DNA of 64,000 nt from Thuidium tamariscinum. Taxonomy: Eukaryota; Streptophyta; Bryopsida; Hypnales; Thuidiaceae. The stretch is taken from contig OX344749.2 in NCBI GenBank assembly GCA_947034885.2, positions 40,391,682-40,455,681 on the forward strand. The letters are read 5' to 3'. Shown one piece after another: positions 1 through 64,000 of this stretch. Made by a program: the position numbers and the translations under genes. The notes under the pieces are model-generated. The model was not told where the DNA came from. It did not search any database and saw nothing but the letters and a program-made list of their open reading frames with translations. Each line of letters starts with the position of its first letter. Within the stretch, counting starts at the first letter, position 1.

Positions 1-117
1 ATCTCTACGTCATTTGCTGGAGCTTATTTTAATTGGATTTTAGCGGAACGTGTATCAATTGACTGAACGTTTTACTCTGAAATTTCTGATGAACGTGACC
101 TTGTTTTATTGTCGCAG

Positions 118-2781
118 TTTTAGCGACAGGTATCAGGCAGCGGCCATAGCAGCTAGTGTGAGTGCCTTACAATTCTTTTTTTTAATATTTAGGGGTTGTG
201 GTATTCCCGTTTTCACTGAAACATTGGGTATCTACAGGTGTAACTTAAGATTTGTCCATCAATATTAATTCATAGCCCAGATTACAATAGGTTCTCAGGT
301 ATGTGTAGAGCGTTCTGTGCTAGTCTGCCACATTCAGAGCAAAAGTCATACTATTTTAGTATGCTACAGTGTGAGATCAGTTCCAAACTATTAGACATAT
401 TTCTTCTTATTCAATGATCTAGCTTATCAGCACTATCTTATGATGCACTGAGATGATTTTGAACTCAGGTGACAAAGTTGAAGATCAAGCATCTCACGCT
501 GCTGATAACTCAGCAGTACTACAGCTTTAATCTGGGCTTAAATATAGCTGAGGTTTGTACCTTCCATATGATATTGTGTGCTGATCTATCTGGGCTCTGG
601 TTCATGGGATTCACGTTCTCATTCGGGGGGATAAAAGCATTGGAGCAGGTCGTGTAAGTTGGTTATCTAGGTGAATTTGCGACTAGAATTAGACAGGGCT
701 TTTCCCTGTCATGTCGGTTATTGTGCTCGAACTTATAAGTTGTCAGTATTTGAGGCAGTATTTGGGTTCAGCCGCAGAACAGTATCAGTGACACAAAGAG
801 TGCCGATGGTACTTGCAGGCAGTGGGTTCCTTGGCAACTACGTACCTTCTTCAAAGAGGAGAAAATTCAATTATCAACTCTACTGAGCTTGCCGATGTTC
901 TTGATAAAGTTGGAGAGGATGAGTTGGTTGTCATGGTTGCGCAACCAGTCCAGGCCTATGCAATTTGGACAGCTGCTTCTCAATTGGTATACTTGGAGAA
1001 CATCAAATAGGACCATGACTGCAGCCCTTTTCTAGTGAAGATTGAGAAACTAATGAGTTTGGATTTAATTTTATTTCCTTTAAAGAAATATGTGGTTGTG
1101 GGCACAGTGATCTACACTGGGTTACTTGATTACAACTTTCTCTTGTGTTTACTAGAGGTGTCAGGGTGTTTATTGGATATCCTTCTCTCGTTGTGCAGGA
1201 CAAGATAAGATATCCATTCTGGTATTTCGGGACAGATGGAGTAACTGCTTTTGATCCAGCGGATACGAATAATACAGGTGTTCCATCCTGAGACACGTGT
1301 GGCGAGCAACATTGTAATACGTAATTTGCTTAATTGACAGACGTGAGGCTGAAGAGCAAGTTTATGGTGTGGTACCGTTACTGAATTTTACGGCAGTGTT
1401 TGCTTGGTGCAGATCCTGTCTTGGTGAGCGCGTTACAGGGTGAAATTGGAGTTTCCCCTTATGGTATGAGTATCTCGATTCCTGAAGCATGTGTTTATCT
1501 CTGTACTCGTCGCTTGTTATTACTAGGCTTGGATGATGTGAATTTTCTAATTACTTGGAAATAAACGCAAGAATCTCGATCATTGTTTCAGGCGGCGACA
1601 TCCTCAACAATGCCCCTTGCGAGAAATTTTATTCTTACTGGAAAGCAAACAATTATTCAGGTTTTCCTTCGGATGGAAATCTCAGACCGCGTTCTTACGT
1701 ACCGCACCTAATTGATGCTGTGCAAACATATTTCCTAATAATCGACAACCTCATCAAGGCAAATTTGTCTGTCACGAAAGATAATGTCCTTCGAGCACTC
1801 AATGGCTCCGGGCCTGGATTCGAAACGTTTGAGGGTTGCAGCGGGACAGTGTCATTTGACACTGCTACAGGAAGTCGAAGTGTAGTTGCGCAGGTTCCTC
1901 AGTATGATCTCGTATCGCTTACACCTGATTATTGGAATGTGAGTCTCGATCAACTCTCGTACATATTAGATCTTGACCGTTCCAAGAAACGTGTGTAGCA
2001 CTCCCTTTTGCTTCCTCTCTAATTTTGATGAAGGGAGTGAAGAGATTTTTTCCAGAAGTTTTTCGGACTTTGAGCCAGTATTTGTCAGCACGAGTGTTAA
2101 TTACACTACGAGAAAGTGATGTGAGGCATCTATGAATCTACAACTTCCTTGCGCTCCACGTCTTGGAGCAGTTGGAACGCATTTTTATAGTTTCTACTTC
2201 ATTTTTCTGAAACTCGTGTAAAATGATCTTTGGGATTAGTTTTGAAAGATATGTGTGTGCAGGTGAAGGGTGAGATCAAAAACGGCAGCGTGCTCAATTT
2301 GCAATCGCTTACACCACCTGGAAGCGATTCAAACTCGGTATCATACTCTTCCTATGCTAGAGTTGCAATGCATGTTTCGATTCTTCAATTGCACATCGTT
2401 TCTAAAGTCTGATGGGATAAGTCTATCTTAATCTTCTCCAAATTTACTCGTACAGTTAGTTTCCTGCAGTTAACGTCCATGTCCTGTGTGATTCATCAGA
2501 AGGAATATTTGTAACTTGCATGCATCGATAACGAGCCCTTAATTTTGCAGACATATTTGGCACCAGACCCAAACGGAATGTCGAGCAATACCAAAGTTGG
2601 CATCATTGTTGGCACCCTTTTGGGAGCAGTGGCTGTATTGTTTCTCGCTGGAAGTGCCTTGTACTTGTACAGACGAAAATCTGGCCATACTCTCATTAGG
2701 ACCGAGTCCAGGCGTAGAATATTGGATTTTGTAGGAACGGGTAGTTTCCGAGGTTCAGACAGTTTCCGACTCGATAGGTAG
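118..2781 (+). CDS. Single-pass receptor-like protein with periplasmic-binding/ANF-type ligand-binding ectodomain (5'-incomplete)
   Basis: Only the 3' part lies in the window. Exons read with good splice sites are 118-157, 469-552, 819-986, 1199-1277, 1592-1938, 2263-2337 and 2551-2781; one or two more, near 195-230 and 1341-1440, are likely but their edges are unclear. The translation has features of the type I periplasmic-binding fold of Leu-binding proteins and ANF/glutamate receptors: an LLITQQYYSFN strand-helix piece, VVMVAQPVQAYAIW, a WYFGTDGV motif, and a late PQYDLVSLTPDYWN segment. The last two junctions are both phase 0 and lead to a transmembrane helix (about VGIIVGTLLGAVAVLFLAG) and a basic tail of about 37 residues rich in Arg and Ser, then a stop. 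No kinase, cyclase or ion-channel domain follows, so it is not an ordinary plant GLR channel. The ligand is unknown; the role as a cell-surface sensor is inferred. Confidence 0.6.
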
Positions 2782-4860
2782 AATTGCATAGCATGCTTTA
2801 AGACTTAAGTTCATTCTAAAATGTCCGCTAGTAAGAGTGAATGATCAATCTTCCTTTAAGTTAATCGCAGTAGTCTTCCATGGACAGGATCTCTTGGTAG
2901 TTACTAATGCCAATGGTTCCAGATCTACTGTGATGGGGAACGTGGTATTTTCTATTATGCATAGTGTAGTGTTTCAGATAAAAGGAGTGAACTTGTTCCT
3001 TCGCACTACGGGATTTTCAAGGGTTTAGGGTTTAGTGTAGTTGTGGTGTGAAGGAAGTTTCTAGATCAATTTAACTCTTTGAGACTTAGCTTACATGAAA
3101 CTGGGTAACTGATCTTACAACAGCACTGTCACTTGCAACAGCCCTGCAAAACGAGACCAGGATTGGCTGAGAAATCTACTCTCTTTTCATTGGGTGACGC
3201 ACAAGTCATGAAATATTCAAGCCCGTGTATTATCGATATTGCATTTCTATCTAAAGTAAGTTATAGTATATCCTAACCCTAACTTGTCATTCAAGGCCCT
3301 CAGCTCTCTGGTGTATCAGTTAATTTCTAGGTGAGTATTAAAAAGTCATTGTATCAATGTCAATAGAATACTTAATCAACATTGCAAGTACATATGTAAA
3401 AATAAATCTTCTACACCTAAAGCCAATTGAACAAAAAGTTTCAATCATTTTATTTAGTGAAAATAGTACTTAAATTGATGCATTAAAGAACAAACTTATA
3501 ATAGTGAAAATCGTACAGTATTATATTGAAATTTATGAAATTGTTTAATAATTTGACAACAAGTACAATTTTTTAGTATTGAATTTTAAAATGATGCAAC
3601 AATACTGAACTTTTGATATATTTGAAAATTTTCCAAGTATTGCAACTTATTTGGTTCAATCTTATATAGATCATTTGTTCAAACATTTGCAAGTTTTTTC
3701 TTTACTTCCAACCGTAGTAAGGATGAAGTCACTAAATTTCTTCCATAGATCCTTCGTTTTAGCAACAATTTCTTTACAAATTTTTGAATCACATCTATAC
3801 AGGAAAGTATCTGAAATTAGCTTATATGATTGCTTCATGCAATTGCTTGTTTATCCAAATTAGCCTTGATTTAATTTATTTCTATTACTTGTTGCCCCAA
3901 ATTACTTCTTTTCTTTTTAAATCCAATCATCTACATTTTTTGATAGAGATTTAAAAACATTAAGGTATACCAATATATCTATAGATATGTGGTCTATAGT
4001 TAGAAAAATTACCTTTGAATATGTTGCATTGGGCAGTAGCTATTAACAAGCATCCAATCTTTGTAGTAAAATGAATCCATAATTTTTCAAAGTACAAAGA
4101 TCACTACAAAAAGTATAGATCCAATGAATGTGTATTCCAGTGAAAATATGAAAATAAGAATACAAGGTAATATAAACCAAAATCAAATTGTTGTAAACAA
4201 TAATAATATTAAAATATGTATATATAGAAATATTTAATATAGATTTTTTATAATAAATAATAACTTCATAATAATAGAATGTAAAAGATTTTATGCTTTA
4301 GTTAACTTTAAAAAGAAGGACTGCTGTAGTGATTGTAAAAATCATCCATTTTGATACCATGGGAATCATTGGTTTAAAAAATTCCAATAGCACTCATTAG
4401 AAGTCAATTAGAATAGAAGATCTTCTATTTCTATACAAAATTCTACAGAAGAATAGTTGTATTTCTATCTCGTAGAAAAAGATTCTCTATTATTCGTTAG
4501 ATACTAAATGTTTGCTCCAATGGAGTTTGAGGGTTAATCTTAGCTAATTTTTGATGATCTTCAAATAATTTTCGATAATCTTTAGTTAATCTTAGCTTTT
4601 CAATTGAAATTTAATGAAAGACTAGTATGCCCTCTGTTGTTAAAGTAAAAGTAAAAGAACTTCTTTAATTTATTAATTCATCAAAAGTTTGCAATTCAAT
4701 ATCTTTAAATTGTAGGTCTAAATGCTACAAAACAAAGTGTGCACCCCTCTTCATGAAAGGCTTTTCAATTGCTCTAAAAAGACAACCAAACTATACATGA
4801 TCTAGGAGATTCAATTATAAAAAGCAAAAAACAAAAACAAACAAGCAACTCAACTTAAGG
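2782..4860. other. AT-rich intergenic stretch without a supported gene
   Basis: The short open frames here are what AT-rich DNA gives by chance. Two adjoining telobox-like copies (GGGTTTAGGGTTTAG) lie near 3020-3034, just past the receptor gene, with a single AACCCTAA near 3274. From about 3400 on the DNA is low-complexity, with many poly-A and poly-T runs. I saw no splice-consistent exon. Confidence 0.5.
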
Positions 4861-4867
4861 TATGGAA

Positions 4868-5056
4868 ACTTTATTATTTAATAAAGATACTTTATTATTT
4901 AATAAAGATACTTTATTATTTAATAAAGATACTTTATTATTTAATAAAGATACTTTATTATTTAATAAAGATACTTTATTATTTAATAAAGATACTTTAT
5001 TATTTAATAAAGATACTTTATTATTTAATAAAGATACTTTATTATTTAATAAAGAT
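4868..5056. repeat. Minisatellite: nine perfect 21-bp palindromic units
   Basis: Nine head-to-tail, apparently identical copies of a 21-bp unit, followed by a partial tenth. The core CTTTATTATTTAATAAAG is close to a perfect inverted repeat, so each unit can form a small hairpin. Because 21 is a multiple of three and one frame has no stop, the array forms an open frame encoding a TLLFNKD heptad repeated nine times. Identity between units suggests recent slippage-type expansion. Chance openness explains the frame better than a protein. Confidence 0.95.
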
Positions 5057-5059
5057 ACT

Positions 5060-6990
5060 TTATTAATACTTTCAAATACTAGGCCTTAGACTTCTATACA
5101 ATGATTCAATATTTGAATATAAAATAAAAATAGTTATAAATTGACCTTGATTATTGTTTAATTTTTTAAAATAAAAGTTGAACAAATTTGGTAAACATCC
5201 ATAGTATATAGTCTAAAAATATTTTATATTTTATTGTAAATTTTATAATATTATTATAGATTATAATAGTTAGATATGTAAAATTGGAGTTCCAAAATAA
5301 GACATAGGATGATGTGACTATTTTGAAAGCACCTATACATTTCCAAGGGGTGGTATTTTTTCACATTTGAAAATTTGAAAATTTCATTTTTTATTTTATT
5401 TTATATATTTCAATTGTAAAACTACTCAACCTTAATATAATGTGGATAAAGTTAAAATACATCAATTTGTCCCAAATTGAATCATTAAATATAGACAGTG
5501 CAATATTAACTAGAAAACTAACATTTGATTCTTGAAAAAATTTAAAGATGAAAAAAACACATTTCTATATGTTTAGGAAATGTTTGCATTCATATGTTGT
5601 TCAAAATTTGAACACCAAATCCTTTCAAGGTTAAATCTTTGACCTCATTTTTGCAAATCTTATTTCAACAAATATATATAGAGTTTATTAGTGCAATTTT
5701 GGCTCGGTCACCTACTCTCATACTCCTACATTAGTAATTTTAGAAAAATATGTCCTCTTGTAAAATCAAATCCAACCATTAGATACAATAGGTCAACAAC
5801 TTGTTTGCAAATTTGAATGACTTTCATCCAAACAATAATGATAATGAAAACTGAATTTTAATCTATCATATCCATTGTTCATAAATTTTCAAAGGTTGAA
5901 ACACTAAAGGATTAACCTTGGAAGGATGTTGAGGCCAAAAAGTATCTACATTATTATAGAGATGACAAATGCACCTATAATTGATTCATAAATTAGATTA
6001 GTTTTGGCTGATAATGGATCTTTCAAGATTAAAGAATGGAAAGTACAATTTAGAATTAGGAAAAAATAAGAATGATTAATTCATTTGTTTATACCGTGCA
6101 TGTAGGTTTGTTTTACTGAAATATTTTATTTTTTTCAATTTGACCATTCCGGATGCAGATAGGAATTCTTTTCCCTTGTTGGATTGATTTTTTCTATTCA
6201 TGCATAAATGTGATCTTTTTTCTAATTTTTCTCAAGAACAATTTTTCAATTTCTAGAAATAGTTGTAGATAATTTTTTAGAGTTCGACATCTTCCAAATT
6301 TGCTTGAGTTATTTACGAAACTGACCTACACGTCCGGTACTTGCAAAATAGAAGTCAAAGAATTAAAAATTCCAAATAACCTACAGTACTGGACATTGTG
6401 TTCAAATAACCTCCAGAGGATTCGGTCACGTCTACAATTCTCTTCAACCGAATGAAGTCAAGACAGCTTTGCAAAGGGCAAAACAAACAAAGCAACAAGA
6501 GATGCACAATAACTGCTCCACAAAGTCACTCCCAAACGATCACAACATGCATAAGGAAATCCCGGTGACCATTTCACATGAACTGTAACAGATAATAAGA
6601 AGATGAGCTCAAATCCGGATGAACCAATGCACAAGATTAAGAAAGGAATACCACATGCCATTCCAGCATTCTCTTTAACAGTATTACACAATCGAACTTC
6701 AACAATTCCATTGTCTGAAAACAGTTGTCGTCCGCCCAATGTCTAGTAAAATGGTCTTGCAAAGATCAAGTGAATCAACTCGAAATGCACAAGAATTGCT
6801 CAACAAGCTCTTCCCCATTCGATCGCAACAACATGCGCAAGGAGATTCGAGCAACCATTTCACATGAAATATAACAGCTGAGAAGTAGTACATAAGGTCA
6901 TATTCTGAAATCAAATGCACAAGATGTAGAAAGAAATACCATATTCGATTTCAGGATTCAAATCATTGCTCCTTTACAAGTAATGCCGAC
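5060..6990. other. AT-rich intergenic stretch without a supported gene
   Basis: This is the region 3' of psaK, which is read from the other strand. Short open frames at 6458-6920 contain two related segments of about 70 bp (CATTTCACATGAA with nearby CACAAGATTAAG/CACAAGATGTAG), which looks like a local duplication downstream of psaK. No recognisable protein is encoded. Confidence 0.4.
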
Positions 6991-7002
6991 AAATTGAACA
7001 TT

Positions 7003-7923
7003 TTACAGGCCAGTGGTGGCCTTGAGACCGAGGACAATTCCTACACCGATAATGTGGCCCAGTGCTCCGAAGGCCAGAGTGTCCGTGGCGGTGAATCCAG
7101 CGGGGTCGCCGGTCTGGAGGCCCGATTCCCTGTCCACAAGCTTAAGCCCAGCGGTGGACTTCCTGTTGGCCGAGGGTGCAAGGCCGAACCGTCCAGCGAA
7201 CAGCAGCAAGGTCGTGGAGGCAACTATGATCTGCAGTAGAAAATAACGAACATTTGCTACTCCGAATCACAAGAATAAACATGCCGTAATAAATTAAAAA
7301 GAAGAAGACAATGTGAGGCTACCGACTATTCCAAACAAAATTACATACAAAGGCCTAACACAGAACATATACCTCGAACAAATTCCAGTATCATAAACAA
7401 AAAATTCGAATACAGATCATTCAAGGAGCTTACCAGGTTGGTCGAGGAACCGATGTAGTCGCAGCGGGCTCCCAATGCACCCTTGCCAGCAAACTTCCGC
7501 ATGGCCTAACAACACAGAACACACCCATAATTAGGTAACCCACGCATTTCAAATTCTCCATCAAAACTCATCCAAAACACAGCGATCAACATCAAACCAG
7601 ACAACCCCAACAATCTGCAGAATTTTAACCAATTCAAATCTCCAAGACCACAAACTAAACTCTCACCATTGACAGCAAACCCTCGAACAAACATTTCAAA
7701 CGACATTAATGTCCAGTTCCCCCTCTTCCCTTCCCTTCAAGAGCAGTTTGCATACAACCGGATCCCCAAACGAACTCAATGCAAGTGCTTCGAAGGAATG
7801 TGGGGAGTAATTTTCACTTACCAATGAGGGGAGGGGCTTGGCGAAGCTGGTGGTGGCCTTGAGGCCTTCGAACTGGCGCACGGAAGGGGCAGCGACGGAC
7901 ATCGTTGCGGCCATGGCTGCCAT
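7003..7923 (-). CDS. psaK: Photosystem I reaction centre subunit PsaK, chloroplast precursor
   Basis: PsaK is a two-helix thylakoid membrane subunit at the edge of photosystem I that stabilises light-harvesting antenna binding. Three coding exons on the minus strand are 7923-7822, 7505-7434 and 7230-7003, in phase (34+24+75 = 133 aa). Donors are gtaagt and gtaagc; acceptors are ttag and ctgcag. The start at 7923 begins [15 protein letters not shown], a Ser/Ala/Thr-rich plastid transit peptide. The mature part carries the family signatures [39 protein letters not shown] and [13 protein letters not shown], with helices near residues 59-75 and 112-130. Length matches known precursors of about 130 aa. 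An in-frame upstream ATG at 8118 would add 65 residues, but that region reads like 5' UTR. The gene looks intact. Confidence 0.95.
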
Positions 7924-8239
7924 TGCTGCAGCTGCTGCGAACAGGCGAATTGGTCTGTGCGAAACCGAAGAAGTTGGGGTGGAGATGGAAGTGCAAATGC
8001 GAGAACTGGGATGCGAGAGGAGCAAGGGCGTCTTGAGCTTGATGGTGCGGGGGCGATAGGATGTGGATATGGCGATGGGAGGCCAATGGGAGGCTCGTGG
8101 CCTCCTTGCAAGATCCACACGCCCCCTTGGGGAGAGACTCTGGATAAGCCCCGGGACTTGCCACGGCTGAGTTGGCGACGTTTCACAGGTTCGAGGGATG
8201 CTTCCCCGGCTCTCCTAGAGACGGGAAAAAAGCAATTGC

Positions 8240-11083
8240 TGCTCTAACCGTATACATACGGTGCCAATTCGTATATTTGACTCTTAAACTACTAATCATG
8301 AGAGGTTTTAGAGGGCCTCTCTAAGAGTGTACATAACATTTAGGAGCCTGGGTAAGGGCTGCCTTTCCTCTCTGAAGCCCCATCTAAACAGAGTTCATCC
8401 TTGCAGTCAAAAAGGAAAGAAGGTAGGAATTAGTTTATAGTAACTTACTTGAAATGGTGCATGTCAACTTGCCTTGGGAGTGCAATCTGTCAGCACAAGT
8501 TATTGTACCATGGCAGCAGGCCACTGGATCATCTTGATTTACTTTGTTAAATGCTAAGTCAATTATAGGCAACTGAACAAGTAAGGGACTATCCAACCTC
8601 AAACTCTGAAATCAATAGTTACTGATATGGTGCGGAATATTCCGCACCATTCCATCCACATGAAGGCAAGTTTGCTTACTGCTACTGAATGTTATGTAAG
8701 TTTTTCAATTGTGGGAACCCTATGAATTTTGCCATACAAGAAATCTAACAGGGTCATGAGATCACCACAATACATAATGTTAATGAATTATTATTATTAT
8801 TATTATTATAAAAATTTAATAATTCATTTTTTAGTTTTTCAATATTTTTTGAAATTTTTGAAAACAAAAAATATTTTTTATTAAAAAATTTGAATTTTCA
8901 TACCAACAATGGTTAGTTCATAATATAGAGAATAATTTTAAGGATCAACCTTGAAAGAATCTTTCAAGAACTCTGAAAAAACTTATAATATATGGAGGAA
9001 ACTGATATACATTATTGCACTGGAAATTCAACGTGTAACATGCTTCATTTGAATCCACATGGGTGTGGTCCTAAATTTATGCAACATGAAGGTAGCATGA
9101 ACATATGAGTCTCATGTTTGTAAAACTAATTTCCTTAAGGAATGGACGTAGTAGAGTTTTTCAATTTTGTAAATTAACGAATTTGTAACCCTATCTCTCT
9201 CCTACCCCCTCTCTTCCTCCCCTCTCTTCCTTCCTAGGACCCTTGGATATAGATGATGGTTGAGGTTTATTTTCCATTGGTCTCTTTACTTGTCTTTTAG
9301 TGTCTTTTTGCTTGCTTTTAGACAATTAGCCTAGAATTGACTTCTAGCTCACATTGCTTGCTTCACTTATCCCTCTTAAGACCTCCAATCATATCTTCTT
9401 AGAACTTTGTTTGAGATCTAGTTATATGCATGAAGTCATTCTTTCTATGTACTACTATAGACTTTCTTTTCTATACTTAATCCAAGATGAAATTTCAAAG
9501 TGAATATGTTTCATGTACATGTCATCATAGCATTTGTGCCTTATTATGTTCAAATGAGCTTTACATGTAGCCATTTAGCAACTTTTAGATGTGTAAAAGG
9601 CACAACAATGATCCAAATGGGAAGTACTATGTGTTATTGGATCCAACACAATGGGAATATAATTTTTTGTCACTACCATATGATTCAATTTGAGGATTGT
9701 TATTATGTGAGCTTAGGAGCATGAGCCTATGAGCCTAAAAGATTGTACCCCTATATTTATAGATGTGTATATTATAAGAACCTTCTATAATTATACTTTA
9801 ATTATGTTATATATATGAGGGATTTTATTATGTGAACCTAAAAGTGTGAGCCTATGAACTTAGAAGACTTCATGCCTATGGTACAGGTGCTTATAATCAC
9901 CATCAATCATGGTTGTTCTATATCTACTAATATACACACTTGAGGGTCACAATTGGATAAAATAGTAACAAATCTTCAAGATTGTAATCATTAGTGAAGG
10001 GATTGAAGCTCATTGAATATACTAGAACTGATGTCTTAGGCATAATTTTCTCAAACAAACAACATAAATCTTTCAGAAAGAATACAGTAACTTAACCAAA
10101 GGTTGAGCTCACAGACACAATTCATGTCTGATTAACACCAGGGCTTTTTTTTCTGGCGAAATTTCGCTAGTTTGTCAGAAATCTGACCTCTGTTGGGTCG
10201 TCCCTCCAAAATCTGGCCTCTGCGGTGAGGCCAGCAGGGGAGACACTGTTCCAAAAGAAAAGCCTTGATTAACACACCTTCTTAGTTGAATACATTAGGG
10301 GAGGAGGCTCCAAAACCGCTCAGGCTCCAAAACCGCTCACCTTTTGATCTTTACAGTAATGTACAAATAATGAACATTTGAAGGGGTGGACGGTTTTGGA
10401 AATTTATAACTAATTCTACAGAGCTCCAAAAAATATGAAACGACTTGGGTTAGATGCCTATTCAAGCTGTCTTTCTTAAAAAGTTCACTGAAAAACATTT
10501 TAAGATGTTTCACCTGTCTAAAATTCTGTTCCAGCCCTTAGATAGTCAGTTTATGGACCTTACTCCCAAAAGAATTCCAAATTTTCTCTGCCCTCTGGAA
10601 CTAATCAAGTCACAGTTCATGGACCTGAAGAAGAATTGATCCGAGCATCAGAATCAACATTGTGGTCACTATCAATTAATTAGCATATGATTTGTAGAAA
10701 TAGATCAATAATGGACAATATTAGGGGGTGGGGGGTGACGATTTATCGTCGATTCCAAATTTGATTCACCATTGTTTGTGGCCCCTTCCAAATATTGCCC
10801 TTTGGTAAGAGGGCACGCAAGGCTTTTTGCTGTTCATATACAGTTCAAAACCCCCCGCTGATGGACATTATGTAGAGCATCAGAATCAGCATTGTGGTCA
10901 CTGTTAATTCATTTGTATATGTTTTGTAGAAACAGATCAATAATGGACATTACGTGGAGTACAACGATGGTTTCAGTTTGGGTAGTAATGAAATGTTTTG
11001 CGCCTAAGAAACCCAGATTAGGTGCAATGAGGTTTTTTCTACTTGATGGTCATATTGAGCTCCTCACTCCCTTACTACTGTTG
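8240..11083. other. Repeat-rich intergenic DNA upstream of psaK
   Basis: No gene is supported. The stretch holds a perfect 24-bp palindrome at 8627-8650, a (TTA)n run near 8788-8812, a direct duplication with GAGCCTATGAGCC/GAGCCTATGAACT near 9715-9740 and 9845-9870, a tandem pair of GGCTCCAAAACCGCTCA at about 10308-10340, and two copies of an 80-bp segment containing CAGAATCARCATTGTGGTCAC near 10648-10720 and 10875-10950. Confidence 0.5.
8627..8650. repeat. Perfect 24-bp DNA palindrome
   Basis: The half-site ATGGTGCGGAAT is followed at once by its exact reverse complement, giving 12-bp arms with no spacer. It sits about 700 bp upstream of the psaK start in otherwise AT-rich DNA. It could be a dimeric transcription-factor site, a tiny foldback footprint or chance; no gene lies next to it. 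Confidence 0.9.
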
Positions 11084-11268
11084 CAGTATTGTTTCAATGG
11101 GTTCACAGTCCAACCTTGAAATCATACTGTTCCAAAACAAAAGCAATACTGTAACAAATATGCTCCAATGGGAAAACGGTGCTTTTGTTGAAACAACATT
11201 GTTGCAATACTACCTTTGTATTGCAACAGTATAATTTCAGGGTCTGTGAACCCATTGAAACAATACTG
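11084..11268. mobile_element. Small foldback/MITE with about 45-bp terminal inverted repeats
   Basis: The left end CAGTATTGTTTCAATGGG is matched in inverse by the right end, which finishes CAATACTG at 11268. Inverted similarity continues inward through GTTCACAG/CTGTGAAC and beyond. No open frame is present. A target duplication is not convincing, so the superfamily is left open. Confidence 0.7.
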
Positions 11269-11440
11269 TTTCAATGGGGGATTACTTTCCTGATGCTATT
11301 ATACGGTAATGCTTTGATAACCTTGAAGGCCTCCTGAAATTCACCAGAAAAAATGATCAGAGAATGAGTGACAAAAGTTGCACGGGGGGGATTAGAGAAC
11401 CCCACAACTCCACTTCTTCAAACCTAGCTCCTGAGCTTAA

Positions 11441-11528
11441 CACATGTGAACTAGATTCATAAAGTTATAACACATGTGAACTAGATTTACAAAGTTATAA
11501 CACATGTGAACTAGATTCACAAAGTTAT
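11441..11528. repeat. 30-bp tandem repeat, three copies
   Basis: CACATGTGAACTAGATT begins at 11441, 11471 and 11501, an exact 30-bp period with only one or two differences. No coding or regulatory role is evident. Confidence 0.9.
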
Positions 11529-11585
11529 CAATGATGACTAAGTTTTAACCTAATAGAACAGTCATTCAGTCAATATTAGATGATG

Positions 11586-12431
11586 TTAACCCCTAAGCGC
11601 TCAAACGACCATTTTATGGTCGCTGCCCAACTTTGGGCAGCATTTTCGGGCAAAAAAAAACTTTTTTCAAAACTTTTTTTTTTCAAAATTTCAAAATATT
11701 GGATTGTGTTTCAACATTTTCATTCAAAACTAAGATCTATACAGTCAAACAAAAGTTATAGCAAAAAAAAGGAGAAACTGTACAAAGTGTCTAAAATTGC
11801 TTAGTGTTGAAAAACTTACTATTTGGGGGAAGTATTGATGCTCTCATTAATAAAATTTTTTTATTTTTTAACAAATCAATAAAAAACACAATTTTGTCCA
11901 ATCAAAAAAAAATTCAAATCCTAAAAACAGAAATTGTATTTTTGGTGAATTTTTGAAGTTATATCTTCAAAATTCATTTGAAGAGAATCTATAAAAAAAA
12001 AATTTAATTTTGATCATATGGATACTTTCTACTTTTTGTGCTCTACATTATCTTCTTTGATGCTAACTTCAAAAAAGTTGTAATGCTTATATTTTATAAC
12101 ACATTTGTATTTTGTCTTAATCCCTTGGGCTTTTAGAGGTTGAATATTTTGCATTTTTTTATAAATCAATAAAAAACACAATTTTGACCAATCAAAAAAA
12201 TTTCAAATCCTAAAAATAGAAATTGTATTTTTGGTGAAGTTTTGAAGTTATATCTTCAAAATTCATTTTAAAATAATCTAAAAATATTTTTTTTACTTTG
12301 ATTGTATGGATACTTTCTACTTTTTGTGCTTTACATTATCTTCTTTGATACTAACTTCAAAAAAGTTGTAATGCTTATATTTTATAACACATTTGTGTTT
12401 TGTCCTAACTCCTTGGGCTTTTAGGGGTTAA
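11586..12431. mobile_element. Non-autonomous element with TTAACCCCTAA termini, containing a 310-bp internal duplication
   Basis: The left end TTAACCCCTAAGCGCTC and right end GGGCTTTTAGGGGTTAA form terminal inverted repeats with TTAA at both outer edges. Inside, about 310 bp is present twice (about 11830-12130 and 12150-12430), recognisable from AATCAATAAAAAACACAATT and TACTTTCTACTTTTTGTGCT. It has no transposase. Related ends occur near 14724, 15492, 44048-44275 and 57013-57945. TTAA flanks would suit a piggyBac-like target, but a TTA or TAA target cannot be excluded because the repeat is symmetric there. Confidence 0.7.
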
Positions 12432-12564
12432 ATTAAAGATGATGTCAAGATGATGTTCAGTTAATGCTAACTATGTAATTGCCTTTGTTTTATCAAGTCA
12501 AAGTCAAGGAGGCAAATAACATCACAGGGCTGACATTTAGTTAACACCATTTGCATTTCAGTTA

Positions 12565-13025
12565 GAGCATCCCCATGGCATGCACGCCAAACAGGGGCGC
12601 CAAATTGACCTTTGGCGTGCTCAGTTGGTGAGCCAGGGCTGTGTTCTCTTCTTGTGCTCCATCACTGGAGCAGAATTTAAAATCTAGTTTATCCACAACA
12701 CAAATACAATGTTTGAACAAAATTGATTTAAAATTGAACAAAGCATTGATGGTTCTCTGTATTTTCACTTGTGCATTAATTAGTATCAACTTCAAGCATT
12801 CCAATTCTACCATGTAGAAAGCCAATCAAGGCTTTGTACCTTGAAGATTGTTCCGCATCATGTAGCGTGCCCTCCCAAGCCCCCCAATTTGGTTGTGGCA
12901 TCCTCAAATTTTGGAGAGCCCGGCCACTTTTGCACGTTTAGCGAGCCTGGCATAGGGCACTTTCTTCACCATGACCCACCCAACTGGCGATTTTCCGCCT
13001 TTAGCAAGTTGGCGTGCGGATGCTC
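12565..13025. mobile_element. PIF/Harbinger-like (Tourist-type) MITE, 461 bp, TTA target duplication
   Basis: The element begins GAGCATCCCC and ends GGATGCTC, and both sides are flanked by TTA (12562-12564 and 13026-13028), the usual Harbinger target. It is clearly more GC-rich than its surroundings and has no real coding region. A second member of the family, with the same ends and target, lies at 54064-54505. Confidence 0.8.
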
Positions 13026-13046
13026 TTAGTACCGGTAATATCAATT

Positions 13047-13174
13047 CAACAAGAAGACAAATCTAAAGATGATCTAATGTATCTTGACTTCAAATTGAAC
13101 ACTTTGTCAACCTACTCAACAAGAAGATGATCTAATGCATCTTGACTTGAAATTGAACACTTTGTCAACCTACT
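13047..13174. repeat. Direct duplication of about 60-70 bp
   Basis: Two head-to-tail copies starting CAACAAGAAGA at 13047 and 13117 share GATCTAATG, CATCTTGACTT (TATCTTGACTT in the first) and AATTGAACACTTTGTCAACC. It lies immediately outside the TTA-flanked MITE. Confidence 0.85.
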
Positions 13175-13634
13175 GCTAAGACTCTTCTGTGATGATCACT
13201 TCCTGATTAACTCCTTGGAACATCCTCAATCCTCCACATGTCAAAATGCCATTGCAACAAACAAAATCGCATTCCCTTTTTTCTTCTGAGTCTCTTGCTG
13301 TTCTAGGCACCTCAATGCTACGAGGGTATGTGGAACCCCATACGCTCGGCTACAATTCCTTGCTATTGACACGGTCACAACATATAGAATGCAAAGGTGA
13401 GTGAAGTGAGGAGGATCTGGAATCGTCACTATTCTTGGTGTTGTCAGAGAAATGTAGAGGAGTTTGGAGGGCACAACAAATGGCCAATTCTTGCCAAGTG
13501 GGAGCCAAGAAATGCCGTGGCCTTGAAAGTAATGTGAGAGGTGCCGAGTGCATTAGGATAGGGTTTTGTCAAGTTGCGCAGAACTTGTTGTTGTAGTGTG
13601 TTTATACTCAACGCATAGAGGATGCTCTTATATT

Positions 13635-14085
13635 GGGTGATTGCAAGAAACACGTCACATTTTTGGTTGAAGAATATAATTTTGGGTTATAGGACTAGCA
13701 ATAGTCTATACTACTATTTATACTATGTGTTAGCAGCACTTCAGCAAATTGAAACCACTCATTTATAATGCTTGTAGATTTGAATTGTTAATTTTGTACT
13801 ACATAGTACTATGCAATACTAGAGACTACTCTGTAGTATTACAAAAAACTCTAGGAACAAATAGTAGCAAAAAAGGGATTTGTGGATTTTTCATTTAAAA
13901 AATTTCCATAAAAAAGTCATTTTTTTCAAAAGATTGTGCTTGCATGGCACTTTAAAATTATTGTAGGAAATTTTTTCCCTCTTTGTAGCCTTTGCACAAA
14001 GGAAGGTTATTTTGACCCCATGAGCACAATCAACATATTGCTATTCTCATGAAAACTTGTCAAGAATCCTTGTCATCTTAGTAAA
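13635..14085. mobile_element. Truncated, inverted copy of the GGGTGATTGCAAGAAA MITE family
   Basis: One terminal repeat, GGGTGATTGCAAGAAACAC, is present at 13635. The following roughly 400 bp match, in reverse complement, the interior of the copy at 61819-62560 (for example the GACCCCATG and TTTGCACAAAGGAAGG segment near 13990-14020). Similarity stops near 14085, where a TTAACCCCTAA-family body begins, so the other end is missing. Confidence 0.7.
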
Positions 14086-15492
14086 CTTCTAACATGTTGA
14101 ATTTGCATATTTCAAAAGTTATGAAGAATTTTAGTTTGCGGGTAGTAATAGATTCTCTACTCTAAAATAAACTTTGAAGTCCTCTATTTTACTCAATTCT
14201 CAATATTTTTGGAAAAAAATAAAAACATTGGGTGTAGATTGTTTATTACAACATTTGAATCATTGGGATTGGCAAGTTTCAATTTCACAAATAAATTCTT
14301 AACAATTTAGTATTTTGAAGCATTCTCTACTTCTTTTTACTTACTATTTTTTTCCTATGTGTTGTCTAATTCCAAATGATTTAAAATTTTTCAAGCGTGT
14401 AGCCAACTTGCCTTGGAGAATGAATCCATAGAAGCACTACCATTTTGGACTTTTTTCATGCAAATGTGAGCTTGTAAAGTGCAGCTGCCCAAATTTTTGT
14501 AGTGGTAAGAAAATAATTTTCGTAACTTTGAACACTAATATCTTGTAATCCACACTATACAAATTTCTGAATTTTTTTTTTCATCTTCTCAAACCAGCAT
14601 ACTACAAGATCCTATGGTTACATGTGCCTAAAAAAATATTTTACAAATATTTGGTACTTTGTGTTTAAAATGGCAGTTTTGGAGGATTTTGGCTGAAAAC
14701 ATTGTAAAGAACTTTAGGGGTTAAAAGTTATGGCATGATACATCACTTTCTTTACTTGGCGGGCAATCTGGGCAGGAAAAAACTTCTTTAAAAATTATAT
14801 TTTTTAAAAATAAAAATTTGAAATTAGTTTATTAGATTTTTACCTAAGTGGAAAGCTTTTAATCATTTGATGTTGATCAATGAGTCAAAAGTTACAAGGA
14901 GTTTTAGTTTGTAACTAGTTATAGAATCTCTACACTACCAAAAAAAATTTGAAATCCTTTATTTAATTCAATTTTTTATATTTTTGAAAAACAAACAAAA
15001 ATAATAGGTGTATATTGTTTAAAACAACATTCCAACCATTGGAATTGGCATTTTTTAATTCCATAAATAAATTGTTTACAATTTAATATTTTTGCTCATC
15101 TTTTATTTTTTTCTACTTACTATTTTTTTCCTATATGTTGTACAATTCCAAATGATTTGAAATTTTTTGAGCATGTTGAGCCAATTTGCCTTTAAAAATG
15201 AATCCAAAGAGTAACAACCAATTTGAACTTTTTTTCATACAAATGTGACCTTGTAAAGTGAAGCTGCCTATTTTTTGCAGGGCCAAAAAAATGTTTTTTG
15301 TCATTTCAAATGATAATATCTTGCAATCTACATGGTGAAAAATTCTAAAAAAATTTCTACATCTTTTCAAACAAGATCAATACAAGATCCTATAGTTACT
15401 TATGTCAAAAAATGTTTTTTTTTCTAAGTTTGGTACATGTATTAGAAATGACAATTTTGGAGTGGTTTTGGTGAAAAACCATTAGGGGTTAA
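14086..15492. mobile_element. Two tandem, one-end-truncated members of the TTAACCCCTAA element family
   Basis: A first body runs to GAACTTTAGGGGTTAA at about 14724 and a second, similar body runs on to TTAGGGGTTAA at 15492. The two share ACTTACTATTTTTTTCCTAT, AATTCCAAATGATTT and CTTGTAAAGTG in the same order. An opposite-orientation copy with both ends is at 57013-57945. None carries a transposase frame. Confidence 0.65.
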
Positions 15493-16038
15493 CCATTAGA
15501 GCCGTGCTTGGATTACTATAGAAAAAACATGGATCATTGGAAGTACATAGGAGGCATTTTTTTTATAGAGGGCATCTTTTATAAAGTTTGGCACCATAAT
15601 TTCAAAATTATAGCGACATGAACTATAATTGAGTAAAAAAATTGGCCAATTTTAATGGAGTGGGATGTTCCTTTGCTTTGGCATCCTAGTGTGTCAAGGT
15701 AGTGCTCTTAAGAGCCACAATACTTGATTGTAATGGCTTTCCATTATACATTTTGGATATTGACTATATTTATACATCATAGAATCAATGTAAAATCTCA
15801 ATTACCATGACTTTCACAAGGTAATTTTAAATTCTTAAGGTCCAATACTTAGATTGAAAATTATAAAAATACAAAGATGTCAAAAATTAAGAGATGAAAG
15901 ATCTCTAAGTCAAAATTAAACTTACTATTAATATCAACAATACTTCAATGTGTTCAATTTTTTTCTTCTATCACATATCATTGGAGTGGCATTGTTAGTT
16001 TTCTTCCCTTTTAGAAATAATTATTACAACAGTGTGAA

Positions 16039-17236
16039 CCCGGGGAGATTACTCACGATTTTTAGAAAACTACGTGAGTTAAAAGATAGGGTCTGTTTAA
16101 TTCAAAAGGGATAAATTTTATATATATGTAGAACTACTATAGGGTTCTCGAAATGTCACATATCCTATTATATATAAATTAGGCTATGTATAAATATTAT
16201 TTAGTAGGAATTTTTATTAATAAATTAGCCTTTATAAATAGGGTTCATATAAAAAGTTTGTAGTACAATGAGTATAGATGTAAACAAACTTTTTTAATTG
16301 AATGATAAAACTTACACAATTTAGTAAATCTAAGGATACTTTTCAGGAGATTTTTTGTTATCATCAAATAATTCTAGCCTATACATACAAATCTTTCCTT
16401 AAGTATACCAATTATGTAATAGCATGTAAAAAACTACTGTTTCAAGACAAAAGAATTGGGCTGTAAATTTACAATGAAGTTGTATTATGGAGATTTGTGT
16501 TCACACAAAGTACCCATTAAGAAATTGGTGTAGAGTGTACAACATTTGCATGGAATCCTTTCTATACTTTGACACTACAAATTCTAGATTTGCCTCAACT
16601 ACTTGAACATATACTTGTAAATGTTTAGAATCATCTTCTTTTTACTAGTGTTTAATAAACACTCTTTTATTTTTTGATTCTAAATTCAAAACCATTGTAA
16701 ATGCATATGTGAAAATAAAATATATAGTCTCTATATTACAATAGAGGTCATATTCTTGAGTTAATTTACAATGTTTTTAGAGTGTCAATTTCTCATGTTG
16801 TTCATGTTATATTGCTAGTATTGGTGTTTTTCTTAGTTTTAGTATCATAACTATATTTAATGTTTCTATGATGTTTATTATTCACCATATTAGGTTGTTT
16901 AGAATACATGGCATAGAATTTAGAATATTTAAAACTATTGTTGCATTTTACATTTTTATTTGTCATTTGAAATTGTACTACAATACAAGTAGTGCATATA
17001 TTAAAAAATTAGTGTATATGTAAGACACTACTTCTGTAGTGTGTTGTAAATGGATATGAAAAAATTAGACATATAAATTTTGTATATAAGATAGCCTAAC
17101 TATAAAAACCAAATGATTGAATTTATATGTAAAAATACAGTCATTTCAATTACTAAAATGAAGGTAAATAGCCCTATGTTAAATACCCTCTTAACTCAGG
17201 TGTATGCTTAAAATTACAAGGAGTGATCTCCCCGGG
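16039..17236. mobile_element. 1.2-kb non-autonomous element with a perfect 8-bp target duplication (hAT-like)
   Basis: The outermost bases CCCGGGGAGAT are matched in inverse by ATCTCCCCGGG at 17226-17236, and weaker inverted similarity extends about 60 bp inward. The 8-mer AGTGTGAA lies immediately outside both ends (16031-16038 and 17237-17244). An 8-bp duplication is typical of hAT elements, though the CCCGGGG terminus is not the standard hAT end. The interior is AT-rich with no transposase, so mobility would depend on another element. Confidence 0.85.
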
Positions 17237-17984
17237 AGTGTGAAGGTGGCTTCCACTATCCTTTCAAATTAATCTAAAAATATAAATGTGAGAATTTGGT
17301 GTATTTGTCTTTTTAATGTAGTGCATAATTTGTATTAAATATCCAACTATTAAATGCATCTTAGATGCTTACCTTTGAATTATTAAGGAATTCGTTGATT
17401 GTGTAATATGCAAGTATGTAGTAAGTAGTTTCATAATTGTATGTGATGAAAAGCTTTCAATGATTTTTTTCAGAGGAAAATTGACAATAATGTATTGTCA
17501 CTTGAAACATATAAAATCCAACAACATCAATAATTTTATTATTGGTTGTGCAAGTTCTCATAATGTGAGAGATCATCTTGGGATCTCAAAAAATTGTAAG
17601 AAGATTATTAAACTACCCTTCTTAGAGATTATGCTCAAAAATTGTAAGAAAGGCAATTCATCAGTATAATCAAAGGTATTTCCTTATTGTTCAACCACTA
17701 TATATTCTTATTCATAAAAATCCTTGCCTACTCTCTATGAATATGAAAATTCAACAATATCTTTGAACTAGAGACAATTATTAGATAAGATTAGTTATAG
17801 ATTCCACATCTCTTCTCAAAAACATGTCATTCTAATTTCATAATAAGAAAATTACATTTCAAGAAGAAATTAGAAATGTGTGCAACAACCATAGCCAAGA
17901 GCCTATATTAATTTAATAGGAAATCATGATAATACAAACTAAACTCAAAATGAAAAGCTAGTAAGTAGCATATGATACATCATG

Positions 17985-18890
17985 TACAATGACTATAAGT
18001 CTGCCAACATGTGTTACCTTTAGCTCCTAGAAGATCAACCACTCTTCTTGACATAATGTAGATGAGCTTTTCTACATATTTTATTTGAACAATGCTTTAC
18101 CAAGCAACCTATATCTTCTCTAACAAGTCATCTTTGCTTATTGGCAAATTACTAGACAACTTTAAGCATCTATCTACTTCATTTTACAAGTGCTTGATAG
18201 GAACCGGTGTAGATCAAGAAATTGTAGTAGCCATTCTGTCACAAAAAAACATGCCACCCTAGCCATCATTGCAAAAGACTAGATGTGTGCTTTAATATAT
18301 TATCGTATTGGAAGATTACTTCAACTTCATTAAGACCTTGTCTCTTAATAGTATCCAACAACTTCAAATCCAAAATGTCAAGATAAACTTGCAAATTCAA
18401 AATGCCATCAATACAATAGAGGCTTCCAATACCACCCCAACTTATGCATTCCTTTACCATAATATTACCACCACCATATTAAATTGTAGGTTGTACATGA
18501 CAACTATCTAAAGGCTTTGTAAAAATTTTCCAACACCATTGATGGCCAAAAACATTAAACCGTAAGTCACCTAACCAAATTACATGGTTCTAGTTTTCTA
18601 CATCACAATCTTGTAAAGCCTTTGCTTCTTGTAAATGCTTCTCTCTATGCCTTTTTGTTAAGAAAGTTTCTTCTTCTTCGTTGTAGACTCAAAGCCCTTG
18701 CCATTGCGGAAACTTTGACAAACAACCTTGTCACACACTCAAAGATCATGAACTCGCAAAATATGACCCATAGCCATTGCAAGTCCCATTATAAGAGATC
18801 TAGGCCCTATAGAGGGCCACTTCCATTGCAATATAGTGTAATTACATTAGAACAAAAATATTTAAAATAATAAAAATAATAAAAGATAAA
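17985..18890 (-). pseudogene. Decayed Tc1/mariner-type transposase
   Basis: On the minus strand, pieces in successive frames match the order of a Tc1-type DDE transposase: FNVFGHQWCWK near 18560, a GGGNIMVKECISWGGIG block near 18420-18480, IDGILNLQVYLDIL near 18390, IFQYDN near 18300 (the second catalytic Asp region), and a C-terminal MSRRVVDLLGAKG block near 18020-18060, like the usual PRRV..V..AKGG. It is broken by several stops and at least two frame shifts, so it is an old fossil. Terminal inverted repeats were not identified. A plain DNA transposon remnant, probably not expressed. Confidence 0.75.
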
Positions 18891-20820
18891 TTTTAATAAA
18901 AAACCCAACAAGGCACAACTAGTGCCTTTTTTGTAGTGAGATTCATTTTTTACTAGTTTTTGCAAATTTGGGCTACTATTTCCCCTATTTGTATATTTTC
19001 ATATAGTCTAGTAGCATTTCTAAAGCCTAAAATTTTTCTAACATTATTTTGGCCCATTTAGACTCTCATTAAAGATGCCACATTCAACCTTTCATTGCAT
19101 ATGCTCAAAAGGTGTAGTCTTCCTAATTTTGGATGATTATGTACCTTTTCATCTTCTCTGAATTGTCCTATGAGGAATGCAAAAATGATCTAGTATGAAA
19201 TGTTGCAAGAATCCTTACTCATGCTATGACTATGAAATGTTTGTGAAAACTTGGTTTCTTCATGTTGAATACTAGAAAATGTAAAGAGTTTCAATATATG
19301 ACTTTTGGAAGCTTTCAAAATCTTTATGCACAAAAAAAACACAAGTGAAAGGTGAAGTCACCAAAATCAACATGTGTAGTTTACTTTGAGATTCATTCAA
19401 CCATTTCCAAAAAATATAACACTTGTATTGCCTACAAGAAGCCTAGTATTACTGTAATAAATGATGCTAATTAATACTAATTAATTTAGACTAAAGATTC
19501 ATGAAACTCCCTGTCAAATTGCATGCCAAGTAGATTTATATTGAGTGGTGACGTACTTTTGTGAATCACTATAGGTACAAGATATGTAATTATCTTTAAT
19601 AATTTTAATTTTTTTTCTATTACCTTGTCCTTCATGTCAATGTTAGTTGCTATGATGGCATTTATGAAAATGCTAAGTCTTGATATGAAATCATATTGAA
19701 TTTGGTATCACATCAACCTTAAATTTGACAAACTAAGATATCATTTTCAATGATATAGAATTATTTGAAACTAATGAAAGTATTGCGTAAACATGAGATG
19801 AGAAAAAAATTGATTTCACATTTATTTACAATTGTTTTGTTTGTCAAACTAGCAAACACCATTTTACAATAAAATAAAGATAAATCTAGTTTATAGTAAT
19901 CATTGAGATGTAATATGTATTGCTTTTTGGAAAGTAAACTAATTTACTACACATTTTTTTTAGTTTCAAGTCTATTTATTTTGAAGCTTTAAATTTTAAG
20001 ATTTTAATAGGGCTACAATGAGTGTTGTATTATGTTTTAGACTTTTAATATGGATATAAGAGTAGGGGTGAGGATTCTTCTAAGAAGTGCCAATCCTGGA
20101 CATTTTTTTTTATAGTTTATACATGTTTAGAACAAAGGTGGGGATAAATAGAATTTATTCAATGGTGGCACTGCAACTTTAATTTTAATCAAGAATTGAA
20201 TGACAAGAAATTTGGTATTCTAATATTTAATATTTAATATTTATATATATTTTATTTTTTCATGGGGATAAATTTTTTTTGAAGTGAGACCAAAATTCTA
20301 TAGCTAGAAAAAATCCTCTACATTTATCAAGAGAAATATCGTATAAAAGTATGGACTCATTTTTATTTCTATATTTTACCAACAATCCTGTAGAAATGAT
20401 CAATTTCAGAGTAGAGAATAAAAATTTCTTTAATGGGCTAAAGAAATATGACTTTCATTTACTTTTCTATTTATTTATTTATTTATAATTTACTAGCATT
20501 TCTTTAATATCACAAATTTGTAAAATATGATATTACAGAGGTCTCTTTAACAATCACCATATTTTTGTAATATAACAAGTTCGTGATATGTGATATTACA
20601 AACGTAATTAAATTTTTATAATATCATAGAGTTCATAGATGTGATATTACAAAGGTAATTAAATTTTTATAATATCATAGAGTTCATAGATGTGATATTA
20701 CAAAGGTAATTGAATTTTTATAATATCATAAAGTTCATAGATGTGATATTACAGAGGTCACTGCGATTTTAGTAGTAAAAAAATGATGATTATTGTTTAT
20801 GACCCCTTTACAAAGGATGA
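18891..20820. other. AT-rich intergenic DNA, no gene seen
   Basis: Low-complexity DNA between the transposase fossil and the FGT1 promoter region. A small hairpin, GGCACAACTAGTGCC, followed by a T run is at 18910-18930; it may be the terminus of an unresolved element. A 51-bp tandem repeat occupies 20589-20757. Confidence 0.45.
20589..20757. repeat. 51-bp tandem repeat, just over three copies
   Basis: Units starting AATTTTTATAATATCATA at 20611, 20662 and 20713 differ at only a few bases. Each contains GATGTGATATTACA and ATATCATAGAGTTCATA. The array ends about 445 bp before the FGT1 start codon, so it may lie in the promoter. Confidence 0.9.
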
Positions 20821-21201
20821 CGCTACCAATGCAGGGAACGTCGGGAAGGTCGGAGACATCATTTCAAATGAAAGTGCCTGGTAAAACCTAAAGAATATTT
20901 TAGTGTCAAATACAATGCAAAACTAAAAGCAAAAGTGAAACGTACAAAGTAACAGCTTTTCTTGGGAAAGCCAGTCATTCAATTTCCCAGTCGGAGGTTG
21001 GCGGGGCACAAGGTTCCCGTTCACACAGGCAGTTCCAGCCCGCGAGGCGAAGAAGAGTAAGTAGGTTTTTGTACAAGAGCGTTGGTTTTTAACTGTCCTT
21101 CTGCGCTTGCCGTGTTGTTCAGGAGTGTTGCAGCTGTCGGAGCTTTTCGGCTGTTGTTCTTGTTCTGCATTCTGCATGCGTTGCGAGGGGTTGCTTCGGC
21201 C

Positions 21202-24200
21202 ATGGTGCAGGCAGGGGGTGGAGCGCCCGTGGTGGCGTCGGCTCCCACGGCGTGTCAAGTGCAGTGCGCAGGGTGCCGCCGCATCCTGAACGTGCCGTCG
21301 GGAATTCTGAATTTCCAGTGTCCCAAGTGCAAGCTCCCGCAGGTGCTGCCTCCGCAGCTACGATCTCAGGGGTTAGCGCGCGGAATTGACAACACGAAAA
21401 TCCAGCTTCCGTGCGCCAATTGCCGCGCTGTGCTCAATGTGCCCCCCGGACTCACGCGGTTCGTCTGCCCGCAGTGTCGGGTGGAACTCGCCGTGGATCC
21501 CGTGAAATTGGCGGCGTACATGAGCTCGTTGTCGCAGTTGAATGCGCTCGGGAATAGTAGTAATGGACAAAGCGCCGCGCCGCCGACCGTGTCCGCCAAC
21601 ATGGATGGCATGGATGATATGGTGTGGAATAGTAGTAAGCAGCATCGTGGAACAAGTGGCTTTTCCATGGAGGAAATTAATGAGGTGCTTGAATCTCATC
21701 CGACTTGGAAAATTTTCTGCGACTCTTGATTTTGATTTCTTGAATTGTTGACGTCGTCTCTTGGTGGTAAATGTTTTGTGCGAGCTGTAGTTGTGATTTT
21801 AACCTAATTTTGAACTGTACGAAATGGACAATTACATTTGGAAATGGACAAAAAGTAAATAGAAACCTTGAATCTGGGAGTCGACCGCCGATGTATGGCC
21901 GTGTCGTTGATATTCTCTATTTCTTTGCTGATACGAACTATGGCATATCTAACTGAATCTGGACAATCCGTAGTCCAAAACCAATAATTAGTTTGAAAAT
22001 ATACACATAGCTTTGGGAGATTATCAAATAGATCTATGCAAAACATAGATGCGTGCAAAATATCGGGAGGTCTATGCAGAACATCTCACGATTTTTTGCG
22101 AACATGGTCCAGGATTGTACGAATAGTCTATATTTTGTTAAATGTGGCATCACTCTGCATTTAAAAAAAATTTGTTTCTGAGATTGTCGTCTAGGGCTTT
22201 ATTGTACAGTGTTGAATTCTTTTTGGCATATGAGGCTCATCAGACTCTTGGAATTTTCCACGACTGTTCATTTTCTTTCAATTGCCTACATCGCAACCAC
22301 AGAGGAGATTCTCTACGTTATGTAGTTGTGATTTTAGCCTAATTTTGTACCAGATGGGATTCCACCATAGATTCTACCGCTGTGCACTCTCAATCGCATA
22401 GAGGGTTAGACAGTCTCATTCTACCGCTTTGCACTCTTAACTTCCTTTTTGCGTCTATCGAAATTTTGTTTGCTTCACAGGTGGCTTTAGAAGTGGAGCA
22501 AGAGGAGGACGAAGCTGGAACAATAGGAGATACATTCACAGACTACGTAAGTGTGGACATCTGTATCCATTACTGAGCTCGTTATTGTTGGGAATATTAC
22601 CTTTGTCACACCACCTGTGCTCCTGCGTGTATTTGTCTTATGTGAATTATTTTTCAGCATTGAAAATTCTCGACTCTGGGAATCGCAATTGGAATGCTCT
22701 CCTTGCGATCGGATTGAAAAGTAACAAGAGATGTCAAGTTCGAGCGAAAATCAAATTTAAATTTGCAATCTGTGCAGAAACCATCGAAGCTGTCAATAGG
22801 CCAGCCACATCCTGATCCAATCGTGGAGACAGCTTCCTTATCAGCTGTACAACCTCCAGAGCCTACGTACAGCCTTCTTATTGCTGAGGAAATGGAGAAA
22901 TCCGGGTCTCTATCATGTTTGCAACTTGAGACTATTGTTTACGCCTCACAGGTGAGTGTCATATTACTACGCCTCGAAAGTCATTTTTTCTATTTGTATT
23001 TCAAGAGTGCGTCCCCCATACTTCAGGGGAATGTTGAGTTCACAAAGTTAATTAGAAAATGTAAAAATCTTTTCAAATAGAATTCTTTTTCAAGAGAGTT
23101 TAAAAAAAAGTTATTTCCGTGGACGGGTGCTTTGCTGCGTTCTACGGACTGTTTGATAACTCCGCACCGAAACCATTTGTGATCTGCCTTTGGTTAAAGT
23201 TTTCTATTGAGTGTGTGCCCGTGTTTGCAAATTTACACAAGGTTTTCTGTTATTGGGATATGCTTTGCAGAGGCATACGCATCATCTTGCAGACGGTTCA
23301 AGAGCAGGGTTTTTCTTAGGAGATGGAGCTGGAGTTGGTAAAGGCCGAACTATTGCTGGCTTAATCTGGGAGAATTGGAAACAAGGGAGAACAAAGGCTT
23401 TGTAAGCGGTGCTTCGATCCCGTATTATTCTGGTCATGAACTCGCGATCTTTAGCTTATTAGCACTCCTCTTAGGTTGATAATTTCGGTTGGTAATTATT
23501 GTTGTGTTGGATGGTGTTTTTTTGCATATTGGAGGATAGGTGGCTGTCTGTTGGCTCCGACCTTAAATTCGATGCACGGCGGGATTTGGATGACGTGGGG
23601 GCAATGGACATTGAAGGTTATTGTTCTATTCTTTCATTGCCCTTCTTTGCTTAGGATATGCACATATTCGATTTTGTTATGGATAGGCTGACTAAAGAGA
23701 GCTTTCAGAATTTTTTATGATTATTTTTTTGTTTGAAGCCTTTGGAAACCCTGAAGTTGTGATTTTACCGCATTCTATGTCATTCTCGATTAATTAGGTT
23801 TTTGCTTGTTCTTTGAAATCTTGTCTTTTGAAATTTCTGTTTTTGCCCTCATCCTGGTGATTATCTTGTCAGCAGTCTAATCTACTTTTCCATGTATCCA
23901 GTTCATGCGCTCAATAAGTTACCATATGCTAAACTGGATTCGAAAGCCGTGGGTGTCAAGGAAGGAGTGTTGTTTCTCACTTATAGTAGTTTAATTGCTT
24001 CTTCTGAGAAGGGGAGATCAAGATTGCAGCAGTTGGTACTGTGGTGTGGTCCTGGTTTTGACGGGCTTCTGGTTTTTGATGAGGTCTCGACATCGCACTT
24101 CACTTATCCTTCTGGACTTTATTCTAGCTAGATTCATACCCATCTTCTGTCGTCGCTTAAAGTGTTTCACCACTGGAATCACAGTCACTTCGTACTATCC

Positions 24201-27200
24201 TGTCCCGGAATCATGAACATGGATTTATCTAGAGAGTTTGATAGATTTCTCTTCTTTACCAAGGTTACGTGGGGTGATTGTTATGGAATTGGTATATGAA
24301 TGTTTATGTGTGTTTGAGTTGCTCTGCGAAGGAGAATTTTTTGCCTCATCAATGATCATTGCCATTGGTGATCTTGTATTCACCAGTTCAATTTGGTTGT
24401 CTATGTTCAGTGTCACAAAGCCAAGAATCTTGTACCTGGAGCAGGAGGTCAAGCCACACGTACTGGTGAAGCGGTCCTTGAAATACAAGTATGATTTTCC
24501 GGAACTCTTGGAATTTGCAAAATTTTGCACCTTGTTGTCCGATCTTAAGGACTTGAATCTGAGTAATAGTTAGGACAAACCCACCTCTTTTCATTTACTG
24601 CCTACCTGCATTATGTGCCCTTGAAGTTTATCTTTGGCCTTCCCCAATACATATGCGACTTTCTTCAAAATATGATCAAAGTTAGGCTAAGGCAATTTTT
24701 TATTTTCTTGGATTCTAAGTCATTGTTGGGTGGGTACGTTAATACAGAATAAAATGCCAGATGCCCGTGTCGTCTACTGCTCGGCAACGGGAGCCTCAGA
24801 ACCTCGAAACATGGGTTACATGGCTCGCCTTGGGTTATGGGGCTCAGGAACAGATTTTCCTCAATTTGCCTCTTTCCTTGGTGAGCGCTAGATGTTGTTC
24901 AGATGAAGATGAATATTCATAAATTTATTTCGTACGCATGTGTTGCGTTGTGAATCAGTTTCAGAACCGAATCTCTTAATAATTTTACTGATTGTGGAAT
25001 GTCACATATCTTCAGGTGCATTAGAAAAGCGTGGAGTTGGCGCTCTTGAGCTTGTGGCCATGGATATGAAAACAAGGTATGTCTCGACTTTTGAGGTCTC
25101 CTCCATTTTATAGCTTAATGCTCCTGATCATCAGGCGGTTATTAAAGAACTTTCAGACTGATTTTGTAATGAATCGGCACCTTTTACAATTTCTGTTGTC
25201 GATTTTTTTTCAGGGGAATGTACGTATGTCGAACACTTAGTTTTCAAGGGGCTGACTTTTCCATCGATGAAGTACCTCTGGAGGCCAAAATGCAGGTTAA
25301 TGACATGCACGTTTTACACAATCTAACATTCTTGTGTTCAATGGAGGTTGAATGGATTTCTTAATAATCGCTGACGATTTCTGGGTTACAGACCATGTAT
25401 CTTAAAGCATGCCATTTCTGGGCTCAATTGCGTGTGGAGCTTATGTCCGCTTTGGAGGCTGTCGAGAAGAAGCCAAGTCAGAATCAACTTTGGAGGCTAT
25501 ACTGGGCAAATCATCAGGTAATTATGCTCTGCTCAATTTTTTATTTCGGTGGCATATTTTACAAACCATGGCATTTATATAATATATGAATGCACTATTA
25601 TGATAATATTTTGATATCGATGCTGTATAATATATTTAGCAGATTTCTTAAATACTACTCCGTACTGCTGTGCCTAATGTCTACCGGCTACCCTATGAAT
25701 GAATCAGCATGCAAGCGAAAGTTGGGGACCTTTATGCTTCTGCTCTTTTTACGAAGATTTTACTTTCTTACGTAAGAACATTTGAGGTATCAAATTGCCA
25801 TTTGATTTTTTCTTATGCTTTCGTGCCTGGTGCAGCGGTTTTTCCGTCATATTTGCATGTCTGCCAAGGTGCCTGCAGCTGTGTGGTTGGCAAAGGAGGC
25901 ATTGAAAGAAGAGAAATGTGTCGTGATTGGCCTGCAAAGTACAGGTGAAGCACGTACAGAAGAGGCTGTAAATAAATATGTGAGCTTCTTTATGCTTAAT
26001 ACTTTCTCATTTTTCTCATCAATGTTGTGGAGGATGCCAAATAAGTTGTGGGCATCAGCAAATAGCTGGATGTAGGCAGCTGTAAGGCTATTATAGTTGT
26101 CTTTTCTTCCGCAAACGTGCATATGCAAAGAACAGGGTCTACTAGTTAGTGAAACTGCATATTCCTCATGAAATTTTTTATTAATACTCGATTAAGTTAG
26201 TTAATGAAACAATTTTCTGATCCATTTTTCTTTATTTTAGTACGAATCGTTTTCTTGTTGTTCTGCAATTTGATTATTGTATCGCGAACCCTTTCTGATA
26301 AAAGAGTCTTTACACTATTCAATCATTGTTGGTGTGCAGGGCGTCGAGCTTGACGATTTCGTATCAGGGCCACGGGAGTTGTTGCTGAAGCTTGTAGAAG
26401 AACATTATCCTCTTCCTCAGGACCCTAAACACGCTGAAGGTTTACACCAGTCCTTTGATAATTCTTTCTGCTGCCAAGTAACTAGTGCAATGCTTTCTTC
26501 TTCGTTTGAGTTATGTGTGCTCCGAGATTCAGTTTTCTCTTCGAGTGATTCTGGACGAAATTCTCTTCGGATATTTTACTATCGTCTACATGAAAGTGAA
26601 TTTTTTTGATGACTGTCAATTTGTGTGAGCAGGTGAGTCGGAGCCAGACTCAACGGGAAGCGAGGAAGAAATCAGGTCCTGTTATCTTTGCGTGGTGGAA
26701 AACGTATGTGGGCCTGTAACAGAGACACTTATCTTATTTTACCCCAAATTCTTTCCATTTCTTTCTGAATATTGACAGAATCATCTGCTTAAATTTCTAT
26801 ATGGACTTTTGCACGGAGTGATTTCAAACCTTAGCCGTTTTTGTTGTGATAACATATGCTTGACTCCCTTCAACTTGACTTGACGATCTCTTTCACGTGC
26901 AGGCATCGCAGCAGTTCTTGGAATGCAGTAAATGCGGCACTATTGTTCATCCTGCTTGTCTCTCTCCACCTCTAGTGGAAAATGTAGATTGTGAATGGTA
27001 TTGCGTTAGATGCGGTGAGAGGACCACTGACTATCAAGTAGAGCGCCGACGTTATGTTTCTGCTGTTTCCTCCAGGTTCTCTTTGACACTCCTCAGCGGA
27101 CTTATCGTTGCCTTCAAGAATTTTGATGAATTTTCTGTAATTAGATGAGTTGGGTTGAAGTTTGAAACATGAGCTGACAGTAATGGCTTGGATTGGAAGC

Positions 27201-30200
27201 ACATATTTACTAGAGTATGATATATTTTACAGGTATGAAGCAGCAAAGTCAAGGAAGAATACTATCCTGGATGAAATCCGGGCTCTTGAACTGCCAAATA
27301 ATCCTTTGGATGACATTATTGATCAGGTAAGCTTTCATTGACTCAATAGTTTCACCAATTCATTCATCATCAATTGTCCGATACCTACCTGTGAAAGATG
27401 TTTAATTTCTTTCTATAATTTTCTTATGACACCCTACGCCCATCGAGTGTAGTCCCTTCTATCCCCAATTCTCTCGTCAATATTCCTGTCAGGATACGAA
27501 TGTGTTTGATCCTCTTCTTTTCTGTTTGCACAGTTGGGAGGTCCAGACCGGGTTGCAGAAATGACTGGGCGGAGAGGGATGCTGGTGCGGGCTCAGAGTG
27601 GAAAAGGGGTTGTCTACCAAGCACGAAACACGTAAGGAATTTCATTGCGATTTACTTGTACTCCAGAATCGGGTTCTAATGGACGCAGAGAATTATCATG
27701 AATTGATTAAATGTTCTAGCTCGTCTCAGTGTCCTTTTTTCTTTTTGTACATGCAGAAAAGACGTGACGTTGGAAATGATTAATATGCACGAGAAGCAAC
27801 AATTTATGGATGGAAAGAAATATGTTGCAGTCATTTCAGAAGCAGCATCAGCTGGTGTGTCTCTTCAAGCAGATAGAAGAGCCATCAATCAGGTCTGTAT
27901 GCTAGAACTGCTGCATTTAAAAGGTTTGCCCATAATAAGAAAACAATGCATTTCATATAGCGATTATATTTAAACGCTGTTTCGATCGACCATTAAATTT
28001 TGTGACAGAGGAGAAGAGTGCACTTAACATTGGAGCTACCTTGGAGTGCTGATCGTGCAATTCAACAATTTGGGAGGACTCATAGATCTAACCAGGCTTC
28101 TGCTCCTCAGTACAGGTAGGATTCTGTGTGCAAAGTAATGTTCTCCCTGTTTAGTGATTTTCCCACATCAGATGTTTGTGGGATCACAAATATTTGTGAC
28201 CGTATTTTTTTTTAAAATTATTATTATTATTATTATTATTATTAGCTCCCTCCGTAAATTTAGGATTTTGTGTTCAATGCTACGGTAATGAGACTAGCTT
28301 TCTGACTCCGGCAAGGATTGGAAGGCAGCTTATTTTTTGTGAATCGTCACCCCTATACTGACTCAATGAAACTGCAATAGTATGAAGGAGTATTTGAAAT
28401 TGATGAGTAGACTTGAAATTTTTGATGTCTATCTCTATAGTAATGAGGCATGTGCCTATCAAAAAGAAAATTTTAAAAATCATTATTTTATATCATCTAC
28501 ATTCATGCAAATAGGGCTTCCTTGCATGCACAATTATGAACATTGAAAATGGTTTCAAGATCATTCTTTTGGTGAAATTTCTTTTCCATGATGTCTTAAC
28601 AAAATGATTTTTTAGTTTTTTAAAACTTTTTTTACTTTTTCTTCAAATTAAAACATCAAAGTACCTATTTTCATGAGATTTTATAGAATTGCTTTTCATT
28701 TTGAATTGGTGCTAAATATAGTCGCAATATGCAGATTGCTATTCACAAATCTTGGTGGGGAACGCCGATTTGCATCCATTGTTGCTAAGCGCCTTGAGAC
28801 TCTCGGGGCATTGACTCAGGGTGATAGAAGGTTTGTGCTCTGAACATCAGAAATTATCGTGGGGTTTGTTAGGTTGAAAAGCATAAGTGCCTTACAGAGT
28901 TCGTCTGGGAACTTTACGTCTTCCTTTCTTGCTCACGGCAGTCTTTTTCGTCCTCTATTGTTATTATGTGTTTAGGAGTCTTATTTAGAAATGCTGTGCA
29001 GTAGAAATGCGCAACATCATTGGTGTATTAACCTGTACAGTATGAGCAAGGGCCAACTAGCTCTCCAGTTCCGTGTTCTGAAATATGATTTTTTTTCGTT
29101 CAGGGCTGGCCCGTCACTGAGTGCCTTCAATTATGACAGTGTTTATGGAAAGAAAGCACTTGCAAGCACATATAAATCCATCATGGAACAGGTGGGCATC
29201 TGATTGTTTCTTGTTTGTGAGATTGGCTGCTTAGACCAACTTGGTGACTTTGATTGTATGTATAAGCGTGGGGAATTTCAAATATGAAGAACCATAATTA
29301 GTGGTATAGACGCTAAATGGGAGAATTCTACAAAAGGACTTGTTTGCATTGTGCGGATCTTGTGACGCTTTTACTCCAATATATCAACGCTTCGCAAGTA
29401 GCACTGGGGTTTTCCAAGGATCTAAATATGGTCCTTTTGCAGTTTTGGTTGAAATATTGTACATTAAGACGTTTTTCGACTTGATTCGTAAGATGACTTG
29501 AGGATGTATTTTTTGAATTCTGCCTTTCTGGTGTGACACCTGTTCTTGGAACTGTCCTGTTGTCGCTTTATGACGTTCACTTTGGTTTCAGGCAGAGCCA
29601 TTGGTAATACCACCTGGCTGTCCTAGTGCTAGTGGAGATTCGGCAAAGGCGAAGGAGTTCTTTCATTTGTGCCGGCAGGCGCTTCTCACCGTAGGAATCA
29701 TCCGTGATGCAGTTGGTGGTAAGTATTTTGGCAATGTCAATTGCAGCCATACATCTTTCAAGTGAAGGCTGATACATCTTATACTCGAATATCCTCTGAT
29801 CATTCCAGATTTGCAGCGATTATGTCTTTGTCAAGGCTCTGTCTAAGCACAAATATTCGACTAATGTGAAGAACAAATGTTGGCCCAAGAAACTTAATCA
29901 CTAGTGCGTGCTGTTTGCAGTTAGTCAGGCTAATGGTTCAACAAAGTCATCTACAAGACCCTCTGGACGAATAGCCGAAGCAGATTTACACGATGTTGGC
30001 AGGTTTCTCAACAGGGCTCTAGGCTTGCCACCAGATGTACAAAATCGGTATAGTCTATCATTATTACCCTAGTGTCCGGCTATCGTGAATGAGCATATCA
30101 CACTGAGACAGACTGTATTCCTTGTTTCAAGAAAATTTTGTTTGAATTGAATCTTTATGCAACCTTTTGTCGAATGCAAATGGTGTGGGCACTGAAAAAG

Positions 30201-32523
30201 TTACGCTGTTTTGAACATTGTGTGAAGGCCCTATAGCCAGATAAGTTACTGTTATTTGCTTGTTGTTGATGCAGACTCTTTGATTATTTTGTAAGTGTTT
30301 TTGATGAGCTCATACGGGATGCTCGGAAAGAAGGCCAATTCGATTCTGGTATAGTGGACATAAAGGCTAGTACAATCGAACTAAATGGTTCTCCGAAGGT
30401 TTGTGGTTAACCCCTTCTACCTTATTACAGTCGTGGTTGCTAAAAAGACTTATTCTGAAATAGATTGGTTATATATATTTTTTGTGATGATTTATGTATT
30501 TCTTTTGCTTTGAAAAAACAAACAAGAAACTGCTTATAGCATTTTGAAAATATATTTCAGTACGGCCTTATAGCTCAAGTAGTGGTCCATCCCTGCAAGC
30601 ACAACTATGATCACGGTTTTTGTATGTATTCTGTGACTACTGCGACATAATTAGCAATCTAATAGTTTAGGGCTTCTTACACGTGATGAGTGTATTTTGA
30701 CTCGGTTGTCTTGCTGATTTTTGCTCGTCTAATCGTCACAATACAGACAGTTCATGTGGACTCTATGTCTGGAGCACCGACTACACTGTTTGTTTTGGAA
30801 ACAGACCGAGGCCTCACTTGGGAGGTTTGTCTTCAATCTACCACTTTGTTGTATTTCCTTGAATCTTTAGTGATTGAATGGATTTGTAGGCTTATGCCTT
30901 GCGAATTTTAATACTGAGAAAACCGTTTGCTTTGCTGCGTCAGGCTGCCAGTAAGTTACATGAGGAACATGCCGATGGTGTTGATAATGGCATTTATCGA
31001 TCCAGACGAGAATGGCTTGGGAGAACTCACTATCTTCTTGCTCTAGAAAGGTGAGGCGTCGGTTTAAGAAGTTAAAGCCTCAGTACGTTGCTGTGGTAGA
31101 TAAAGGATGATGTAAGGTTTAATCATTAAATTGTATTGCTGTGAGGTCTTTGGCTCACGGAATATTAATAAAAAACTATTTGTGACAGGTCCGGATCAAA
31201 TCCTAAGGCTTTCAGAGTTTTCAGACCAGCTAGTGGTGAAGCCCCAAGGTATGCACTGCGCTTTTCTGAATTGCAAGTGCTCGTTATCAGAATCGCTCTT
31301 GTTGATTTTCCAGTTGTGTTGTTCGTCAGATTCTGTTCCTTTCGAGGAAATTGGGGAAAAATAACTTCTTATGTGGAGATGGGTTTATGATGTACACAAG
31401 GAGTTTCTGAGTATGCAAGTGAAACTGGTTGTGTTTTTGCAGGGAAATGCCATTCTCTGAACTGCGCAGCAAATATACCAAGGTATCCTCCGAAGACCAG
31501 GCCAAGCCTGGCTGGCTTGAGGATTTCAGCATCTCAGCAGATCAAGTACGTAATATTGTGTCCGCTCTACTCGATATTGAAAATGTTCTTATCCTGTGAT
31601 TTCATCGCTACTCGGGTGACAGTTTTGGTGTTGTGAAGTATTTCTTTTGCGTTCCAGTATTAGTTGGTTAAAGTTGCTGTCGCTGCTGTTGCATCTCGCA
31701 GCAAATAACTGGATGGCTGTGTGTTGTCCGTACCTACAGTGCCTGCATGGGCCAAAGTGCAAAACGGGTTCAAGTTGCACAATTGGTCGAAGAGTGCAGC
31801 AGGTGCATATCTTGGGGGGCTTAATTTTACCTGTGTGGGGAACGGTTGAGAAGGCTCTATCCAAGCAGGTTCGTGTGCCTCGCTGATATCGCACTTAAGT
31901 CAGTAATGACCGATATAGTATACGGGTAGCAACATTTAATTTTGATCTCAGTGAGTGATGCTCACAAATGCAGTTTAATATCCCCATTATATTATGTATT
32001 TGTTTGGTGGTTGTTATGGTGGTTGCACAATTACTTTGTTCGCTAATCGTGATTCTAGTAAAAACAATTGATTTTTAATGATACAATTTTCAATGTGGTG
32101 TTGTGGCTCCATGTCCTCACAGATACGAAAAAGTCATAAGAGGTTACGCGTTGTGCGACTTGAAACGACCACCGAAGGTCGCCGGATTGTGGGCCTTCAT
32201 ATTCCCAATACTGCAGTTGAAGCAGTTTTGTCAGGTCAGACTTGTCTTCTAACATGATATGTTGGTTTGCTTGATAGTCATACTCAACGAACTCGAGTAT
32301 TTCATTCTTTCCAATAAAAATTCGGTCACAGTTGCATGCGAGGAGGAACGTCTGGCAAGTACGACCGCAACGATGTTGTTTTCTACGGTCTAATTATTCT
32401 CGTCATAGATAGACGAATGTAGAATGTTGTCATATTTTTCAACACGTGGGCGCTAACAACGTTGTGCTTTTGGCAGGGCTCAATGATCTTCAAGTGAAAT
32501 CTATGGACGATTCAGGGGGATAG
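21202..32523 (+). CDS. FGT1: FORGETTER1 / strawberry notch (SBNO) family helicase-like chromatin protein, 1237 aa, 31 coding exons
   Basis: Arabidopsis FGT1 is a nuclear strawberry-notch homologue that binds chromatin remodellers and sustains expression of heat-memory genes. Exons: 21202-21684, 22481-22546, 22778-22951, 23271-23401, 23540-23616, 23902-24083, 24411-24488, 24748-24880, 25016-25076, 25214-25295, 25392-25517, 25836-25979, 26340-26439, 26633-26703, 26903-27075, 27233-27326, 27534-27631, 27757-27892, 28009-28115, 28735-28830, 29104-29191, 29592-29718, 29921-30047, 30275-30398, 30747-30824, 30944-31050, 31189-31248, 31443-31545, 31740-31868, 32123-32234, 32477-32523. All junctions keep frame. 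Two LSD1-like zinc fingers (C22/25/40/43 and C71/74/89/92) precede Walker [12 protein letters not shown] (258-268), DECH (370-373, split by an intron), a PHD finger (about 628-690) and GRTHRSNQ near 825. The acidic linker before the PHD finger is shorter than in Arabidopsis. Start at 21202 fits the family; the ATG at 21082 adds an unrelated hydrophobic stretch. Confidence 0.96.
28210..28725. repeat. Repeat debris in the long intron 19 of FGT1
   Basis: Intron 28116-28734 is one of the longest in the gene. It contains a (TTA)n microsatellite ending near 28245, followed at once by a Stowaway-like terminus CTCCCTCCGT. About 28430-28720 matches the interior of the GGGTGATTGCAAGAAA element at 55098-55829 (for example GATCATTCTTTTGGTGAAAT and CAAAGTACCTATTTTCATGA). 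The flanking exons splice in phase, so the insertions appear tolerated. Confidence 0.7.
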
Positions 32524-33219
32524 CTATATCCAGACTGGTGTAAATTTTTAAAGTTTTCTTTAGTCATTTTTTTGTCATTAGAAATTTATTATGAACCTGG
32601 AAGAGATAAGATACTTACACTAGTCCAGCAGCCGTTGCCTTCATGAAACGATCAATGATTTTCGTTCAAAAGCGTTCTGAGCAGTCGATGTATATAGTGC
32701 TATCACATTGCGGTTGAACTTCAATACATTAGAAGTTGTACGTTATTTGTGACGTGCACGAGAAGTCCAAGTAGACTTTGATTATCAAGTTCACCAGCTC
32801 TTTGTAAGGCATGGAACCCTGATTAGGGTTTGGAATCTTAAATTGATATAATGCACACATTCATATGTACTATCTTGTTCTGTTCATCTAATGAGATTGT
32901 GGAAAGTGAGTTTGGATTGCAGGACAACCTTGTCGGTAATGTAGAATGAGTTCATCGTTGCGAGGGACAGTTCAATGCATCTTCAAGTTCACGTGCTTGT
33001 TATTTGCAGCTCAAGTTCAGAATGTATTACATGCCCAGATTACCAAACTGTAGTGCGAATAGGTTACATCAGAAAATTTCCATTAAAGCAAGTTGGTATC
33101 CTTGACCAAGTCAACGAAACGAATCCTAAACTAGAATCGAGGAAGAAAGAATTGTTTCACTCACAGGGACGCTTGAATCGCTGCATTCCGTGACTTCGGA
33201 GGTCAGCCTCAGGGATTCA
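32524..33219. other. Intergenic gap between two convergent genes
   Basis: About 0.7 kb lies between the FGT1 stop and the end of the H1-like frame read on the opposite strand, so both 3' UTRs must fit here and may overlap. A 72-codon open frame at 32975-33193 has no recognisable features and is probably chance. Confidence 0.5.
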
Positions 33220-33846
33220 CTAGGATTGGATGTACCATCCATCAACGGAGAGATTCAAGCCTTCTTCTGATGAGAGTTTTGAAGGAGTGGGGCCGAGGGC
33301 GAGCGTGTCCATTGGGGCTTTCACCGGTACATTCTCTCCATGATATTTGTATTGCTGGTCGATTTTATTCACATGCTGTCTTTGGTGCCTGCTGCAGTGA
33401 TGGTGCCAATCATGGTGGTGCCCATGGTGATGTCTCCGGGAATGGTGTCTTTTGTGATGCCGTCTACGGTGATGGTGCCGTCTGTGGTGCTCACTGTGGT
33501 GATGGTGCTGTCTATGGTGATGTTGGGGTCTTCTTCGACGGTGCCTTCGACCGCGGCGTCGGCTACGACGGGACCTTCTTCTGTAACGCCTGTGAGGCAC
33601 AACAGCGCGAGCAATGGCACGCGCCTTGGTGGATTTGTAGATCGTTCCCTTCCGCAGGAGCTTCCCTTTCTGAATTAGGGTTTTGAAAGTGGTGTGGATC
33701 AATTTCTTCTTCCTGGAATCCAGTTTCGCATCGTAAGTGACCTCCAGGTGCTTGCGTACTTGGACCAAGGTGGCACCTCTGTGCTGCTTGGTGACATGAG
33801 TGATAGCTGCTCGGACCAAGGCACACATTGGTATAAGCCTAAGCAT
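33220..33846 (-). CDS. Protamine-like sperm chromatin protein derived from linker histone H1 (H15 winged helix plus Arg/His-rich tail)
   Basis: One 208-aa open frame. Residues 5-68 align with the H1/H5 globular domain: VRAAITHV for helix 1, VQVRKHLEVTY for helix 2, KKLIHTTFKTLIQKGKL for helix 3, then a basic KLLRKG. Residues 86-106 are almost all arginine, and 107-155 consist mainly of His and Arg with scattered Ser, Gly and Trp. A 50-residue, less basic C-terminus follows. There is no usual H1 N-terminal tail or lysine-rich C-terminal tail. Arginine-rich proteins of H1 ancestry are known as sperm protamines in liverworts and charophytes; assigning this protein to compaction of sperm DNA is inference from composition. 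An in-frame stop lies just upstream of the ATG at 33846, though a spliced 5' exon is possible. The other frames of this repetitive region are shadows. The exact 3' end is uncertain. Confidence 0.7.
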   Translation of the reverse strand: MLRLIPMCALVRAAITHVTKQHRGATLVQVRKHLEVTYDAKLDSRKKKLIHTTFKTLIQKGKLLRKGTIYKSTKARAIARAVVPHRRYRRRSRRSRRRGRRHRRRRPQHHHRQHHHHSEHHRRHHHRRRHHKRHHSRRHHHGHHHDWHHHCSRHQRQHVNKIDQQYKYHGENVPVKAPMDTLALGPTPSKLSSEEGLNLSVDGWYIQS

Positions 33847-34130
33847 GGTGCCTGGCTAGTGGCAAACCTGGACAAATGGCTTATTGAAGGTGTTGAAAAT
33901 CGAAATCTCACATCATTCACCAGTCACAAACTAATTCTGAAGCTGTTTTTAGTCGCTGAGGATGGAAACCGGTGCTACATTGTATCCAAAGTGATGAGCT
34001 CATCCTAGAATCGTATGATGAAAAATTCTCTTTGGACATTACACTTGTCTGTGACTGGATGTTGCTTAGGACCGAAGAGACATGTCTGTTCACAAATAGT
34101 CTAATAGATGGAGGTCTTCTGGAATGCTAA

Positions 34131-35121
34131 TGTACAGTCAGGTCCAGCTCAATTACGAATTTTTGCACAGTTAAAGAAAATTTCACTACAGCCAACTTTG
34201 CCACCCTCTCAAGGGCTGAAAAATTAGTTTTTTACTATGAAATTTTTTGTACAAGATCATTTCTAAGTTGATAACATATGTGGAAATTTCAAGGCCAAAA
34301 GATTCACCCAAAAAAAGATATGCAAAATCTATCAACATGTGTAGTTGTAAGCTTTCACTGCTGTCAACTTTGCCAATGTCTCAAGGATTGAAAACTTTTT
34401 CGTTTGGCATGAAATTTTTGGGATGAAATCATCTCTATGTTGATTATATGTGTGGAAAATTTCAAGGCCAAAAGATTCACCGAAAAAAAGATATTCAAAA
34501 TCTACTAACATGTGTAGTTAAGAAAAAACTTTCACTACTACCAACTTTGACACCCTCCCAAAAATTGAAAAAAAAAGTTTTGGCCATGAAACTTTTTTCA
34601 TGAGATCATCTTTGTGTTGATAACATGTAAGATAAATTTCAAGTTCAAAAGATTCACACAAAAAATATATTTGAAATGTACCAATATGTACATCGAAGTT
34701 GGCAATAGTGAAATTGTCCCTTATATTGACACATGGTAGTAGATTTCGAATATCTTTTTTGGAATAAATTTTTTGAACCTGAAATTTACGACACATATAA
34801 TTAACATAGAGGTGATCTGATGACCAAAATTTCATGGCCAAATTTTTCTTTTTCAATTTTTGGGAGGGTGTCAAAGTTGATAGTAGTGAAGTTTTTTTCT
34901 TAACTACACATGTTAGTAGATTCTAAATATCTTTTTTTGGTAAATTTTTTGACCTTGAAATTTGTCACATGTGTTATTAACATAGAGAGGATCTTGTGAA
35001 AAAAAATTTCATGTTAAAATAATAATTTTTCAGCCCTTGGGAGGGCGTCAAAATTGGCAGCAGTGAAGTTTTGTTCCCTGTGTATGCAAGAATTTGTAAT
35101 TGAGCTGGACTTGACTGTACA
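34131..35121. repeat. Giant inverted repeat (foldback) 1, about 990 bp
   Basis: The left end TGTACAGTCAGGTCCAGCTC and right end GAGCTGGACTTGACTGTACA are inverted copies. Each arm is built from diverged units of about 175 bp (recognised by CAACTTTGACACCCTC, TTTCAAGGCCAAAAGATTCA and CAACATGTGTAGTT), in forward order left of about 34700 and inverted right of it. It starts 285 bp upstream of the H1-like start codon. Transcribed, it could form a long double-stranded RNA. Confidence 0.85.
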
Positions 35122-36503
35122 GTGGGGTACCAATCAAAATATCGTTTTTGAATTCGCAGTGAATTTTTTTTCAGTACTGCCAACTTTGAAAGCCTATCAA
35201 GAGTTCAAAAATTGGTATTTTATCACGAAATTTTTATCACAGCATTATCTTTAAGTTAATTATATGTATGCCAAATTTCAAGGCCAAAAGATTCACCGAA
35301 AAAAAATTATACAAAATCTACCAACATGGGTAGTGGTGAGAAATATTTCACTACTTTCAACTTTGACACCTTCCTAAGGATTGAGTTTCTTTTCTTTTTT
35401 CATGAAATTTTTGTTATGGAACAATTCAATATGTATAAAAAGTTTCAAGGCAAAAATTTGTTTTTTTAAGAAGATATTTGATATCTCCTAACAGGTGTAG
35501 TTTTGAGAAAATTTTCACAATTGCCAATTTTGACACCCTTGCAAGGGCTGAAAATTTGGTTTCTTACCATGAATTTCTTTTTGTGAAGTCATCTATATGT
35601 TGATAATATGTGCTACAAATTTCAAGTTCAAATGAATTACCAAAAAAAAGATATACAAAATCTCCCAACAAGTTGTGAGGAGGAGTTTTTGAGCCCTTAG
35701 TATAGAGTTATTTTATGGAGCAAAGTTTGACACAAATGTAAAAACTCAACCTCACAACTACACATGTTGAGAGATTTTGAATATCTTTTCCTGGGTAAGT
35801 GTTTTGAACTTGAAATTTGGAACATATATTATCAACATAAAGTTGATCTTATTTAAAAAAATTCATGTTAAATAGACAAATTTTTAGCCCTTGAGAGGGT
35901 GTCAAAGTGGGCAATAGTGAAAATTTTCTCACAACTACACATGTTGGGAGATTTTGTATATCTTTTTTTTGGCAATTCATTTGAATTTGAAATTTGTAGC
36001 ACATATTATCAACATATAGATGACTTCACAAAAAGAAATTCATGGTAAGAAACCAAATTTTCAGCCCTTGGGAGGGTGCCAAAGTTGGCAATTGTGAAAA
36101 TTTTCTCAAAACTACACTTGTTGGGAGATTTCAAATATCTTCTTAAAAAAAATTTACCTTGAAACTTTTTATACATATCAAAAACATAGAGATTGTTTCA
36201 TGAAAAAAAAATTTCATGGCAAAAGAAAAGAAACTCAATCCTTAGGAAGGTGTCAAAGTTGAAAGTAGTAAAATGTTTCTCACCACTATCCATGTTGGTA
36301 GATTTTGAATAACTTTTTTTCGGTGAATCTTTTGGACTTGGAATTTGGCGTATATATAATTAACTTAAAGATGATGCTGTGGTAAAAATTTCGTGATAAA
36401 ATACCAATTTTTGAGCTCACATGAGGCTTTCAAAGTTGGCAGTACTAAAAAAAGTTTCACTACGAATTCAAAAACGACATTTTGATTGGTACCCCATTGT
36501 ACA
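35116..36503. repeat. Giant inverted repeat (foldback) 2, about 1.4 kb, sharing its edge with foldback 1
   Basis: It begins TGTACAGTGGGGTACC and ends GGTACCCCATTGTACA. Just inside are the inverted partners TTTTTGAATTCGCAGTGAA and TTTCACTACGAATTCAAAAA. The arms consist of the same 175-bp unit family as foldback 1, about three units per arm, with the centre near 35720. The TGTACA terminus is shared by both foldbacks, as if one inserted against or duplicated from the other. No coding sequence is present. Confidence 0.85.
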
Positions 36504-36562
36504 GTATATGCTAAACCATGTAGTCTTTTATCTTGTCTCTAATATTTGTATAGTGGAATGTA

Positions 36563-36925
36563 TTAACCATTAGAGAAAAATTGAGCCCTCAAATGGGCCT
36601 TTATTGCTCTTCCCTTCCAATTTGCTTTTAAATTGTCCTTCTGTGATATGAGCAAAAATTTTCCTTGTTTGTGTGCACCCTTGAAATGAATGGTACAAGC
36701 CAAATGTGAATAGTCAATGTATGGATTATGATGACAGACCTCAATACTTTCCCTAAGGGCCCCTCCAATTGCTTTTAAATTGTCCTTCCATGATTTGAAC
36801 AAGTTTTTTCCTCGTTTGTGTGCACCCTCGAAATGAGTGGTACAAGCCAAATATGAATAGTCAATGTGTGGATTATAATGACGGAGTGGTAGTACTTGGA
36901 GAAAGTTTGTATCTAGTTGTAGCAT
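36563..36925 (-). other. Open frame of 120 codons made of two tandem units; function unknown
   Basis: The predicted peptide contains two similar blocks of about 44 residues, one with NPHIDYSYLACTTHFEGAHK and one with NPYIDYSHLACTIHFKGAHK. They come from a direct DNA duplication of about 146 bp (36605-36750 and 36751-36895). Replacements between units are mostly conservative and both units are open, which hints at past coding, but I recognise no family and see no splice context. It may be a fragment of an old transposon or gene. Confidence 0.35.
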
Positions 36926-37361
36926 TAATTAATTGAAATTATGATTTTTTGAAGTCTTTCTAACTTGTAAGTTCTATATGAGAACAACTGTATGCATCTA
37001 AATGTTGTGGTCTTTGGGCCATCATCACAAAGATGCCATATTGCCATAGTGACATTTGGCCTTTACCAATCTTAGAAGTCCATTAAAATAACTATATTCA
37101 CCCCAAGCTCAAACTACTTACCTTTATAAAATCACATAAAATGGTGACCCTTCTCTATCAAAAATTTTATACAACAGTAGTCATTCTATACATCTTGTAA
37201 ATAGCCTTGATTGTCAAAGTAGGGAGGCCCTTCAGAAGGCTCTTTTTTTTTCTAATGTAATATAAATGTGACTTACTTTGAGCACTAGTGATATCTTGCA
37301 ATGAAGATGGAGTTGTTATAGCTACTTTGAAATAAGATATTTGTTTATAGTGAGAAAAGTA

Positions 37362-38744
37362 TTCCCTCCATCCCAAAATGATTTTCCTCTTGGCTAAGAG
37401 GGTGATTGCAAGAAACACTTGTCCTATTTCTTATGCCCTTGACCTCCAATGGGTAGTTTTTTGCTCATAATTTTTGCATATTTTTTCCTATCAATTTGAA
37501 ATTTGGAATGAAGGTGCACACAAAAGTTTTATATGTTGTATAATTTTTTCAATTTTTTTCAATTATTTTACTATTTTTCAATTGCCCCCGATTGGCTGTC
37601 TACCTTGGCCATTTGGGAGGTTTTTAGTCCTATTTTTGACTCAAAAATCCAAATTTGAAGCCACAAATTAAACAAGTTGGAGGTCTACTAACATTTCAAG
37701 GATTGACGATGAGTTTTTATAAAAATAATAAAATGTCTATTGTCCACATGGGATCAAAGTGACCTTGTTTTGTACAAATGCTACAAAGAGGGAAAAAAAT
37801 TTAGAGGAATTTTTTGTTGCAATATGAGCACAATTTTGTTTAGAAAAATGGATTCTTTTAAAAATAATTTTTTGAATTTTTTTTGAATTATTAAAAATAA
37901 AAAGGTCCACAAGCCCTTTTTTTGCTATTTTTTGCTCCATGTGGCTTGTGAAGTACTTGTAGTACTCTATAGTACTGCATAGTACTGCATAGTACTATAC
38001 AGACAATCCAAATCTACAGGCGTGCGAAATCGACGGTTGAGATTTGTAGGCATGCGTCAGGCGCGTTGTACTATCAGGATCGTGTAGAACTGCCAGTACT
38101 ATATTCAAAAACAACGTTTTGAGCCAAAAACGTGAAGTATTTCTTGCAATCACCCAAGATTTGTTGTCCCAAAATGGTCTTCATGATGTCACGAGGAAAG
38201 AAGGGTCCATAAATGAAATCTTGGGAATTCAATAGTCATTATTATAGTTTGGCTAAAATACTTTATTGTAGATTAAAATATTATTTTAAGCCTTGTCTCA
38301 TCTTCTTCTCAAACTGGACCCATCTCACTTCCAATCAAAACCTACACCTTCTATTTAATTCAAGCATTATAAAAGTAGTTATTGTATACCTTCAATAAAC
38401 CATCTAATAACAACAAACATCATGGGTTGTTTAGAAAGCACCTCATGATGGCCAAATTATGGCCCATTAGCTTGGAAATAGAAAAAAAAGCTTAATGTAG
38501 TACAAGAATTACACCATGCTAGCCAAATCAATGGCCAACAATGCTCCCTCACAAGGTCTTTAAAATCCCACTTTTAAACATTTTATAACAACATTTCAAA
38601 AACTAATATAACGTTGAAATTTCTTGAACAAGAAGAAAATATCAAATTCCTCTTAAGGGAAAAAAAATATTTTTTAAATTAATATTTTTAGGCTTAATCC
38701 AAGACATTTTGTCTAATAAGAAGATCACTATGGGACAGAGGTAG
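37362..38744. mobile_element. Stowaway-like MITE interrupted by another MITE
   Basis: The outer left end TTCCCTCCATCCCAAAATGA and the inverted right end ending TGGGACAGAGGTAG match the Stowaway (Tc1/mariner) CTCCCTCCGTCCCA consensus, with TA on both sides (37360-37361 and 38745-38746). After removal of the nested element at 37400-38155, the remaining length is about 620 bp. No coding region. Confidence 0.75.
37400..38155. mobile_element. GGGTGATTGCAAGAAA-family MITE, 756 bp, nested in a Stowaway-like element
   Basis: The left terminus GGGTGATTGCAAGAAACACT and the inverted right terminus ending TTGCAATCACCC bound the copy. AAGA is duplicated on both sides (37396-37399 and 38156-38159). The interior is shared with the copy at 61819-62560, including GACCTCCAAT/GACCTCCAAC, GAAATTTGGAATGAAGGTGC and CAAGTTGGAGGTCTACTAAC. 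No open frame suits a transposase. Confidence 0.88.
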
Positions 38745-38809
38745 TATATTTCTCAAGGTTAAATTTAAGATGTGCAACTTGGATTCCAAGTCATTGTGGC
38801 AGTGACTGC

Positions 38810-39420
38810 CACTTTTGAGCTCATTGTCATTGTGTGACAATTTGTCACAATGAGCTCAAAAACTAAAAAAATTTAAAAATTGAATTATTTTGTAGCCCCC
38901 CCCCCTCCCAATCTGATTTGAACATTAAATTTTAAATATTAAATTTTTTTAACTTTTCAAACCCCCCTCCCCTCCCAAACTAATTTAATTGTTAAATTCT
39001 GAATATTAAATTTATTATTTTTGAAACCCCCTCCCTCCCACCCCTCTTATTCTTCTCACAGGGTGGGTTGGTTACAATGCATATGGGATAAATTGGGTAA
39101 TAACCATATCCATATTTTGTACAAGTTTCTGTATCCGTATTCAGTATGAATATATGTATTCAGTATTAGTATTAGTATTCAATATTAGTATTTGTATTCT
39201 GTATTCCTACTATGTATCTGTATTTTGTATTTATACTCTATACAAGTATTTTCTATCCGTATTCTGTACTCATATACTATACCCGTATTCCGTATCCGTA
39301 TCCGTATCCAACGGTTCTTGATTTTCCTTGGAGGGGGGGGGTGGAATTTAAAAAAAATTCAAATCCAACGGTTCTTGATTTTTATTGGTGAGGGGGTCAG
39401 GAAAGTTAATCCAACAGGGT
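38810..39420. repeat. Low-complexity block: hairpin, poly-C tracts and a degenerate TATCCGTATTC minisatellite
   Basis: A hairpin with arms TTTGAGCTCATTGT/ACAATGAGCTCAAA lies at about 38813-38863. C-rich tracts (CCCCCCCCCCTCCC and relatives) sit near 38897-39045. From about 39110 to 39312 the sequence is an 11-12-bp degenerate repeat of the type GTATTCTGTATCC. CCAACGGTTCTTGATTTT occurs twice, near 39308 and 39366. Confidence 0.75.
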
Positions 39421-41700
39421 GTGCTGCCACTTTTCGTCACATTGTCATTCATTCTCTAATTTACAAGGAATAAATTCTTCTATCTACCATGACCATGTTT
39501 ATAACTGTCAATGTATCTTTGTTACAATTTCTCTTAGAATGTTAAAAGGTTTATTAAGAACTATTCCTTCTTTCCCAATTTTGAAAATTTTGATAACCAT
39601 TCAATAGTATGTAATTTGAAAAGAATTTTCATCCAAACAAATGACAATTTTTTTTCAATACGCAATGAATGTTCTTTGAATTGAAAACTAAAAGCACAAC
39701 ATTGAAACAACTCAAATATGTAGTAAGGTACAAAATTATAACCTTTTGTAACATTTTTTGCAAAAAGCCTTAAATAAAATGCAAAACTAAAGACTATATG
39801 CACTAGCCATAGTAAATACACAGTAAGGTTACCAAATAAGGCCAACAAAATAGCACCAAAGAAACCTAAATGGCTTCATATTATAACTTCATCTAGACAA
39901 TGACATTATAATCTTATAAGATGAATACATTTCCAACAAAATCCTTCAAGTTTAATTGTACTTCTAAATGTATTGTAGATGTTTAGTAAAGGGCTACTAA
40001 TTACTAATGTAGCCTAGGAACTCACTCATATTACAAGAATCAGTTCACTATATGGCATTTTTTTTTCAAGATAATTGGAGGATTAAAAAAAAGACACAAA
40101 CATGTACAAATGAATGTGGTGTTGATAGAAACCATTGAACCCTAAGAGACTCAATTTTGAACCATGCATTCAATTATATTTGAATAGATAAGTTCTAATG
40201 AGATGGAAGAGATCTTTAGATAACTCAATTTACAACCCTAATTTTTGCATATCTAAGAGCCTTATCACTCACAACAAAGTCTTTGCAAAGATTTTAGTCT
40301 ACAATGCAAGAACCATCATAATCTTTGATGATCATTTTCATTTAGAAGCTAAGCAATTAATTTCTTGAGATTAAAATTTCCATTAGCAATTCCTAACAAT
40401 ATTTTCAATTCTTGAAGGCTTAAGCTTTCATGTACTCGGGCAGCTCTTGTATATGGAAATTGCCAAATTTGTCATTGAAATTTGCAAAAGTGTCCACAAT
40501 ACTACCATGGCAATTTCCATATCATAGGGGTATAATATGAAGGACCAAATTAACTTCTCTTAGGAGGTCATTACCCCATATTAATAATAGTTAATGCACT
40601 AGAGATTCTATATTGAATATTGTAGACTTGGTCCTGTGATTCTCCACCTCTAGATTTTCAGAGATATAATGTTGTTGAAACTTGTTACTTCAAAAAAGTA
40701 TCTTCAATACTGCTGAAGACCTAAAGATATTTCTTGGATATTTCCAAGAAAAGCAAGCAATATCCAAGAAAAGCATTTGAAGATTCTTTAAATTCTTTGT
40801 TGCAATGCAGAGTATATGGAATTCAACCAGAGATGTCAATTTCATTTTGGAATGTTCAAACAGCCCACATACTTCAAATACAGCGCCTTGACGAGAGCTT
40901 CTGTGGACATTTCATCTTCAATTATACTCTGTTTTCCCCAGCTCGGGACAATTCATCACAACATCTTCGGTTGGGGTTGAAAGATCCAGGCACACTAGAC
41001 TTTGAACAGGAAATTTCCAATCACGCAATCTTCACCGCGGAAAGCATCTCCACAAGCTGACGGTTGCACGGAGCCTTTGAAAGGAAGAGCTCCAGAGCTG
41101 CGAGAGCCGCAAGGACAGCTCCAACGCTGCAGTGAGAGACGAAGAACGGTAGCATTTTATACTGAAAGTGCAAGGGCAGTCTCCTCTCAATTGCATCTAG
41201 TATTGATAGGATCGGCTAAAAACTGATCCGCCGACGGCAGCAACTGTACTCTTATTTTAAGGTCCATGGTTTGGATGTCTTGATGAACAGGGCTTTCCAA
41301 TGGTAAAGTTCTCATCCATTTTGTAAGTACCATGGTCTTCGCAAGCCTCAATCATTAGGTGCATATGTTTACTTCTTTATGAGCTCCTTTTAAGGCTCAC
41401 CTGCGGCGTCTATTGCATTGGATTGCATTGCCTGGTCAAATGAACCGCGCTACTATCGGTAGTGTCTTCGTATTCAGTGATGCAAATTCCTTTGATGCAA
41501 TTTCTCTTTGGGTCTGAATCACGGAGTCAGTATCAGCATCAGCATCAGGATTTGAAATTCGCACCCGTCCAACACTGAACATCTTAAGCTTGGTGAAACA
41601 CGGCGTTGAGGAAGATGGCTACTTGCAATAAAATCCCGTCCAGCATTTCTGGAAACGGCATAGCATCCGCAAGTGTTTGAAGACACAGTCTCAAGGTCAA
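39421..41700. other. Intergenic stretch with no supported gene
   Basis: AT-rich to about 40850, then a moderately GC-richer segment to about 41700 towards the 3' end of the membrane-protein gene on the minus strand. The frame at 40734-41060 (108 codons) resembles no family I know and has no supporting splice sites. Part of the GC-richer segment may be an untranslated region or a non-coding transcript. Confidence 0.35.
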
Positions 41701-41704
41701 TACT

Positions 41705-42826
41705 TCACGGAATGCACAGTATATGCCAAAAGGAGGCTAGGATTATCACCGAGAAAGAAAACAGAGGGAGGACCACGAAAATGTCAATCACCACTGGCGT
41801 TGCCCTGGCCTTCAGAGAATCCTTTCGGTTCTTGCGCAAGTCGAAATACTTCGGGCCGTCTCGTCTGAGCTCATGTATTGTTTGCACAGCCACCTGAGAA
41901 ACATTTCCCTCGATAGTCAGCTCTCAAGGAGAATTAAAAAACCGAGAAACAATTGTAAATGACCATAATCTCTCCAGTTCATACACCAAGGTAATCGTAC
42001 AGTGTGCGTGTACGTGTCCACTGGTCATTATGCACAATTCATGTCAATAAGCCTATAACGAAATGAAAAATAAATGAAGAAGGCAAATCACACCACGAAC
42101 ATCTTGGAAGGACAGGCACAAAGAGAATTTGAGAATATAATGCAAACCCACCACGACTTGCTACCCAATCACCACTCTGTGCTAACCTAGAGTAGTCTCT
42201 CCGGGGTGCTTGGGCTAAGGAAAAATCGATAAGGAACTCCAACCTTAGACTGAAACGTCCACTTAATACTTCAAATCATCAGAAAATGTGTTTACCAATC
42301 TCCAGTTAGAGGCAAGAAACAGTACCATCAAAGTCTGTTCTTCCGAACTCAGAATGCTTTCCAAGGATCCAATAGTTCGGTACTTCTGGAAAACGCCACG
42401 AACAGTGATGATCGATGCAAGAGATGACAAGGAGAGTGGCGTCCACAAGTTACGACACTCTAAGAGATTCGACTGCGCTATACAGAGAAGTAGCACCGCT
42501 TGGAACAGAAGTGAAAGACAAACTAAACGAAGAATTTCATCATGCGCCTCTTTAATCTGCTTGGAGTGGCGGGCAACTCTTCGCTCGAAGAGTGTGATCG
42601 TCTTGTCCAGATATTCTTCCAACGCCCGGGCGCGAAGGTCGGCCTTAATCCAAACCAGATTGGACGGGCTTAATCCACCCAAATGTTGCTCTTCGGAACC
42701 AAATTTTACGTCCAAGGCCTGAGGATACTCACAAAGCCCCTTCCCACGCACAGCCTTTGCATTCTCTAGGGCAATGGTTGGACAACTCTCAGTCGGTGCG
42801 ACGGCAATCTGTGGCGCGGTCCCCAT
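41705..42826 (-). CDS. Plant membrane protein of unknown function, two exons, 239 aa
   Basis: Exon 1 is 42826-42296 (177 codons), with donor gtaaac. Exon 2 is 41893-41705, after acceptor ctcag. The junction is phase 0 and gives NWRL|VAVQTIHELRRDG. The N-terminal half contains LSPSNLVWIKADLRARALEE, followed by a charged helix (ITLFERRVARHSKQIKEAH) that could be a short coiled coil. Hydrophobic segments lie near residues 106-121 (LSLLFQAVLLLCIA), perhaps 131-150, 163-175, and near the C-terminus (IDIFVVLPLFSFSVIILASF), so there are two to four membrane spans. No signal peptide is obvious. I do not recognise the family. A telobox-like AAAACCCTAAAA sits 14-25 bp upstream of the start codon, a motif common near transcription starts of growth-related plant genes. 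Confidence 0.75.
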
Positions 42827-42839
42827 CTACCAATCTCCC

Positions 42840-42851
42840 GTGAAAACCCTA
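42840..42851. promoter_or_regulatory. Telobox-like motif 5' of the membrane-protein gene
   Basis: AAAACCCTAAAA lies just upstream of the start codon at 42826 (gene on the minus strand). Teloboxes (AAACCCTAA) bind Myb-type and PRC2-recruiting factors in plants. Function here is inferred from position only. Confidence 0.4.
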
Positions 42852-42868
42852 AAACTACACCCATCAAT

Positions 42869-43185
42869 TTACCGAGCAAAGTCTTGAACTCAATCCATCA
42901 ATCTACCAAGCAAAACCTCAAACACAATTCATCAATTCCCGAGGCAAAGCCCCAAACTGCATCAATCAATCTCACGAGCAAAGCCTCGAACTCAATCCAT
43001 CAATTTACCGAGCAAATCCTCAAACACAATTAATCGATTTCCCGAGGCAGAATCCCAAAGTACTGCATCAATCAATCTCACGAGCAAAGCCTCGAACTAA
43101 ATCCATCAATTTACCGAGCAAATCCTCAAACACAATTAATCGATTTCCCGAGGCAGAATCCCAAACTACTGCATCAATCAATCCT
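42869..43185. repeat. 105-bp tandem repeat, three copies, upstream of the membrane-protein gene
   Basis: Units start CGAGCAAAG at about 42869, 42972 and 43080. Each carries ATCCATCAATYTACC, CAAACACAATT and CCCGAGGCA in order. The second and third are nearly identical and the first is more diverged, so the array grew stepwise. It lies 40 bp upstream of the start codon, in the likely 5' UTR or proximal promoter. Confidence 0.9.
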
Positions 43186-43189
43186 GCTC

Positions 43190-44047
43190 ACCTTCATGCT
43201 TTAACATTCTAGGGTTTACTCCTGGGGAAGAGATCGTGATGTGTGTATCCAGTCAGAAAACATTTCGAGGACCTGCCCAAGACCTTAGAAGTAGAGCCTC
43301 AATACTCGATGCAAGAGCGTGTTTAAGGTAGACATGCCTATTACCAACCCTGATTTGCAATCTGGCTATGTTGGGGTCACATATTTTTCAGAAGTATGTG
43401 TATGTTTCATGAATCAAAACCCAATTGGAATTATAATTTTCCAATCAAAAGTCTAATTTCTGTGAATTTTTCCTAATCAACAATTAGATATTCTCTATTT
43501 AAAGAGTGACACGTTACCCCAACTTGTCATAAAATCCCTAATTTTGTCATATAAAACCCTGATTTTATCATAGAATGAAGGGAATTGGGGTTGGGGGTTG
43601 GGGGATTTCAATGGAAATGGGCCAAAACTAGAGTGACAAAAATGGGCTAGTTAAGTTAGTGAAATTGGGTTGCAAACAAAAATGGGTTGGTTTACCTTAG
43701 TGTTTAGGTAGACAGTGTTTGGGATACTTTTTGAGTGTAACCAACTAATAATTTATTCTACTTTTTTTACTTGAAATAGGAATAAAAAAAAGATATTTTC
43801 ACTAGTTTTTTGTCAATGTTTTCAAATTGCGACTAGGTTTTTTCCAATTCCTTTGGCTAACTTTGAACTAGGCATTAGTTTTCCTTTATTATTGGCCTAT
43901 TACCACCTTGATTAGCAATTTAAATATCTTAAGCCAACTCCAAGAGGGACACATGCTTTTTAAAAAACTCCTCATAGAATGAAGTCATATAGTCCCTCAT
44001 GCTTTAATGGCCTTTTTATATATTTAATGGAACTTAAGTATTCATCA
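43190..44047. other. AT-rich intergenic DNA, no gene seen
   Basis: Contains a telobox-like TAGGGTTTAC near 43211, a region with CCCCAACTTGTCATAAAATCCCT and similar short direct repeats around 43515-43575, and a G-rich GGGGTTGGGGGTTGGGGG run near 43588-43606 that could form a G-quadruplex on the plus strand. Confidence 0.45.
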
Positions 44048-44275
44048 TTAACCCCTAAATGCCTCAATCCTTTTTTGAAATTTTGTGCATTTTTGCTTTT
44101 AGCTTTGTACAGCTATATCATTTACCAAAATTTAATGAATTTGGTCATTGAAGAAGATTGTCTTTTCTAAATTCAAGTATTACATTTGATAAATGAGAAA
44201 TTAGTGGGATGAAACAATGCCTTCAAGCCCTATGTTCATCGTCCAGAATATGGACATGGAGTGCTTCAGGGTTAA
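44048..44275. mobile_element. Short TTAA-flanked element related to the TTAACCCCTAA family
   Basis: The left end TTAACCCCTAAATGCC and right end CTTCAGGGTTAA show imperfect inverted similarity and TTAA on both edges. At 228 bp it would be a deletion derivative. Weaker than the other members because the right end lacks one G and the interior is not clearly shared. Confidence 0.4.
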
Positions 44276-44473
44276 AGAACTAACATGTTACCCCTCTTTA
44301 GAGTTATTCCATTGATTTTGTCAAAAAATGAACAGATTTGGATGTTTTGAGGACAGAATTGAGCACTGAATTGGTCCAACCTTGTTACGGACCGATATTC
44401 ACGAGATAGTCACAACCAACTGAATGGCCGCGGATGCATAAATGGCCAAAAAATAAATTTCAAATTGTGATTA

Positions 44474-44744
44474 AGGTGGGTACACCTAAAATTGCACCTC
44501 ACCTAAAAGTGCCATCTATAGTTGCTGTACATTTTTGAATTCCATTATGTACCTATTTGGCTGAAGCGCTTTTAGGAACAGACTTTGAACCTTAATAACT
44601 TTTGCATACTGTATCCAAATGCTCCATTTTTGGTACATAGGAATGTGCTTTCACTTGCCAAGAAGACCATATGAAAATTTGATCAGACCAGTAATAGTTA
44701 CTAGGCACAGTACCAAAAAGTGGCACTTTTAGGTGTACCCACCT
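44474..44744. mobile_element. 271-bp MITE with AGGTGGGTACACC ends and TA target duplication
   Basis: AGGTGGGTACACCTAAAA at the left is matched in inverse by TTTTAGGTGTACCCACCT at the right (44727-44744), an essentially perfect 18-bp terminal repeat, flanked by TA at 44472-44473 and 44745-44746. The TA target suggests Tc1/mariner mobilisation. A 120-codon open frame on the minus strand overlaps it and is not convincing. Confidence 0.8.
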
Positions 44745-44989
44745 TATGTTTTGGAAAATACACCTGGAGAACTGCCTGTAGCATGCTATTTCTTCAGCAG
44801 AAGGTGAGCACATTCTTCCACCCACACTCCTTCCTTCCGAGCAGATCCGATCCCAATTCAAAATCCAACAGCGCTGCTTCCATGTGGCTGAGTGATTTTC
44901 ACACAATGTTCTCACTATGTTGCCATCGCGGAAATCCAGCAAACCTTCTTCCACATTTTACAAGAGCCCCTAAATGAGCGAAAACCAGT

Positions 44990-46180
44990 TGTGAAATGGA
45001 ATGTTTTTGCGCATTTTGCAGCGTTTGTAGCATCTTGAGCTTTTATGAAAATCACATTTGGGATCACTGCCAACTACTCTTCCTCTTTTGCTCCTGCTTA
45101 GCTATTTGAGTTCCATGTATGTTTGCTCTTCCTGCACTTATAAGCCTGTCCATAGCTCTTCCGCAGCACGACCTCCGCGCTTACACTTGGTGGACTATGG
45201 TTACTATGGTTTTAGGGTTAGACGATCCTGTTGAGGGAGAACTCTTTTCTGATTATTACTTTCGCATGGGGGTAGCCGTAGAGAAGGTTATGTCAAGCTG
45301 GAATCGACCATGGCTAGGCTCACCGTACATTTTCTTGACAACATCTGGGGAATGGGAAATGCAAATAGGGTACCCAGCTATTACTGCTTTCTGATCGAGT
45401 CGAATGCTCTAAAACAGACTCTCAAATGAAAGCACCGTTTCTGATTTTTCCTGTCTATATGTGCAGGAAGACTTCAGTTGTGACTAGATATCTGTGACGC
45501 GTGCCATGCTGTGTGATATCTTGTGAATGTTTCAATTTGAATTCGGGCGAAGTATGTATCTGGATTCAGAGGGGTTTCAGATAGGTTACTGGGGTTTGGA
45601 GATTCAAATGTACCGTATGTTTGTGGCAGCTTAGGAAAGAATAATAGACTTTCGTCATTGAAACCACCGGAAACAAACATACATTGCGACAGGATTTATA
45701 GCATCATGGATTTCTCTGCCACTACAGTCGTACTGCTTTTCCCAGAAGTGTTGCAGTATGGCACCATCGATTGCCATACTGCAATAACTTACAACATTAC
45801 TTACACATTATTTGCAAGTCCACATTCCTTGCGGATTGTTAATTACAGAGTATTCTTACATCGCAGCAGACTTTCTTATCACGAGGAGAAACTCGGAGAA
45901 GCACAAGAGGACAAGCTTTCGCGTGAACAGAGGTAATGCTTCATCTGTGTTTCGGTAGCTTCAGGAATCAGGACATGTGGCACTGGTTTGGAATGCGCAA
46001 TTGTCAGGTTCGCAGATTGCTTCTCCGCCAAGACACCTTTCCACGGAGCCCTTCTCGTTTTGGATATACATTCCAGTGCCGACTCATGATGGTGACCCTG
46101 AATAACGGTGCGCGACCATCACCCAGAAAAGTGAAACCCTAAGGTAATGAGCCAATGCCCATCTGACAGTCTTATCCATA
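44990..46180. other. Region upstream of the DnaJ-type gene, no clear coding exon
   Basis: Moderate GC content and several 60-95-codon frames (for example 45119-45394), none with a recognisable domain or splice support. A telobox-like AAACCCTAAGG at about 46135 lies 170 bp before the downstream start codon and may mark its promoter. Confidence 0.35.
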
Positions 46181-46314
46181 GCCTCTGACGTGGCCCACCC
46201 AGCCACGAGCCTTCAAAACCTCGAGCTCTTATCCATTCCTCGCTGCAGGTTTCACATCTCCATTCTTCTGCTTGCAATTTCCGCCTTCTTTTGTTCCTCA
46301 TCATTCTTTCAGCT

Positions 46315-46734
46315 ATGGCGTCCCTGGTTGCATGCCAAGTCGTGTCCACAGTGGTTCCATCTTCCAAGCTTGCGATCTCCAAGCCCAGTTCGAAATCCCA
46401 GCTCTTCGCTCCATTGAGACTGAAGGAGTGTTCGTCGTCATCAAGGGTGGTGTGCGCAGTGGGCGATGTTTCTGCGGCAGGCACCAATTACCTCATCGCT
46501 GGGGCCGTGGCCATTGCGTTGGTAGGCACTGCGTTTCCCTTACTGTTTTCCCGGAAAGATTTGTGCCCTGAGTGCGACGGCGCTGGGTTCGTGCGCAAGA
46601 CGGGCTCCGCCCTCAATGCCAATGCGGCGCGCAAGGATGATCTCCAGATTGTGTGCAGGAACTGCAACGGCCTCGGCAAGATCAACCAAGTCGACAAGGC
46701 GAGTGGAGTCATCCCGAAGGGTAAGAGAAGGTAG
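46315..46734 (+). CDS. DnaJ-type (BSD2/LQY1-like) cysteine-rich zinc-finger protein, probably plastid membrane
   Basis: Intronless, 139 aa. The N-terminus (MASLVACQVVSTVV, then many Ser and Lys) looks like a plastid transit peptide. A single hydrophobic helix, YLIAGAVAIALVGTAFPLLF, lies near residues 57-76. It is followed by two CxxC knuckles of the DnaJ central type, CPECDGAGF (about 82-90) and CRNCNGLGK (about 112-120), and a basic C-terminus. There is no J domain. Plant proteins with this architecture assist assembly or repair of photosynthetic complexes; a specific orthologue is not assigned. Translation could begin eight codons earlier at 46291, but the MAS start fits a transit peptide. 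Confidence 0.85.
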   Translation: MASLVACQVVSTVVPSSKLAISKPSSKSQLFAPLRLKECSSSSRVVCAVGDVSAAGTNYLIAGAVAIALVGTAFPLLFSRKDLCPECDGAGFVRKTGSALNANAARKDDLQIVCRNCNGLGKINQVDKASGVIPKGKRR

Positions 46735-46744
46735 AGAGATTCAG

Positions 46745-47690
46745 TCCAATTTGTCGAGTTTACAGCAACTTTCTAGGTTACAGAGCCATTGCTGTCATAG
46801 AAAGGCTTACGGAGCAATGCTGTCATAGCAGGGCTTGCAGATCGATGCTTGTAGAGCAATGGTTACTGAGCAATTGTTTAGTTCTTTGTGAACAATTTTG
46901 TTGAAATTCCATGTCATTTTCTAGTGTGGACATCTTGATTGTTTATCTGGTCATGTTAAGTCATGAAGCAGTTGTGCATCTTTGCAACAGAAGCTGTAGT
47001 GTGTTTGATCTTGACACAACTGGTTTTTCATTTTTCTTTACCCTGTATGCATTTCCTAGTTTATTGTATGTCTGCAACCGTTGAGCTCATTTGTATGTTG
47101 AATTCATGTATACCGGTAGCTGCCAACTCGTCGAGTTCACAGCGACGTTCTAGATTATTGATCCATGGCAATGGTTACAGAGCAAATGTTAGTTTTTTGT
47201 GAACAACTTTGTGGAATACCATGTCATTTCCTCCTGAGCTTTGTTGGGTTTTTGTTCATGCTTTGTCGTGAGGCTGTCGTACGTGTTGCAACTGAGGGTG
47301 TAATCTAATTTAATCTTGACACAACTGACTTTGTAATTTTTTCCAAGTGTGCATGTCCTAGTCGATTTGGTGTTTGTAACCGTGTAGCCTATTGTGATTT
47401 GTATGTTGAAATCCTGTTCAGCTTTGATGATAGTTTTGTGTTTACTGATAGCGGCCAATTTGTCGAAATTACAGCGGTTTCTAGAATTATGAAGCAATTG
47501 CTTACAAAGCATTTGATAGTTTTTTGTGAAGTACTATGTCATTTTTTCTTTACAGATCTTAATCGATTTTCGTTAATGCTTGGCCTTTACGGAAGCAGCA
47601 GCAGATGTATGTTTTAATCTTGACACAAGTTAACTGGTATTGCATTTTTGTTTGCTTTTTTTTTTTGTGTATTTCCTAGACAGTGTTATC
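46745..47690. repeat. Three diverged tandem copies (about 350 bp) of the 3' flank of the DnaJ-type gene
   Basis: The order TTGTCGAGTTTACAGC - TTTTTTGTGAAC - CCATGTCATTT - CTTGACACAACTGG - TTTCCTAG recurs from about 46755, 47127 and 47458, with increasing divergence. The first copy directly follows the stop codon, so it probably contains the 3' UTR. The copies carry no coding sequence. Confidence 0.75.
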
Positions 47691-48168
47691 CCTTTAAATT
47701 TCTCATCTTTTATCTGAACGTACTCAGAAGTAGTAAATAACTTGAGTACCTGTATTCCTTTTAAACCTCTAATTATAACCTCTTTAATTTTATAATTTCA
47801 CCACATGTGTAAAAGTACCCTTACTTAGTGTAAATGCACACTTGAGAGAGTGATTTTGCATGACAGTCCACCAGGGTCTCCTTGGGGAGTTCTGTAACCT
47901 AGAAACTGAAGGCCAGTCACAGTGAACTCAATGTGCAAATTGGAATGCAAGATCAAAGTGGAAATCGACCTACTTTGTAGGGCGACAAAATGTCTGGCGT
48001 TTTTACATTCAAGTCTGTGAACTTTGAAATAGTGTCAAAGGCACATAAATTGTCCCCTGCCTATCAAATTTGGAATATAGGTTCTTTCATGATTTGATTA
48101 CTTGTTTGCCAAGTTTAATGGCCTACAAGTTTTTAGAAATGGAGATATTAATTATTAACTAATTAGTA

Positions 48169-48734
48169 TTCCCTCTATCCCACTAAAAAGCTCTAAAAAC
48201 TTTCCCCTTGAGAGATTAATTATACTTTGGTCATAGTGCCAACAATATATGCATTTAAGAATGAGATACCAATCCTTTAAATCTATGCAAAATCTTCAAC
48301 TTCGATGCTATTGTTTAAGCACCCAAAATCCATATAGAAAATATGAGCATAATTTGAGCATAATTTAAAATGTTGTCAACTATGTCATTTTAGATGATTT
48401 AAAGGGTGGTGGTAGCAATAGGATTCTAGAATTATGTTTCTCAATTCAAAATATATGCCATAAGGAAACCTAGCCCACTTTATGAACAAATTTTCATATT
48501 GTTGAAGTGGTCACTAAACACTTCATCATCACTATTGTTTGAGGAAGCAATTAGTACAATGTGCTTCATATAGGCAAGGCAAAGCTTGCTAGGCTAGAGC
48601 AATGCTCCCAAATTGTTACATTGATATCCTTCAACACAACAAACATGTACTCAATAGTTGAAATGAAGAAATAGAGTTTTTTAGTAGAACAAAAACTTCA
48701 CTCTATTTAGAGGATTTTAGTAGGATAGAAGGAG
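48169..48734. mobile_element. Stowaway-like MITE, 566 bp
   Basis: Left end TTCCCTCTATCCCACTAAAA and inverted right end TTTTAGTAGGATAGAAGGAG, both flanked by TA (48167-48168, 48735-48736). The CTCCCTC-type terminus is diagnostic of Stowaway MITEs, moved by mariner-like transposases. No open frame. Confidence 0.85.
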
Positions 48735-49639
48735 TATCTTGTTTTTGACCCTCAATCACTAACTTTTAACCTAAGTAACATATAATGACAAGAATTAAGA
48801 AGTTTGACACCAATACTTGAAGGTTTGAATCTTTCAAATGTTATCCTCAATTTGTTTGACTTCTTAAAGCATTTGGCACCATTTAAATGATAATGTAGAA
48901 AAGATTCCAAACATAGTCAATTGCAAGTATAGCATGACATTTGAAAGTCTCTCAAATGCAAACAAAATGTCCTCTAATCTTCAAAATTTAAAAGATATGG
49001 TCATTTATAAGTTAATTACATATATGACAACTTTTGTGACCTAAAAATCAATTAAAAAGGATTTATTGCATATCTAAGGTCAATATGTATGCCTTCTTTT
49101 AGCATCAATCACTCATTGTAACATGGTAGGTATGGAATGGCAGACTACAAAGTTTGGAACTACTAACTACGTATATTGAGGTCAGATTTGTCACATTCCA
49201 TATGAAATCACTTCTTTTTGCATGAAATTTCCTTTTGTCAATCGCATTTAGAATTTTTAGAGTTTCATCAATAAATATTTCTTATTTAATAACCATTGGC
49301 AAGGTCACATAGCTTCAATATAGTTATCACTATAGTTCTCAAAGCTTTACAAAATTTGTGTGACCTATAGCAACAAGTCCTAACTAAGGTTGTGACTAAG
49401 TTAAGCTTATAGCATCATTGCACTGAGAAAGTTGCCTACACTAGATTACTTTTTATATTGCATTTTTCATTATTTTTTCACAATTCAAATTTTTTTCATT
49501 AAAATTTTATACATTTCAATTATATTGCATGAGAATTTATGAAAATTTCATGACACACCATATTCAATTATTTTTTGAATTATTTTTTGACAAATCTAAC
49601 TTGAGCATAGGATAATGTCCACACTCTTCCTAAAGTTAC

Positions 49640-50580
49640 CTTGAGCTCGCCTAAGGTTTGGCATGATTGGCTATGTTAGACTACATCTTTGACAAGTTTC
49701 CAATTATTCTCTAGTGGAATGAGATAAAAAAAATGCCACATGTAGCTACTTTTGGACTAAATTGTAATGAGTGAATTTTGGACAAAACATTCAAATATCT
49801 CCAAATAATAACATCCAGGATCTTCAAATGTTATGTAGTAATCTTCTAATATTTTACATGATCTCTTAATAACCATTTTTTTCAATTATTATTTTTGAAC
49901 CCTTTGAAAGTCCAAAAGTAGTTAAATGGCCTGCAAATATTTTTATCTTTTGCAAAACCACCTCAAATCATGAGAGATGTCCTTCTACTTTTAAAAGTAG
50001 GAACTTCACAACTTGATGAATATTGCTTATATGCCATTGATTCTCCAAACATGTACCTGTCTTGAACTTTTGTCAACTTTAAAGGTGGATTTGTCTATCC
50101 AACAAATAGATTCCTAATCTTCATCACTCAATCCATAGTACCATTTTGCAAAATCCAATCATTGAGACATGTAAAGAGGTCTCAAGAAAAAATTATTTTC
50201 AATACAATTTTGCTAAAAATGACATGGATGTGCATAGCACAATGAATTGTCCTATAAGTCACTTCAATAGGGCAATCATTGATAATATCTTAAGCATAAA
50301 ATGATGATTGATGATGAGATCTTGAGAATAATAAAATTCTATAAAGATCTCTCTTACCAAAAAATTTAGGCCTTCTTGTGCTTATATTTCCATTATAAGT
50401 TCTACCCACTTTAAATTGCTTGATAATTGTTTACACTATTGTTGTAGGCACTCCTACAATGGTAGTAATATTTGTACCTTTCATTTTTCCCATACTCATT
50501 CTCACAATGGGGGTATGAATTTTATTTGAAATTGTCTTGATTTTGAAGCACAAACAATTTGCTATCACCTTTCTTATAAA
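49640..50580 (-). pseudogene. Second decayed Tc1/mariner-type transposase
   Basis: Reading the minus strand from about 50580 down: a helix-turn-helix-like ITTIVGVPTT with a downstream FKVGRTYNGN, then STRRPKFFGKRDLYRI (like the GRP..L..RD linker) near 50370-50410, a KSTFKVDKSSRQVHVWR block near 50060-50100 (the DES.F...R..VWR region around the first catalytic Asp), and a MI.GGFAKDKN block near 49950-49970 where the usual Trp is a stop. It has several stops and frame changes. It belongs to a different subgroup from the fossil at 17985-18890. Ends were not found. Confidence 0.65.
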
Positions 50581-50918
50581 AACAAAAATCAAGTATGCTC
50601 AATTTTCTTTATCCAACACACTTCATTCAATTAAATCATTACATACATTCAATCAACTCGCTACAATATCTATGATATTTTGAATAATCAATTATCCAAA
50701 ATATCATGTTGACAAGTCAAATTTTCAATTTATGTCTAATTAATTAGCTTCTAAGTGGGAATGCAATCCACTTGTCGACTTAGTACTTCTTTAAATATAA
50801 AGCAAATTGAGATCTATAATTAATCATGTAAAGTCAAATAGGGCAATTAGAATGTGTGCAATTTAAGTTGAAAACATGTAAAAGAAGAAAATTGAATAGT
50901 ACTTTTCAAATTGAATGT

Positions 50919-51650
50919 GGGTGAATGCAAGAAATACTTGTACTATTTTCCGTCACAAGCTAAGTGCTGATCTGTTTTTTGGCCATAACTTTTGCATCTT
51001 TGCTCGAAATGACTCAAGATTTCTAGAGAAGGTACTCATGTCTATCATACACCTTACATAATTTTTTCATAATTTTCAAAAATAGTTTAATACTAAAATA
51101 GTACTAGTGATTAAATGTCACAAATGAGAATTTGGAGGTTTTTAGTACTAAGGAGTACCTTTTTTTAATGATTTTGAGATGAAATTTGGATGAGATGGTC
51201 TTCTAGTAGATTTACATCTCTCCATGCGAGGGATTTTGAAAAAAGTTATTTTTGTGTGGTGTAGAAGTCTACAAAGTGAGCTTCTTTTTGCTTGAATTTT
51301 GAAACATATGAAATATTATTTTGGTGTTTTTTTGGTGAATGACCATCTCCATAGAATTGTTGCAAATGGACACTTTTTATTTTTTGAATTTACTTATTTT
51401 TACTATTTTTCCCAAATTAAAACATGAAAGTATGTATTTTCTTGAGGTTTGGCACTTTTTAAATTCTCCTACTTAGAGAATTTTTCTATCAATTTCCTTC
51501 GGTGAAAACCTTCATCTTAGAGGTCTATACATTGTTCATATTTTTCAAGTTTTTTTCAAATTAATTTTCTAATTTTAAAGTACTCCAAAAAAAGTCATGA
51601 GTACTGTAGTAAAACGCAACAAATAGTACAGGTGTTTCTTGCATTCACCC
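50919..51650. mobile_element. GGGTGATTGCAAGAAA-family MITE, 732 bp
   Basis: Ends GGGTGAATGCAAGAAATACT and TTTCTTGCATTCACCC. The matching A-to-T substitution in both ends (GAATG/CATTC) shows the termini have stayed complementary. Flanks are ATGT and ATAT, a possible degraded 4-bp duplication. It lies 22 bp from the next copy. Confidence 0.85.
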
Positions 51651-51672
51651 ATATTCAGAATAGTGGCTTTTT

Positions 51673-52392
51673 GGTGATTGCAAGAAATACTTGTACTATT
51701 TTATGTCACATATTGCATATTGATTTTTTTTTTGGTCATAATTTTTATGGAATGGCTCCAATTGATTCAATATTTATAGAGAAGTTATTCATGACTATAA
51801 TAAACCTTCTTTAAGTTTTTCATAATTTTCAAAAATAGTTTACCATCCAAAAATAAACCCCAATTGAATGTTACACTAGCCAATTTGGAGGTTTTTAGTA
51901 CTTTTTAGTATCCAAAAAAACGAATTTTGAGCTAAAGTTTGGATGGAATGGTCTTCTAATAGACTTCTTGCTGTTCAAAGAAGGAATTCAAATAAAAATC
52001 ATTTTTATGATATGTGGAAGTCTACAAAGTGAGCTCCTTTTTGCTTGCATTCTAAAACATATAAAGTATTATTTTAGGGATTTTTTTTACGAATGACCAT
52101 CTTCATAAAGTTGTTGCAAATGTCTACTTTTGATTTTGTAAATTTACTTAATTTTTCTATTTTTTTCCTAATTAAAACTTCATAGTATGTCTTTTCTTGA
52201 GATTTGGCACTTTTCTAGTTCTCCTCCTTAGAGAATTTTTCTATGCAATTCCTTCCTTAGGTAACTCAGTCTTAAAGGTGTATACATTAGTCATATTTTT
52301 TGAATTAAAAAATAATAATTTTTAAAATTTTTAAGTACTTCTAAATAATCATGAAAACACAACAAATAGTACAAGTGTTTCTTGCAATCACC
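51673..52392. mobile_element. GGGTGATTGCAAGAAA-family MITE, 720 bp
   Basis: Begins GGTGATTGCAAGAAATACTT and ends AAGTGTTTCTTGCAATCACC. CTTTTT is repeated on both sides (51667-51672 and 52393-52398). The interior resembles the preceding copy throughout (for example AAGTCTACAAAGTGAGCT and GAATGACCATCT), in the same orientation. Confidence 0.85.
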
Positions 52393-52399
52393 CTTTTTG

Positions 52400-54060
52400 T
52401 AATTTTAGGGCAAACTACTCTAGAATCTCACAAAAACTACAATTTCAATAAAAAAATTTATGATTCCTCTTGGATTGATTCATGAAACAAGCATGCATCA
52501 AGTGCACATTCACCTTTGGAAAATATGTGCCCTACTTCAAATTGGCCCCAAGATATTGAGATTCCAAATCAAGGTGGTAATAGGCAATTAGGCATGACTA
52601 TGTAACTCTGCATCTCCACTATCTAGTGCAGGTGTTTTTTTTTGGCAATTTATCGCCAACTTCCCACTCTAGCTCATCAATGTTTGTGACTCCTTCCCAA
52701 TATTGACCTCTGGTGGTACGCCATAGAGGGCTTTACTATTCGTTAAAATGATGTTCATGTGCCATTTTCAACATATTCCATGCCCACTCCTCCAAAATAT
52801 TGCCATTTTGTCTTAACAAAATTCACCATTTCTGCAAGGAGTCAGTAACCATTGTGTGACTTGAAGTTCATCAGCTGTGTAGTGTACGATTCTGGGGTTG
52901 CATGTGGAATTTGAGTGAAGTATGTAAGTTGAGCCAACTGCAAAACTTTGCTTGGAAATACGATTGATGTGCACACTTTAATTGTGCCAGTGTCCAGATG
53001 TGCTTCTCGATGAGTTTCAATCAGTTGTGATCGATAACTAAGTTAATCAGTGGTTTGTGAGATTAATTGTATGACGATTAATTGTATGACGATGTCTCGT
53101 GCGCTGAAATCATGTCCGTGAGCGCGTGAAAGATACATAACTCACTTGTGATTTACAAGATGTGCAGACGGGGTCGAAGCGGGAGGACATTCACTTTCCG
53201 GCTGTATCACATTTTCGGCTGCATTAAGCGTGGCAGTGAACTGAAGGTATGCAATCCATCAGCGTACTTGTTCAGCTGACTCTGTCGGTGGTGCTGCTTG
53301 CTGTCATTAGACTGCGCATCTCATCCTCCGTGGCAACGGCGTTGACATCGGAGGGACTACGTGATCAGGGTTGTTACGAAATCATTGTTAACTAAGTGAC
53401 GTCAAATCCTTTACAATGGAGAGAGCAATTTGAAATGGTTTTCCGCTCTCACACTGACCTCTTCTCTCGATCGCAGGATGCAGGAGGACCGCATTCAGTG
53501 GGAAAGCAGCACTTGGTCCATGTCAGGCGAGGGGAAGGAATTCTCTAACGAGGACGGTAAACCTTGTCACAGAAGCCTCCTTAAGCAGGGTTTGGCGGCT
53601 GAATAACCCACGCACCAGCCATAATTAACAGATAGTAGAGGGACCCATTCTCACACATGCCCCATCAACAATAAATAGGTACCCTATTCCAAACAAGATT
53701 GGAATGGATTTCCATTTTCTCCTTGGAATGTGTGTCTTTGTACTTTTCAAGGCTTAGACCAGTAAGTTAATGACACATAAGTGAGCATAAATGTAGGACG
53801 TAATTAGTGGGAAAGTATTCTTGAGTGATGGAAATTGGATGACTCTAAATGTTGGTTATAGGTCAAGCCCAACTTTTGCCTTTCAAAATTCATAGTTATT
53901 TCAATTCAAGAGATAAAATTACCAAAAATTTTACAATCTTCATCATTTTTGTCAATGCACCTCTAAAAATATTTGTTTTGCCTTGCACTTACCTAAATCA
54001 TGTCGAGATGTGCTTATTTTATCGGTTATGGGTCCCTCTACCATAATCATGCTTAGCATG
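52400..54060. other. Intergenic DNA including a GC-richer island without a gene
   Basis: About 52860-53640 is clearly less AT-rich than its surroundings and contains a CRE/TGACG-like GTGACGTCA near 53397 and a direct repeat of ATTAATTGTATGACGAT near 53065-53090. No open frame of note and no domain are present. It could be an old promoter or exon remnant. Confidence 0.35.
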
Positions 54061-54063
54061 TTA

Positions 54064-54505
54064 GAGCATCCCTAGTGCTGGACACGGAAGAAGGCTCTGG
54101 CCGGCTCCGCATGCCATGTGAATCTTTGCTGCCCCACCGCGTGGCTCAACAAAGCAGACGAGAAGGGAAAGTGGCTCACAATCCTAGAAAGTAGCTTGGT
54201 CATGTCATGGGTTGTAGCCCAACTTTTTAGTTTTGAAGTGGGGTCGGGTGGATCTTTCCTCTTCGCCCAGTATAGCAGTGTGGGGACCCTCTGCCTTTAT
54301 AGCAATGCTCCCATTTTGGAAAGCAAGCCTCAACACATACCATGTGTTGCCTCCCTCTCCCCAATTCGCCATGTGCTGGGCAAATTTCGCTGCGGCTGGG
54401 CATTTCCTGTGCCAAATATTGAGTGCGGTGGGGAACTAGTTGGTACTCCACTCTGAAACAACATACCCAACTTGTGTGATATGTTGCATGGCGCTGGGGA
54501 TGCTC
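54064..54505. mobile_element. PIF/Harbinger-like MITE, 442 bp, TTA target duplication
   Basis: Starts GAGCATCCCTAGTGC and ends GCGCTGGGGATGCTC, with TTA on each side (54061-54063 and 54506-54508). Same family as 12565-13025. The 112-codon plus-strand frame inside is a by-product of its GC-rich sequence. Confidence 0.85.
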
Positions 54506-55097
54506 TTAAACTTGCCAGCTTGCCCCTAAATCTGCATAGCGTTAGCTCTTTGCTACAGTAGCTCTGACACTACGTGAACAAGACAAACAGTCATTACTAC
54601 CCCCACCAACTTCTAACTCCGCCCTCCACCGGACCTTCCACCTAGGTTCGGAAGAAATTGATAATTGTTGTTGAAAACGTTCTCCACTTTAGGTATAGGG
54701 GTACTTTTCCTCTAAGAGTGCCGTCGTAGCAACAAGTGGGAACAGACCCTTAGAGCATATTGAATCACATATATTAGTAGTGAAATGGAAAAGAGGTGCA
54801 ACAAATTTATTTTTCCTGACAATTGTTAAATAGATAATGTATATAATACCATTTGTCAGTCTCAAGATTCACACTAAGCAAATCTCTTTTTTGTCAAAGA
54901 TTCTATTTTATTAGGGCTTAGGAAATAGATTGGCTTGTCAAACCCTCACAACCCTCTAGAGAGCCCAATATTTCTCTTAATGGTGTCTATGTATGTTCAA
55001 CGATGGAGTATAATTAATCAATACTAACAAATATGTAGTGAAATCCCGCATAATTGTGATTTTGAACTTCATGTTTCGAAAGTTGAATAGCAATATA

Positions 55098-55829
55098 GGG
55101 TGATTGCAAGAAAGACCGGTACTATTTTGTGTCACACTTTGAATGTCAAAGTTGTTATTGATAATAACTTTTAAAGTATGAACCATATTAACTTGAAATT
55201 TTGACTAAAGATTTCTGATATGACAACAATCAAATTCCTTATTTTTCAGAAATTTTAAAAAATAATTTTATAATTAAATTTCAATCAAGCTAATTTGTCA
55301 CACTTTGCGGTTTAGGGGTTTTTAGTACTGGGGAGCATCCAAAATTAATGATCTAAAGCTGAAATTTCTGTGGCCTATTCCCATACTAGATAGGCATGTT
55401 TCTACCAAAGGAATTCTCAAAAATCATTATTCTCTTTCCTCTACATGTGCGCGAACAGGCCTCCCTTGCGCGCATACTTTTGAACATTTAAGATGGTTTT
55501 GAGATCATTCTTTTGGTGAAATCTCTTCATTATAAAGTTCTCCCAAATTTCCAATTTTTAGTTTTTTTTAAAATTCTTTTTCCTATTTTTTACAAATTAA
55601 TTTGTCAAAGTACCTATTTTCATGAAAATTTGCACTTTTCTAGTTCTCCTACTTAGAGAATTTTCCTACACTTTTCCTTTGTAGGGTATCTTCTTCTTAG
55701 AGGTATATACATAAAACATATTTTTAAAATTTTTAAAATTTTTTTTTCTAATTATACAATACTCCCGAAAATTTCAGCAGTACTGTGGAAAACGCTACAT
55801 AAATTGGTCAGTCTTTCTTGCAATGACCC
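55098..55829. mobile_element. GGGTGATTGCAAGAAA-family MITE, 732 bp
   Basis: Starts GGGTGATTGCAAGAAAGACC and ends GTCTTTCTTGCAATGACCC. TATA is duplicated at 55094-55097 and 55830-55833. Its interior is the best match for the fragment in FGT1 intron 19. Confidence 0.87.
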
Positions 55830-57012
55830 TATATTGTTCATTGAGCATACCAGTATTGACAACTTGAGAATGATTTATTTGGCAGGTTGTTACCACAGGT
55901 TGTTAAAACAAATTGGATTGCCTTCTAAACAGTAGGGACACATCGACATATTGCATTCAAGAGCAAATTGTGAGTGTAATTGGAGCTCTACAAAATAGAC
56001 TCACTCTGTAAGCTAGCTTGTGAGGATTGGAGAATCATGTAAGTTAGTTCACAGCAATTTGAATGTATTAGACCATCCCCATCCCTGCACAAGATAAGAC
56101 TCAAACTAGCTATGAAGCCAGGCCGAGCAACAAAGAGTTCCCCTCGGCATGCAAAACACAACTTAGAAAAAGACCGGCCACAGCCAATTTTCTCGAAGAG
56201 ACAGCAAAATGGAGAGTGAGGGGCCGAGCGCGGTATGTGGTGTAGCTCTCTTCCCAAAGTACATTCCTCAACTTTTGTCACAATGATTTACCAAAATAAT
56301 GGTAAAATGAAACATAGCTAATCAAAGAACTAATTATAATATATATAGTAGTATGTAAATGTACTTTGGCATTTTGATTATGTAATAGGCCATTAGCATT
56401 TGCATTAACAAATTAAATGTGAGTGGATTTAGCTCTTTAAATGATTGGCAATGACATAATTAGTTTATTAGCTTGTTTGAAATTGAGTGTGAGGGATAAA
56501 TAATAAGTGGAAATAATTTAAAATCATTTCAAGGTTTATTTAGCTAATAATCTAGTATTAAGAGTATAAACAAGGAAGAGTTTGAAAACATATTAGATTT
56601 TAGCATTGCAAGTATTTATTAACTAATTTTGGTTAGTAAAAATTTCATATTGGATGGTGAGATTGAATTAATGAAAATGTAAAAATCAATGACTTTTTCA
56701 TTCTTTATTAAAAATATATTATACTAGTTTAATTTAATCATATATGTGCATAAATTTTGGAAATAAAAATGATGCAATATACAACAAATTATTGAAAATA
56801 TTACATTTTCATATTTTCTATTCATTTTTATTTTTAATTATAAATTTATAAAATTAGTGATGCATAACTTGAATTTTTTTGACTATTTTTACTTTATAAA
56901 GCACTCTTATAAAAATAGAACGTTTCAAATCTTATATCTAAGAAGAATTATTTTTTTCATTTCTTCATAATATTTACTCCATATTTTTTAACAAGAATAG
57001 GAGCATTTTTCT

Positions 57013-57945
57013 TTAACCCCTAAAGTTCTTTGACTATGTTTCCACTAAAAACTTTCCAAAACTGTCATTTTTAGTGCAAGTACCAAGTTTTAGAAAAAAA
57101 ATATTTTTGGACAAATGTAACCATAGGATCTTGTAGTAAAGTAGATAGAGATGATGTGGAAAAAATTTCAGAAGAATCCACCGTGTGGATTGCAAGATAT
57201 TAGCGTTTGAATTTGAAAATTTCATTTTTTTAACCCTGCTGAAAATTGGGCAGCTGCGGTTCAGAAGGTCTGATTTGTATGAAAAAATGGTCAAAATGGT
57301 TGTGCTTCTTTGGATTCTTTAGTAAGAACAAGTTGGCTACGTGCTCAAAAAATTTCAAATCATTTGGAATTGTACAACATATAGAAAAAAAATAGTAAGT
57401 AGAAAGAAGTAGTGAATCATGTAATATACTAAATTGTTAAGAATTTAATTATAGAATTAAAAAATGACAATCCCAACTGTTGTGACATTATAATAAAATA
57501 TCTACATCTAATGTTTTTATTGTTTTTCAAAAATATTGAAAATTGAATTAGATAAACGATTTCAAAGTTTATTTCAAAGTAAAGAATCTATAACTGCCCA
57601 CAAACTAAAAAACTTCATAACTTTCATCTCATTGATCAAATTAGAATGATTTAAAGCTTTCCATGTATATATAAGTTTGACAAACCAATTTCAAATTTCA
57701 ATTTTTCAAAAAAGTGATTTTTTCAGATCTGCCCGAACTGCCCGAGTTGAGAAAAAAGCAACATATTATGCAATAACTTTTTGACAATGTAGTCAAAAGT
57801 TATGAAAATTGTTGGGCCTTAAAGATATTCCTAGATCCCATGTTGTGTAAAAAATTCAAAGAAAAATATTAAAAACTCCATTCACAGGTACCTACCCAAA
57901 AAAGTTATGTTGCCAAAAACAAAGGGTTGGTCCTTTAGGGGTTAA
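57013..57945. mobile_element. TTAACCCCTAA-family element, both ends present, 933 bp
   Basis: TTAACCCCTAAAGTTCTTTG at the left and CCTTTAGGGGTTAA at the right. The interior is the reverse complement of the tandem copies at 14086-15492 (AAATCATTTGGAATTGTACA, for example, mirrors TACAATTCCAAATGATTTGA there). No coding sequence. Confidence 0.75.
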
Positions 57946-58564
57946 TATGAGTTGATTTGCTTAATTTCTATTTCTAAGTGTTGTGTACTTAAGGTTGAAG
58001 GTAATACTGAATACTTTAAGAAAACAATTTGAAGGAATGTACATTGTAGATCAAAAAAATTGTAATTCAATTTAGAAAGATATATTCAAAGTTTTAAATG
58101 TTATAAAAAGCTCAATTGACTATTTATTTATTTATTTATTTATTTGTCTTGCAAATACATAAATTCTATAGAGGTTCAATCTAAATTAATAATGATTTAT
58201 TATAAATAGAATGGCAAAAACTATAAAATGATATAATCTTAAATCAACTCTATTATTATAAAAAGATATTTTGCTGAAAATTAAACTTAAGTAGGTGTCT
58301 TTGCTTGGAAGACCTTCTTCATGCTTTTATATATTATGTTCTATAACATTGGAATGGTTACCTAGGCTATTCAAATAGAACCATCACAAAAAGATCAAAA
58401 TTATTTCTTAAGTTTATATGTATAATTTTCAATACTCAATAGAGGTATGTTAATTTTATTAAAAATTGACTATTAAAATTAGTTCATTGATTATTTGAAA
58501 AAATTCTCAAGACCTTGTTTAGTTTAGAAACTAAAATTTATTACTTCTTCTTGAAAATAAAATC

Positions 58565-59104
58565 ATGTGGAATGGAAAATGTGTTCAAGAAGAAAATGAT
58601 GGTAAACATTTCAAATATGATTTTGATTCTTTTTATTCATGTGAAATAAAAAATGCTCATCGTCTTGATGATGGAAGACATTCATTTGAAGAATGTATTT
58701 CACCAAGTGGTAAATGCTATTCTAGATGTCATCCACAAAAATATCCTTTTGATCCTTATTATGGACCCAATACTCCTCCTACAAAAATAACAAGAACTAG
58801 TACTCTTTCTAAAACTCTTAGTTCAAAAATTTCACAAAATAATGACGACATATACAATGATGAATTTAGATCATTTAGCAAATTTGGAGTTTTGGGTGAT
58901 AGCAACTCAAGTAAATGTTGTAACAATAATTTGCCTTGGATTAAATATGAATCTCAATGTGAGCCAAAAATTCAATCAAAAAAAGAAGAAGAAAAAGAAA
59001 TTTCAGAAATGTTTAGAAATAGGACTCATTTTTGTCCAATACCTAATACAAAAATAAATAGAAATAAAAGGTATAGTAATATTCCTTCATGGTGGCCCTC
59101 TTAA
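58565..59104 (+). CDS. Unrecognised 179-aa AT-rich protein gene with nine cysteines
   Basis: A 180-codon open frame (with stop) in DNA rich in A and T, where a stop should appear about every 12 codons, so chance is very unlikely. Codons end almost always in A or T, unlike the GC-rich psaK and DnaJ-type genes. The protein is hydrophilic, with no signal peptide or membrane helix. It has Cys in SPSGKCYSRCH and KCCNNN contexts, a PFDPYYGPNTPPTK segment, a Ser/Thr-rich middle, a KKEEEKEISEM charged helix, and the end SWWPS. I do not recognise the family. No neighbouring gene suggests a role. More exons may lie upstream. Confidence 0.6.
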   Translation: MWNGKCVQEENDGKHFKYDFDSFYSCEIKNAHRLDDGRHSFEECISPSGKCYSRCHPQKYPFDPYYGPNTPPTKITRTSTLSKTLSSKISQNNDDIYNDEFRSFSKFGVLGDSNSSKCCNNNLPWIKYESQCEPKIQSKKEEEKEISEMFRNRTHFCPIPNTKINRNKRYSNIPSWWPS

Positions 59105-61818
59105 AAAAAAAATAATAATCAAATACTCAATACATGCAAAGTTTGATGGAAGAATTGTCAATCTTACAAAGTCAATTCAAAGGCTAAATAAAAAATTGTT
59201 ATTCATAATTTTAACATGCATTCTTTAAACATACTTAAATGCTCATCGTTGTAATAAATAATTTTTCATGGTAGTTCCTTTTCAATTTCATTGTAATATG
59301 TATTTGATAATTATATGTAATACCACAATGAAATACAATTTTATTAAAATTTTAATTTAATGAAGGATTTTTTGGGGGGGTTTAAATAAATTAATAACTC
59401 TAGATTTGAATTTGGAGTCAATGGATTGTAGTAATGGAATCATGTTTTTTCACATATAAAGTTTTTATATTAATTTGCAAGTGAATTACATTGCAACAAT
59501 CATTAGGATGACCATCCATGAAAGGGATTGTATTATTTTGTATTACAAAGAATAATTACATGATTAAGAAATTATTGATGACATTATCATAAATTGAATG
59601 ACTTTTGTTCGTTTCCACAAACTTAGATGAATGTCTTAATTGTTGTACATTAAAAAATTGAAATTGTTTTGAATTGTTTCGAGTGAACAACTTGGAAGAA
59701 GAAGAAATTCTATCCATTTGAAAGCTTGTATAAATTTAAAGATTTTGTTCATATTTTATCACATTCAATATATTGAAGGGTGACAGATAGTCTAGATCTT
59801 GGACTTTTGCTTAGACTATATACCTTCATTAGGAAGGAGAGACTTGTACAATGAACAACTTTAAGGTGATTTAAAAAGGATTTATTTGCAAGAATTTTCA
59901 TTAAACTTTTTGACAACTTAGTTTGATTGTTGAGGCAACTTTTCAAGAAATTACAATATTTAATAAAATGGTTGTAAAGATACTTCAAGCAATTCAAATG
60001 TCATTTCTATTAATGTATTAGAAATGGTAGTTTTTATGAATTCTAATATATAAAAGTTTAGAAATTTAATATCATTTTGCAGTCATTGTGGACAAGTCAT
60101 TTATACCTCGATTTTCTTGTAGTGAATTAGTCATGAATTACATTCAAATTTTTATTTATTTATTTTGCACTTTTAGCACAATTATCTTTCAAGTTTCAAT
60201 CTATGTGGTGAAAGTTTCTAAAATTGATTCCATACATTTATATACTAGTCCAATGCTAGGTCTTCAAGTAAAATATGAAAAAAAGTAATCATAAAGCTTT
60301 TACTCTTTGCAATAGAAATAACATTATAGAATGGTTTTTGACAAAGAAAAGGCCTTAGAACTTTAGGAGTTAACTGTTCAATGGCAATTGTAGAGACTTT
60401 CTACCTATTCTTCTTAATCGCTGACTATTTAGAAATTCCAAAAGAAATTGATCTCAATGATCCAAGTCAAAATCAAAGTTTATTCACTCAATCATCTAGC
60501 TTAGACTAACCTACTCATTGCATTGGCCATCAACACTTGACCTTGTTACCAAGGTGTTTGTTCATTTATTTTAGATCGTCCAAGAATGATCCTAATACTT
60601 ATTTACAAATCCCCCATAGAGCTTGATGAATGAATGAATTATGTGTGTCAAATACATTTTGTATCCTAGACTCCTACTTATATTTTTTGGTTGCTAAATC
60701 TCTTTGTTCATTAGATGGTTTGCCTATTATAGGATGGTTGATTTGTCAATCTTTATGGTAAGTCATTTGATGGCATACTAGACTAGAAGAGTGAAGAAAC
60801 CTTTCCATTCACCAAGCCAATGGTTTGGAATATTCACATGGTTTTATTTACATAGGATTTAATAATTCATCAACACAACCATAATTAGCTCCTTGAATCT
60901 CTTAGGCTTTGTACTTCAAACCTTCACACCAATACTTTGGCAACATGTGAAGAACTTATAACTTCTCTACGATAGATTCATTGACTATAGCCTTGGAGAT
61001 TCAAACTCCCTACCTTCCAAAAATCAAAACAAGATACATAAGCATGTTCAAAAGTCTCAAATTTTCTATTCAACCCTAAAGAACAAGTTGGTGATCGTCA
61101 AAATTATCCCACTCTTTAGCATTGTGTAAATAGTTGGTTTAACTTTTTTTCAAAAGCACTCATTGGAACTCAAACTACTACACAAAACATCTCTTTTCCA
61201 CAAAAGATTTGCACTTCTATTCTCCACATTAATATTCTCTCTCATTCATTGATCAAAAAATGGTTGTAATGTCATCTATGAATTAAATGAAGTTTAAGGT
61301 TTGAAATGGCAATCTGACAAAGAGGAATTACTCACAAAACAACCAAAGCCAATACATGCTCTATTCTATGACTGGCATCATTGTGGGGTCCATACTCGAT
61401 GTTTTGACTTAGTTTTTTCCTTTTATTCAATTCATCCATAATCCATACCTTTAAGATAGGCTATTTGTTTGTTTTGTTTGTTACATTGAGATCTTCTAGA
61501 AGGTGTGTGAGTGTGTCTATTGGTTGCATTTTTTATACCATTGGAAAGCTCTCAACTAGGAGAGGTGCACACGGGCTTGGTTTTGTAGAGTTAGACCTAC
61601 AATGTGAAAGATATTGAATTTTGAATTTATTTTTGGATTAAAAACTAGGAAATTATGTTTACTTTTATTTTTGTTGTAGCAATGGTACAAGGTATACTAG
61701 TCATGGTTACAAATGTTTACAAATGAAATGCCATTGAGTCCACCCCAAGAAGTTACACCTTGTCCTAATTCTTTGTTTACCTTCATGTTATTTTCTTACA
61801 TGTTTGATTAGTGCATGT
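59105..61818. other. AT-rich intergenic DNA, no gene seen
   Basis: Only short chance frames. I found no splice-consistent exons, terminal inverted repeats or tandem arrays of note. The region resembles old, unrecognisable repeat sequence. Confidence 0.4.
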
Positions 61819-62560
61819 GGGTGATTGCAAGAAACACTTGCCCTTTTTTTGGTCCCCTTGACCTCCAACATGTAGTTTTTTGCTCATAACTTGTGTATCT
61901 TTTATCTTTTAGGCTTGAAATTTGGAATGAAGGTGCACACAAAAAATTTATATGTTGAGTCATTTTTTCAATTTCTTAAAAATTAGTCTACTATTTTTAA
62001 ATTGCCCCCAATTAGGTGTCTACCTTAGCCATTTGGGAAGGTGAGGGGTGGGATTTAGCCTATTTTTGACCAAAAAATCCGAATTTGAAGTCACAAATTG
62101 GACAAGTTGGAGGTCTACTAACATTACAGGAATTAATGATGAGTTTTATGAAAATAGCAACATGTTTGTTGCGGACATGGGGTCAAAGTGACCTTCTTTT
62201 GTGCAAAGGCTATGAAGAAGGAAAAAAATTCTTATTGCAATGTGAACACAATCTTGTTTAGAAAAATATATTTTCTTAAAAAAAAATTGAATTTTTTTGA
62301 ACTATTAAAAATGAAAAGGTCCACAATCCCCTTTTCTGTTATTTTTTGCTAATAGTGGCCTCTGTAGTACTTTGTAGCAGTCTATAAGATTGCATAGTAT
62401 TGACTACCAGTCTATATCTACAAGAGCCCAAAATTGACGGTTAAGATTTGAAGGCGTAGTGTTGACGCATTATAGTGCCAATATCGCACAATACAGCTAG
62501 TCATGTGGCCAAAAACTATGTTTTTGAGCCAAAAATATAAAGTGTTTCTTGCAATCACCC
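61819..62560. mobile_element. GGGTGATTGCAAGAAA-family MITE, 742 bp
   Basis: Starts GGGTGATTGCAAGAAACACT and ends AGTGTTTCTTGCAATCACCC, a perfect 20-bp terminal repeat, with ATGT duplicated at 61815-61818 and 62561-62564. Closest to the nested copy at 37400-38155. Confidence 0.9.
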
Positions 62561-64000
62561 ATGTCAAAGTGGAATTATACTCACTAGTATGCCCTATGCC
62601 ATTGCCACACTATAATATAATAAAAATAAAAATTATTTTCTTAGTTTTATAATTCATAAGAACTTTAAAATCCAATATTTTTTTCTTCTATGAGTCTAGA
62701 CACTACAAAACAAAGCTTGTGCACATCTCTTCACACAGGACCCTCTATCAATATCAAAGATGTGATGGAGGAATGTATGGTTCCATAGATCCTATTATAG
62801 CAAACAAAACAAAAACAAACAAAACAAACAAAGTAACATCCTAAGTTAAGGTATAGATTAGATACATATGCCATTGGCACATATTAAGTCAAAAAGCTGC
62901 AACTTTCACATTGTATGTCCAAACACCATGAATTTAAGGCCATACATCCTTCTTTATAGATAACTATCTGATAGTACCAAGTACATGACCAAGTAATTTA
63001 AAGGCCAAATGATCTATAATTTAGGATAATTTAAGAGTAAAAATAATTCAAAAACCTACAACTTTCGCACTATATGTCCAAATGTATAATACAAAGACTG
63101 TGCATCTTTTTTCATAGAGAGCTTTCTAACAAGGCCATAAATGGGACCAAGACAATTATAGTTCCAGGGATTTTACTACAAGGTTGAAGCACTAGTAATG
63201 AAACACATCAAAAAACCAACTTGTATTTAAGATCTACTATTTTCAACCTTAGAATAGAAATGAAGCTTGGAATGTTATTGTTTTTTTGTTCATTTTAAGG
63301 TTGGGACTAATAAGGTTATGACACATGTCTAGAAGAATTGAGTAGAAAAGTAGTTCTAGACTCATCAAAATTAGAAGACTCTAGGGACTAAAAATAGGGT
63401 GCAATGCACTTTATGGCTTCCTAAATTCACAATAATTTCAATTTTGAGAAAAAAAATCCGGAAAAATTCCAGTATCCCCATATTTCCAATCTTCCTATAT
63501 AGAAAAATTTCCACCAACTCTTGTTTCTTACCATTTGCTCCAAACTTGCTTAAACCTTGAAGGACGGATTGGTGATCGTGAAAATCATGCATTTTGATAT
63601 CCTCTGACATCATCTACTTTGAATAAGCCAAATATATTAATTGGAAGTCAAAACACTTTAGAACATCTCTCCTTTCCACCCTTTATACTGAGGATGAATA
63701 GTTGCACTTTTGTCCTATAAAAGAAGATTCTTTGTCATTCAACAGATGCAAAACTTTCATTGTGGCGTTTAAAGGTTAAATGATTGGTTCTTGGTGCTTC
63801 AACCCTAACAAACAAGAACAAATATGGCGCCTATATATAGTAAAAAAACCTCAAGCTCATTTAATGTATTGATTGTTAGTAGCTAGATTTTATAAGCTCC
63901 TAGCTTGTATTTCTGTAATGTAGAGTTGCTTATCATGTAGTGCATTGCATAAGAAGATTTGTGGCCGTTTTGGAAGACTGCAAGTTCTTGAACATTGGAA
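62561..64000. other. AT-rich intergenic DNA to the window edge, no gene seen
   Basis: Short open frames only, the longest 80 codons at 63371-63613 on the minus strand with no recognisable content. An AAAACAAAACAAAACAAA-like tract lies near 62801-62830. Confidence 0.4.

Follow-up and report, generated by a model that had tools for sequence, protein, structure and literature searches.

Positions 33220-33846 on the minus strand of the window (the whole 64,000-nucleotide stretch of DNA analyzed here) hold a single open frame encoding 208 amino acids, in which an H15 winged-helix domain continues without a change of frame into an Arg/His tail. The coding sequence (33223..33846, stop codon 33220-33222) is uninterrupted and apparently consists of a single exon, and its start region was found by alignment to be similar to that of L013, the closest paralogue. 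Eight residues precede the linker-histone globular domain, which was located by profile matches and is rich in Lys (residues 9-72, 33631..33822; 11 Lys, 5 Arg). It is followed by a linker (residues 73-84, 33595..33630) that ends in VP, directly ahead of HRR, and lies in the alignment at the [VI]-x-x-R-basic junction of the gene family described below. The tail continues with an Arg block (residues 85-106, 33529..33594; 16 Arg among 22 residues) and a His/Arg tract (residues 107-158, 33373..33528; 27 His and 11 Arg among 52 residues), the latter with His runs of three to four and also with Trp, Asp and Glu. The protein ends in a near-neutral C-terminal extension of 50 residues (residues 159-208, 33223..33372; no Arg, one His). 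The initial annotation had described an H15 domain running in frame into Arg and then into His and Arg; frame, ends and junction were confirmed, whereas the term nearly pure Arg overstated the composition of the block. The less basic C-terminus and the missing H1 N-terminal tail that it had noted were both found.

Among 401 stop-to-stop frames of at least 50 amino acids in the window, this frame alone reached at least 40% Arg plus His over 50 residues. It peaked at 82%, compared to a maximum of 30% across 30 Markov-simulated windows of equal size, which rules out a chance frame. A pure DNA repeat was also ruled out, as the tandem repeats of 12 and 18 bases in the His/Arg tract are merely weak (scores 37-55). 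When 20 periods were tested by codon shuffling, that of 30 bases stood out with a z of 4.0 (next 12 bases, 2.7); some duplication history therefore remains in the tail sequence, which counts against rejecting a DNA repeat. Over the eight tails of the family Arg is encoded by 78 AGR and 128 CGN codons, with both types in all eight genes (a single AGR in L006). Since both codon types are used, selection seems to act on the Arg residue rather than on a DNA repeat.

The HMM match that an H15 domain calls for was obtained from the family and fell short in the single protein. Alone, the 33220-33846 protein matched PF00538 at E 0.0042 with 17.7 bits, below the cut-off of 22.4, and Stork_head scored slightly better (E 0.0018). 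Against solved structures the protein alone retrieved no H1, the single match being a ribosomal protein on the tail (E 0.12). PF00538 was matched by all eight family members at E up to 1 (best 1.7e-9), and ANAPC2 by two of them; in the linker-histone search of the genome seven of the eight scored above the PF00538 cut-off (24.5-40 bits) and the 33220-33846 gene below it (19.5). When the profile of the eight members was compared by hhalign to the three ordinary H1 of this genome, a probability of 96% and an E of 4e-9 were obtained over 63 columns. The best match of this profile among solved structures was 1ghc (GH1, E 2.9e-4), with H1 chains next, in support of the proposed H1 ancestry. Because the paralogues match PF00538 and the ordinary H1 profile, the doubt over the assignment is resolved and, as judged by profile comparison, the domain is a linker-histone H15 domain, established through the family rather than through the single protein. 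An AlphaFold model from the single sequence was of low confidence (mean pLDDT 54.6); its three helices succeed one another as expected, and the block means for residues 11-60 are 65-79. The isolated domain folded alone (mean pLDDT 59.3) was no improvement over the full-length confidence. A Foldseek search with the single-sequence model gave nothing significant, a yeast H1 domain ranking fifth at E 2.8.

In the 363 Mb assembly, the linker-histone search identified 18 places: three ordinary H1 genes (L002, L003 and L004), eight family members and seven different H15 proteins or fragments. At least eight members make up the family, each an uninterrupted frame in which the H15 domain is followed by an Arg/His tail (L006, L008, L010, L011, L012, L013, L014 and L018, the 33220-33846 gene included), spread over the five chromosomes C1, C2, C3, C4 and C6. 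Four protein searches with different members, taken to an E of 10, each recovered all eight, the weakest at 0.005, and added no other complete member; the count is a lower bound, as these searches scored the best candidates only. Two of the four also found L046 (C5:22745183), a truncated relic of the family domain within another frame. At least eight frames and a relic rule out a singleton gene. L013 is closest to the 33220-33846 gene (58-59% domain identity, tree support 97/92). In a tree of 16 short H15 domains the eight members formed one clade apart from other H15 proteins in 22% of bootstrap trees, and L007, L009 and L017 may fall among them.

To judge from substitution patterns, the H15 domains are under purifying selection across the eight genes: pN was smaller than pS in all 28 family pairs, including those of the 33220-33846 gene with its seven paralogues. 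For the domains of this gene and L013, dN was 0.27 and dS 2.80, and dN/dS ratios are rough as dS is saturated or infinite in many pairs. With synonymous change near or beyond saturation, the family genes are old. All eight members carry the [VI]-x-x-R-basic junction, a pattern defined after inspection of those eight sequences, and it is a candidate processing site.

In the ordinary H1 genes, where splice sites and the start of exon 2 were read by eye, a GTAAGT donor follows exon 1, whose last residues are HPSYQV (L003, L004) or HPSYLV (L002), and the first codon of exon 2, in phase 0, is ATG. Aligned to this opening, the family starts 3-13 residues ahead of it; the value 3 stems from L006 read from its second Met (11 from its first), and the range is 7-13 if L006 starts at the first Met. 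These starts lie close to that of the ordinary exon 2, which offers a simple and likely cause for the loss of the N-terminal tail. The ancestor of the family would be an H1 copy that retained exon 2 with globular domain and tail, gained its own start and lost exon 1, and with it the N-terminal tail; the start at exon 2 may thus explain why the tail is absent.

Arg and His are mixed in all eight family tails, which together hold 206 Arg, 126 His and 50 Lys, whereas the tails of the three ordinary H1 contain 43-46 Lys, 4-5 Arg and no His each. The shift from Lys to Arg is restricted to the family tails, and the domain of the 33220-33846 protein stays Lys-rich. Ordinary plant H1 (L002-L004) share the homologous globular domain and differ in two respects: exon 1 supplies an N-terminal tail, and the C-terminal tail is rich in Lys and contains no His. 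With eight residues ahead of its domain and 27 Arg, 30 His and 5 Lys in its tail, the 33220-33846 protein is built otherwise, in agreement with the initial view of a tail unlike that of plant H1. His characterizes the family as a whole and is not peculiar to this gene, although its product is the only one of the eight with more His than Arg.

The assembly contains eleven chromosome-size contigs of 17.5-54.2 Mb as well as organelle contigs. C18 (103,123 bases) is mitochondrial, with cox1-like frames recognized by eye and an unbroken match over all 271 positions of the nad7 family. C19 (115,000 bases, a round figure, so that the sequence may be cut) carries rpoB- and ndh-like frames, also recognized by eye, and an ndhH-type match. 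No rpoA was found on this plastid contig; a bacterial-type rpoA lies on the nuclear C2, and C5 has a second, weaker match. Mosses have lost the plastid rpoA to the nucleus and possess an intact nad7 and a mitochondrial genome of near 104 kb. The organelle genes thus point to a moss host, which implies swimming sperm.

Together with a moss host, the anatomy of the family makes a role in sperm the best reading. The 33220-33846 product is probably the precursor of a moss sperm nuclear basic protein (protamine-like) derived from linker histone H1, and the family would be expressed in sperm. According to passages in PMC11607694, PMC10858212 and PMC9402228, liverwort protamines are cut from several male-germline H1 histones, and text from PMC6290024 places MpPRM, a liverwort protamine-like gene, under the control of MpDUO1. 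Mosses are counted among the plants in which protamines or protamine-like proteins condense the swimming sperm (excerpt of PMC9668745), and in moss spermatids the nucleus condenses along the spline (excerpt of PMC8128824, a text in which the terms protamin, linker and arginine are absent). Few species of plants with swimming sperm have described protamines, Chara, Marchantia and Marsilea being named in an excerpt of PMC10858212, and the literature found names no moss protamine sequence, as judged by titles and abstract openings.

The protamines of Marchantia polymorpha, as cited in the three papers on liverwort protamines named above (D'Ippolito et al. 2019, PMC6827293), resemble the moss family in their H1-type precursor, Arg-rich part, several genes and swimming sperm; eight frames with an H15 domain and an Arg-rich tail form a corresponding multigene set here. 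The liverwort proteins are further characterized by cleavage, C-terminal di-aminopropane ends and male-germline expression. The family described here differs in its moss host, and its tails are rich in His. By this analogy, the moss family is best read as a counterpart of the liverwort protamines from male-germline H1. In spermatids, the globular domain would take the protein to linker DNA, where it would replace H1. Whether attached or cut free at the [VI]-x-x-R-basic junction, the Arg/His tail would neutralize DNA phosphates and thereby compact the sperm nucleus. Arg would provide a permanent charge and His a weaker, adjustable charge or metal ligands, and the packing might be easier to reverse after fertilization.

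Two tests for shared regulation were negative. The DUO1 motif RRCSGTT did not occur within 1.4 kb upstream of any of the eight genes, where four or five occurrences were expected over the eight regions from its average rate in the window (0.41 per kb), and no k-mers beyond chance were common to the eight upstream regions. The H1-derived protamine-like reading, as put forward initially, draws on the H1 ancestry, the single frame through the tail, the non-H1 tail and the absent N-terminal tail, and the regulatory tests speak against it. So do the low confidence of the single-sequence models and their lack of a significant Foldseek match, the PF00538 score of this protein below the cut-off with Stork_head slightly ahead, the 22% clade support in the tree, the probable mobile sequence upstream described below, and the Trp, Asp and Glu in the tract and the unshared extension of this copy. 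The negative regulatory tests and the real H15 domain would suit a linker-histone variant outside sperm, for instance a stress- or tissue-specific one with an Arg/His tail that tunes chromatin binding in vegetative cells. We consider such a variant unlikely, as the composition of all eight tails is protamine-like and not H1-like, and the liverwort precedent in the three sources named above links such H1 proteins to sperm.

Upstream of the 33220-33846 gene, beginning about 320 bp from the start codon, three arrays of 177-base units lie in both orientations in a foldback-like arrangement (34169..36141). A 321-base piece of it (34180-34500) is repeated genome-wide at about 98% identity, with at least 119 matches and, among the best 40 of 2376 candidates that were scored, at least 40 at 98-100% (its own place included). 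The region is probably a young mobile element, whose insertion may have altered the promoter of the gene, and expression of this member is therefore less sure than that of the family. The repeated element would fit a decaying copy, with a promoter hit by a mobile insertion and an Arg tail drifting to His via CpG transitions. So would the excess of His over Arg, confined to this member, and a C-terminal extension that is long and not shared: compared to the extension of L013 it showed no homology beyond chance, 334 of 2000 shuffles being equally good. Decay of this copy is nevertheless very unlikely. The pN values lie below pS towards all seven paralogues, the gene has a short branch of its own (0.11, compared to 0.5 for its sister), and His is common in all eight tails.

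The drift to His can be addressed further, since CpG transitions from CGN codons as the sole source of His should also raise Gln, Cys and Trp, and few of these were observed: the eight tails hold 126 His, 23 Gln, 11 Cys and 2 Trp. In these tails the ratio of His to Gln (126:23) departs from that of CGY to CGR codons (80:48; Fisher p 3e-5) and His outnumbers Cys 126 to 11, in a test in which codons are non-independent across paralogues, the mutation model is simple and stops are uncountable in open frames. His thus appears to exceed the expectation from CpG transitions, which supports, and does not prove, selection for His or against the alternatives. Using standard pKa values, the charge of the tail of the 33220-33846 protein was computed as +25 at pH 7.4, +39 at pH 6.0 and +52 at pH 5.0, a relative change larger than in the other seven members. 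A dependence of compaction on pH or metal ions through His, as proposed initially, is a possibility. That mosses pack their sperm DNA by means of an H1 lacking exon 1 and a code that mixes Arg and His, with His selected for pH- or zinc-reversible compaction and the 33220-33846 member as the most switchable of the set, is a tentative and rather doubtful proposal. Since other poly-His proteins collect in nuclear speckles, the His runs of three to four in residues 107-158 might also suggest a nuclear protein rich in Arg and His whose target is RNA, for instance one that gathers in speckles, which is extremely improbable given that the globular domain is that of a linker histone.

The tails of animal protamine-like (PL) proteins are rich in Lys and Arg and are not known to have a His content comparable to that of the moss tails, and eutherian protamine P2 is not known to have an H15 domain. 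PL proteins are intermediate between H1 and protamine, as stated in an excerpt of PMC10858212, and they resemble the sperm proteins proposed here in an H1-related core with a basic tail in sperm chromatin, yet belong to the animal lineage. P2 is described in part of PMC7126135 as Arg-rich, with conserved His, and as shortened post-translationally, its His helping to bind zinc together with Cys. P2 thus relies on Cys too, whereas the moss tails hold 0-4 Cys each and follow an H15 domain. The moss family would offer an independent case for comparison with the His-bearing mammalian P2 and bears on the age of the H1-to-protamine route in plants. Knock-out and proteomics in laboratory mosses could be aimed directly at the eight moss genes with an H1 core and Arg/His tails.

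Several of the other H15 loci in the genome have layouts of their own. L007 (C8:7525279), L009 (C6:9552329) and L017 (C6:9558554) show the reverse plan, with a basic Arg/Lys-rich part ahead of the H15 domain; L007 and L009 also carry an acidic, Ser-rich part downstream of it. L019 (C1:11803426) is a short frame in which an Arg/His-rich stretch precedes a strongly diverged H15-like domain that scores 18 bits, short of the cut-off; a second copy of it was not found in the genome. L015 (C1:54086409) and L016 (C1:54107210) are fragments with an identical frame of 58 amino acids that matches part of H15, oppositely oriented and about 21 kb apart, close to the end of C1. In L005 (C4:8360002) the H15 domain is followed by GRP-type basic motifs, an arrangement that we take to resemble plant GH1-HMGA proteins.

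Elsewhere in the window, two uninterrupted frames of 187 and 179 amino acids (42263-42826, minus strand, and 58565-59104, plus strand) had no Pfam match at E 0.01. The two zinc ribbons of FORGETTER1 are both matched, at E 1.5e-30 and 5.4e-21, by a frame at 21082-21729 on the plus strand.
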